NCBI RefSeq assembly: GCF_963675165.1 | Contig: NC_087393.1 | Span: forward strand, 4,407,502-4,471,501 | Direction of reading: 5' to 3' | DNA: 64,000 bases | From: Halichondria panicea | Taxonomy: Eukaryota > Porifera > Demospongiae > Suberitida > Halichondriidae | Shown here: in pieces, positions 1 through 64,000 of the stretch | Numbering within the stretch: the stretch's first letter is position 1 | Layout: each line of letters begins with the position of its first letter | Notes under the pieces: model-generated | Told to the model about the DNA's origin: nothing | The model's input: the letters and a program-made list of their open reading frames with translations, nothing else | The model's database searches: none | Translations under genes and position numbers: made by a program

Positions 1-86
1 ATCCAAGGATCATAATAACAACATAGCTCCTACCGATATAAGCTAGGCCATGCATCAACGGTTAGCTAAACTGCAGATCTACTTAC

Positions 87-627
87 CGTCGCAATAGGAC
101 AGCTGCTGAGTCTGCTTTGGTCTGCAATTGGCCCTGTTGGAGCGAAGACTCCAACACGAGTGGTATCATCGCTCACCAGCCTTGCTTGCACAAAGAATCC
201 TCTGAAAGTGGTTGTTCCATTAGTAGTGTTAGTGATCCCCACTACAAAAAGAAAAAGCAAAAGTGGAAGCTTTTTTCAGGTACCTACACCATGAACAGCC
301 TGCAGCGCTGTACCATACTGCATGCAAACTTGCATTAAGTTCACTATTAATACAATTCACAAGTAGAACAGAACTTTCAGTGCATGAGATCCTCAACTTA
401 CAAGTGTAGGTCCTTCCAGGGTAGTACGTAAAAGAGCTGTCATTAGCATTATAGAAGGGCATGAGACTAATGGTGTAGGGGACATCACTGGTCTGTGGCT
501 GGGCTCCATGTGCAGTTGGGTTGGGGGAGAGGCTATCACAGGCACCAGCAGGTGCACCAAGCATGTTACCCTCCACAAGCAGTCCTATGGAGGACATCAC
601 CAAGGAGACACAGATAAGCAGCTTCAT
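87..627 (-). CDS. Reeler-domain secreted protein, copy C (3' end outside window)
   Basis: Two coding exons are visible: 402-627 (ATG at 625-627) and 87-241, joined in phase 1. A donor at about 82-86 points to further exons beyond the left edge. The protein starts with a roughly 20-residue hydrophobic signal peptide (MKLLICVSLVMSSIGLLVEG). A Reeler-type pattern follows: GAP, a Cys, L-P, a PY-I strand, then YYPGRTYT and FRGFFVQAR, ending near a second Cys (LSSCPI). Reeler domains are known from reelin, FRRS1 and arthropod defence proteins such as Noduler. A role in adhesion or immunity here is only inference. The paralogues at 12.5-13.1 and 20.1-20.7 kb are highly similar in exons and in flanking DNA. 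A non-coding 5' exon is likely at about 799-858, spliced to an acceptor at 653/654. Confidence 0.85.
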
Positions 628-885
628 TCTCACAACAGGCTATTGAGATCAATCTGCAAAGGAAAGAGCAAAGATAGGAACATTTTTCACCAAAACACAT
701 TTTAAATTGAGAGAGCTAGATCTACACTTCCTACTGTAAATACAGTAACTTATACATGTGGCTATAATTATGCTTGGTCTATGCATGTAGATACTCACCT
801 AAAATGCAATACAACAGAAGCTCTTTACTCGCTAGCACTCAGTCTGGTTTGCACAGAAGTAATGAAGATTTGCAGGTGGCCCTTC

Positions 886-893
886 CTTATAAG
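886..893 (-). promoter_or_regulatory. TATA box of Reeler copy C
   Basis: On the minus strand the sequence reads CTTATAAG about 30 bases before the expected start of the 5' untranslated exon (about 858-799). The same box, followed by similar downstream sequence, precedes the copies at 13.6 and 20.95 kb, which supports a conserved core promoter. Confidence 0.55.
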
Positions 894-949
894 AGCATGC
901 CCTTAGCTTAGCCAGCTGCAGTTATGTCACACCATGCATGCATGTCGTC

Positions 950-1040
950 AGAGGAGGTCCGACAGGCGCGGGCGCGCAGCTCAAGTATAATTAGCCTCTG
1001 ATTACTCTCAGCAAAAACCCGCGCCTGTCGTACCTCCTCT
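950..1040. mobile_element. 91-bp MITE with about 23-bp inverted ends
   Basis: The left end AGAGGAGGTCCGACAGGCGC and the right end are near-perfect reverse complements, both running into a CCCGCGCCTGTCG-type core. The element has no coding capacity. It lies upstream of Reeler copy C among other small inverted-repeat elements. Confidence 0.7.
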
Positions 1041-2900
1041 GCATGCATGTACAACAGTACATGTAGATCTAGTCTATAGATCTAATTATACAGGATACAG
1101 AGTCATACATGTACACAGCATGCACAAACTAGACTGAGTAGATCTAGCTACGTAGATCTAGATCTACAGCACATGATTGCATATTAGCAACTAAATGTGC
1201 AGTATTTACAAAACACACACTGATTGTACTAATTATGAAACCATGCAAAGGTGGTATATACAGTGATTGATAAACTGAATCGAGTCGAAATGAGGCTATT
1301 CCTTCTATATGAACCCTAATTACAGCGCCACAATAGGATTTTCCAGTGGCACACAAATAGAACAAGAAAAACACAAACACAGTATCAACTGAAGCTACCG
1401 TACCAGATGCACACGGCTACTCATCTACATGTTCACAGTTCATCTAATTACGTAGTGACACTCTACTCAATTCACCATCCTTCAAACCATTGTATAGCCT
1501 CGGACTAACTCGACAGACTGATAGATCCCATGCACAATGGGTGCTTCTTGCCCTTGAAACGAACAAGTGCACTCCACTCTATCTGCAAATTAAAGTAAGT
1601 AATATCATGTATACATTATAATCAGCACAGCCAATTAACAAACATACTATACTGAGCCTCATTCCCAGGCCGATTTCTTTAATAGAACGAAGGTGACCTA
1701 TCATCAGTTATAATTTTTAGAGACAACTCGGCCTGGGAATGAGGCTACAAATATGCATGCTCACCATTTTGGTCTAGACACAATTCCTGGCTGTGATCTT
1801 GTTCTGCCTAATAGTCTTTGCCATTTTCATGAGCAGCTTTATATATAGAGTTGCACTCCGTATATACTGTCGATCTATATAGGATTATAATTATAAACGT
1901 AGACTCTATAATTACGCCTTTTCGCATAAAACACCCTATAATTATTCGTGGGCACATGACTCACTTCATTGACCTAACATAATTATATGCAAACTTTGCA
2001 ACATAATTATTTGTTGTAATTTGATCTGAGCAGAGCACAAAATAATCAATGCACTTTTTATTCAATGACCCTTCAATGAGGTCCTTGAACAACATTATGA
2101 GTTTCAAATGTCACCATGCACAGGGACCTGGCATGGAGTTGGGTACTCTGTATACTAAGACAAGTTAATATATATAGCGCATTAACATAGCTATAGTGAC
2201 TGTTAGTACAATGCAACGATAATTATGTTATTGTCCACTACATCACAATTTATGGCAGTAAACCTCCGAGGCCAAGGATTGGTTTACATACGTATAAATA
2301 TAATTATACTGGAGTTTGCAGAATCTTTGCAACACATGAATAAAAGTGTGAGCATGCACTAATGTGTTCCTTGTATGGAAAATGCTCACAAAACAGACCA
2401 CACTGTGTACACATAATTATTCCATAAGGAACGCATAACGCTCTATACGCAAAAATTCTGCAAACTCTAGTAGGTTTATAAAATGTGTGGTGATGTACAT
2501 TACGTAATATTTATATCGCACTAAGTGCTTTAATGTGTGCTCATTAGCTAGCTAAGTATGCTAAGTATGCTAAGTGTGTGTAATAACTTAGAGTGTTTTT
2601 ATAGTTGTGTGCTTATGTGTGTTTCTGGGGTGGTGATAAAACAGGGAATGAGAAATGAGGAAATGAGAAATAAGAAATGGAAATGAGGAAATAAGAAATA
2701 GAAAATGAGGAAATGAAGAAATAAGAAATAGAAAATGAAATAATTTATGGTTATGATCATCACCATGGGCATTAATTTTCATACACAAATTATGACATTG
2801 TTATAATAATATAATAGATGCACAAAAGTAATGACTGATATATATCAGCCAAGAAGCTAGTAGGTGACTAAGTATTTCAAATATATATAGTAGCACCGAG
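1041..2900. other. Gene-free intergenic DNA with MITEs
   Basis: I see no supportable gene here. The stretch holds a 92-bp palindromic element (1655-1746, ends AGCCTCATTCCCAGGCCGA) and a 162-bp element (2309-2470, ends CTGGAGTTTGCAGAATC). A GA-rich low-complexity block at 2618-2745 is made of GAGGAAATGAGAAATAAG-like units. Segments near 1180-1390 recur at 14.03-14.26 and 21.03-21.25 kb, as expected of a tandem duplication that carried the flanks along with the Reeler gene. Confidence 0.6.
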
Positions 2901-3907
2901 AAGTTTCATGTACAGGGGCGTAGCTACCATTGTTTCCTGGTTGCCCAGAAACCCCCCCAGGAGCTGCTGAAAATTGGGCAGGGCTCCCTATAATTGAAAT
3001 CATGCAGCCCTGCCCATCTTTTCACACGTGGCTGCAAATCAATAATCAGAGCAGCACCTAGCCTCGATCCCAGGCCGCTGATTTTTCTGAAGAAACCCCT
3101 GTCTCAAAAGTCTGGCTACGCCCCTGATGTATATAATTATAGGCACCTCCACACAGTACAGGTTGTCACACACATTGTAGGAATTAAATTTTACCATCGC
3201 TTCAGATGGCACAGTGGGCTTTCTTCATTAGCATCAGCCTTCACTATAGGCATTGCTTGTGAGAATGGTAATGGGAATTGCTTTCTTCACCCTGTAGTGA
3301 GATTGGATATGATACCAGTACAGTGTACTAATGTCATTACTTCCTGCAGCTTTACGACATGACTGGCAGATTAGAAATTGCTTGGTTTGACCATAGATTG
3401 AAGAGTTAACAGTTTTGGAAGTTTCTTTGCTGTTGCTTACATGTAGATGTTGACATTGAGTCCAGTCCATTGACTATCACTTGCCTACCGGATTGTGAAA
3501 TCGGTGAATGTATATTGCCAGTATATATAGCCACGCATATAGGTAAATTGTCTGGGACTGTGGGACTGTAGGACAGTACATGTAAGTACCGTTACGTAGG
3601 TACGTAGATCTGATGTCTGAACCATGCCAGTCGTACATGGCACACAAGTAGATAGAGGTAGAGTGTCACACCGTGTACCAGCTGACAGAGGAACATAAGT
3701 TAGTATGCCTGTATGGTGGCAGAGCACCGGGAGGTACCTGCATGTATAGCTCAGTATAGATGCTAGCTTCGTCTTCAGACTTGCTCTGCCTGCGCTTAAC
3801 AGCTTGTTTCTCATTTCTCGTTCTCATTCCTCATTTCCTATTTCTTATTTCCTCATTTCTCATTTCCTCATTTCTCATTCCTTGTTTTATCACCACCCGT
3901 GTTTCTG
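2617..3907. repeat. Large inverted repeat with GA/TC-rich arms
   Basis: GTTTCTGGGGTGGTGATAAA followed by GA-rich units at about 2621-2745 is mirrored by TC-rich units ending TTTTATCACCACCCGTGTTT at about 3790-3907. The arms flank about 1.05 kb that contains the 2913-3126 MITE. This may be an old transposon with long subterminal arrays. No gene is visible inside. Confidence 0.55.
2913..3126. mobile_element. hAT-like MITE, 5-bp target duplication ATGTA
   Basis: The left end is CAGGGGCGTAGC and the right end is GCTACGCCCCTG, flanked by ATGTA on both sides (2908-2912 and 3127-3131). The end motif and 5-bp duplication match four other elements in this window. It is non-autonomous, with no transposase. 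Assignment to the hAT superfamily is inference from the CAGGGG-type ends. Confidence 0.75.
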
Positions 3908-3909
3908 TT

Positions 3910-6900
3910 AGTCTACTAAGGAAAGTTCACACAACATGTGATAAAAATAATGGCAAAATTTACCGGAATTTATGTTTATGTCCACTTTTCCGTACCTCTC
4001 TTTGGCTTATAATTTGTCTTGGGTATATCTTGTAGTCAAGTGAGTACTGGAATGGGCACCCTTATTTGACTAAACAAAGTCTTATTTTGGTCTACACGTA
4101 TATTATTTGTATCAGATTGACGTATATACGTACATGTATATACTGTCATACGTTATATGTTACTACCGTCTTGTTTACCCATGGGTGATATACACTATAG
4201 GGTTGGAGAATGAATTCTTAAAGTACCTGCATGGACGACTGGGACACTGGGAAAAATCGTTTTCTAGCCGTAAGGAGCTTAAGTGCACTGGCTGCAACAA
4301 GATGCTGTAGTGATGCCACAAGGACTGCAAGTTCACAGTCAGGTATATACGTATTATATTGTAAACCTAAACTCCCCTCGTCCGTTTGCAGTAAAATCAT
4401 GCATTCATTGACATGGTAAAGCACCAGGTGGTTCACCCTCCCTGACGCAAGTGCCTTTCTGAGTGAGAGAATCGGCTAGAACCCTCTCAAAGTAATTATT
4501 GTGTTTAAAACGCGTATAGTATATAAATCAGCTACTAACACTAGAGTATGTCTTAGGTAAATAGCTAGTTCAGCTAACAAGTTAGTGCTGAGCTCAACTG
4601 GAGCTTCAAGTAAGCGTTAGTAGAGGGGGGTGCTTAAGCACTCAAAGTACCTCGATCCCCCCCTGCATGGCTGTTAGTATGCCTCGAGGCGTAGCCGGCG
4701 CACGAGCGATACGGTAAAGCTGACTGTGTGTGCGTGTGTTCCAGCTGTAACTTGCTCAACGGTTTCAATGCGACAAAACCTAACAGCTAGCCTTCTATAG
4801 CCTGTTCTCGATTTTGCTTTCTCGCTAGTTTGACTCACAGTGAAACTCTGGTCCTGCTTCTACATTGTAGAGTCCATGAAGATCAATAGACTTTGTTTCC
4901 ATAAATAAGCTCCTCTGCGTTTATTGTCAACAATTGCAAGCAGCAACAATACTACATTATTAAAAGCAAACTAATATTACAACACTCTCCTGATAGTTTT
5001 TGAGCAAAGCAGCACATGCAGCGCAGCTTGCATCATTGTAGTTTTGTGTTTCAATGAGTAACGCCCCCTCCCCACAGGGAATGATTGTGTTATCAGTGTT
5101 TGTGCTATGTACCTTGTAAGATGTCTCATAGGACTGTGTACTACGATAATGGACGATGACATGTCTATTTCACATACTTTGTTATATTGTATAGATCAAC
5201 CAAAGAGATTAGTGAGAATTAAGAGTTCATTAGGAAGAGTACGCAACTCCAATAGACTGTCAAAAGGCATTCCGTTTGATCCACGTCACTGTTGTAACCG
5301 CAACTAGCAGGAAAGGCAAAATTAGTAGCTATGTTATTCATTGCCTTTCCTTTAGCAGTTGTACCGTATAGCGCAAAATTTTCGAGGCCCTTATATGTTG
5401 TGGAATGACCTCTAAAAGCATTTCCATTTCGTTGCACAATGTTCGTGGAATGACTGCTTACCGGAAGCCATGCCTTTTAATCTTTGCACGTTATAGCAGA
5501 TAATTAAAAAACAATTTTCCTGGATTTAATTTTCGTGTAGGATTGCTAACCCACGAAATTCGAGAAACTTAAGCCCCTCGAAAATTTCGCGCTATACTGA
5601 ATAACATTAGTGATAATTGTCACAATCATCACTATGTAATTCATTGCAAATCTGATTTCACAGTTTATACAACAGCATGTGGTTGTGACGTATATAGGTT
5701 GGAAGAAATGCCTACTACGGTTTAGGTGGAGTTGCGAACTCTTGGTGAGATTTATATTTTTTGTGAACATTCTGAATATTCTTCAATTTAATATACAGTG
5801 GAACCTCTTATAACGGACTTTCTAAATTGTGTTTTAGCGGAAGCGTGCCTTGTACCAACTATCTACCGTACTTCTTCTAAAAGATGCCCCCTTCTACCAT
5901 TACCTATTTCTTGTTTTGCATGCATGCATATACAGCAGCAGTGGCGTAGGCAGAGGGGGGATGACGGGGCTAGAGCCTCCCCTTTTGTACTCCATCAACT
6001 CTAACTCAGTGTGATTCACGTGTAGTACTTGATAATGACTGACTCACACCCAATAAAAAGGGACATTCCAGTAAAGTTATAGTCTTGTACCAGGTATTGC
6101 TAAAACGTTACGTGTAAGCGTAACTGCTAAAATGGGTATAAACCTTTAAATATAAGTGAGTTACGTTGCACAGACTGAGCACATTTGTTTGTGGTTTATT
6201 ATGCACAGTGTGTAGAAATAGGCCATCAGCTTGGGCTAGCCGGACCACGCCCATCTACAGCTTTGGTTTGTTGATACAGCCTCTTAAATCATAGATAGAC
6301 TAAAAGAGTAATCTGTAGTAAAACCTCGTTACGCCCTATAAACGAGGCTATTTTGCCGGGTAACTCGCTCAAAATAAGAAAGTTGTGTTTCCTCGAGACA
6401 TCATCTCTTTCAACAATTTATAACACGCCCAGTCTATGACCCACGTGTAGTACTAGCTAATGACTGACTGACCACATACAGTTGTTTCAGTGAAGTTAGA
6501 GGCGAACAGCTGCTATTTATAGTCTTGTATTGCTAATTAGTGTAAGCGTGCTGGTTATAACTGCTAAAATAGGTATAGACCTTTAAAAATGAGTGAGTTG
6601 CACAGACTGAGCATGTTTGCTTATGGTATATTGTGCACTGTGTGCATGTAGAAAACTGATAGGCCATGCATTAGCTTGGCTAGCCGGACCACCCCCAACT
6701 CCAGCTTTGGCTTGTTGACACAGCCTTGAGATTAAACCGTGGGTAAAGCGGATGTTACACGAGGGTACTTCCGTTACCAATCCGTCTTCCTCTTCTATCT
6801 ATGATTAAACCGTGGGTAAAACAGATGTTACACGAGGATACTTCCGTTTCCAATCCCTCTTCCTCTTCTGTCTCAGCAGATGCTTACAGTAAAATATATG

Positions 6901-7030
6901 TCATAATAATTACATAGGAATACAAGTACTCCAAATATGCACGTAATGTGTCTATGCAAGCACTTAAGGCTTCGTGAGGTTTATTCTAATAAACAGTATC
7001 CACAGTGGCTAAATGACTCTATAGCTGCAT
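3910..7030. other. Gene-free stretch with MITEs and duplicated segments
   Basis: No gene is supported. A MITE at about 5362-5598 has ends of the type TATAGCGC-AAATTTTCGAGG. A Tigger/pogo-like terminal sequence CAGTGGAACCTCTTATAACG starts at 5795. A truncated hAT-like end (CAGTGGCGTAGGCAG) lies at 5938-6001. Segments 6010-6300 and 6440-6745 are diverged direct repeats of one another, and 6731-6796 recurs at 6803-6869. Confidence 0.55.
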
Positions 7031-7217
7031 CACATCATGCCTAGGTGGTATAATAGAAGAAGAACAAGCTTTAATTGCAGAATTTCATTAAAAGCAGAGG
7101 AAAGAGATCCAAGAAATTTACATTACTGTCAGACGTCAAGGGTACACGTACACAAGGAAGATGATGAATGTATGGATGGTCATGACGGAAGACGACGTTT
7201 CAAGCGATCCTTAGCCC

Positions 7218-8028
7218 ATGAGTTCTACCGGTAGACCAAGACGTAATCACAGGCAGAACCATCTCCGGCAACTGGAAGCCTGGAACAGTATTCAGCAGCA
7301 TATTGTAACTCAGTATGTAGATAGCTTGGCCGTGCGATTTGGACAGCTGCATGTGTGTACTTTGTCCCAACCCAGCACAGAATCGCTGCTGTGACTGTTC
7401 ATTTGCTGCTTTCTATTGTGAAGACTGTTGCCGGATTACCCACTACAATCATTTCTTGCATATGCCTGAAATATGGAAATTAGGTCGATTTGTGCTCGCT
7501 CCTCTCAGTGTCAACATGTACACAAACATGTTGCACATTCATTGTACAGGTTATTCAAGCAGTCACGTAGACTTTCAGTCTTTTGTGCCAGCAAAGAATG
7601 TCCTGCCTGTCCAAAGGTAGGTGTGTTTTATGATTATCACTAATACTGTGTTGTTAGGCAGATGCTTTGGATCCAATGATTATGTCAATAGACGCAAACT
7701 TTCGTCTTTGTCGCCGTATCAATGCTGCTAAAGAAAGCAAAGACACAGCACCTTTGATTTCCCCTTCATTCTTCCTATCCCAGAAGGAAGTTAACTGCTA
7801 CATAACCTCACAAGACCGTCCTACCACTACAGAGGTACGTGCATTTATTTAACACTCCGGATTTTCATTATAATAATACCTACTTACATGTTTTTCATTA
7901 GAGTAGCTGCAGTGACTTCAAAGCTGGTGATGCGTTACACTCTCGATCACGCTATCACTCCCTTGATGAAACTGCATGCTGTGTTAGGATGCCATCTGTA
8001 GACATGACTTCCCCCTTCAAATGTTGAG
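7218..8028 (+). pseudogene. Decayed KDZ-type transposase (CxC cysteine cluster)
   Basis: Three blocks in different frames resemble the N-terminal half of KDZ (Kyakuja-Dileera-Zisupton) transposases. The first is a basic leader from 7218 ending in WNSIQQHIVTQYVDSL. The second is a cysteine cluster at about 7339-7620 (CVLCPNPAQNRCCDC, then CEDCCRITHYNHFLHMPEIW, whose final W is a family hallmark). The third is a block with IDANFRLCRR at about 7660-7850, matching the family's DGNF-lkrk motif, which continues to about 8028 after a GT-AG-like gap. Frame changes near 7335 and 7620, and an early stop, mean no intact protein. The catalytic region downstream is missing. Confidence 0.6.
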
Positions 8029-8380
8029 CCTAAAACATCGGCTTGAGCAGTCACAGTACAGTATCATATATACCTTGCATTTCCACAGGCTAGCGTATAT
8101 GCTGATTTCTACTAGGGTCTATGAGGTGTCTTCTACCTGAACATGTTAACCTATTGTATGACATTGGTTGTAGCTCACTGCATGGAAGGTAATTGTTGAT
8201 TACAACTAGAGTAGACTACCAAATTTCGTCAGACGTCAATAATCGTCAGCTAAATCTAACTAACTGTACACACCAATAGGTGGCTATGGGACTACTAACC
8301 AGCGAACATTTGGATGGGCCAAGTCGATTCCATGCAGTTGGAGCTGTGAGTCACTAGAACAAAAACTGTCCAATATTTTG

Positions 8381-8670
8381 GCGAGTGTGATTTATTTCCG
8401 TTTTTGCCAGAACTACACAGCTAGCTTTCTGGGGTAGGTGGGGCTCATTGCTAAGGCGGGAGTACAGGGGGTGGGTGGGCTCATTGCTGACTCAGCATTT
8501 TACTTTCATCAGACACAAACGACTGTAACGACTCTAGCTCAGCTTTGCAAGTTTCACTGATTTTGAAATTGCTCCACCGTGTACTGTACTCTATTTAGAT
8601 TGAGCCTAGTATGCGTCAGTTAGCTCTAGCTGTGTAGTTCTGGCAAAAACGGAAATAGATTACACCTCGC
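8381..8670. mobile_element. 290-bp MITE with about 42-bp inverted ends
   Basis: The left arm begins GCGAGTGTGATTTATTTCCG and continues through TTTTTGCCAGAACTACACAG; the right arm is its near-perfect reverse complement. There is no coding content. Confidence 0.7.
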
Positions 8671-8885
8671 CGAAAATGTGCCCCTAAAAAATCGGATTTT
8701 TCCCTTGATAAAAATTATGAAACATAGCTAGACATAACTAATAATTCACCTTCAGCATTTTTTTGTCATGAGAACATCGTTATGCATAACATTAAAAAAA
8801 TAGACATTAATGCCAATATATAACAGAAGTGAAGTGTACCCCAAATAGAAGTAACTTAAAGGTGTGGGTGTGGGTGTGGTTGTAT

Positions 8886-10007
8886 ACCGTATAGCGGGTA
8901 ATTTTTGTGGGCAAGCTGACTACCGGAACGTAGGAATGCTGTGCTTGGCAACTATAGACTAAACCAAATTTTTACTCACGAAAACCACCGTTTCTCAAGT
9001 TGAACGAATTTTTGACCCCACGAAAATGACCCGCTATACAGTAATGGGGCTATAATTATGTGTGTGGGTGTGTTAATTTCGCATGCGCAGTATGTGTACC
9101 TGCATGCATATGTGCAAGTGTTTCTTTAGACACTATTATCTATTATGCTATAAACTTATTCCTCACATAAATTATCAGGGCCTATACTAATAGTAGTTTC
9201 CACCATGCACCTTAAAATTGTTTTCGGTAGTTGTTTTGAGTTGCAGTTCCTTATCTGTACATGTATTGTACCATGATCGCTCTATCAAAGCAATTTATAC
9301 TGTCAGTCAATCTGAATTTATATTATTATAGCAATAGTCATGCAGTCTAGCTGGTTGCTAGAAGACCAATTTTTTATGCGTCTGAATTTGTTACCGGGAT
9401 CTGAAGGTAGGTATATAATATTAGCCTCGATCCAAAATCTTATTCACAGCCCTGTAATATTCTTATACTCTCTCGCTCTCCATTATAAATCTGTTCAACA
9501 CATTCTTCCACCAATCACTAACGGATCTTCTATATAGTCTCCAGATATGTCAGTTGGCATTATATTAACGTAACTTTCTGTCTTTGTAGGACATGCACAT
9601 CTTCTGTTAACATTATCATGACCTGCAGGGGATGCATGCATTACTTCTTGATTTATGTATGTACCACGGATATATAGTGGGTATATATTTCGCGGATGTT
9701 TAATCACCGAAACATTACTTCAGTACCCCTCGAAATCTGATACACGCTAGTGAAGGATTAATTGGGAAGTTCATACAAAAATGTTGCACCAACGAAAAGT
9801 ACCCGCTATACGGTACTCTAAGCATGCAGGGTTAAGGTTATACCATATAGTGCAACATTTTCGCTGTTTCGTGGGGCCGGTAGCAATCATACGAAAATTG
9901 TTCTTTCATTAGATAATATGCAAGATTAATTAAAGGCGTGGCTTCCGGTAAGCATGCAGTCAACCCACGAAATTTAAGTGCTGCTTCGAAAATGTCGCGC
10001 TGTACAG
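8886..10007. mobile_element. Cluster of three TATAGCGGGTAATTTTCG-family MITEs
   Basis: Copies lie at about 8886-9043, 9670-9815 and 9840-10007. Each has ends of the type ACCGTATAGCGGGTAATTTT and its complement AAAATTACCCGCTATACGGT, or the variant with GCGCGAAAATTTT. They appear to target TA, suggesting a Tc1/mariner-type mobilising source (inference). Related copies occur near 5.36, 10.5, 12.25, 17.97, 18.26, 30.58, 33.05 and 50.13 kb. No gene is visible between them. Confidence 0.6.
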
Positions 10008-10275
10008 CCTATACACTACAGTAGAATCTACAGAAATTATATAGCTATAATTATTACCGTATAGCCTATTACACCAATAAAAGTTCTGCATAATCTGTAA
10101 AAAATTTGTTGGGAAAATGTGCATTATCACAATATGACGTATATTACATGATTGCATGCATGTATACACAGACAATGCGGTAATGATCAACTAATTTGAA
10201 TGTTTAACTATAGTATCGTAATAATGATCACTTGAATATTCAACTACTCAGTTGCAGTATACGTACTACTCCAGT

Positions 10276-13119
10276 TCAGAACGGCTTGAGTGCAGCAATG
10301 AGTGCGATTCCAATGGCCCAGATGGTCAATGAAGCAGTGAGGCCAGCTGCATGTGTGTGTGTAGGGGAGGGCATATGTAAGTGGGAACAATCATCACATT
10401 ACACCTGCGAAAACCTGAACTATTTCCATTATAGCTATAGGCACACCATGCATGCATGTCTGCATATAGTCAAGAGTAGATAAGAGTTACTGTATAGCGG
10501 GTAATTCTCGTGAGGTAAAAGTTTTAAAGTCGAATACGGTGATTTTTTGCAACAAAATGTTCGTTTGACTTCATTCCATGCGTTCCGGTATACTACGCCT
10601 ACGTTTTCGTGGAGGTCAGTTTGCGCCACGAAATTAACGAATATTTTACCCCACGAAAATTACTTGCTATACGAAAATTACCTGCTATACGGTACTCTAT
10701 TCTATCTACTCCTGCCATATAGTACAAGTAAGAAGTATCTCACCAGAACTAATTCCAGGTTCAACAGTAGCAGGTTCAGCAGTAGTAGCAGGTTCAGCAG
10801 TAGTAGCAGGTTCAGCAGTAGTAGCAGGTTCAGCAGTAGTAGCAGGTTCAGTAGTAGTAGCAGCAGTAGTAGTAACTATTGTACTTGGAGCCTGCTGAAC
10901 TACTCCCGTTCGCTGATTGGCCCAGTAGTTCATCCGTGTTTCGACTACAGCAAATCTGCAGTGTGTAAACAATGTGACAAAATGATAACAGATAGTAGTA
11001 GGTATAATTGATTGCCTCACACGAGATCAACTTTCATGAGATCAACTCCCACGAGATCAACTCTTACCAGAGCAACTTTGCATGAGGTCAACTGTCAATA
11101 GATCAACTCTCACAGAATCAAGGATCAACTCAACTCCTGAAATCAACTCAAATCAACTCTAATTTTTTTATCCAGAAATACTTTTTAAACGTGTTGGCCT
11201 CACTTTTTTAGCTAATTACTATTGTGCATGTGCGCCCATGCCAAAGGTTGGCAGGTATTGAGTAATAAGCCCCAGCCTATAGATTTAGCACAATGCACGC
11301 TCATTCGCAATGGCTCAATCATCAAGAAGTCAGGAAACATTTACTTTCAATCACATCAGCCCAGAACCAATAACGGTATTTTAATAATGAAAAGTCATCG
11401 TTAGTACAAAAGCAACCCCTCAACACAAAGGCTGCCTCTGTATAATGGCCTGAAATGTCCTCCGAAGGTGTTTGTTATAATAGGGTACGTTACAGGTGCT
11501 GTTTCAAATTCTTACCCATGCAGCCGTAACAGCCTGTATAGTACCGAACAGTATAATGGCAGCTGCAAAAATTCAACTAACAGGCATCCGATCTACTAAC
11601 AATTGACCTCATGCAAAGTTGCTCTGGTAAGAATTGATCTCGTGCGAGTTGATCTCATGAAAGTTGATCTCGTGTCCACACACCCTATAATTATACTGAA
11701 AACTAACACTCTTGACGGTATTTTAGACGTAGGGGTACTATAACCAGAGATTGAAGAGAAAGGGACATGAAACTAGATCACGTGAGCTTATGTGCTCAAT
11801 GTAAAACAGTTTAGGCACTCTTGCATTTAATATCAACTTTGTTCTATATGTAGCAGCAAGTCCAGATATACAGTCCCACAAAGTATTTTACATGATTTTA
11901 CATAGAACTTGCAGTAAAGACAATGTGCTACGTCCATTTTGGGCAACACGGATTGTATGTACACGTCATCAAGTTTCATATCCCTCTCTCTTCAATCTCT
12001 GCTATAACTATACAGTCGACTCTCGTTAATCCGGTCACCCTTGGGACAGTGCAGCTTGGTCGGAATAGCGAGGTGGCTGTATTCCGGGAAATAGCCGCGG
12101 CTTAAAACGACCTTACCTCGAATCTAATAATTTAAATTTTGCAGTTCTTGTTTCAAGGATAATGAAGGATAATGAGTCATTCTGCTCTCTATTTAAGTAT
12201 AATCCAATTTTATCTGCCAAACTGTACTGAGTTTATTCCAGTTTTAATTTTCGCGTTAAATACTCTACCCTCGAAAAACGCGAAATTTTGCACCCCTCGA
12301 AAATTCCCCGCTATATATACGGTATACATATTTAACATGAGCAAATAATTAAGCTACATGTACTTACCCAAATCTGATATTTCCAGTGTTACCTAGAGGA
12401 GCTGTCCAAGAGAAATACATGGCCTCTTTATCACTAGCTGAGTTGTGGGTAATTCCATCCTGAAATGATTATAGAGTAAATACATTTTGGTCTCAGATTC
12501 AAGGATCATCCTACCGATATAATCTAGGCCATGCATCAACGGTTAGCTAAACTGCTGATCTACTTACCGTCACAATAGGACAGCTGCTGAGTCTGCTTTG
12601 GTCTGCAATTGGCCCTGTTGGAGCGAAGACTCCAACACGAGTGGTATCATCGCTCACCAGCCTTGCTTGCACAAAGAATCCTCTGAAAGTGGTTGTTCCA
12701 TTAGTAGTGTTAGTGATCCCCACTACAAAAAGAAGAAGCAGAAGTGGAAGCTTTTTTCAGGTACCTACAACATGAACAGCCTGCAGGGCTGTACCATACT
12801 ATACTATATGCAACTTGCATTAAGTTCAATAATTCTCTAATACAATTCACAAGTATAGAAAGGAACTTTCAGTGCATGAGATCCTCAACTTACAGGTGTA
12901 GGTCCTTCCAGGGTAAAACGTAAAAGAGTTGTCACTAGCATTATAGAAGGGCATGAGACTAATAGCGTAGGGGACATCACTGATCTGTGGCTGGGCTCCA
13001 TGTTGAGTTGGGTTGGGGGAGAGGGTATCACAGGCCTGCGCGGGTGCACCACCAGAAAACCCCTCCACAAGCAGTCCTATGGAGGACATCACCAAGGAGA
13101 CACAGATAAGCAGCTTCAT
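10276..13119 (-). CDS. Reeler-domain membrane-tethered protein, copy A (251 aa)
   Basis: Five coding exons join in consistent phase: 12894-13119, 12568-12722, 12368-12459, 10744-10955 and 10276-10346. The protein has a signal peptide (residues 1-20) and a Reeler domain ending in the RFAVVET/YW block. A Thr/Ala/Glu/Pro stalk follows, with repeats of AEPATT. The last exon encodes a single hydrophobic segment (LTIWAIGIALIAALKPF, stop), probably a C-terminal membrane anchor or GPI signal. A 5' untranslated exon is likely at about 13504-13560, with its acceptor at 13145/13146. The intron at 10956-12367 contains a 657-bp inverted-repeat element. The O-glycosylated stalk is a prediction from composition. 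Confidence 0.85.
10762..10862 (-). repeat. In-frame 18-bp tandem repeat coding the stalk
   Basis: The unit GTAGCAGGTTCAGCAGTA repeats about five times inside the fourth exon of Reeler copy A. It encodes AEPATT-type hexapeptides on the minus strand. The matching exon of copy B (18856-18938) lacks it, so the stalk has expanded or shrunk between paralogues. Confidence 0.8.
11019..11675. mobile_element. 657-bp inverted-repeat element with GATCAACT arrays
   Basis: The left arm starts ACACGAGATCAACTTTCATG and carries several GATCAACT-type units spaced about 17-20 bases apart; the right arm ends with the exact complement CATGAAAGTTGATCTCGTGT. Arms are about 70 bp. The interior has no convincing gene. 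It sits in an intron of Reeler copy A. Confidence 0.7.
12013..12110. mobile_element. Remnant with Tigger/pogo-like terminus
   Basis: CAGTCGACTCTCGTTAATCC at 12013 resembles terminal inverted repeats of pogo/Tigger DNA transposons. The opposite end is not clear. It shows that pogo-type elements have been active in this genome, relevant to the pogo-derived gene at 39.9-42.0 kb. Confidence 0.4.
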
Positions 13120-13590
13120 ATTCACAACAGGCTATTGAGATCAATCTGCAAAGGAAAGAGCAAAGCTAGCTAATGAACATTTTTCACCTAAAACACATTT
13201 ATAAATTGAGAGAGCTAGCTACACATTCTACTACTGTACATACAGTAACTTATACTGTACGTGGCTATATGCTTGGTCTATGCATGTATATACATGCAAT
13301 ACCTAAAATGCAATACAACAGAAGCTCTTTACTCACTCAGTCTGGTCAGCACAGAAGTCATGCGGGTTTAAGGAAAAAGCAACGATACCAAAACACATTT
13401 TATAAATTGAGAGAGCTGCACATCCTATCAGGAGTACATGAAGATGCACTCCTGATCCTACATACAGTGACCATTATATATGTGGCTATTCTATGTATAC
13501 TCACCTAAAATGCAATGCAACAGAAGCTCTTTACTATACTCACTCAGTCTGGTCTGCACAAAAGTACTGAAGATTTGCAGGTTTAAGGCC

Positions 13591-13598
13591 CTTATAAG
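13591..13598 (-). promoter_or_regulatory. TATA box of Reeler copy A
   Basis: The minus strand reads CTTATAAG followed by GGCCTTAAACCTGCAAATCT, a block also seen upstream of copy B. The likely transcription start is near 13560, followed by a short untranslated exon with donor at 13503/13504. Confidence 0.55.
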
Positions 13599-13742
13599 AG
13601 CATGCCCTTAGCCAGCTGCAGTTATATGTCACATAATTAATTTTATACAGGATATAGAGTCATGCATAGCATGCACACAACTAAAGTACTAGTATAAGAG
13701 CTCATAATGAACTCTTGGTACTATATAGTCATGTACAGCACT

Positions 13743-14022
13743 AGCCTCGATTCTATAACACCTGTGGCCTTACAGTGTAGAGTGTCTTTAAGTAGAGACT
13801 TGGCTTGATACAATAAAGGGCATAAGAACTCAGTCGGCATCTTTGCACAATACTTCTACTATGTAACGGACTGTAACGTCAGAATACAAATAGTATACGG
13901 TTCTATGATTTTACTGACAGTATCCACAAATACACGGATTACCCCCTTTTTGGGGTAATGTACGCGCATGCGCATACAAGGTATACCAAGCCGCCTTTTT
14001 CTTCACGGCTGGAATCGAGGCT
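13743..14022. mobile_element. 280-bp element with AGCCTCGATTC ends
   Basis: AGCCTCGATTC at the left and GAATCGAGGCT at the right are inverted ends. Related ends recur at 1655-1746, 15.81-15.92 kb, 48545-48589 and 48.66-48.71 kb, defining a small MITE family. Confidence 0.5.
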
Positions 14023-15870
14023 AGCACAGCACATGATTGCATATTAACAACTCTTATTAAATAAAATGTGCAGTATTTATACAAAACACACACTGATTGT
14101 ACTAATATATGAAACCAAATCATCATACAAAAAAATTGATTGATAATCACACACTGAATCGAAAGGAGGCTATTCCTTCTACTATGAACCGTCTTTCTTT
14201 TAATTACAGCGCAACACAATAATTATGATTTTACAGTGGCACACAAATAGAACAAGCAAATTAACACAGTATTAATTATAACAACTGAAGCTACCGTACC
14301 GGATGTACTAACACACACTACTCATACATGTTCATAGTTTATAGTTCATTGACATTGACATTATTTAATTACGGAACGCCCCTCCAATACACTACACAAG
14401 TCACCACCCTTCAAACCATTGTAGACTAACTCGACAGTTAGATCCCACGCACAATGGGTGCTTCTTGCCCTTGAAACAAATGCAAGTGCACTTCACTTCA
14501 TCTGCAAATTAAAGAATCATATGCGTTCATATATAATCAGCACAGCCAGCTAACAAACATGCTATAGCCGATTTCTTTACTGAAAGAACGAAGGCGACCT
14601 ATCGTTATTTTAGAGACAACTCGGCCTGGGAATGAGGCTACAAATATGCATGCTCACCATTTTGGTCTAGACACATTTCCTCAGTGTGATCTTCTTTTGC
14701 CTTTGTCTCCGCCATTTTCATGAGCAACTCTGCAGAGTCTGCACTCCGTATTGGGTACAGCTGCATGTTGCCATCATTGCCACAGCAACCACAATATTTG
14801 TGCACGCCACAGAGAGAGCAAAATGTTTGTTTAGCAGTGTGATTGTATTGTCAATTGCATTATTTGAGCACAAAATAATCAATGCACTTTTTATTCAATG
14901 ACCCTTCAATGACCTTGAACAAGTATGTGTCTGAAATGTTGAGGCGGGTATTTGAGACTAGCTAATTGTCCACTACAATTTGTACATCACAATTTGTATG
15001 GTAGTAAACCTCCGAGGACGAGGGCGAAGTCCTGGGCCAAGGATCGGTTTACATATATGCATGCATATATATAGCAATAAATGTACTTGTTTTGCATGTT
15101 CCTATAGACATCTTTTTGCATGTGTATATAATTTTATAAAGACACTTTATGAAGCCTTCCTTTTATGATATGCATATAAAGACAACATATAAATTAATAA
15201 TTGACACAACTTGCCAATTTGCAACCTTTAATATGTGTAGTACTTGCATTGTGAAGATAAATAAAAATATGTTTCTAACACATGAACACACACATAAAGT
15301 ATACTGTCTTATTTAGTGGAGTAACGTGTCACTGCATGGTTTTCACTCGGGAAAGATGACTGTAACTTAGTATGCAATGGATCCCAGAGTTTTCAAGTTG
15401 ATCCAACTTCAATATACTTCACCAATTACTGGCTTCCTATCTGAACAAAATCTCCTGTTTTAACAAAAGACAGGTCAAGTTCGAGTTGGGTATATAGCTC
15501 TCCGTTTCACTGTGTAGATCTGGAGGGAGTAAATGTGACTAAAGTAACATGTTGGAATGTAAACCTGTACAAATTTGTACACTTCCGTGAACATTATGTA
15601 ATTTGGTTTTGAGTGTTGTACCAATTTGTATACTCCCCCAAGTTCTACAACTTGAGTATTTATATCATGTTGTCAAGGTAACAAGTGTGTAATAAAAGTC
15701 ATACAGTCCCTTCCGTGTTACATGGTCGCTCGATACATGATTTGGTAAGGGGTCGTTACAAAACACATAATTATAGCATGAAAATCCTTGTGCTGTATCT
15801 AATATACACCTAGCCTCGTTCCCAGGCCGATCCGTCTCCAATTGAACGCTAGGTCGACTCCTAGGCTAAT
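14023..15870. other. Gene-free intergenic DNA
   Basis: No gene is supported. The stretch includes a diverged duplicate of the 1.18-1.75 kb flank, including the GCCGATTTCTTTA...AACTCGGCCTGGGAATGAGG palindrome near 14570-14640. Otherwise it is AT-rich DNA. Confidence 0.5.
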
Positions 15871-16518
15871 ATACACCAAGCAACTTTCAGGCAATTCGTT
15901 AGCCTCGATTCCAGGCCGCATGCACTGAGGTCTTGTGAAGGAGGCTAACAATTCCGGCGTAAGCAACAAATTGCCGCAAATTTGCAAGCAACCAGCAAGC
16001 AACTCGCCTCACTAAACAATACTTGTACTATGAGCTTGTATCCAAACTGGTAGTTAAAAGTGTGTTGTTTGCTATTAGCTCTATTCTACTGGTTACAACT
16101 GCATGGTTATACTGGTTACAACACTAAGGAAAAAGAGGGGTCATTTGAATCGGAAAATGGATACAAAAATTAATTCTTGGGCTGTATAATTATTGTGAAA
16201 GTAGGTATCTCTTCAGACAAATATATCAGTTCACTAGATCTGATCGGACCAGGTCCACGGTCCTGTCCATGCATGCATTGATCTGAATGGACCGCTAACC
16301 TCTGCCGCTCACAAATATACGTGTTCAGATAATTATATGACAGCATAGGTATAGTGTGGTTTAGTGTGACAAATAAATGATAAAGTATCTTTCAGGCAAT
16401 ATGTTGCCTGAAGTTGACCATGGATCAACTTCAGGCAACAAGTTGCATACAACAGATTATATAACATACACGAGGCAGCTTAAAATGCAACGAATTGCCT
16501 GAAAGTTTCCTGGTGTAT
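15871..16518. mobile_element. 648-bp element with 30-bp inverted ends
   Basis: Left ATACACCAAGCAACTTTCAG and right CTGAAAGTTTCCTGGTGTAT pair as inverted ends with two mismatches. An internal palindrome near 16391-16443 reuses the AGGCAA/TTGCCT motif. No coding region is visible. Confidence 0.6.
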
Positions 16519-16771
16519 GCATGCACGGTGGCCATACATATACAGCTATAATTATTATACTAATAACCCGCCTGCTTTATATATAACCAGCCTATTATAT
16601 TTATGGGTACTTGATCCTGATGGGGTTTCATACTTGTTAATAAATACCCCACTTGGCATCAGTGTTGTAAAGATGTAGTAAAACTTTTCAGCCATGGAGC
16701 GCATTTATCATTATATCTCCCAGCTGGCATACTGAAATGCTGATGTGGACAATAATTTGTATAATTATATA

Positions 16772-16972
16772 CAGGGTGTCATACAGGATTTTGAAATAAA
16801 GGGGGGAAATAAGGTATGCTTTTAAGAACATTTTGCTAAAAAAAAGGTCAACTGTTAGTATGTAACATTGCCGGCTATGGGGACAACACTCAGTCATACA
16901 ACTAGTAAGGGGTGGTGGATTGGAGCCAAAGGGGGGATATCCCCCTTTCCCCTCCCCCTGTATGACACCCTG
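16772..16972. mobile_element. 201-bp MITE with TTATATA target duplication
   Basis: The ends CAGGGTGTCATACAGG and CCTGTATGACACCCTG are perfect inverted repeats, flanked by TTATATA at 16765-16771 and 16973-16979. The ends differ from the CAGGGGCG family, and the duplication is 7 bp (perhaps 8 with one mismatch). Confidence 0.75.
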
Positions 16973-17140
16973 TTATATAAAAGGGGTTATTTATATAAAC
17001 AGAGCACTCTCAAAGGTGTTCCACATTTATTAATAGCATATAAGCAAGTGTGGGTGAGTCATAGCTGTCACATCGTACATGCATCAGTTTCACAATTAGT
17101 ACGTACCTGCTGAAGCGTTGTCAGAGCAAATTGAGGAGTT

Positions 17141-18160
17141 CTGGAGTTTGTAGAATCTTTGCAATACACGAATAAAAGTGTGAGTACTAGATCTATGTAA
17201 TTATGGGAACTGCTCATAACAGATCGACCACACTGTGTACACATAATTATAAGGAACGCGTATAACGCTCTACGCTTTTACTGTACGTATGTTGCAAAAA
17301 TTCTGCAAACTCCAGTAGCATATATAATTTTGTTTATAAAATTTATGATGATATATATACATTACGTAATATTTATATCACACTAAGTGCTTTAATGTGT
17401 GCTCGAGCTTTATTGCATCAATCTGAGAATTAAAACACATTAGCTAGCTAAGTGGGTATGAAGGTTTTATTGCTGATCATGAAGCTGAAAACCCTGTTCA
17501 AGCTAGTTTTCAAAAAGCACCAGCTTCAAGCTACACTTTTGAGATGGCTGGATGACTTAATTTTGAATATACGATACTTTAATAGATCTATTTATCTATT
17601 CAACAAAGTGTGATAAAGTGAAAGCTTACTAATTGTTTATGTTTAGTGTTGGCCTGTGATGATGTGCTATGTTGCATCGCCATGCCTCTACCATATACAG
17701 CGGGCTATGTTCATATGGTGTTATTCGCATTGTAGAGCATCATTATATAGGTTCAATGTTACTATCCTAAGCTGTACGAGTATTTAATTGCGCAGTTCAT
17801 ACAAAAATTACCCACTACAGAATTGTGTAATTCCTCATCCTTTTGTCCTAGATCAGCCCCTGAGATCTGACCTGATAAATTTTGCTTTTTTTCACCCATT
17901 ATTCTGAAAATGAGCCCATAAAAATCGAAGTTTTCCCAAAAATGTGACATAATAATTAAGACATAGACATACCGTATAGCGGGTAATTTTCGGGGGACAA
18001 AATATTCGTGGTTGAGCAGTATTTAGTCATTTCATGGATATTATTTTCGTGGTTGCTGCTTGCCTGCAGGTAAAGGTAGGCAAGGTCGCTTCATTCGTGG
18101 GTAAAATATTCGTGGTCATACCTTCAACCACGAAAACCACGAATATTTTGCCGTAAAACA
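17141..18160. mobile_element. Two further MITEs in intergenic DNA
   Basis: The element at 17141-17315 has ends CTGGAGTTTGTAGAATC and GATTCTACAAACTCCAG-like, a second copy of the family at 2309-2470. The copy at about 17971-18155 belongs to the TATAGCGGGTAATTTTCG family. No gene is seen in the interval. Confidence 0.5.
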
Positions 18161-18650
18161 TGATTATAACTAATCCATAATTCACCTAGTTCAGCATTTT
18201 TTGCCATGAGAATCAAACATCGTTATGCATAACTTAACAAAAATGGACATTGTAGATACTGTATAGCAGGAAATTTTCGAGGCACTTATATTTCGTGGAT
18301 TAGCCTCTAAAAGCATTTTTTGCACAATGTTCGCGGAATGACTGCTTACCGGAAGCCACGCCTTTAAATCTTTGCAGACAGTAGAATCTACATAATACCG
18401 TATACATGTATATAGCGTGTTATATAGTACAATTACACACACCAATAAAAGTTTTGCATAATCATAATAAATTTGTTGGGAAAATTTTGCATTATCACAG
18501 CATGGCGTACATTACATGATTGCATGCATGTATACACAGACAATGCGGTAATGATCAACTAATTTGAATGTTCAGCTTCAGTATCGTAATAATGATCACA
18601 ACTAATTTGAATATTCAACTACTCAGTTGCAGTATACGTACTACTCCAGT

Positions 18651-20710
18651 TCAGAACGGCTTGAGTGCAGCAATGAGTGCGATTCCAATGGCCCAGATGG
18701 TCACTGAAGCAGTGAGGCCAGCTGTGTGTGGGTGTGGGTGTGGGGGAGGGTATAATTATATATCCAATTATTGGGAACAATCACATTTCTAGGCATACAA
18801 GCCACGCATGAATGCACTGCCAGGCCACCTATAGTACAATGTGAAAGGATCTTACTTGCACTACTTCCTGGAGCCTGCTGAACCACTCCCGTTCGCTGAT
18901 TGGCCCAGTAAGTATTCCGTGTTTGAACTATAGCAAACCTGCAGTGTGAAAACAATTTAGAGCACACTTAACAGGGGCGTAGCCAGGATTTGAGATAGGG
19001 GGGTGCTTGATGAACGAATTACCAATGGGGGTGGGGGCACTCCCCCAGAAAATTTTTGTTGTTACATGCTCTGAGATTGATTCTAACGCAATCTGGCTAA
19101 AGAAATGAGGGTACTGCTGCTTTGAGGGTACTGGTGGTTAAGCCACATCTTCATTTGAAGATATCCTATAAAATGCATTGTTTTGAGTTGTGACAATTAA
19201 ATCATGCAGCTGCTAACCAGGTTCTGCTTGTGAATTAGTAGGACAGGGTGGCAAGCCACTTGCAGTTGCAGTGCTGCTCTGTGAAAACTGGGCTCAACGG
19301 AAAAATACTCATGATGATGATGGTGATAGCTGCTGAACATTAACAAACAGTCTGCAACTCTGTGGGGGACCTTGGTCTGCTCAGCACGTGGCTTTGCGCA
19401 TGTGCACTGACTGGAATGAATATTTGGAGGTGGAGCTAGATAGTTAGAGGTGGAGTTGATCGTGCAATTATAGAGCTCTAGTTACTCTCGATCTCATATC
19501 AGCTAGCTAGCTTAGCTAGTTAGTAAAATGAACTTGTGGAGCAGAGTCTGAGGCCAGAGGGGGGTGCTGGAGCACCCTCTGCCCCCCTCTGGCTACGCCA
19601 CTGCTTAATTTATTTAAAGCATGGTCACCTGACTATTTTTAGATAAGCTGATTGGCTGGAGATCATGTGCCAGCACTAATTATATATTTTTAGGTTAGGG
19701 GGGACTACCGTATTACTAGGATATTTTGCAGGTGAAAAACCTTTGCGAATGAGCCAAATCAGCAACAAATTTGACTCTTTGCCTATTGCGTTCTGGCAAG
19801 AATCGTGTGTATTTACAAGTAATAATTATTGTTGCGAATTGATCAACCATCGCAAAGTTCGCAAATGTTTGATGCTCGCAAAACATTCTAGTAATACGGT
19901 AGTATACATTTAACATTAGCAACGTTTTCTCAATAAGTTACTTACCCAAATCTGATACTTCCAGTGTAACCCATAGGAGCTGTCCAAGTGAAATACATGG
20001 CGTCTTTATCAACACGTGAGTTGTGGGTGATTCCATCCTGAAGAGTGCAAAATACATTTGGTCTCAGATCCAAGGATCATAATTATAGCTTATTAGAACA
20101 AAGCTCCTACCGATATAAGCTAGGCCATGCATCAGCGGTTAGCTAAACTGCTGATCCACTTACTGTCATAATAGGACAGCTGCTGAGTCTGCTTAGGTTT
20201 GCCACTGGCCCTGTTGGACCGAAGATTCCAACACGAGTAGTATCATCGCTCATCAGCCTTGCTTGCACAAAAAATCCTCTGAAAGCGGCTGCTCCACTAG
20301 TAGCATTAGTGATCCCCACTACAAAAAGAAAGCAAAAGTGGAAGCTTTTTCAGGTACCTACACCATGAACAGCCAGCAGGGCTGTACTATATACTGCATG
20401 CAAACTTGCATTAAGTTCACTATTAATACAATTCACAAGTAGAACGGAACTTTCAGTGCATATATGAGATCCTCAACTTACAGGTGTAGGTCATTCCAGG
20501 GTAGAACGTAAAAGTGTTGTCACTAGCATTATAGAAGGGCATGAGACTAATGGTGTAGGGGACATCACTGGTGGTCTGTGGCTGGGCTAGATGTGCAGTT
20601 GGGTCGGGGGAGAGGCTATCACAGGCAGCAGCAGGTGCACCAGTAGACAAACCCTCCACAAGCAGTCCTATGGAGGACATTACCAAGGAGACACAGATAA
20701 GCAACTTCAT
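18651..20710 (-). CDS. Reeler-domain membrane-tethered protein, copy B (209 aa)
   Basis: The exons are 20482-20710, 20164-20318, 19946-20037, 18856-18938 and 18651-18721, with the same number, phases and nearly the same lengths as copy A. It has a signal peptide, a Reeler domain (PFYNASDNTFTFYPGMTYT, FRGFFVQARL) and the YWANQRTGVVQQAP block. A short GSSAS linker replaces the AEPATT stalk, and a C-terminal hydrophobic tail ends in IALIAALKPF. The 632-bp hAT-like element at 18972-19603 lies in the intron before exon 4. Copies A and B are recent tandem duplicates, because intron and promoter DNA also align. Confidence 0.85.
18972..19603. mobile_element. 632-bp hAT-like non-autonomous element, duplication CTTAA
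   Basis: CAGGGGCGTAGCCAGG at the left and CTGGCTACGCCACTG at the right are inverted ends, with CTTAA at 18967-18971 and 19604-19608. It has no intact transposase. It lies in an intron of Reeler copy B. Confidence 0.75.
19704..19903. mobile_element. 200-bp MITE, ends ACTACCGTATTACTAG
   Basis: ACTACCGTATTACTAG...TTTTGC at the left mirrors GCAAAA...CTAGTAATACGGTAGT at the right. It is intronic in Reeler copy B. Confidence 0.65.
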
Positions 20711-20949
20711 ACTCACAACAGGATATTGAGATCAATCTGCAAAGGAAAAAGCAAAGATACATGTAGTTCACCAAAACACATTTATAAATTGAGAGAGCTA
20801 CACATGCTACATACAGTGACCATAATTAATTATATATGTGGCTATAACATGCTTGGTCTATGTATACTCACCTAAAATATACAACAGAAGCTCTTTACTC
20901 ACTCAGTCTGGTCTGCACAGAAGTACTGAAGATTTGCAGGTTTAAGGCC

Positions 20950-20957
20950 CTTATATG
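20950..20957 (-). promoter_or_regulatory. TATA-like box of Reeler copy B
   Basis: The minus strand reads CATATAAGGGCC at the position equivalent to the CTTATAAGGGCC boxes of copy A and the CTTATAAG box of copy C. A 5' untranslated exon probably ends at the donor at 20871/20872 and splices to 20736. Confidence 0.5.
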
Positions 20958-20959
20958 AA

Positions 20960-23510
20960 AGAGCAGCCCTTAGCCAGCTGCAGTTATGTCACACATGTAC
21001 AGGATATAGAGTCATGCACAGAACATAATTAGTCATGCACAGCACATGCATAATTGCACATTTGCAACTAAATGTGCAGTATTTACAAAACACACACTGA
21101 TAGTACTAATTATGAAACCGAAGGTACGTATTCATACAAATTGATAAACTGAATCGAAAGGAGGCTATAACTATATGAATCGTTTTTCTTCTATTTACAG
21201 CACCAACTAAAAATGAATAAGATTTTCCAGTGGCGCACAAATAGAAGAAGAAAAAAACTAGTTTGGTGCTTATATTAGTGGGGCTTAGCAATAGAACGTA
21301 GAGTACTAGTAGAGCTGTTTCCACGAGGCTGGCTATCACATGATAGATCAGTCGTACATGTAGCCTCGGTTCAGTAAAGGCCGCGTTATAATAATTAACT
21401 AAGGAAGGCGCCAGCAGAAGTTACTTGACGCTCAATTGTAAAATCTGTTTTGTAGACTTGGTGCTTCTATTAGAGTGGTGCTGTAATTAGAAGAAAGACG
21501 GTATATAGGTCTATAGTGTATTTATACAGCTGTCGATTAAGTTCATACCTCAATGTTCTACTTGGACTGATGTGGCTCATTTCACTCAAACCAACTTGCA
21601 ATTGATTGCCCTCATGATCATGATGTACTCACTTTTATATTCTTTGACGTACAGTTCGATCCTGACTGCATTTGGCAGTAGACAATGACAATAGTCACTG
21701 ACATGCAGGCACATACATGTACATATACATATTGGAGCCAAGCGTGCTACATGCATGATGTACATGCTAGTACGGATTGAGTTTATCCATAATGAATCAT
21801 GCAGGTCCAAAAACAATGTTTATCCATATAAATGTACAAACAATGCATATTAAGTGCAATTCACTTTAATCGCTTGGCACGGAGTGGTTACCTCAATCAG
21901 TCTGTTGACACTCCACACAGGATGTTGGAGCATGCATTGAATAGAGGTGGCTAGTTAGTGATGATATTAATAAGTCATAAGGATATCCTGAGTCCTCCAT
22001 TGCAGAACATGGGGGACATGAATCACCTGACACACTACACCTATATCAGAGGCAGGAGGCTGGAACCACAAGACCTTATAGCTAATTAAGGTCACTAATT
22101 GGATTTCTCCAACTTCTCCAGAGCTTTTTCTATGATGCACTGACAAGCTCACAGGACAGATAAGTGAGTTTTCTCTTGTGACGTGTTCAGATCAGGTCTA
22201 TACTGTTGTACATGTATATAATTATATGGTCATACTCAGTATACTACTATAGTTATATATATCGAAACAATGGGAAAGATCGTCTTAACAAACTGCTTCA
22301 GTATTAATTTTTATGCTTTGACTTCGAACGACAATTTTCTTACCATTTATAGTCAAAACTCTTGAAAGATTATAGAAGGAGTTCTTTCATTTATCGGACC
22401 ATTTTCCTCCACCTTATACATGTTTTTTGTATTTGTCAAAAACGGCCTCAAAAATGACCATCTGAAAGAACTAAACTAGAAAATCAAAACATGCGTGTGT
22501 GGTATTCTTGGATTTGCAATAATTATACAGTTGTACCAATATAGATGTATAGTTGTACATGTACAAGATGTACAGATGTACAGATAGATGTACAATACAG
22601 ATAAGTACAGATATGTACAAGATGTACAGTTGTACCAATATACAGTTGTACCAAGATGTTAATTGCATTGCATTGCAATGCAATTAACATCTTGGTACAA
22701 CTGTATATAGAGTCGTTATAGATACCCAACTGCAAACAATAATTGTTCATCTACTACAGAAGCGCCAGCTAGATAGGCATAAGTTCCTAACTGATACCAA
22801 GGGCGTATCAACCACCGAAGGTGGGCCCTTGCTGATTACTATATATACTAGAAAATTCCATGTAACGCTAGTGTGATTACTCTTCTTTAATTTCTTGTCA
22901 AAAGCTTTGCAATTATAGCTTGAAGCAGAGTCATCTTATCCACAGATAGTGATTGCACTGATGCACTGATGGCACCTGTTGAATGTGTGTGCATGTGTGT
23001 GGGAGAGTTATATGACCATCATCAAATAAAGTATTTCCATACACTGACTAAGGCCAGGAAAAGTAGATTTACTTAGAATATTTCTGCCTTTTCTGTCTAT
23101 AGTTTGGCCACGCCCTCCCCAAACTTTTGCATTGGGGTCGGGTGAACTTGCAGTCAACAGTTCGTGCCGACACCCCTTGAGGTGTGATACGCATAGTGCA
23201 TGTGGGCTGCCACGTGGGGAGGATGGTCACGCCTATCTTAAGACTGAGCTCCAAGAACTATAGATACACTGTAGAGCATGCTATATAGGAGTCTACTAGA
23301 ATTGGGGCTATAGTGCCCTAGAGTTCCTGGACAGCTGAAAAAAGTCCTAAAGCCGGACCGGAGTTAATCAATCTAGACACATACAAACAATAAGTTTAAA
23401 AGTCTTATATTTGCAACAATTATGAGTCTATACGTATTACTGCTCATATTTATTCTCGGAGTCAGAACACAATCACTGTTCGACTACTTAAAAACAAGAT
23501 ATAACTTTGT
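20960..23510. other. Gene-free intergenic DNA with one strong hairpin
   Basis: No gene is supported. The region includes TGTACA-rich DNA at 22.53-22.65 kb and a perfect 33-bp-arm palindrome at 22638-22708. The rest is AT-rich and without recognisable elements. Confidence 0.5.
22638..22708. repeat. Perfect 33-bp inverted repeat with 5-base loop
   Basis: Arms 22638-22670 and 22676-22708 are exact complements (left arm starts ATATACAGTTGTACCAAGAT), separated by CATTG. No target duplication or coding capacity is evident. Confidence 0.85.
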
Positions 23511-23514
23511 GACT

Positions 23515-25434
23515 TCAGATAGATTCCCGGATGGCGACTGGGGTAGCTGTAATGAATAAATGCATGTGTCAGGGACCAACAACTTTTGTGGGAGAACGAA
23601 TTCAACTCCATGGTAGTAACCTGATCTAATGGCTTCCAATTAACACAATTACTAGAATTCTAAGTGATCACTGTTCGACTGCTTAAAAACAAGATACAAC
23701 TTTATATGACTTCAGATAGATTTCCATGGTAGTAACCTGATCCAATTAACACAATTATTAAGTAATCAGCATGTCTCACTACAGACTTACTTGGCTTTTG
23801 CTTGATCAAAGCAGTCATCTGGTGTGCCCAGTAAATCTTCTTCACTTGAACAACTGAAAACCTATTTTCACCAGAGATAGACTCAATGAATTAAGTTTGC
23901 TAATATCACATGATTCCATTACTTACTCAAACGGAATGCTTCCCACTCCCGGTTTAGGCGCAGTCCACTCAAAAGTTACAGCTACCTTTTCCACAGCAGA
24001 TTTGTGTGTGATCCCATCCTATAATTATATACACAAACAATAAAAGCATGCATGCATGGTACATGCAGTCATGCAGTGATTTTCAAGTATAGGTGAACAA
24101 AGTTGATTGTTGAAGTGACAGGCACTGCAGTACAGCCACCTAGATCTAGACTCAGTTTGTGGTTTGGTTTAGTGCATGGTCTGAGTATTGAGTACTAAAT
24201 TCAACATTCAACTTTGAATGATACTCATGCACCTGCATCTCAGATCTCAGATTGGTGGGTACACATGAGTGCATATTCCAGTGGTCATTAGCTATTTCTA
24301 TGGAATATGCACTCTATTCCAGTGGTCAATTAGCTCACACATGTACAGCTGGATTGGAAGTTATAACCAATGGATTAGGTTACTCACGGAAATTCAATAT
24401 AGCTGTACTTAATAGCATGGTATTCATGCAAGATAATAAACTAACCCTTGAATAAAACAATTTGGGATCAATATGAAGTTGTATGGGGCTTTTCCAAGTA
24501 ACTTTTGTGGGTGGAAGCACTGTATTTTGTAACCAAGAGACTGAGGTATGCAATATACAGTGCAGAGTTAGTGGCGTAGGCAGAGGGGTGGGGGGCTGAG
24601 ACAAGGCTAGAGCCCCCCTCCCTTTTGTGCTCTATCGAGTTGATTTTAGCTTGAATCACAGTGATCTGTCAATCTATTCTGCAATACCGCACGCATAGTT
24701 ACTAGAATGATGTCATTCAATTGAAATGTGGGCAGGGCCATCTGATGCGCATGCTAACTGCTGAGGAAAAGTGATGACCTTTTTTTTAGATGAAATTCAA
24801 TCAAATTCAGTGCCTACGCTTAATCAGTTTGAGCATTCCCTTCTCAAAATACTGGCTATGCCACTGAGAGTGTGTTTTATATATATACACGTAGTAATTG
24901 ACAGCCATTAAACACAGCGGAGTAGGTATTTACTGTGTAAATAGTAAGACCGTGTACATTGTACTTACGGTAGGGACAGAGCAACTGCTGAGTCTGCTCA
25001 CTGAGTCTCCTGGTATCACGCTGAATTTCCCAGCCGCCGCTGTTTTACCATTGGCTGTCATCGCTCGAGCCTCCACAAAGAACCCTTTGAAAGGATGCTG
25101 GTCCACTCCAAGCAGAGTCACTGTGTGGCAAAAACATCAGTCAGTTGAAATGTATCTATGGTGGACTTATATGGCCTCGCTATTCTGGTTTCACTTGTAC
25201 TCTATACTTACATCGATAAGTTTTTCCAGGTTCGTAATGGTAGCCACCTTTGCCATCAGTGAAGGTTTCAATGTCAAGGACATAAGGACTTTGTATTGTT
25301 TGGAGACCTGCTTCATGCTTTATGGGGTTTGGAGCGAGAGTGTTGCATGTTCCTTCTGGAGCACCAGTAGAGTAACACTCCACCAAGAGTACCATGGAGC
25401 ACAACAGCAAGGAGGTACAGACCAGCAGCTTCAT
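23515..25434 (-). CDS. Reeler-domain secreted protein, copy D
   Basis: The exons are 25212-25434, 24969-25120, 23927-24018 and about 23792-23861, with the same phases as the other Reeler genes. A weak final exon at 23515-23546 fits phase and ends IRESI then stop. The signal peptide (MKLLVCTSLLLCSMVLLVEC) is followed by the Reeler pattern GAP, HYEPGKTYR, FKGFFVEARAM and the VKKIYWAH block. No C-terminal hydrophobic exon was found, so this copy may be fully secreted. The sequence is clearly more diverged than copies A-C. The intron between exons 2 and 3 contains a 298-bp hAT-like MITE. Confidence 0.72.
24569..24866. mobile_element. 298-bp hAT-like MITE, duplication AGAGT
   Basis: The left end TAGTGGCGTAGGCAG and right end GGCTATGCCACTG are flanked by AGAGT (564-568 and 867-871 of the 24 kb block). 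The internal sequence matches the element at 49810-50096, so both belong to one subfamily. It lies in an intron of Reeler copy D. Confidence 0.75.
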
Positions 25435-25988
25435 GGTCACAGATACTCAGCTATATTTTAAATGTAGCAGCTATCAGTATGGTTTTGGTTTCTCAGTATG
25501 CTGGTGTGAAAAACTTGCCTGTGTGCGCATGCGCAACAATTACACAGCTTTCCAATTAGTATCATGGATTAGCCGCCCTCCTAAACTGATGTCACAGCAA
25601 CTTGATTGCCAGTTTCCAGCTTGTTAATCCCCTTGTTTACTAGCATTAACAAGGGCTTGCCAAGCTTGCCAAGCAGGCATATTCACACAGAATACTACTT
25701 GTTTGTGAACTATAGTTACCAGGGAATAGCCAAGTCAACACTCACAAAGTTGGTAATGCCTTGTAAACTAATGGAATAGTTACCAGAGAATAGCCAAGTC
25801 CATTCACAAACTTGGTAATGCCTTGTAAACTACTACATTCACAAACTTGGTAATGCCTTGTTAATTAACTATACCTCTTATAATTAGAAACAATACTTTG
25901 AATTGATAATTAGCAAGCATGACGTACATCGCACAAAAGATCAATGGGAGAATAAATAAGTGAAATGTTACATGGATTGATAAGAGGT

Positions 25989-28237
25989 CTAAAGTTCGAA
26001 TGTTTCTTCAGAATCAGATTGACCTAAAGAAAAGAAAAGCATAATCATAGTAATGCAATGGGTATACATGCATGCTTACATACACAGTCATGCTTACATA
26101 ATTATGAGAGCACCGGGGGGGGGGGGAGGTGAAGTTTCCAGCAGGATTATTAAGTTACATGCAGGGAATGGTGAAGAGACCAACCCATGTAAGTTGAGAT
26201 TGAGTTACCCATTGTGTATTAACTGTGTCCCTATAGATACAAGTCACGTCATCAAGCTGAAGTCTTTGGTAGAGGCAATCTGGCAGGCATCGATATACAT
26301 CTCACCTCTATCGACCATGATTGTTGCTAAATTGGATTAATGGCGGCAAGCTAACGAAACGTTACAGTGTGCAATTTACTGCGTATGCGCAACCGACCGA
26401 GGCGTGATTCTCGTTACAGCGTAACAGGTGTTCTAGCTAACTACTCATGAACAGATTGCCTGCCATAAACAATTTCTTTGCATGTACTTACTCATGATAG
26501 CCCATTTGGGTGGAACATGACTTGTGGAAGGTTCGCCAAGCTTTCTTGACTTTTTAGCCATTACTGCACCATCATCTTTTTTAATCTTTGTCTCATAACG
26601 GCTGTCCAATTCCATCATATACTCATTGAGCTCTATATAGAAAGGTGAAAGTACGGTTATTATTATTGCATGGGCATACTTTGTGATCGCCACTGAAGTT
26701 TATGCTCCACTATTACAGATTTGTCTTCCCCATCGTCAGACTCCTCAGTTATGTACAGCATATTCAATTGGCTCCAATATTTACTCTCTGTTGGTTTCAC
26801 ACACATTCCACGATTCTGAAATTTCTAAAAAAGAAAGGCACAAAGGTAATGATAGTCCTCTCACTACATCCACACATCCATCACAGTGGATCTTCAGTGA
26901 AACTATTAATTTTATGCACTCACCATGAGGCGTCTTGCCCTGTACCGGCTATTTCTGCTTTTGTTTTCAATAAGCTCCTCACTGTTTTCCTTCTGGTCAA
27001 CTGCCCACTGCCTTCTAATCTGTTCGTACTTTTTTTTGATCGGTATCTTTTCCTTTACATACAGATATGCTCAATTGATTTCTTAGACGATATTTCCTGA
27101 ATAAATAAAGAGACAGTTATATACTTATAAATATTAGGCATATACACACATGAATACACATGACGTGATAATAGTACATACATACAACTCTGCCTACAGA
27201 GACAGCACCAGTCAGAGTACACACACACACACATACACAACTCTGCCTACAAGACCCAGTGACAGGTCGCCGGTCAGAGTACACACACACACACATACAC
27301 AACTCTGCCTACAAGACCCAGTGACAGGTCGCCGGTCAGAGTACACACACACACACACAACTCTGCCTACAAGACCCAGTGACAGGTCGCCGGTCAGAGT
27401 ACACACACACACACACACAATTCTGCCTACAAGACCCAGTGACAGGTCGCCGGTCAGAGTACACACACACACACACAACTCTGCCTACAAGACCCAGTGA
27501 CAGGTCGCCGGTCAGAGCACACACACACACACACAACTCTGCCTACAAGACCCAGTGACAGGTCGCCGGTCAGAGCACACACACACACACACAACTCTGC
27601 CTACAAGACCCAGTGACAGGTCGCCGGTCAGAGCACACACACACACACACAACTCTGCCTACAAGACCCAGTGACAGGTCGCCGGTCAGAGCACACACAC
27701 ACACACACAACTCTGCCTACAAGACCCAGTGACAGGTCGCCGGTCAGAGCACACACACACACACAACTCTGCCTACAAGACCCAGTGACAGGTCGCCGGT
27801 CAGAGCACACACACACACACACAACTCTGCCTACAAGACCCAGTGACAGGTCGCCGGTCAGAGCACACACACACACACACAACTCTGCCTACAAGACCCA
27901 GTGACAGGTCGCCGGTCAGAGCACACACACACACACACACAACTCTGCCTACAAGACCCAGTGACAGGTCGCCGGTCAGAGCACACACACACATTATAAG
28001 CAGAACTATTTACAGTCATCTATCTCCACTTACAGATGATGGAGTTGGGAAATTGAGCACTCGCCTTGCAGACAATTGCTGAGGAGGAGTTGACTTCAAC
28101 CATGTTTTAACCTGTTGGTTTTATAGTATAATTATGACCCGATTCAGACCGTATTTATTCAATATAAATAATTATGTTGAGAGTAACAAACCTTAGAAAC
28201 ACTATCGACATCCCCTCCACCTCCAGGGTTGATTCTT
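25989..28237 (-). CDS. Unassigned multi-exon gene with charged, coil-like C-terminus (5' end not found)
   Basis: Six exons join in frame: 28192-28237, 28034-28111, 26924-27046, 26680-26824, 26492-26632 and 25989-26023. The readable product runs from INPGGGGDVDSV through VKTWLKSTPPQQLSARRVLN and a basic block (RRQWAVDQKENSEEL, SRYRARRLM). An acidic stretch with YITEESDDGEDK follows, then LQWRSQKLNEYMMELDSRYE, and a short tail ending SDSEETFEL. I do not recognise a named family. The first exon is undefined: the 28192 exon begins with one split base, and the upstream DNA before the next gene is short. The acceptor at 27046/27047 is purine-rich and weak. The 60-bp minisatellite lies in the intron at 27047-28033. 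Confidence 0.5.
27187..27992. repeat. Minisatellite, about 13 full units of 57-61 bp
   Basis: Each unit consists of ACTCTGCCTACAAGACCCAG, TGACAGGTCGCCGGTCAGAG and a variable (AC)n tail. The first unit, at 27187, is diverged. T/C variation just before the (AC)n tract distinguishes the first few units from the later ones. Open frames across it are artefacts of the repeat. Confidence 0.9.
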
Positions 28238-28839
28238 CTAAATGACGCCTAATATCACCCTCAGTCAACCCTAGTGAGTATCTTCCATTGATCGGCCTCC
28301 TCCAAGATATTGTAGTTTCTAGCAAGTGATGTTAGTAGATTTATTATAGTAGTTGTCAGTATAGATTCTTCTGGGGCATAGAGAATCAGTTTTAGTCCAC
28401 CGTTAATATTTAGCACACTGGGACTGAGCCACGTGCATTTGTGTAGTTGGGCGGAGACAACAGTGGTTAGGCTCCACCCAATCATTGACACTTGTAGTTG
28501 TGTGGGCGGGGCCTGCATTTGCAAGCTTGGCAACCTTGGGCAACTAAGTAATCCTGTCCAACGTTTGGCAACTGCACGTTTTCGTGTCGTACTCAAGAAT
28601 GGACAACCCTACGTACAGATCACTTGAAAACTATTGGTATACTAACCATACTACAATATTGCAAACGTTTGAAAACTACTGTGAACAGTGCTGTGTGTGC
28701 GGCTAATTCATGAGACTGCTCTCAAATAATTATGAGTTTCATTGTCATGTGCAAACACATTGAAATTTCCAAAGCACAGTCAATACTGCATGTACACACA
28801 ATAGCACTTGCACACATAGTTGATTGTAAAACTGTTCAA

Positions 28840-30029
28840 TTAAAAAGACACTTTCAGAGCTGTCAGGATAGCAGTGCTGAGAAGAGCCCACACTCCCAGA
28901 CCTATAGGTGTGTGTAAAAATGTGTATACAAGTAAATGAGTTTAGACCCAGAGAATCATTGGAATAAAAATAGTGTACATATACAGTCAAACAAGAAGAC
29001 GTACTTGTAACGGAGCCAGCTCCACCCGTACTAGCTCCAGGGCACGTCAGTGGGACTGTGGGGATGAACACACAATTAAATGTGGAGACAAATATGATAT
29101 TGCTAATTCAAAAAAACAACATGCGATCGCATATGAATTCCTGTACACACATTACACAATATAGCACTACATGTACAACCGTAATTATATAACAGCTGTC
29201 CGACTGCATGCACGAGTGGAGACTAGTATTCTACTTACTCTCTGAAATCAGATCAGTGGTTTCAGCGACCCAGTATGTAGCGAACCGCTGCACCGTCGTA
29301 AACCTGTAAGAATAGTGTGTTTCAAATATGTGGCGACATGCATACATCGTATTATACGCCATCACTTTTCAGAAATTTAGTACAATAAAAACAGAGCACA
29401 AAACTGTGCACAATTTTTACCAGAATCTGATTGGTCCCGTCATAATAGTAGTGGGAGCACGCCAGGTGAAGGTCACATACGCCAGATCAACCCTCAATGT
29501 TGTATTACCAGGTTGAACGTGTGTGACAGCGATCTCAGGTGGCTCGCAGCTGCTCAGACGACTGTTGGGTTGATCAGCGGAGGGATCGAGAAAAGCTCCG
29601 ACAGGGTTGCCATCCATGTCCCTAGCTTGAATGAGGAAGCCACGGAAGGTGGTGTTAGCACTGGTAGTTCTAGCTCGGAGGGTGACTACAGAGAGAGAGA
29701 GAGTGGGGGGTAGTCAAGAGGCAAACATTTAATTTCAAATACGATCAGCGTATTATAATGCTAAAATTCATGCCTTGCAAACAAATCTTAACAAAAAACT
29801 TAAAAAACATACTTGTGTAGTATGCTCCAGGTAGGTAGGCCATAGGCATGCCTCCGTACGAGTTCATGAAGGCAGAGATATCAATCTCATAGGGGCCCGG
29901 GTTCGATTGAGCCCCCGCTGGATGCCCGGGAGTGAGGTTCACACAAGTAGAGGTTGGGGCCCCTCCAGGGAGAGCATAACTACTTGCAGCACACGCCAGG
30001 ACAAGTACAAGTATAGAAATAGCTCCCAT
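28840..30029 (-). CDS. Reeler-domain membrane-tethered protein, copy E (219 aa)
   Basis: The exons are 29813-30029, 29421-29685, 29239-29303, 29005-29055 and 28840-28901, all in phase. The signal peptide (MGAISILVLVLACAASSYAL) precedes the Reeler pattern GGAPTSTCVNLTPGH, PYEIDI, YLPGAYYT and FRGFLIQARDMDGNPVG. After LSSCEPP come VTFTWRAP and RFATYWV. A short Gly/Ser/Thr linker leads to a C-terminal helix (LGVWALLSTAILTALKVSF, stop). Two exons that are separate in copies A-D are fused here (29421-29685), so intron positions have changed. It is the most diverged member of the array. Confidence 0.85.
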
Positions 30030-30135
30030 TTTGCGAAAACACTTTAAGACTGATAGGTTTGTAGAAAGTATGAAGCAGCTGAATGATTGTTCAGAGCAAG
30101 CACTTTAATGATGATGAAGTGATTCTACATGGCTG

Positions 30136-30145
30136 TTTTTATATC
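30136..30145 (-). promoter_or_regulatory. TATA box of Reeler copy E
   Basis: The minus strand reads GATATAAAAA about 107 bases before the start codon at 30029, preceded by CCTGGGCCAGG. The spacing suits a start near 30105 with a short leader. Confidence 0.5.
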
Positions 30146-30251
30146 CCTGGCCCAGGTCCCAAATACAGTCACAAAACATAGCCAGAAAACAAGCCACCAC
30201 ACATAAAACTTCATATACCTACTGACAACAGAAGGATGTCCAAAAATTAGA

Positions 30252-30710
30252 ATTTGTGGTTTTTCTCATGTAAACATTTGTCGAATAAGACTTATCGTCT
30301 AGTATTTTTCAAGGACAAATGGTCACACACTTGGAAGGACTGAGCCAAGTGTGTGACTACTTGCCCTTACAAGTACACGTCTTCTATGACAATTGTTTAC
30401 ATGAGAAAACCACAAATACATGTATAGGATGTACGTGGTATCTTGAGTGGGAGATCAAAACATACATGTACAAATGTACCTAAAATTAGCATTTTGGAAT
30501 ACCAGTATCAATCAGGCGTGCAAGCACTTAATGTCCACTTCACTTAAGTATAAAGGAAATAGATTGATACTTAGCAGGCCGTATAGCGGGTAATTTTCGT
30601 TAGTGCAAATTTTCGTATAAATTACCCTTTTAAAATATTCGTACAGCTCAGGATAGTGACTATTGCAGAATTAATTTCATATGATACTCGAAAAAATAAC
30701 CCGCTATATG
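30252..30710. mobile_element. Two MITEs between Reeler copy E and CEP112
   Basis: At 30252-30417, ATTTGTGGTTTTTCTCATGT and its complement form the ends. At about 30581-30710 a TATAGCGGGTAATTTTCG-family copy ends in AACCCGCTATATG. Nothing else is recognised in the 0.9-kb intergenic gap. Confidence 0.6.
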
Positions 30711-30938
30711 TTAAGTTTAATAAAGAGATATACCATTCATTTTAATAGCCTGGCTAGTTCTATCATGAATTAGCAAATACATGTACGGTACACGTACCAC
30801 ACACAATGTTTCCAACTTTCATTGGGACTTCATTTAACAAACCAACCACAGTGTTAACGTCAACAAGTTAATCAAGTTTACAGGGTTTGAAATGAAAAAT
30901 GAGTGAAAAAGTTGTATTTATCACAAATTAATGAAGCT

Positions 30939-33900
30939 TTAAAATGGACTAAGTGTTTTTGTGGGTGATAGTTTGTGTGCAGAGTAGCGCTGGTTCAACT
31001 CATCTTGCAAGACCCCGGCTCTCTGTTGCAGAATACTGATCTGGGTTCTCAAGCTCTTGATGGTGTCTTCATATTCCTACAGGGGTAGAAATGAAATTAC
31101 AATAGTGCATCAATTGTAACCGCCGCAAGTAATACATGTAAAGCTCTCTAGCCACAAAATTGTCATTCTGAGAGCATACATACATGTACTAAGGGAATTA
31201 ATCAAGGATGTGAGCTTTCCCATACCACACACTATAGGAATCACTTGGCAGAGGATGCCACTACCTCCCTAACCTTGACCACACGGAGTCATGCATGGGG
31301 CCTCTAATGGCAAACAGTGTGTGACATTCTCTGGCACCTCTCACGCACAACACACCTGTTTCACAGCCAATGGTAACATGCCCCTCAGCTTCTCCTCATA
31401 GGAACGCTTCAACTGAGACAGCTGCAGTGTACAAAACGGGTCGTGAAATTCGATACATATTATGTAAGTGTAAAACACGAATAGAAGAAAAGCACTCTAG
31501 CATAGCAGAGATTATTCGAGCATGTACATGTACATGTAAGTAGAGTAGGAATGTATCCATCAATTATCAACTGAAAAGCATGCAGATTACAGGCTACACT
31601 TGACTTCTCTAGGTAAAGGAGGTGACAAACATTTGAGTTGTGCTCAGCCAGCTGGTGTTTGCTCCTCTCCTGGTGCTGTGACACAGTGAGGTGGGCTGCC
31701 TCAGCCTCCTCCGTCAAACTCTGGGAGGGTAGCCAACATAGAGTGCAGTTAAATTAACCGTTATTTTATTATAGTTAAGTTTCTACAAGCAACAAAAGGC
31801 AAAAGGAGGAGCTTTGCAACTGCTTGGACATACTACAGAGGAGTCTCAACAAACATGGCTGACGGCTGACAGACAACAGTCAGAAACACATCTAGTGAAC
31901 ATGGGGACCTACTATTATACACATGCAGCAATGACATTCATACATGCAATAATTATTGTGACTGTCACAGTTGGTGACAATGATATCAATGATCATACAG
32001 ACCACATGCACTGGTTGGTTCCAACTACTAGTGTCTACCACTCCCTGGCTAAACAGGGACTCACCTGTCGAATGGAGTCATGGTGTTGTTTCATGCCGTC
32101 CATTTCCTCACCGTTACGGTGCATCAACTCTCTCATGTGATCCTCATGTGAGCTCTGCTGTCTGCAGGGGAAAACAGAATCAAATGCATTTCTCTCCACA
32201 CATGAATAATGTTTGAGAAAATTGCTAAAAAAACAAAATACGTGTGTATATTTACATATTTGAGAGAAAGGAGAAAGAAAAAAAAACGCTCGAAAGGTGG
32301 AATTGAACCACTGTGACGTCAATCACCTACAGGTCTGAAGCCTGCACCCCACACCAGTGAGGGTCATTCAAGCAATGGAATAATACCCAACATTTGCTAT
32401 TTAAACTACACATGAGCTATACATTAACAAAAAAGATGCACCATCTCAGGTATGAGACAACTTTATTTGCAGTGCATACAATCAGGAGTACATCTCATGA
32501 TACCTGATAATATAATTCCATTTTAGGAAATTTGACTCACTTTTTCATGTTTTCCTCTAGAAACTGGACCTGCGCTTTCAGTGATGTCATAGTCTGAAGT
32601 AGTAAACACAACACAGCATTCAACACACAGACATTAAGTATACAGGCATACACTATAGTTTTATGACTACACCAGAGGAGGTATGACATCAACGAGCCCC
32701 ACACATTCCCCAGGTCAAAGTTCAATTGCGTGTTACCAGAACTCTTGGCGCCTACTGTTTTTTCGTGCACAGTTTGATCTAAGTTATATTAGCTTAATCA
32801 ACCATCGTTTCTGCTTCAGAATCTTCAGGAGGGATGCCTGGAGTTGCCATGAGTATCACTTTGTTTAATGTGGTATTGAACATTGACAGGATATATATAA
32901 TAAGGAATGTGGTGAATCAAACACTTCCTGCAACTCGCAGGTGTCGTACATGTACGTCTTCTGGACTACTACATGTACATTACACGACAGGGAGTGCAAT
33001 CATATGGTACTAATGCAAGTACAAGATCAACCTACTACAAATATTGTATAGCGCTAAATTTCGTGGGTTAGCAATCCTTATACGAAAATTGTAGAATTAT
33101 CTGCTATAACGTGCAAAGATTAGAGGCGTGGCTTCCGGTAAGCAGCCATTCCACAAAATTTAAGCGCCTCGAAAATTTCGCGCTATACGGTACATTACAG
33201 GACAGGCAGTGCAATCACCTATCTACACAAGTACAAGCACAAGATCACCTACTACAATGTATGTGTACGCCTGTATGTGTACGTGTACATTACAGGCAGT
33301 ACAACAAGTACAATACAAGCACCCCTTACACACCCACCTTAACTGTCTCTCAGTGAGTACTATACAAGCACCCCCTCCCCCCCACACACCTTGGTTGACT
33401 GGCTGTCTCTTAGTGAGTACTATACAAGCACCCCCCTCCCCCCACACACATTGGTTGACTGGCTGTCTCTTAGTGAGTACTATACAAGCACCCCCCTCCC
33501 CCCACACACATTGGTTGACTGGCTGTCTCTTAGTGAGTACTATACAAGCACCCCCCTCCCCCCACACACCTTGGTTGACTGGCTGTCTCTTAGTGAGTAC
33601 TATACAAGCACCCACCTCCCCCACACACACACCTTGGTTGACTGACTGTCTCTTAGTGAGTACTGGTGCTCTACCTGCCGATGCTGGTGGTCGTGCTACA
33701 AAGTAGATAAAGAACAGCTTGAGAACAGTGGTGCAAGGTACAATGTAGGCCCACAACAGACTACACTGGTGGAACAATGTACAAGATGGGTACTGTGGGA
33801 TAGCCTTACTTTTTCAGTCAGGGATTTTATCTCTCGTTTATGCTCCTCCCTGACTCTTGCAAGTTGTGTTTTGAGCTTGCCAATCTGGGGAAGCAAGAGT

Positions 33901-36544
33901 AAACATCGGACTACAGTGTACATGTATAGTGGCATGAATACATACACATTAATCAAAGGATATACACTTACTCAAGCAATTAACATACACTTAGTGTAAA
34001 GCCTTTAATGGTGCTTGACAATTAAACTTCAAGCACTGTATAATCATACCACAGGTCATACATGTACATGTACATGTAACCAACACAACGGTTCAATATG
34101 AAACCTAACAGATTAGGAAAAAAGTTGTGAAAACGGTTGGGGGTTCGAAAGCTAGCTTTATAGTGACAGCTAGTCTAGAGTGGCCAATTAAAAAAAGCAC
34201 CACTCTCACTCACAGCTGCCTCGTGTATCCTAACAGTTGCTGCCACCTCTTCTCTCTTTTGTCTCTCTAACTCCAGAATCTCCCCGCCGTGTCGTCTAGC
34301 CATTATCTCCACCTGTTCCCTCAGCCCTCGTACGTCACCCTCCAGGGAGGAGACCACCTGCAAAGGGGGAGGACAGTGAGAAATGAGTTTAGATTACACG
34401 TGTTTGTTGTTGTGGCCCCAAGTGTAACCATATCACCATATCAACTACACAGCCAGTTTCAATATACATATAGTGTATATGACAATGTGTACATACACAG
34501 TTAAGAATTCACACAAACATTCAGAGGAACCGAAGGCTTAGCATTGTACACAGTACATGCATGTACAATGCAAAGTTAAAAATCCACACAAAAAATTGGT
34601 GTTTTCAGAGGAAAGCTTAGCACTATACATGTATGATCACGAGTTCATACAGAACTACATGTAGTACGAGAGAAATACAACGGTTTCAGTACAACTCTTG
34701 ATCATACCTTTCTGTAGTGACCTTCTTTAGCTGCTGCCTGAGCCTCCAGTTGAGTCAACTCACTGCTCAGGCCAGCAACCATCTCTTCCTGCAAAGAGGG
34801 GCAATATTGTATACACTACATGTACCTAAAGGGGTCAATAAATTGTACCTAAAGGGGTCAATGTTGTGTAAACTACCCTTACAGGTACGCGTCCCTATTA
34901 TGGTAGAAAGTGTAGGTTGGACAACACATGTGCAGCACATGCATTGTCAAGTTAAGGACTTTGGTTACATGTATTATCACAAACACGCGCAATGTGCATT
35001 ACAGCTTAATTCGTACTGGGAACATAATACATGATTGTACATATAAGTATATATGGCATTGAGGGTAATTTTAAAAGGGCCTATGCGCATAAACAACGTT
35101 GTACTGACATTGTACTGACATAATAATGCTACATGTATATGGTTGTGTGTGCATACCTTATTCGTCACCAACTCCTCTCTCTGCCCTTCCATTGTCGCCT
35201 TGTGACTAGTCACCAACTCCTCCACTGTCTGTCTGTGTCTCAGTTCCATCTCTCCCCTCTCCCCCTCAGCCCTTGCTCTGTCTTCCTTCCTCTTCAATGA
35301 GAACTGCTCCCTCTCTGAGGCCCTCTCTACTCGACAGGTAGTGAGTTCTTTCTCGAGGGAGGAAAGCTCGCCTTTCATCTGGTCAAACATGCCACTGGTC
35401 TGCTGCTCAACCTAGTGAAGTGTGTGTGTGTGGGGGGGGGGGCGGAGGGTTGGGGAGATAAAAGTACTATACACAGTACAAGTGATGTACATGTAGACAT
35501 CATGAAGCATGAAACAGCACAGGTAGGGATAGGGCCGCACACAAAAAGAAAACAAATTGGATAAAGGCACATGTACCCCTCTCCCAGCATTACCATACAC
35601 ACTAGAGCACTGAAATGCTAACCCTCGGCTGTTGACATGAATAACATCTATAAAAACCAGAAGAGTAGAAGTAGTACATGTACACTGTACGTATACATGT
35701 ACATGCATGAGCATGGAAGCTGGCTAGGCATGAGCAATAAAAGTGAAAGTACACTAGAGGCATGCTGAGGACGGTGTTCTAGTGCATGAAGTATGTACTG
35801 TGGACTAGGATCACACGAAAGTCAGTCAGCAAAGAAACCTGGAGCCTTAGAAATATGGCTCCTGGTACGTTCCGGTAAAATAAAAAGAAGCAAACCACAA
35901 TCATAATTCTAGCTTTCTACCTTAATGACCCTTTTCCATTGTTCCTGGTACAGAATCCATTCAGCTGTACATACATACCTCGAATAAAGGCCATGTAGTT
36001 ATTAGCTAGCCATGCAGCCAACATGCAAGTTCAAGCTTCTTAGCTTTTGCTCGCCAACAAAGCTTCCATCAAAATCTGTCACTAATAACTTGTTGTGTGA
36101 AAGGTATGTACACGTAGCGCTATGGCATCCAGGTGAGTAGACTCAGAAATTACAAATCAAACGACTACTATAACCCGTGGCTGCCCACATGCCTCGGGTA
36201 TTGATGGAAACCTGTATACTAATTATGCCCTCCTCAATAGAATTCTGAACACACCATACACCTGGCCTCACCTCAGCCTTGAAATCATCGATTGCCTGCT
36301 CTGCCTGTTTTGATTGAGCTTCCATCTTAGCCCTCAGTGTCTCCAGTTGCTCATCACGACCTCTAAGCTCCTCCTCCAGGCAGGATAGTCTCTCTTTGGA
36401 CCGCATCTCTCTCTCACTGGCCTCTCTCTTGAGCTCTATCACTCTCTTATCATGTTCGAGATCTCTCTGTCTCACGGCTCGCTGGCACTCGGCTTCAAGC
36501 TCCTGTGTGTGTGTGTGTGTGTGTGTGTGTTGTGTGTGTGTGTG

Positions 36545-36605
<61 letters not shown>

Positions 36606-39600
36606 GGGGGGGGGGGTCAATGATTACCAAGAGCTTAATTGCAATGTACATACGTACATGTACACTTTCAAAGTAATGTAAATGCTTGAGATGTACGTAG
36701 CAAATAAACTTATAACTGTAATGACTTCTACCTGATGTCCTTCACATGCATGCATAGACTGTAGAATAGGGTACATAACTCACAGATAGTCCAAGAGCTT
36801 GCTCTTCTTTGGCCTTGCCCATCTCCCTCTCCATCTCACTGACCTGACCCTTCAACTCAGCAATGGACTCATACATCTACAGTAGGCACATGTACAATGA
36901 ATCAACAAAGGCTGAGTGTACCTGATATAATTATGCATACAAGTATAATGTATGTACATGAAGAAATAGTCAGTGACGCACTACAAAACACACATGTAGC
37001 GCACACAATTCACAGGATATAGACACAAATCTCAGTCAAAAGGTACCTCCATTCTTTCCTAAGGCTCCGACTATGTGTCAGTGTACTCCCTTCCCCTCAC
37101 CTTTGATTCCTGTATAGTGTACTCGTGTTGCATGGCCGCCACACTCTCCTCAGTGGATGTCCTCAGCTCCCTCAGCTGGCACTCTTTCTCCTCTCTCAGT
37201 GAGGCCATTTGTTGATCTCTCTCCTCACTCAGTGAGGCTATCTGTTGGTCTCTGTTCTCTCCCAGTGAGGCTATCTGCTGGTCTCTCTCCTCTCTCAGTG
37301 AGGCTATCTGTTGGTCTCTTTCCGACCTCACAGAGAGTAACTCAACCTCCACAGCCTCAACTCTGATAAATAACAGTTGGCAAACACATTGTAGTGGGAC
37401 CATTCCAACTACAGTACATGTAATGCATTAAATTCCCCTACACATAATCATTGCAGACCTAACCTTTTGTAATTACATGTACGTTTTTGAATAAATTATT
37501 CATGCTGAAGTCTATGGTACATGCATGTACGCATACTTACCTGTCCTGAGCTGTTTTCAACTCAGCTTGAAGTGAAGAGCACTTCTCATCTAACTTTTCC
37601 TGCAAACATGGAGCACACTTAAAAAAATATCTGTATGTACGTGTGCATGTATGTAAGGTAAGAAAAGGTACATTGTATATCAAAGAGCCATAACATTTTG
37701 AAATTGGACAATCCAAGTTATTGGCAGTCTGTTGGACATGTACCTTGTCATGATGCAGTTCAGAGTGAGCTTGTTTCAGATTATCTGACCCTCTGCTACG
37801 TTCCTTGAGCTTTGTCTTCAGTGCTGAGATCAGCTCAGCCTGAAATAGAAAGTGTGTACACGTACGTACCAGAGAAACTATAGTAATTATAAGCAGCAAA
37901 TACTACATGTGTACATGTGTGAAACCTGTGTCGTATAATAATTGTATCACACCCGATCAAAAAATGTTGCGAGGGAGTCAGAGAGAAGATTAGTGTGATC
38001 GTTCCAGACTAACCAGCCATGGTGAGAACACCACGTGCGTTCAGTTTGTCTAGTCACGTGACACGCGTCTCATCACTCTCCCTCCACATAAATACAATAC
38101 ACGAACAATAATTATAGCTAGCCACCTATGGAATCGAACTATGGAATCGAACTCACGGACATAATCAAGCCAGTTGCAGCCAATACCTACTACACACTGT
38201 ACCGTGTGGTACTACAGGTACCAAATCTGATGGTACACATGTACTTAATAGAGCAAATCCAAGGCAAGCACACTGTAAAAACTGCAGGCACTACTCATAC
38301 ACGTACTACATGTGATTGCTACATGTAGTTACTTAATTAACTCACATCAGCTCTTCTCTGTGTTGTATGGTCGTCTTTGATGGAGGCCATTCTATTGGTC
38401 ATCTCTGCCACTAATCTCTGGTGAGCCTTGCCGTAGTGTTGCTCCAGCTCTAGCTTGCTGGTCTCAAACTCTGACACAACTGCATGGAGCTGAAGGGAAG
38501 GTAGGAGGGTACAGTAGGTAGGGTAACACACTGACCAGGACAAAGGGGTATAACTATTGAATCTACAACTGTATGATCGTACACATACACGTGCATGTGG
38601 AGTGAGAGTGATACACAGACGTACATGTACACTACACATGCAAGCCAATACGGAGGAATTAATTACGGAGGCTCACAACTTAAGAATTGATACATTCGAT
38701 TAGAGGGGAGCAAGAGATAATAATTATAATAAACACAACCACCATACCAATGGTTACAGTGCAATCAATTTACACCAAGTATTAATTATAGGTTTGCGCA
38801 TGTGCAAGCGAAGTATACGATAGTGTGTTTGTGTGTGTCTGTCTAGGCTGCTCACTGATAAATGAAGTGCAAGTAAGAGCTTCTATTTTGCTTACTTCGA
38901 AGGCCATTGCAGTCTCCACAGACTCGTGTGTAGCGATTCCCATGCAGTATAAATGTTGCATGCAAACGTTCAAGTGCCTCTATCGAGGTGCTTTCTTTAC
39001 ATTAGTAGTACAAACTCACCTTTTCCTCAAATTGTGCTTCCAGCTTCTGCCTGTACTGACGAGAGTCTGCCAGCGACTGACTTCCCTCCTCCCTCAGAGC
39101 CTTGTTCTCTTTGAGAGACTGAGACAGCTTCAACTCCACCCGTCTCACCTGGGCAGCCATCTGGCTTCCCTTGAGACGACACTCAGTACGAAGGTTCTCT
39201 AGCTCATTGTTCTTACGGTCAAATATCTGCACATGCAGTTATGATGCACATTCAGTTATGTAACGGATGAGATAAATAATATCAGAGGGCCCCCATACAA
39301 AATACTTTCTACTCTGCAATAAAGGCAAGTAAAATTTGAGGTATGGCTGGGATTCGAACCTAAAACGTTTTGGGCGAACTTGTACATGCAAAATGTATTT
39401 GTGGTGACAAAATACTACAATGGTACAATAGTTAACCTGTTTCAACGATTCCTCGTGGCTTCTTTGTATTTTCAGTTTCTCTTCTTCAAATTGATTCTCT
39501 GCAGCCTTTACTTTCAGCTCAATCTGGAGTAAAACATGGATAAACTGACAGTAAATTTACTTTCTTCCCTTACCTCTCTGCTTTGAAGGATTTCTTTGGT

Positions 39601-42600
39601 GATATCATACTTTCTTGGGGAGACAGCAACTGGAAAAGAACCTGCAGGAATTACCATGTGCTACTGCAGTCTCGTGAGCCGTATTACAATCAGCCCGCGA
39701 GACTAGTGCTACTGAGACTTTACTCTAATAAAGCGAATAATTATGACAACATGTATTTTTCAGATCATTACGGTATCTTCACACAGCAGCCATTTTTGTT
39801 TGGCCGTTTGAAGCTTCTTTTTCAACACACAGGTGTCTAACAGCTTTATTTCAACTCTGAGTAGCTAGCTAGGAGATGGAGACCACACAGGACCCTGCAG
39901 CGCGTGTTTGGTTGCCTCCAGACCCAAAGACCCAGCCCAGAATCACGGATTTCTTCCATAGTAGCCCAGAGAAGGGGGGCACCTCAGAGCAGCTGCAAGA
40001 TGGGCTGCAAGATGAAGCTGGAACAACTACAAGCTCTGCGGGTAAGTAATATTTAGCTAGCTAGACTGAGCTAGCTACCAGCCAAAAACGTTGCATGCAA
40101 ATGACTGACATGACCTCTCAACATTGCAGATAAAACACAGCCAAACGCAACAAATCCTTCACCCAAAAAGAGCGTCAAAGAACCGAAAAAGACAAATACT
40201 TCAACACCTAAAAAAAGAGGTCGAGCAAAAAAGGCTACGAATATGGGGGATGGCGAAATCCCAATAGTGGAACAGGTTCCAGTTGGAGACATATTTTTGG
40301 GTGAGGAGATGATAGTCCAGACATCGCTCAACCCAGTAGAAAAGCCGTTTGTGGAAACTCCACCTAGCAAGAAACGTAGACGGTCATTCACTGTACAACA
40401 AAAACGAGAGGTGATCGAATATGCAAAAAAACACAGTCTCTACAAAGCATCAATCGAATACAAACTTAGCTGTGGTACGATTGGTCCATGGATGAAGAAA
40501 GATTTCTCTGAAATGGAAAGCATGAGTTTGCGAGCACATGGATCGGGGAGAAAGCTTTCGTACCCTCAACGATTTGAGCCTACAATAACCCAGTGGATTC
40601 TCGAGCAAAGAGATATTCGACCTAGCATCACCACTCAAGAAATAATCGATTACGCTTGTTCTCTCATCAAAGCAGAGTGTCCTAATTTCAGAGGCACCCG
40701 AGGCTGGTTTCAAAAATTCCTAGTTCGAAACAACATCTTGAATCCAGACAGTGAGCCACTTTCAAAGACACTTCCTCCTCCTTTAGAGGAAAAAATCACC
40801 AACTTTCTCGAGACTCTCAAGAAAACACGAGCTGAATACGATTATCCATCGGAGCTCATAGCGAACATGGATGAAGTGATTGTCAATATTGACATGGCTA
40901 GCAACAGAAAGACTGATAGAAGCAAGACAATGGTGTTCCCCACGTACACAGTTGGGGGAGAGACACAAAGCTACACACTCGGAGCTGAGAAACAGCACAT
41001 CACAGTGGTCCTGACTGCCTTAGCCAACGGGACACTCCTCCCACCAATGATCATCTTCAAGGGTGTCAAAACTCCCAAACACATTAGTATGCCGAGGTAT
41101 GTTAATACACGATACAATACACTATTAGCTAGCGTAATACACAAACTAGTAGTACATGTAAACACACAGCAAGACTTTATTGCGCATTATAATTATATGT
41201 ACTGTATGTGCTGTATTTCAAACTCACGTACACATGTATGTATATACAGAATACTTTAAAACTGTTAATTCTTTTTTTATACAGTGATTGGCTTGTGTGT
41301 GTCCAGGACAGTGGGTACCTTGACTCTAGTCTAATGGACCTTTGGACCAGGGAGATTTGGCTAAAGCACACCCAGTCTCAAAAAGCTCTCCTAGTGATGG
41401 ATTGCTGCCACCCACATGTGACAGAGGACTACACGACTACTCTATCTCAAAACAACACCACCGTGCACCAAGTCCCAGCCGGTTGTTCGACTAAGCTACA
41501 GCCTGTGTCTGTTACACTTGCCACTCCCTTTAAAGACCTATGCAAAACCTTGTGTGCAATCTACTATCAAGCAAAGCTAAGCTCTCTACAAAACCCAGGT
41601 GACAGGCTAAGATCTGCTTCTAAAGAGGATATCTGCCCTTGGCTAGTTTCTGCCTATACACATGTGACTAAGATGCAATCAGAAGTTGCCATGTCTTTCC
41701 TAACTACTGGCCTAACTCTAGCTATTGATGGCTCGGAAAATGGCTTGTATCGAATTGACAACAAGGTAGAGGCTAAACCTATTCAAGACCAACCTATTGA
41801 AGAGAAAGTCGAGCAAGAAGATGTTCAAGAAGATGTTCAAGAAGAAGCTGTAGTGACCGAGATAGTGACCGACCTAGCACAAGCACAAGGAGATCCAGTA
41901 GTGGCTCTTACAGAGCTCGATAATTCCCTAAGTTCACTCAAGACTCTCTATAGCTACATGCTACAAATGCAAAACAAGGCTCTCTCTGAAAGTGACATGC
42001 AGATACTAGAAGAACAGCTACAAACACAATAACCTGTTGTGTACATACATGTTCAGACACATGACCCTACGTATAATTATGTATTATAATTATAATTATA
42101 GCTTCATAATAATTATTATTATAACCCTAACATTCAGTTTTTTTCATGCCATACTTTGAGGTGCATTTTCGTGAGGTGCAACATCGAGGGCAGAGAAGAC
42201 ACGAAAATTAAAATTTGGGAAAAGATATTTCACATTGGTGGGTGTGGTTTCCTGGTATTGAACCGCGAATATTAGAACCCACGAAAATAATTTCTGCCGA
42301 GGGCTCACGCATGGAGCCAAACAGCGAAAATTTCCCACTATACAGAAACACATGCACATGTACATGTATGTATACGTACAGTACTTACTATTTAGCATCT
42401 TGATTTCTGACTTACTAGTGAAAGCTTTCTTGGGTGAATATGAACCTGAGCTTGAGACCATGAATGAGTGTTTCTTCTCCGACCCCTGTGCACAAAGAGT
42501 TATAATTATGTATATACTCTACAGGCCCACTAATGTGGTCCTGTAAACAGGCATTGGGTACTAGGCACACAGAGTACAGGCCCACTAGTGTGGTCCTATA

Positions 42601-44295
42601 CACAATCATTGTGACTAGGCACACAGAGTACAGGCCCACTAGTGTGGTCCTATACACAATTATTGTGACTAGGCACACAGAGTACAGGCCCACTGGTGTG
42701 GTCCTATAAACAGGCATTTTGTACTAGGCACACTGAGTGCAGGCCCACACTAGTGGGTGGTCCTACAAGCATTGTTACTAGGCACACAGAGTACAGGCCC
42801 ACTAGTGTGGTCCTATAAACAGGCATTGGGTACAGTACTAGACCACAGAGTACAGGCCCAGTATTATGATTCCTATAGCAGGCATGGCTACTGCACAGGT
42901 ATACAGACACACCATATCTATCATACAGACGGCCCACCTTAGGTGACTTTGTCCAATGCTCTGACCGTCCCAAGAGTAGTTCACTCACATCAGAGAGTTG
43001 ACTGTCATCACTGCCCAAGATCTCATCACTCAGACTCAGGGAAGGGCTGGAGGACAACAGCTCGTCGAGTTGTGTATACGCTTTGAGCGAAGGTGACCTT
43101 GACTCATAGCGTGATGCCTACAGAGGAAAAATGGAGATATCACAGCAGACAATAAATACCACAGTACGCTTACTTTCATCAAGGACTAACTTCATTATAC
43201 ATGCGTGTACGTATGATTTGATTGAACTAGAATGGACTAACTGAACTAAAGTTATGGCCGTCAAAGATGTTCGCTGGGTTCTGCTGGATCCTTTACATTG
43301 GACGCTTACGTGAGTGTCCAGGGTTGAGCTCCGCCCAACTAGGTAATACCAGTAATCATACCCTACCTACAATTAAATGGACGCAGAGGACTACGAAGAT
43401 TAACCAACCACACATTTGTGAGCACAAATCAAGGTCTAAAGTGTACATGATTGCACAAATTAAATCTGGAGTTTATAGCGTTTATCGTTTATGCAGGCAC
43501 TTGTAGAGTGTATGTGCACTTACTTGAGGATTAGGTCTCTGTAGTGATGTAGATGGTCCAGCATCAAGGCTCCACAGCCCCTCCTCACTGGTATGCACTC
43601 GGCCTTCCCCGGCCCCGTAACTGATACCACTATCAGGAAGATTGGTTTGAATCAGATACAACGGAGAGGTACATGTAGGAGTAGCTTTAGGGATTTGCTC
43701 AAATCTACGATGCTCTTGTGTCGTGTGATGATGTCGAGCCCCTTTATGTTCACTAGCACGTCTCTTAGCTTTATCTCGACTCGAATCAGATGTAGTTTTC
43801 TCCACTTCTCGTTGAGTGTTAGTCGATTGAAATGAACCAATCGGTTGCTGTTGCTGTGTTGATGCACCAGTCCTTGTGATGGGTTTAAATGTGCCCAGTC
43901 GAGGCAGCAACCCCTGAGGGGGGTCAATAGTGAATGGTGGCTCTAGTTTACTCGACTTCAGGACTTGGAGTAACAACTTGGCATACTCGTTGCGCTCAGC
44001 TCTGTGATAGATGGATGGATACAGAATGGATATTAATGATGTACATGCACGATACCAGGAGTACTCCTGGCGATACACACTTACTTTTCAATTTTTACTG
44101 CAAGTAGCTTCTTAATCCAAGAAGTTACTTTACTTCTCTCCTCTGTATGAGACGTAAATAAGATAATCAGTGCTTGTAGTTTTATACATTAGAATAATTA
44201 TGATCAAATTCACCTGATTTTTGTGGCAATTTCTTTGCATGAGGCTTCATTCTCGAGATGATTTGCTTGAACTCATCATCTAAGACCTCTCCCAT
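30939..44295 (-). CDS. CEP112: CEP112 centrosomal coiled-coil protein (24 exons, about 1,054 aa)
   Basis: The first exons (44214-44295, 44085-44142, 43524-44001) encode the DUF4485-type head (LDDEFKQIISRMKPHAKKLP, RNEYAKLLLQVLKSSKLE). Exons 42938-43117 and 42416-42485 are Ser-rich. Coiled coil follows in 39574-39629, 39437-39523, 39020-39226, 38346-38489, 37744-37839, 37541-37599, 37101-37362, 36784-36876, 36272-36502, 35157-35411, 34708-34788, 34214-34357, 33810-33884, 33633-33695, 32541-32593, 32065-32161, 31631-31720, 31356-31421 and 30939-31076. All phases agree. Family landmarks include FDRKNNELENL and a C-terminus EYEDTIKSLRTQISILQQRA, aligning with vertebrate CEP112. Exon 12 has internal ERDQQIASL repeats. 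CEP112 is a centrosome/sperm-tail protein in vertebrates. A tRNA gene and an opposite-strand gene lie in its introns. Confidence 0.93.
32287..32373 (-). tRNA. tRNA-Sec: Selenocysteine tRNA (anticodon TCA)
   Basis: This 87-base minus-strand sequence shows tRNA-Sec hallmarks. A long acceptor arm pairs GCTTGAA with TTCGAGC plus discriminator G. The anticodon arm is CAGGCTTCAGACCTG with TCA in the loop. A long variable arm and the T-arm GTGGTTCAATTCCACC follow. It closely matches metazoan tRNA-Sec and has the same length. A run of T residues directly after the 3' end is a polymerase III terminator. It inserts selenocysteine at UGA codons. It sits in a CEP112 intron (between 32161 and 32541) in the same orientation. 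Confidence 0.95.
32398..32405 (-). promoter_or_regulatory. TATA box of tRNA-Sec (polymerase III, external promoter)
   Basis: The minus strand reads TTTAAATA at positions -25 to -32 relative to the tRNA 5' end. Animal tRNA-Sec genes are known to use an upstream TATA box and a proximal element. A PSE was not identified with confidence. Confidence 0.6.
33049..33193. mobile_element. 145-bp MITE in a CEP112 intron
   Basis: The ends TATAGCGCTAAATTTCGTGG and CGAAAATTTCGCGCTATACG place it in the same family as 5.36, 9.84 and 18.26 kb, including the shared interior GTGGCTTCCGGTAAGC. Confidence 0.65.
33345..33660. repeat. 60-bp tandem repeat duplicating an exon end and its splice donor
   Basis: About five units contain CTTGGTTGACTGGCTGTCTC on the plus strand. 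On the minus strand each reads ACTAAGAGACAGCCAGTCAA, then CCAAG and GTGTGTGGGG. The outermost unit supplies the 3' part of CEP112 exon 33633-33695 and its donor; the rest lie in the following intron. Confidence 0.85.
36503..36616. repeat. (TG)n plus G-run abutting a CEP112 splice acceptor
   Basis: A long TG tract interrupted twice by TTG, followed by a run of G, lies immediately after the exon 36272-36502 boundary. On the minus strand the intron ends in C-run, (CA)n, CAG, so the microsatellite itself forms the acceptor region. Confidence 0.85.
39630..39875. promoter_or_regulatory. Upstream region of the nested pogo-derived gene
   Basis: This 246-base stretch lies between a CEP112 exon (ends 39629) and the pogo-derived start codon. 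It must contain that gene's promoter and leader, inside CEP112 intronic DNA and antisense to it. No clear TATA box is seen; ATGGC-type and AT-rich motifs are not diagnostic. Confidence 0.35.
39876..42032 (+). CDS. Pogo/Tigger-derived gene nested in CEP112 intron, probably domesticated (626 aa)
   Basis: Three exons join in phase: 39876-40041, 40130-41096 and 41285-42032. Residues 20-27 are QPRITDFF, a consensus PCNA-interacting box. A lysine-rich stretch with KKRGRAKK (AT-hook-like) follows. Next come a pipsqueak/CENP-B helix-turn-helix (about 138-178), a second CENP-B-type HTH (about 188-257, RPSITTQEIIDYA) and a DDE_1 domain. The first catalytic Asp (D303 in NMDE) and second (D417 in LVMDCCHPH) are present. 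The third, usually in LQPLD, is serine (S453 in LQPVSV). The C-terminus is acidic with EDVQEDVQEE. Two introns, a long intact frame, the lost catalytic acid and no recognised terminal repeats suggest a host gene that no longer transposes. Confidence 0.85.
42520..42870. repeat. Minisatellite, about six units of about 60 bp, in a CEP112 intron
   Basis: Units share AGGCACACAGAGTACAGGCC and CACTAGTGTGGTCCTATA, with variable CAATCATTGTGACT-type spacers. It lies between CEP112 exons 42416-42485 and 42938-43117. Confidence 0.8.
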
Positions 44296-44560
44296 TATTT
44301 ATTCTGCTTGCAATGAGCTTTGTAGGAGCAATCTTTCCTTGTCACAATAAATTACATGGTGAGAAAAGTTTGAAATTACCGCTCGTGCTTTTAATTAGAA
44401 TGTTATGGTAACGTTTGTTTATCGCGCATGCACAAAAATTACAAGAAAATGGCTGAATAAAACAAACACTTCTTATGCACATAATATATTAATATATCTG
44501 CACACACAAAATAATAATGAACACGTATAGATTTATGTATACAAAAATGATAAATCCCTT

Positions 44561-47500
44561 CTAACATACTGCTTCATAATCAGACACAAACCCAGTTCTA
44601 GAGCAGCTACCGATTCCTCTACAAACAGAGCAAGCCAATTTCGGGCTATCTTTACACGACCAAAACTCTTTGTTCATCACCGAATACAGGAGACAGCTAA
44701 CTTCAGGGCTTGAGCAGAACTGATGCAAATATCCTCTCGCTTGGCTGAGCACAATATCTCGAGGCATTGAGTAGCTTAGTGTGTTGAAAAATACCATAAG
44801 TTCGTTTATGTGCATGTTCTTGTCGATTGCTTTCTGTCCGTAGATCGCCAAAATCGCTACACAGATAAATAAATGGAAAGAGTTCGTCTTGTAGTTGGAC
44901 CAACACGTCTCCCAGATTATCAGTGCGTCTTCTTCATAGAACTCTCTCTTGAGACAGACAAGTAACCAACGGTGACAAAACATCAATGTGGTCCCGTCCT
45001 CAATATTTTCAAGGTAGATATAGAACGATGGAATGAGCATCTCAATCAAAAGTCGCAGCGGCTCCTGCATGAAACAAAACAACACTTTTATCAATCTACT
45101 GAAATTATAACTGGAAAATTTAGTGGGTGGGGGTGGGTGTTTTAATTTGGCGATTTGGCGATTTGGCGAATTTTACCAAAGATTGCCAAATTTAAAACCG
45201 TCAAATTAAAGTTTTCCGGTGGACACAACGTCATTGCAGCAGTAGGCAATTGCAAATCAAAAAACGCCAATTACATTTCAAATGGCTCATGAGTCAAATT
45301 TTAAAGTTAAGTGAGTAAGTAAGATATATATTTTATGTCTAGAAGGATAGCCTCCTACGCAGCCCTCTGAAACCCTTGCTAATGTGTACATGTACCTCCA
45401 TAATTATAGTTGCTATATTCATGCACAGCACAATACTGGTTAATCTGAGGCCTGCGTACTGGTATATAATTAAAAGCATATTTACTCACAATCTGATGAG
45501 TGACGGAGATGTGGTCTTTGCCCGGTTTGTAGAAGGCACTGCTCTGCACTAGTTTAGTAAAGCACCAGAATGCCTCAGCCTCTTCGTCCAGTGCAGCCAG
45601 CAGAGGAGCCAGGAGATCAGTCATGCCTGTGTGGGAATGAAGACCATTGGTAGCATATCCTGGGAAATGTCCGGGCACATAGTTACAAGTTACTTACAAG
45701 CACGTGCGTTTGATTGGAACCTTTAGCACAAAATCACACTCTCGCTCGGTAATTATGACTAAAACAGTCAAATGTGCTAATCATACATAGTGTACACACC
45801 TTGACAATACCGGATGTTTGGCTTAAAAAGTAGGTAGTTCAAAATGATATCCCTGCAGAGGCAAAGAAGAAATGATAAATGTAGACAGACAATCATGAAA
45901 GACAAAATGATTCATTCTGATTATCATAAGCAGACATTAGCTAGTGGATAACTACAAAACGTTTTGTATAGCCATGCCTATTGTATCTCTGCAACTGGTT
46001 CCCAAAATGGATGTTAACTCAAGTTTAGCTAATTACAGAGCCATCTATACGTACGTACATGAGTGTGTTGCAGTGAGCATTGTCCTCTCCCTTGTAGTAG
46101 GAGGTGGAGCGATCTGTTCTCACCACGTCCTTCTCTATCTGATGGTACACGTCTGGGCGGCCACCCCTCCCTGCTGAGTCAGCACCCCCAGACACATCCT
46201 TCAAGTAACCGCCAGACCTCTCGTTCTCTTTCCTACAATTACACGGTAAACATTGTACTTTCAACATGCCTAGTAATCTACACCAAGCAGGTATAATTAT
46301 AGTCAATCATCACACTGGCACTAATGGCCCTCGGGAATACATACAACACATAAGGGTAAAATCAGTACTGACCCTTTATGTTAAAAATATGCTAAAAGGC
46401 TACAAAAGTGGTGCCAATCCCTACTAAAAACCCTTATGAGATTACGGAGATATTGAAGAACTTATACGTACCTTCTTTTGTCAAGGGCCCAGTATTCGTC
46501 CCTCCTCTTGGCTCTGATGGCATCCCTCTCCCCCGCAGTCGAGTGAAACGTGTAGAGACCCAGAAGGAATGGCCACACCTCCTTCCTTAACGAGGGAGAA
46601 ACCCCTTGTAGGAACACAACCTGGGAATAATGCAAATAAAACGTTATCTTGCTGAAACTACATGTACACAGAGTAAAGTATATTTTAATTTTACTGTTCA
46701 TGTATAGCACACTAATAAAAAATTAAACTGAAACTGCTTCACAAATCAATAATAAGAGGACATACAATGGTGTCTGCCTCAGACATCATCTTAGCAAGGG
46801 CCAGTCACTTGACAACCAAACAAGAAGTTTGCACGATCTACATTTCCTCACCAATAGGGTGTTTTCAATTGTGAGTGAAAGAGAAATTATTATTGGTTCA
46901 CCTTCCTGACGTATCCACTGTCCACAATCTTCCCCTCCTGATCGAGCAGATCTCTCCACACCTCTTTTGTCAGAACACTCTTGATCGTACCCTCGTCTGG
47001 GTGGAGCTCTGAGAGACTCAGCTTGGGACGAAAGATGGTGAATGTGTGCTGATGGGTCTCCTTGTGACAATGGTGCTTGAAGAAACTCCACGAGCGAAAC
47101 AGGTGGATGAGGTCATTGAGTCCACCATTCTTGAAATGAAATACCTGGAAGATATAGTTGTAACTATCAGTTAAAACAGTGCAATAATAGAAACCACACT
47201 TTAAGCTTAATAATAAAGTTAACGTTACATTCCAAGAACAAGGAACACAAACATATTGTGTTTGCAAGCTTTATACTACACTTCCAGTGGGGAAAACAAC
47301 TGCACACATCTGCTCCACGTGCACACAGGCCATTGTGTTCTCAGGACTACATTGTAGTGCCCATACAATCACTATAATACAATTTATCGATCATCACGAT
47401 AATGGGTTGAGGGTTGTAAAACAACAGACAGTGTGTCACTAAGAGCATGCAAGAATACATACTGTACTTCTAAAACAATCACTCACTCTGAATTTCCGGT

Positions 47501-48209
47501 CCTTGCTTGTGATGACCATCTCCCCAGATATGAGCAGCCCATTATCACCAATACGATAAAAAACCCGAATGACCTCCATGAGTCCAAGATCGATGGACAC
47601 GGAGGAACACTCCTCACCCCCAAACCCACCACTATTACTATCCGACAAAGACAAACTTCGACTCCCTCGGGTGACATCAACGGAAACTAGCGATGCTTGG
47701 CGTTGGGCTAAAATACTAGAATTGGGGGCCCAGTTTAAAATGAGTGTGGTTCCGAAATCGGAGCCCCTGGTTGTAATAAATAGGAAGCCTGGAATGAGAT
47801 CTTGGCTATCGCGGCTTGCAGCTGCTGCCCTGGGCAGTCTGGTCTCCTTACTGTTATAGCTGTCACCAGATTCCCCTAGAGAGGAGGACAGAGAATAGTC
47901 ACGAGACGAACGCGAAAGGGATGAAGACGTCGAAACGCTTTTCTTTCGAGGGTGTTTCAGATAAACATTGTTTTTACGGAAAAGTATATCGTCAGCATCT
48001 AGCGTTCCGATTGGTTCAACTGGGGATAGGACGGGTGAGGGTGTGCGACTCCATTCTTTGGATAATGGCTTCTCGCTGTTGTGTGTGACTACTCGTAGCT
48101 CTTGTTCATCAACGTCATTATTGATGCTCTCGAATTGTGGTCTCCCTCTTCGAGTTAGTGTGTTGAACGCTTTATCAATAAATGACTTGACTGTTGTGGC
48201 CATGTTCAT
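44561..48209 (-). CDS. TBC1D16: TBC1D16 Rab GTPase-activating protein (8 exons, about 668 aa)
   Basis: The exons are 47487-48209, 46902-47144, 46766-46789, 46472-46620, 46059-46232, 45800-45852, 45490-45626 and 44561-45064; all phases agree. The N-terminal region carries DDILFRKNNVYLKHP and TTLILNWAPNSS, then RVFHFKNGGLNDLIHLFRSW and RPKLSLSELHP, as in vertebrate TBC1D16. The TBC domain follows, with the arginine finger in EKDVVRTD (R418) and the glutamine finger in YCQG (Q455), so GAP activity is expected. FCHRWLLVCLKREF and FHLFICVAILAIYG mark the C-terminal lobe. In mammals it acts on Rab4A in endosomal recycling. It is tandem with CEP112, 265 bases apart. Start ATG is at 48207-48209, or 48201-48203 two codons later. 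Confidence 0.94.
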
Positions 48210-48544
48210 CTGGAGGTTAGTAACCAATCTCAGTGAAGCTCTGCAGAGAGTATCAAAACCTAGTACCTCATACTAGATATAATTATCAGTAGACTACATA
48301 ATGTAGGTATATAAATTATAGGTATAGCTATGGTCTACCTGTTACAGATCAATATAATGCCATTTCTTTGTTCCTCTTCTTGCTGTAATAGTTAAGTTCT
48401 GCAAAAGAAACTCAAAATTATCTTTGTTTCTTTGCCTGCTTCCGGTGGGGGCGTGTTTTCAGAATTCTCAAACAACGACCCCGACACGTGGTACAACAAA
48501 AAGCGGTTGCATCGCGCGTCATCCACCCACACACACTCCTGATT

Positions 48545-48713
48545 AGCCTCGAGGCCGATTAAAATTTTAATCAGCCTGGATTCGAGGCTAACTCCTGATA
48601 CAGAAGCCATGACCCAAAAATAGTTTATGATTATCAAGACATAATAATTATTTATACTACAGCCTTGCGCCTCAGTTCAAGGCCGATATTTTAATCGGCC
48701 TTGATCGAGGCTA
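48545..48713. mobile_element. Two tiny palindromic AGCCTCG-family elements
   Basis: At 48545-48589, AGCCTCGAGGCCGATTAAAA faces TTTTAATCAGCCTGGATTCG; at about 48661-48713, a similar GGCCGATATTTTAATCGGCC core is seen. They lie between TBC1D16 and the NLR, with no gene in the gap. Confidence 0.6.
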
Positions 48714-48911
48714 ATCAAGACACAAAAAGGATGTACGCACAATCATTAAATACGTATGAGGATCTATTCTACTGTTAGCTACCTCTGCAGATCAAAAAGA
48801 CAAACTATATAAATCATACATACATATATCATATCTACATAATTTTATATCTACATGCTCTAATAAAAATAGTCTACCACTTTCGTCAACAAAGCGTACG
48901 TGCATGACAAA

Positions 48912-51900
48912 CTACATATACTTGCTATCTAATTGTGTGACCAAGTCAGTGTGTAGTGGGTTGAGTCTGAGAGTGGAGACAAACTCGTGGTACTTGTGGG
49001 GGTGGTGTTTGACCACACCCAGCAGGGCAGTGTACAATCTGGTGGCCTTCTCTCTCTTGGTCTCATTTAACTCGTTGGTTTTCTCAAGAATAGACACAGT
49101 GATGAGCCCAGCTGACAGGAGGTGGAGGGCCAAACCCTTTGGATCCTCAGAGAGTGACTGGACTATCTTCTCACTGCAGCTCACCAGCACACTGTAGCCA
49201 GCGTTACCTGCAGGAGAGAGGAAATAGTTAGACATGATACGCCCACACAACCTAAGTCTACAATGTACATGTAATGTGAACAAATGACTCAGTACAGTAT
49301 ATACATGTATAATAAAAGTTAAAGGTAATTACTTAAAGAAAAAAGATTACAGGTTCAGCTCTGGAGTATCTGCATGAAGTGTACTATGAGACACTGACTT
49401 CAGAAATGTCGATGGAATAGCTACAAAAGCACATAATATTATCTTTGTGTGGATGAGTCACTTTTTCTTGCGAGAAAATAATCATGTGATACGTTGCTGC
49501 TCGCAATCGATAAAGTAGAGTCAGTCTGTATATATGCATAGAAATAATTATGATTGTAATCTAAGTTTTTAAAAGTACCTTGTTTTCATGTTCTTCTAAA
49601 ATAGGAGCTATTTTTTCGGTCTCATTTTACTGACTAAATGTTTTTATGGTTCCAGTCTCTGGGTAATAGAAAGATATCGAGGGTCAGTATAACGTTATAT
49701 TAACTAAAGATGTACTAATATTGGGGTCTCTCTCAACGTACCACTTGTTATATTTATAAGAGCTGCTTCATGCAGATTTAAAATTTCACGAAGATGCTAT
49801 CTAGTAGCTCAGTGGCGTAGGCAGAGGGGGGGTTGATGGGGCTAGAGCCCCCTGCTTCATCAACTCCAACTCAGCTTGAATCACCGTTATCTGTCAATCT
49901 ATTCTGCACTGTACTGCATGCATATCGTTACTATATAATGATGTCATTCAATAGAAATGTGGGCAGGGGCCTTCCATCTAAGAGGAAAAGTGATGACCTT
50001 TTTTTTTAGGTAAAATTCTAAGTTATTCAGCGCCTGCTCTGGCCTTGCTCAACCAATTTGAGCCCTGCCCTTCTCAAAATCCTGACTACGCCACTGTAGC
50101 TACCTGTTTTTTTGTACATCTATATATATAGCGGGTTATTTTTGTATGGTGGACATTTTTGGATATTTTGTATTGTAGAGCATCATACGAATTATTCTAC
50201 CGCAATATATAGTAGACCAATATTGTTCATACATTTGCACCAACGAAAATTACCCGCTCACTAAAACTAAGACTAAGACAGCATGCATAGTTAAATAGTA
50301 TATCATATAGCTACTCACCTTTGGCTGACAAGTACTGTGCCACCTTGATAGCAACGTCTCCTTTGTCCAGGGAGATTAGGATGAGTAGCAGAGCTCTGAA
50401 GGTGCCCTCTGCAACAACTCTGTCCAGCCAATATTTCAGAGCCAACTTTATTCCAGCTTGTGTTCGATTCATGGCTGTTCTAGCCTTCTCTTCAATGACA
50501 TCAGTTTGCTGTCCAGGTGAGAGCCTCAGCATTTCAACATAGTCATTAGTGTTGTCGAAATATGACGATAATTTGGGAAGGTCTATTTCTTCTATTCTTG
50601 TGTCAAGCTGCTCGTCAGTGATATTACTTTCTCTCTTTAGTGTTTCAACGGTTAGACCTGATAACACAATAATTAACATCACACTTGTGCCTTTGGGCTT
50701 CTAAATCCCATGACACCTCCAAAACAGTGTCTAACTATTATTATTAAAGCACCATGCATAGTGTCCAATGTATTAGAATCACGAAAAATTTCCCAGAAGT
50801 GTCTGGGATAATTGAATAATTGTTAACTGATAATAGTATACAGCTACCTTGTAATGTTTGTGGAGCACACAATTATCTTTGATGATGCAAAATAGCATTC
50901 TAGCTTTGTGTATAATACAGTATCAACTTACTGGTAGGTACTTCTCTTAGGGTGTTTATTGTGACGTCACTTTGCTGTCCAGATGAGAGGCCTGACTCCA
51001 GATAGCCGTCATGGGTGCTGTCAGATTGTGACAACATTTCAGAGAGGTGTGTTTCTTCTACTGTTGTGTCAAGCTGCTCGTTAGTGACTTCAATGTCTCT
51101 CTCAATAGGCAAACCTTGCGAAGGAAAGGATCGAGAGCGGGTTTGTTGCAGGACATAATACAACAATAATTTTAAATTCAATGTCAACGTATATACTACT
51201 AATAAAGGCATATACACATGCAATCGCAGATTATTGCTTACTTTGTAGCTGTTGTTTTTGGCTGATTAGTTTGTCAGAAGTTTCAGTAGCTGTGGAATCC
51301 TGACTAGCTGTAGGTGACATATCCTCTTGTAGTTCATTCAGATCTTCAGCAGTAGATTTGAAGTCCGTATCATCACTGGTAGAATCTTCTGAATCAGTAT
51401 TACTGTACTGTGAGTGTAAGGAGATAATTATATATATTTCACATGTACTCATGCCTTTTACGACTTTCAGCCTGATCAAAAAAGCAAAAAGTATATATTT
51501 GGCAGTATACAATAATTTTTGACGGCAATCATCATCGTTCTTATCAAAAATTTAAACATTACATACATAGTAGGTCTTGTATATAGACACTGTATTTACT
51601 TACTTCTGGTAGAGAGTCACTTGCATCATCTGGTATTGATTCAGAACTAGTGTAATCAAATTCTTCATCTTCAGACGTGTTTCTCTCCTATAAAATGATG
51701 CAATATAATATTCACAGTAACCATGCAATGTGCATGGCTATATGTATATATACATAATCCAAATAATACGTTACGAAACTTCGACACAATTTCGCGAAGC
51801 TTCGTTAAATGTTCGTGAAGTTAACATTTAGAAACTAAAGTTCAAAATCCGTTATTTGGGGTTTACGCCTCAGGTTAATGAGGATATTAAATTTGTAAAC

Positions 51901-54900
51901 CTTTCCAAGCTTGTGACGAAGCTTCTCAAACCAAGTGCTAAGTTTTTGCAATTAACCTACGATACATTTCAAGACTATAAATTAGGACTATAGAGTGTGA
52001 TCTAGTTACTACATGGCTGAGGGCTTCTATAAAGCATGGACACCAACAAACAGTGTCTCAGTCGTTTAGGTACTAGTGCACATGCGTAAACCTGTCTCGT
52101 GGCTTGACTATACAATACTACTTTTCTTGACAACGGGAAACTAAGTAAGTTGTAGGTATACTAAGTCCCATAGTATACCTCCTCTGAGGCACTGTTCCCA
52201 TGTACTTTTCACATGTAGATCTTATCAACTAGTGTGTGTATAATTATATATAACACTAAGAGCTGCAACTCCGGGTTATAATATATATACAGCAATACCA
52301 ACAGTCAGAACAGATTTCCTCAAAACTTGATGAATCTTTTTCGTACAATGAAATTGCTGGAGTCTTACCTGCAAAAACTCTTCAAGTCTTTTCAATCCCT
52401 CCGTACTCACGAGATTGTCATCTAGATCAATATCTTCAATACATGGAAACACAGAAGGCAAATAAGTAATAAGGGCAGTCACTGCGTCATCACCAATGCT
52501 GTTGTTTTGAAGGTCCAAACATTTTAAACACTTTCGTTGAATATCGTGAGATTTAAGGTATGAAAATAATGTAAATACATCATTTGAAGTAACCTGACAC
52601 TGATCACAATCCAGCTTCTCCAGTGATGGACAGCACTGAATACATTCAGCTAGTATGAAAATGTTCTTGCCATGAAGCAAATTTCGCCAAAGACCGATAC
52701 TTATTGTATTGCTGTTAAGAGATTCTGAATTTAAAACAGGATTGTTCAAACAGAGGTCAGTAATGGAAGTGTGAAGGGTTGATTCCAGGTGAAGTCTTGT
52801 TATTGGACAGTTTTCGCTAGAGAGCATTCTAAAGATGGCTGACAAACCACTGTGTCCAAGTGGATTGTTATCAACACACAACTTAATTTTACAGGAGAGT
52901 GGGTTTGAAACATCCTCAAAAGAAGCCAATACTTTATCAGAAAGTTCTTTCGCTGCTTCACTGTCGAGATTAGTCTCACTTAAGTTCAACTCCAACTCCT
53001 TCCTATTAGTAGCAAGTCTTACAAACGCCTTTCCTATTGCACCAGCTCCAGGTACACCGATATTGTTCTCAGAAAGATCAAGGTCCTCCAGATGAGGACA
53101 GTGAGAGGCAATTGATGGTAAGAGTTCAGTTAGTAGTCTTCCATTCTCCTCAACATTGTCAGGGAGGGTATTTGATAGTTGCATCCTCTCAAGATTACCA
53201 AAAATGTTGGCTTTAATAGCGATTGTCAAGCAAGCAACATGAGTGTCCCCGCTTGGTTTGTTGTTTTGAAATGACAGCTTTTTCAATTTGTTAAATTGAC
53301 CAAAATAAGTTGCCTTTATTTGACCTTGATTGACTGCATGTGTGTGGTCTAGATCAAGTCTTGTTACTGGACAGTTTTCGTTAGAGAGCATTCTAAAGAT
53401 GGCTAACAAGCCGCTGTGTCCAAGTGGGTTGTTATCAACATGCAAATCAATTTCACAGGAAAGTGGGTTTGAAACATCCTCTAAAGAAGCTAACACTTTG
53501 TCAGAAAATACTTTCGCTGCTTCACTGTCGAGATTAGTCTCACTTAAGTTCAGCTCCAACTCCTTCCTATTAGTAGCAAGTCTTACAAAGATCTCTCCTA
53601 TTGCACCAGCTCCAGGTACACCGATATTGTTCTCAGAGAGATCAATGTCATTCAGATGAGGACAGTGAGAGGCAATTGATGGTAAGAGTTCAGTGAGTAG
53701 TCTTCCATTCTCCTCAACATTGCCAGGGAGGGTGTTTGATAGTTGCAACCATTCGAGATTACCAAAAATGTTGGCTTTAATAGCCATTGTCAAGCAAGCT
53801 ACATGAGTGTTCCCGCTTGGTTTGTTGTTTTGAAAATACAGGTTTTTCACTTTGCTACATTGACCAGGTAATGTTAGCGTTCCAATTGAGATTGCCGTTA
53901 TTTGGCCCTGTTTGACTGCATGTGTGTCGTCTAGATCAAGTCTTGTTACTGGACAGTTTTCGTTAGAGAGCATTCTAAAGATGGCTAACAAGCCGCTGTG
54001 TCCAAGTGGGTTGTTATCAACACGCAAATTGATTTCACAGGAGAGTGGGTTTGAAACATCCTCTAAAGAAGCCAATACTTTATCAGAAAATTCTTTTGCT
54101 GCTTCGCTATTGAGATTAGTCTCACTTATTAATAATTTCAGCTCCAAATCCTTCCTATTAGTAGCAAGTCTTACAAAGATCTCTCCTATTGCACCAGCTC
54201 CAGGTACACCGATATTGTTCTCAGAGAGATCAATGTCATTCAGATGAGGACAGTGAGAGGCAATTGATGGTAAGAGTTCAGTGAGTAGTCTTCCATTCTC
54301 CTCAACATTGTCAGGGAGGGTATTTGATAGTTGCATCCTCTCAAGATTACCAAAAATGTTGGCTTTAATAGCCATTGTCAAGCAAGCTACATGAGTGTCC
54401 CCGCTTGGTTTGTTGTTTTGAAATGACAACCTTTTCAATTTGCTACATTGACCAGGAAATGTTAGAGTTTCAAAATGAGTTGCCGATAATAGGCCCTGGT
54501 TGACTGTATGTGTGTGGTCTAGGTCAAGTCTTGTTACTGGACAGTTTTGGTTAGAGAGCATTCTAAAGATGGCTAACAAACCGCTGTGTCCAAGTGGATT
54601 GTTATCAACACGTAAATCAAGTTCACAGGAGAGTGGGTTTGAAACATCCTCTAAAGAAGCCAATACTTTATCAGAAAATTCTTTTGCTGCTTCGCTATTG
54701 AGATTAGTCTCACTTAAGTTCAGCTCCAAATCCTTCCTATTAGTAGCAAGTCTTACAAAGATCTCTCCTATTGCACCAGCTCCAGGTACACCGATATTGT
54801 TCTCAGAGAGATCAATGTCATTCAGATGAGGACAGTGAAAGGCAATTGATGGTAAGAGTTCAGTGAGTAGTCTTCCATTCTCCTCAACATTGTCAGGGAG

Positions 54901-57900
54901 GGTGTTTGATAGTTGCAACCATTCGAGATTACCAAAAATGTTGGCTTTAATAGCCATTGTCAAGCAAGCTACATGAGTGTTCCCGCTTGGTTTGTTGTTT
55001 TGAAAATACAGGTTTTTCACTTTGCTACATTGACCAGGTAATGTTAGCGTTCCAATTGAGATTGCCATTATTTGGCCCTGTTTGACTGCATGTGTGTCGT
55101 CTAGATCCAGGGGCGGATCCAGGAAAAACAAAAGGGGGGGGCTAGCTAGAAAGTGGGGAAGCCCCGTACGAGGGTGGCGGAGCCGCCCAGGGCAGCCTCG
55201 CCAGAGGCGAATTTTTTTGCAAGATTTGACCTTTAAACTTTTATATTAATACGTTGACCTCTGCACTTACTTTTAATACTATGGTGATACTGTACTGATC
55301 AGATGTACGTACGTACAGCTAGCTAGCTAGCTAGGTACGTCCAGCTAGCTACCCTAGATCCTTTATACTCCTAGTAGCTGTTGTCTAGCATCTCTCAAGT
55401 GATTTCAAGTGAGTCTACAGATGCATAATTGGTGGCAAAATTGTTGTAGAGTCAGACTACAACACATGGTAGTTTTTTCAAAAGGGGGGGGCTTCAGCCC
55501 CTCAAAATCACCCCTGGATCCGCCCCTGAGATCAAGTCTTGTTACTGGACAGTTTTCGTTAGAGAGCATTCTAAAGATGGCTAACAAGCCGCTGTGTCCA
55601 AGTGGGTTGTTATCAACACGCAAATTGATTTCACAGGAGAGTGGGTTTGAAACATCCTCTAAAGAAGCCAATACTTTATCAGAAAATTCTTTTGCTGCTT
55701 CGCTATTGAGATTAGTCTCACTTATTAATAATTTCAGCTCCAAATCCTTCCTATTAGTAGCAAGTCTTACAAAGATCTCTCCTATTGCACCAGCTCCAGG
55801 TACACCGATATTGTTCTCAGAGAGATCAATGTCATTCAGATGAGGACAGTGAGAGGCAATTGATGGTAAGAGTTCAGTGAGTAGTCTTCCATTCTCCTCA
55901 ACATTGTCAGGGAGGGTATTTGATAGTTGCATCCTCTCAAGATTACCAAAAATGTTGGCTTTAATAGCCATTGTCAAGCAAGCTACATGAGTGTCCCCGC
56001 TTGGTTTGTTGTTTTGAAATGACAACCTTTTCAATTTGCTACATTGACCAGGAAATGTTAGAGTTTCAAAATCAGTTGCCGATAATAGGCCCTGGTTGAC
56101 TGTATGTGTGTGGTCTAGGTCAAGTCTTGTTACTGGACAGTTTTGGTTAGAGAGCATTCTAAAGATGGCTAACAAGCCGCTGTGTCCAAGTGGGTTATTA
56201 TCAACACGCAAATTGATTTCACAGGAGAGTGGGTTTGAAACATCCTCTAAAGAAGCCAATACTTTATCAGAAAGTTCTTTCGCTGCTTCACTGTTGAGAT
56301 TAGTCTCACTTAAGTTCAGCTTCAACTCCTTCCTATTAGTAGCAAGTCTCACAAAGGCCTCTCCTATTACACCAGCTCCTGGTACACCAATATTGTTCTC
56401 AGAAAGATTAAGGTCCTTCAGATTAGGGCAGTGTGTAGCTAATGCTGGAAGAAGTGTGGCTAACATTGTTGTATTGATAATATCTGTGTCGTTTGTCAGT
56501 GCACTAGATAGACACAAGTACTCAAGTTTTACTAGTGAACCTGCGCGTACAACACTCTCTAGTGACTGGACGCCATTTTGCCAGAGTGGATTCTTGGATA
56601 AAGAAAGGCTAGTTAATGTGTTATTGCTGGATGAAAATGGTAAAGCTTTGATAAAGTTTCCATCTAGAGATACTTTGTAAAGATACCGAAATGATGCTGA
56701 TGCTTTGTTAAAGAAGGTCTCGAGACATTCACCTGTGAGCTTGCAGTTATCGAGACTTAATTCTTTTACTTGCAACTTTCTATCAATGAGGATAGTAGCT
56801 AGTTTCTGAAGCTGTTCATCATTAAGACTCCCTGAAAAATCGAGCTTGACCTCTGAACAATGTGATATACAGTTAAAAATGTGCAAAAGAGCTACACTGT
56901 CGTGAGCAGTTTGGGGCCTTCTGATTGATCTATAACAATAACTAAACTTGGCATAAATTCTGTTGGCTACTTTACAATGCACAACCTTATCCTGGGATTC
57001 CAATGAGCAGTGGCAAAGTAAAATGTCTTGGTCTCTTATTGCAAATAAAACTTGATCAACCAATGTATCACCTAAAGAGACTACTTGGTCCCTATATTTC
57101 ACTTCTTTAGACTTAAGACCGAACACAAATCTCCAGACCATATTAAACCGATTGTTTCCAGCATAAGTGTTGCAAATCTTTGTTTTCTCTTCATGAGATA
57201 AAATGACGATATGAAGGGCAGCTAAAAACTCCTGAATAGTCAAGTGAGCGAAGTGAAACGACAAGCCATAACCTGTTGTCAATGAGTTTTGTTGGCTAGG
57301 GAAATGTGAATGTGCTGATTGCAATAAACCAAAAAAAAACGCCTTCTTATTAAACTTCCCATCTTTAGAAAACGATGAAACTTCACTGTCTGAGAAGACT
57401 ATTCGATCTTTAGCCAAAAATTCAAAAGCAAACCTGCAAACTAGCCAGAAATCATTTTGAAGTTCATCAGGAATGGAATCGAAATTGTCAAGCGAGTCTA
57501 CACAGTGTTGTGGACATTTCTTCCTAATGTCACGAAGCACGACAGACAGTGTTATCCTAGCATATAGTTTTGTGATTGTGCTTGGAAGTGTTTGCTGTAA
57601 GTTGTGGCGCCACAGGTCACAAACAATCGCACAATTAAGTGGCACAGAGCACAAACTCTGAATGAGTGGATTGCTTTTAAGCTGCTCCATAAGAGAAGAA
57701 GCCTTTTCTGGATCATCTTTGAAATCCTCAACTATGTACTGTTTAATATTTTCTTCATCAAAACCCACCACCTCGATGAAAGCGTCCACTGAAGAGAGTG
57801 TGTGAAAAGGTTCTGTTGCAGAATGTCGGGAGGTGAGGAGAACAGATGCTTTGGAACAACCATAACCAAGAAGAAGTTCATATAGAAACGAGCCAGTAGC

Positions 57901-58479
57901 TCGAGCACCCTCACTTAGTTCGTCCCAGCCATCAGCTATGATGAGGACACCTTCTCCCTCTTTACCCTTCATCCTTTTTGTTGGAGGTATGCAGGTCTCC
58001 TCATCGGGATGGAAAAGTTTAATCAGCTCAGGGAGGCTTGTGGCAGAGGACACTCGATTTTCTCTCAGTGGAAGCAGCAGAACACAATCAAATTGTTTCA
58101 GGATATTACCTTTTGCCCACTCCTCAGTAAGCATGGTACACAGTGTAGTTTTACCAATCCCAGCATTGCCTTTCACAACAATCTTCCTTACTGGTTTGTT
58201 GTCACTGCTAGTAGACTTGAACAGGTCAGTGTGGAGTATTGATTTGCGTTTCTCTTTGTCATCTTTGTCATCTTCAGGTTGCTTGCCATTGCCACTCGAA
58301 CGATTCCCCTTGTTTCCAAACCCTTTTATTTTATCAGTCTCGACTAATTGCAGTTTGAAAAGTCTTCTAAGTTGTCCGTCTCCTCTAACTGGTAGCCATT
58401 GTTTATTTTCTCCAAACTCTCTGTTTATGTATTTTTTCTTGAGACTAGTTACAAACCTGTTCATGCATGCATGTATCAT
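48912..58479 (-). CDS. Giant NACHT-LRR receptor with C-terminal DEATH and CARD
   Basis: Exons are 52369-58479, 51604-51687, 51242-51407, 50932-51114, 50319-50657 and 48912-49207, about 2,250 residues if the MITE at 55108-55528 is excluded. NACHT has Walker A GNAGIGKTT (104-112), Walker B VLIIADGWDEL (about 178-188) and sensor LLTSR. A long ribonuclease-inhibitor-type LRR array follows. The donor after LEEFLQ joins in phase 0 to an acidic Ser/Asp linker. A truncated DEATH-like exon, a full DEATH domain (LPKLSSYF...YWLDRVV...DKGDVAIKVAQYL) and a CARD-like domain (LLSAGLITVSIL...YHEFVSTLR) then follow, with stop at 48912. The true N-terminus is unsure: MIHACMN is encoded by TGCATGCATG repeat, and an acceptor-like CAG at 58464 suggests an upstream exon. 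The MITE brings stop codons. A separate DEATH-CARD gene is possible but less likely. Confidence 0.8.
49810..50096. mobile_element. 287-bp hAT-like MITE, duplication TAGCT
   Basis: CAGTGGCGTAGGCAG and CTGACTACGCCACTG are the ends; TAGCT flanks both sides (49805-49809, 50097-50101). It is a sister copy of 24569-24866. It lies in the intron between the DEATH and CARD exons of the NLR. A TATAGCGGGT-family MITE follows at about 50129-50262. Confidence 0.8.
52835..56430 (-). repeat. Near-identical LRR modules of about 585 bp, partly in paired higher-order units
   Basis: The module boundary phrase CPVTRLDL recurs about every 585 bases (near 53350, 53940, 54530, 55545 and 56120). Each module encodes about 195 residues with VDNNPLGHSGLLAIFRMLS and LSENNIGVPGAGAIG. 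The modules around 53.9-54.5 and 55.5-56.1 kb share an extra LLI insertion and are almost identical, and the modules that precede them also match, implying duplication of a two-module block. Confidence 0.9.
55108..55528. mobile_element. 421-bp MITE inserted in the NLR LRR coding region, duplication AGATC
   Basis: The ends CAGGGGCGGATCCAGG and CCTGGATCCGCCCCTG are inverted, with AGATC at 55103-55107 and 55529-55533. Sister LRR modules carry the empty site CTAGATCAAGTC. Element plus duplication is 426 bases, a multiple of three, so the host frame is the same on both sides, but the element contains stops in that frame. Confidence 0.92.
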
Positions 58480-59120
58480 GGATAATTCAGACTATAATTA
58501 CAGTGCTTTTCAAGCAAGTTACATAATTATCATTCAAAGTTGTTGTTGAAGTAAGTAACGTGCATGCATGTATGCATACAGTACTTTTAGTCTATAAACT
58601 TTCAGGCAAGACCATTAGAAAGATTTTTGCGATTTTAATCTTTGCGAAATAGCAGCAGCATGCATGTCATGTCAAATGTTCGCTGTATTCCAAATCAGCG
58701 AAACTGCAAACACTGATTAGTATACCCTCAAAGTATACCCGCTATTATGGTACTATACTGATACTCACGCAGCTTTGTGTTTGAGTAGTGAGTACTCAAT
58801 TTAACATTCATTGAACCTACTTGAAAAGCACTGTACAATTCAATACAATACTCTTATACACAGTGCAGTCTTATAATGAAAGCACCGCGGGTGCTGATGC
58901 CTCGGTGGAGGTGCCAAAGCTACATAACATAAAGCTGCTATAGCTAGCTTTTATACACACATTGATTATATAATTATCATGATGAACATTTTTAATTTTG
59001 CTGCATGCAGAATCCAGAATCACAGGGAAACTCAAAGAGTGGGTAATGATCGACGATGATTGTTAATAACATCAAGAGTTTACGATAGAGAGAGAGTATC
59101 GAACGTAGGCATACTGTACA
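58480..59120. other. Upstream region of the NLR, no gene seen
   Basis: This should hold the NLR promoter and any missing first exon. I could not identify an N-terminal DEATH or CARD exon here on the minus strand. The sequence is AT-rich. Confidence 0.4.
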
Positions 59121-59334
59121 GTATGCGGAGAGTAACGTGACTTCCTGTATCTGTCACAAGCTTGGAATTTGCACACTGACCAATCCAAGTGTGGGTGATG
59201 TCATCTATCAAGAAAGTAGATTACATCACCCACACTTGGATGGGTTGTAGATTACATCACCCACGCTTGGATTGGTCAGTGTGCAAATTCCAAGCTTGTG
59301 ACAGATACAGGAAGTCACGTTACTCTCCGCATAC
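59121..59334. mobile_element. 214-bp foldback element with about 84-bp arms
   Basis: The left arm begins GTATGCGGAGAGTAACGTGA and the right arm ends with TCACGTTACTCTCCGCATAC. The inner part contains three copies of an ATCACCCACACTTGGAT-like motif. It abuts the 5' end of the retroelement remnant. Confidence 0.85.
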
Positions 59335-60846
59335 ATCTGATACCCTGCCTATGGATACATGGTCAACACCTCTAAAACTCATCTGATAGTAAAAGCCAGC
59401 CAACTCTCAGAAGCCCAAACAACTTTCGAAGACACACAGATCAACATCACCACAATTGGGAAACCACACTTAGGATCCCCTCTTGGAAGCCAGGAATTCA
59501 CAGAGTCATTTGTCAGAGATAAAGTGCAGACCTGGTTAGAGGAACTGAAAAAATTGTCGATCATTGCGAACACCCACCCTCAAGCCGCTTATGCCGCTTT
59601 CACCCACGGCATTGTAGGTAAATGGACGTACCTAGCGAGAACCACCCCAAACATTGGCCCACTGTTACAACCACTGGAAGACATCATAAGGACAAAATTA
59701 CTCCCAGCCCTGTGTGGAAGAGCAGCCCCCAATGACACAGAAAGGGACCTGCTGGAACTTCCAGCTAGGCTAGGTGGAATAGGGGTCATCAACCCAACAA
59801 CTCTGTCAGACTCGGCCTACTCTGCCTCCAAACAAATCTCTGCGCCCCTCTACAACCTCATACTAAACGGAAGCCTGGACTATACACACGAGGCTCTCAC
59901 AGAGCAGTTTACAGCAAGTTAGAGGTCAAAAAAAGAAAAAGGGAGCTAAACGTCACTTCTGCAGACCAGCTCAAGTCAAACCTACCACCTAACCTCCAAC
60001 GAGCTATGATCTTATCCCAGGAAAAGGGAGCCTCAAACTGGTAACAGTACTACCTGTGGAAGAATTTGGCCTAGCACTGCACAAAGGTGCCTTCAGAGAC
60101 GCACTAGCACTCAGATATGGGTGGCAACCCAATGGCACCCCAATCACATGCGCTTGTGGCACCAACTTCTCAGTGGAACACGCGTTATCATGTGCCAAAG
60201 GTGGCTATCCCTCCATAAGGCATAACGAGATCAGAGACTTCACGGCCAACCTCATGTCAGAAGTTTGCCACAATGTCGCCATAGAACCACATCTACAACC
60301 CATCATCGGCAAAATTCTGTCAGGTGCATCTGCCAACACACAAGATGGTGCCAGATTAGACGTGGCAGCAGATGGTTTTTGGGGAAGCAGGTTTGAGAGA
60401 GCATTTTTTGATGTTAAGAGAGCCTATGACCAACGAATCAGAGATGTAGAAAACTCGACCTTCACTCCCCTCATCCTGTCAAGTACTGGGGGCCTTGGAC
60501 GTGCCGCTACCTCCACCTACAAGAGATTGGCGTCTCTCCTGTCAACAAAATGGGATCAGCCCTACAGCACCACCATGGGATGGATCAGATGCAGGCTGTC
60601 CTTCTCTCTCCTCAGATCAGCCATCATGGGCATTAGGGGGGCCCGATCAAGCCAAGGGCACGCCACCAGACAGCCCCCTATCGACCTAGTGACAAGCGAG
60701 TCTCTGGTCCCACCACACCCATGAACTAACTACACATGACTTATTTGCCTGCATGGTTCCTCGTTATTATTATTATTCTTTTGTACATGTAATTCTTCTT
60801 AGCCCCGAGATGGGAGAGCTATGAAAAAAAAAAAAAAAAAAAAAAT
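59335..60846 (+). pseudogene. 5'-truncated non-LTR-like retroelement: RT tail, zinc motif, endonuclease
   Basis: Three frame blocks are visible. 59335-59922 reads like the C-terminal part of a reverse transcriptase (KTHLIVKA, INITTIGKPHLGSPLGS, RLGGIGVINP). Roughly 59893-60040 continues in another frame. 60043-60724 has CACGTNFSVEHALSCAKGG followed by RHNEIRDF, then RLDVAADGFW and AFFDVK, a spacing that fits a PD-(D/E)XK restriction-like nuclease. This order recalls R2-type elements with a C-terminal RLE; the exact clade is not settled. WIRCRLSFSLLRSAIM marks the tail. Frameshifts at about 59.9 and 60.04 kb make it non-functional. A poly(A) run at about 60823-60845 marks the 3' end. Confidence 0.65.
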
Positions 60847-62980
<2,134 letters not shown>

Positions 62981-62985
62981 TAGCA

Positions 62986-63325
62986 ATCATACTGAGTGGT
63001 CCTGGTGGTGTTGGCAAATCTCATGTGAGCTTGTACAGCAGACACTTTGAGACTAATCAAACATAGGAAGAGATGATGTTCTAGTATTGCTAACTGTATG
63101 CATTCCATGTGAACGGTATAATTATGACACTATACATTCAGCTGCGGCAACCACTAAGTTATGACCAAGCTCGTGTTGTTATTATGGATGAAGTATAGGC
63201 GCAAACATGTTGATATACACAAAAGGCTACAGCAGATCAAATCAGTGCTACTTCATGCATGTTTGGCTGTGCATGGGTGACTTGTATCAATTGCCTCCAG
63301 TTGCTCAGCTTATGCTATTCAGTAT
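62986..63325 (+). pseudogene. Decayed PIF1-family (Helitron-type) helicase fragment
   Basis: IILSGPGGVGKSHV at about 62986-63027 is a Walker A motif of PIF1 helicases. LSYDQARVVIMDEV (Walker B) follows at about 63148-63196, ending in a stop. GDLYQLPPVAQ, the next PIF1 motif, is at about 63280-63315 in another frame. Order and spacing fit PIF1, but stops and shifts break it. Eukaryotic genomes carry many such fragments from Helitrons; no Helitron ends were found. Confidence 0.6.
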
Positions 63326-63329
63326 ACAT

Positions 63330-64000
63330 CAGTTGGTGATAGTTATGCACAGTCAAGTCATGCAGTTGTTGTACAAATCTGGTTCATTGTGGCAAGTTGA
63401 GTTTGAAATGCTATGGGTTTTATGATAAAACCATGCTGCATGTGTTTATTAAAGTGCACGGTAATTATATAGTTAGTTCTTGACCAAAAACAAAAAGTAA
63501 AATAATTTGACAGTTGGGTTCTACTGTTCATTTGTTTAGTAACGAAATTACAAAAAGCACTAACCCTTATACGGATGCGTAAGTAAAGCTGTGTTTGTGA
63601 GAAAGTAAATAATTTAACAAAGTATTTGCTGTGATAGTGATTAAAACTGAAAGTATGAAGTGTAAAATAAGCTGTGTTTGTGATTTACAAACTATCTAGG
63701 CTAGCTACAAGATTAAGTGTGACTGGACTAACAAGTTAGTTTCTTTGTTATTATTCATTCATATTACTTGCGTCATACATGCAGAGGGGAAAGGGGCCTC
63801 CTGGCTCAAATGTCCCCCCCCTAAGACTTTCATTCAGGTGCTAGTTGTATGACTGTGAGTACAAAATTATGCAAAGGCAACCACAAAACCCACCAGAATT
63901 CACCTAAGACAATGCTTAACAAAAAACCCAGGAATTTCTTGAATCGGTAATTAACCGCACATGACGTGCATCAGCCATGGATGTAATTATATCTAACAAT
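63330..64000. other. No recognised feature
   Basis: AT-rich sequence with no supportable gene or element ends. It may include more of the decayed helicase element. Confidence 0.4.

Follow-up and report, generated by a model that had tools for sequence, protein, structure and literature searches.

A NACHT-LRR clade of the sponge Halichondria panicea that probably carries its DEATH domain behind the leucine-rich repeats

The NLR gene analyzed here is probably one copy of an expanded clade in Halichondria panicea with an inverted domain order, running from NACHT through leucine-rich repeats (LRRs) and an acidic linker to a DEATH domain, the latter being a module that is probably exchangeable between loci. 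The gene lies on the minus strand of a 64,000-nucleotide stretch of DNA (the window, C17:4407502-4471501 of the 131-Mb genome). The DEATH tail is well supported; the existence in this species of a NACHT-LRR clade with DEATH after the LRRs, for which the sequence searched gave no head domain, is supported; and the joining of a further exon with a CARD fold, in frame, to the DEATH exon of the window gene is about evenly balanced. The exon order, the frame and the predicted fold are observed at the locus, together with conservation in paralogues and gene models that read through the same arrangement.

NACHT and the first LRRs occupy an open frame of 1028 aa (55405..58491, minus strand, as are all exons below), and Pfam matches above cut-off were obtained both for the NACHT (PF05729, 3.5e-22) and for the LRRs behind it (PF13516, 1.1e-8). 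The remaining LRR exon (52369..55107) ends in phase 0 at the donor CAG/GTAAGA at 52369 and is followed by exon A (51604..51687, phase 0) and exon B (51242..51407, phase 1), which together encode 83 aa of acidic linker, by exon C (50932..51114, phase 1), which is a half copy of the DEATH domain of exon D (50319..50657, phase 1), and by exon E (48912..49207), which holds a CARD fold and the stop codon in a phase compatible with exon D. The linker from the LRRs to D is thereby 145 aa long in the window copy, acidic and partly half-DEATH. With splice sites and phases checked, the joined frame LRR-A-B-C-D-E is uninterrupted up to the stop codon of E. The exon ends, the donor at 52369 and the phases 0, 0, 1, 1, 1 proposed in the initial annotation match this frame exactly, and the proposed succession of acidic linker, half-DEATH, DEATH, CARD and stop is borne out by the frame and by the predicted folds of D and E. 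The RefSeq model P0003 (LOC135351625 isoform X2), which like all RefSeq models is a prediction, reads LRR-A-B-C-D in the same joined frame, identical to the window exons. Since five tandem paralogues on contig C11 also retain the order NACHT-LRR, A, B, C, D, we consider the exon chain to be more than chance. All 16 protein matches to the window tail were H. panicea RefSeq models, including one that matches D with 100% identity.

Exon D is predicted to form a six-helix death fold of the DEATH type. Pfam Death gave no match to the D of the window at E up to 1; at the same threshold 9 of the 14 members of alignment A1 matched (best 1.7e-5), and one D-type domain of protein P0001 lies above the Pfam Death cut-off. 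The assignment of exons D and E to DEATH and CARD is upheld by the folds and finds no Pfam profile match for either exon. Compared with the C11 copies the dN/dS of D was 0.35-0.52, and compared with the copy at locus L033 (C7:3303000-3312500) it was 0.27; as these values are below 1 the tail has been under constraint.

Genome-wide, 99 NACHT places were obtained (105 rows, with five split matches merged and one 72-base fragment dropped), 41 of them in the clade of the window (46-100% identical to the window NACHT) and 58 distant from it (28-36%), and these were paired with 245 distinct DEATH-like places (150 + 150 rows, best candidates scored). Among the candidates scored, a same-strand DEATH exon lies 3' of the NACHT within 9 kb in 24/41 clade copies, four of which have an additional DEATH farther 5' (5.5-8.8 kb), and a DEATH solely on the 5' side was found in 0/41. 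The distant NACHTs have a DEATH 1.1-2.4 kb 5', the usual head position, in 35/58, three of these with an additional DEATH 7.5-8.7 kb 3'. No DEATH on the opposite strand was seen among the candidates scored for any of the 41 clade or the 58 distant places. Among the best candidates scored, 23 distant NACHTs (of 58) and 17 clade copies (of 41) had no DEATH; such absences are soft, and the latter count against the reading of an inverted clade. Six queries for a head DEATH or CARD, run against 5.5 kb 5' of the window NACHT and 0.5-3.3 kb in seven paralogues, returned one match, with E 0.56. The claim of an effector death fold behind the LRRs, made at first for this one gene, hence holds for DEATH and was understated, the order being common to the clade in these 24 copies and in five RefSeq models.

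These five models (P0038, P0045, P0058, P0065 and P0145) combine an N-terminal NACHT, LRRs, a linker and a C-terminal DEATH in one protein. At L033, an open NACHT-LRR frame of 1,934 aa is followed by half-DEATH and DEATH exons, and at L034 on contig C13 NACHT-LRR is followed by DEATH. Against the reading, the RefSeq NACHT model P0071 has half a DEATH only and no D-like domain was found in the RefSeq NACHT models P0034, P0074 and P0089; among the 120 listed proteins, 8 are H. panicea RefSeq NACHT models, three without a D-like domain and one with half. A set of 120 sponge-like ORF proteins, in which a tail signature was sought, gives a mixed picture, many passing the LRR end with V at the donor position and others having another conserved C-terminus in common. 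For the five full models, the precomputed Pfam lists contain no Death, and the two that we scanned (P0038 and P0065) gave none at E up to 0.01. Because Pfam reports no Death in them, a domain census would file tail-DEATH proteins as effectorless NACHT-LRR proteins, that is, as NLRX. A further open stretch at L033 (9032-9343 of that locus), about 0.85 kb past the DEATH exon, resembles by eye a second death fold.

The exchange of modules between loci is suggested by a tree of 24 D-type domains, in which the tail DEATHs fall into two groups separated by a branch with an ultrafast-bootstrap support of 100. Group one holds the tails of the window, C11 and C7:3303 together with DEATHs 5' of NACHTs (two of the 5' DEATHs in the tree, L021 and L027, being assigned to their NACHTs by position only), and one DEATH each from the ZU5 protein P0001 (its first) and the ankyrin protein P0014. 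Group two holds the C13 and C8 tails, those of P-loop proteins (among which one equals the P0038 tail), the DEATHs of protein P0002 and the other two DEATHs of P0001. At the DNA level, exon D is 91-92% similar to copies on C5 and at C7:5530, the similarity ending at most 13 bases past the exon, and no intron matching the one 5' of exon D was found in the adjoining stretches of these two copies. On a 6571531-bp contig, P0137, a P-loop protein by eye, and the NLR P0038 have an identical C-terminal DEATH, which we regard as a sign of recent module exchange.

The LRR exon of the window copy is interrupted by a 421-bp element (55108..55528, strand not assigned) that was overlooked in the initial annotation and that has 16-bp inverted ends, a 5-bp target duplication (GATCT) and nine in-frame stops. 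The best other genomic copy of the element is 99% identical (best 40 of 177 candidates scored), which marks the insertion as recent. With its frame stopped by the insert, the window copy as assembled cannot yield a full receptor: a single uninterrupted NACHT-LRR coding sequence is absent at this locus, the NACHT part and the LRR-DEATH part being separate open frames, and P0003 begins within the LRR, past the insert, with the NACHT not in the model. The copy as assembled would thus encode two half-receptors at most, following a recent split by a small transposable element. The NACHT-LRR frame is broken by frameshifts or stops in all five C11 copies too, although some of the breaks may be unrecognised introns. 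These breaks, the split of the window copy and the missing Pfam Death match of its D weigh against the reading of an inverted clade. We give an even chance to the reading that the family is real and this locus is a decaying pseudogene no longer producing a receptor; against it stand the open frame on either side of the insert, the dN/dS of D, the RefSeq prediction of an LRR-DEATH protein at this very locus and a close ORF of 1,830 aa of the same subfamily (P0018, ENA) on another contig, without this insert.

Nearly as probable, although slightly short of even, is a stray origin of exon E, by which the gene would not use the CARD frame and its tail would stop at DEATH. Exon E is named CARD by its predicted fold only, because none of the nine members of alignment A2 matches Pfam CARD at E up to 1. 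It is part of a dispersed block of about 416 bp (48895..49311, minus strand) that comprises E with about 104 bp of the intron before it and 17 bp past the stop, and 37 other genomic matches have only this stretch in common with the window, none extending past 49314-48895 (best 40 scored of 56 candidates); the C3 and C16 copies have nearly the same E block in common and, in addition, another block located farther upstream. At the locus itself, the one RefSeq isoform read also speaks for a stray block, since the C-terminus of P0003, SAKVCW, corresponds to D joined to an alternative acceptor inside E (49190..49191, minus strand, first exon base 49191), with the CARD out of frame and a stop after VCW. 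No CARD was found 3' of D in the five C11 paralogues within about 9.66 kb in four of them and 8.6 kb readable in the fifth, where the last 1,072 bases of the searched 9.66 kb are N; there, the C-terminal GTI of the RefSeq model P0004 is what a short exon present in 4/5 C11 copies would yield. On the other side, the orientation and phase of E suit D, the acceptor at 49207 is strong, preceded by more pyrimidines than that at 49191 (15/16 versus 7/16), and in eight sliced RefSeq relatives (P0002 excepted) the domain begins GN[A/T]GY[S/N], as the acceptor 49207 would yield. Moreover, the changes in E on the window branch are five silent and one replacing (P 0.003, or 0.008 with transitions weighted; these are small numbers), and the ANK-DEATH-CARD protein P0002 of the same genome ends in DEATH then CARD, its CARD being 97% identical to E. 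Unlike the window gene, P0002 has no NACHT or LRR match; ahead of its DEATH and CARD it carries ankyrin repeats and a ZU5 match under the Pfam cut-off. The idea of DEATH and CARD in one tail keeps the agreement of phase and folds on its side, and has against it the out-of-frame entry of P0003 into E and the C11 copies, in whose searched stretches E was not found.

It is highly improbable that exons A-E form a small gene of their own, or the 5' exons of the next gene, rather than the NLR tail. P0003 does start within the LRR past the insert and includes no NACHT, but it spans LRR to A, the chain A-D is retained in the five tandem paralogues, five full RefSeq models elsewhere link NACHT to DEATH, E finishes in a stop codon and no second NACHT in the window is among the matches listed. 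The possibility that the tail is instead the start of a following NLR, as seen in the C7 arrays, was considered and rejected, there being no second NACHT in the window among those matches, a stop in E and a RefSeq model running from LRR to tail. Least probable is an NLRP1-like action, with an autocleaved tail freed once the N-terminal part is degraded: the death fold does lie behind the LRRs, and P0002, with nearly the same CARD, has a match under the Pfam cut-off to ZU5, which is part of FIIND, but the LRR-DEATH spacer is short, acidic and partly half-DEATH, and exon C gave no Pfam match to FIIND, ZU5 or UPA. Release by degradation is not expected, because FIIND was not found here.

The preferred reading, a clade with NACHT, LRRs, an acidic linker and DEATH in this order, may be translated into a mechanism by reference to NLR biology. 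Sensing of a ligand by the LRRs would release the NACHT to oligomerise, which would bring the DEATH domains together at the C-terminal rim, and the acidic linker would allow these domains to stack, so that they nucleate a filament together with adaptors that bear DEATH. The output would equal that of head-DEATH NLRs, delivered from the opposite end of the protein. In the window copy, a CARD block has come to lie behind the gene in a fitting phase, and splicing may add it as an optional final domain.

The likeness to mammalian NLRP1 drawn in the initial annotation holds for the geometry only and fails for FIIND, as nothing FIIND-like was found from the LRRs to the tail. A C-terminal death fold is known from NLRP1 (PMC7857732), mouse Nlrp1 forms are tabulated with the orders NACHT-LRR-FIIND-CARD and NACHT-LRR-CARD, neither of which has a head domain (PMC10050748), and some fish NLRPs terminate in FIIND-CARD (PMC11508797). 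The H. panicea genes resemble NLRP1 of mammals and fish in having a death-fold domain behind the LRRs and differ in that the domain is a DEATH, borne by an expanded sponge clade, with a CARD at most as an optional extra in the window copy. From invertebrates, the available part of PMC11508797 describes no forms other than NLRC and NLRD, whose domains are N-terminal. A NACHT-LRR-DEATH family was not found in the open-licence PMC literature, where the hyphenated term is absent; PMC11747288, which concerns lancelet LRR-Death-Kinase proteins, and PMC5094078, in which the C-terminal death belongs to a kinase-Death-TIR protein, were rejected as precedents.

Within the same genome, the head-DEATH NLRs on contig C7 use the same family of DEATH module, three copies being 51-62% identical to D, but their DEATH lies 5' of a NACHT that is only 28-36% identical to that of the window. 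Amphimedon NLRs are reportedly the subject of Yuen et al. 2014. According to the available part of PMC12909245, sponge NLRX are NACHT-LRR proteins mainly without an identified N-terminal domain and make up most sponge NLRs, and NLRD are defined by an N-terminal DEATH. The window gene has NACHT and LRR in common with both classes, and NLRD also has DEATH (PMC12909245, same part); unlike NLRD, however, the window gene has no DEATH N-terminal to NACHT in the sequence searched, and the tail-DEATH genes, although they would be placed in NLRX, have a C-terminal DEATH.

NLRX, which are most sponge NLRs and have no recognised effector (PMC12909245), leave the signaling route open, and a divergent DEATH at the far end would answer this directly, and in a form that can be tested, for a clade in which 24 copies of this kind were found. 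We put forward tentatively, and with somewhat more doubt than confidence, that many of the seemingly effectorless NLRX are a second, inverted NLR class signaling from the tail through DEATHs too divergent for Pfam, in which the tail position is inherited with the NACHT-LRR body and the tail modules are swapped between loci (two DEATH lineages and, in one case, a CARD block), with head- and tail-DEATH receptors of one sponge both feeding a common death-fold network and the window copy adding or skipping its CARD by the choice of acceptor. A far-end DEATH in this clade shows that the head position of the death fold is not fixed in animal NLRs outside NLRP1, and the coexistence of the two designs in a single genome, where modules can be exchanged, makes a natural experiment on whether effector position matters.

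The window ORFs at 46462-48272 (minus strand), 3' of the tail, resemble a TBC-domain protein, and Pfam searches with two pieces of them gave nothing convincing. Two long ORFs at 40114-42029 (plus strand) resemble what we take to be a pogo-type DDE transposase, and those at 59341-60724 (plus strand), 5' of the NLR and on the other strand, resemble what are presumably parts of a non-LTR retroelement. A selenocysteine tRNA gene was identified at 32288-32373 (minus strand) by ARAGORN and Rfam.
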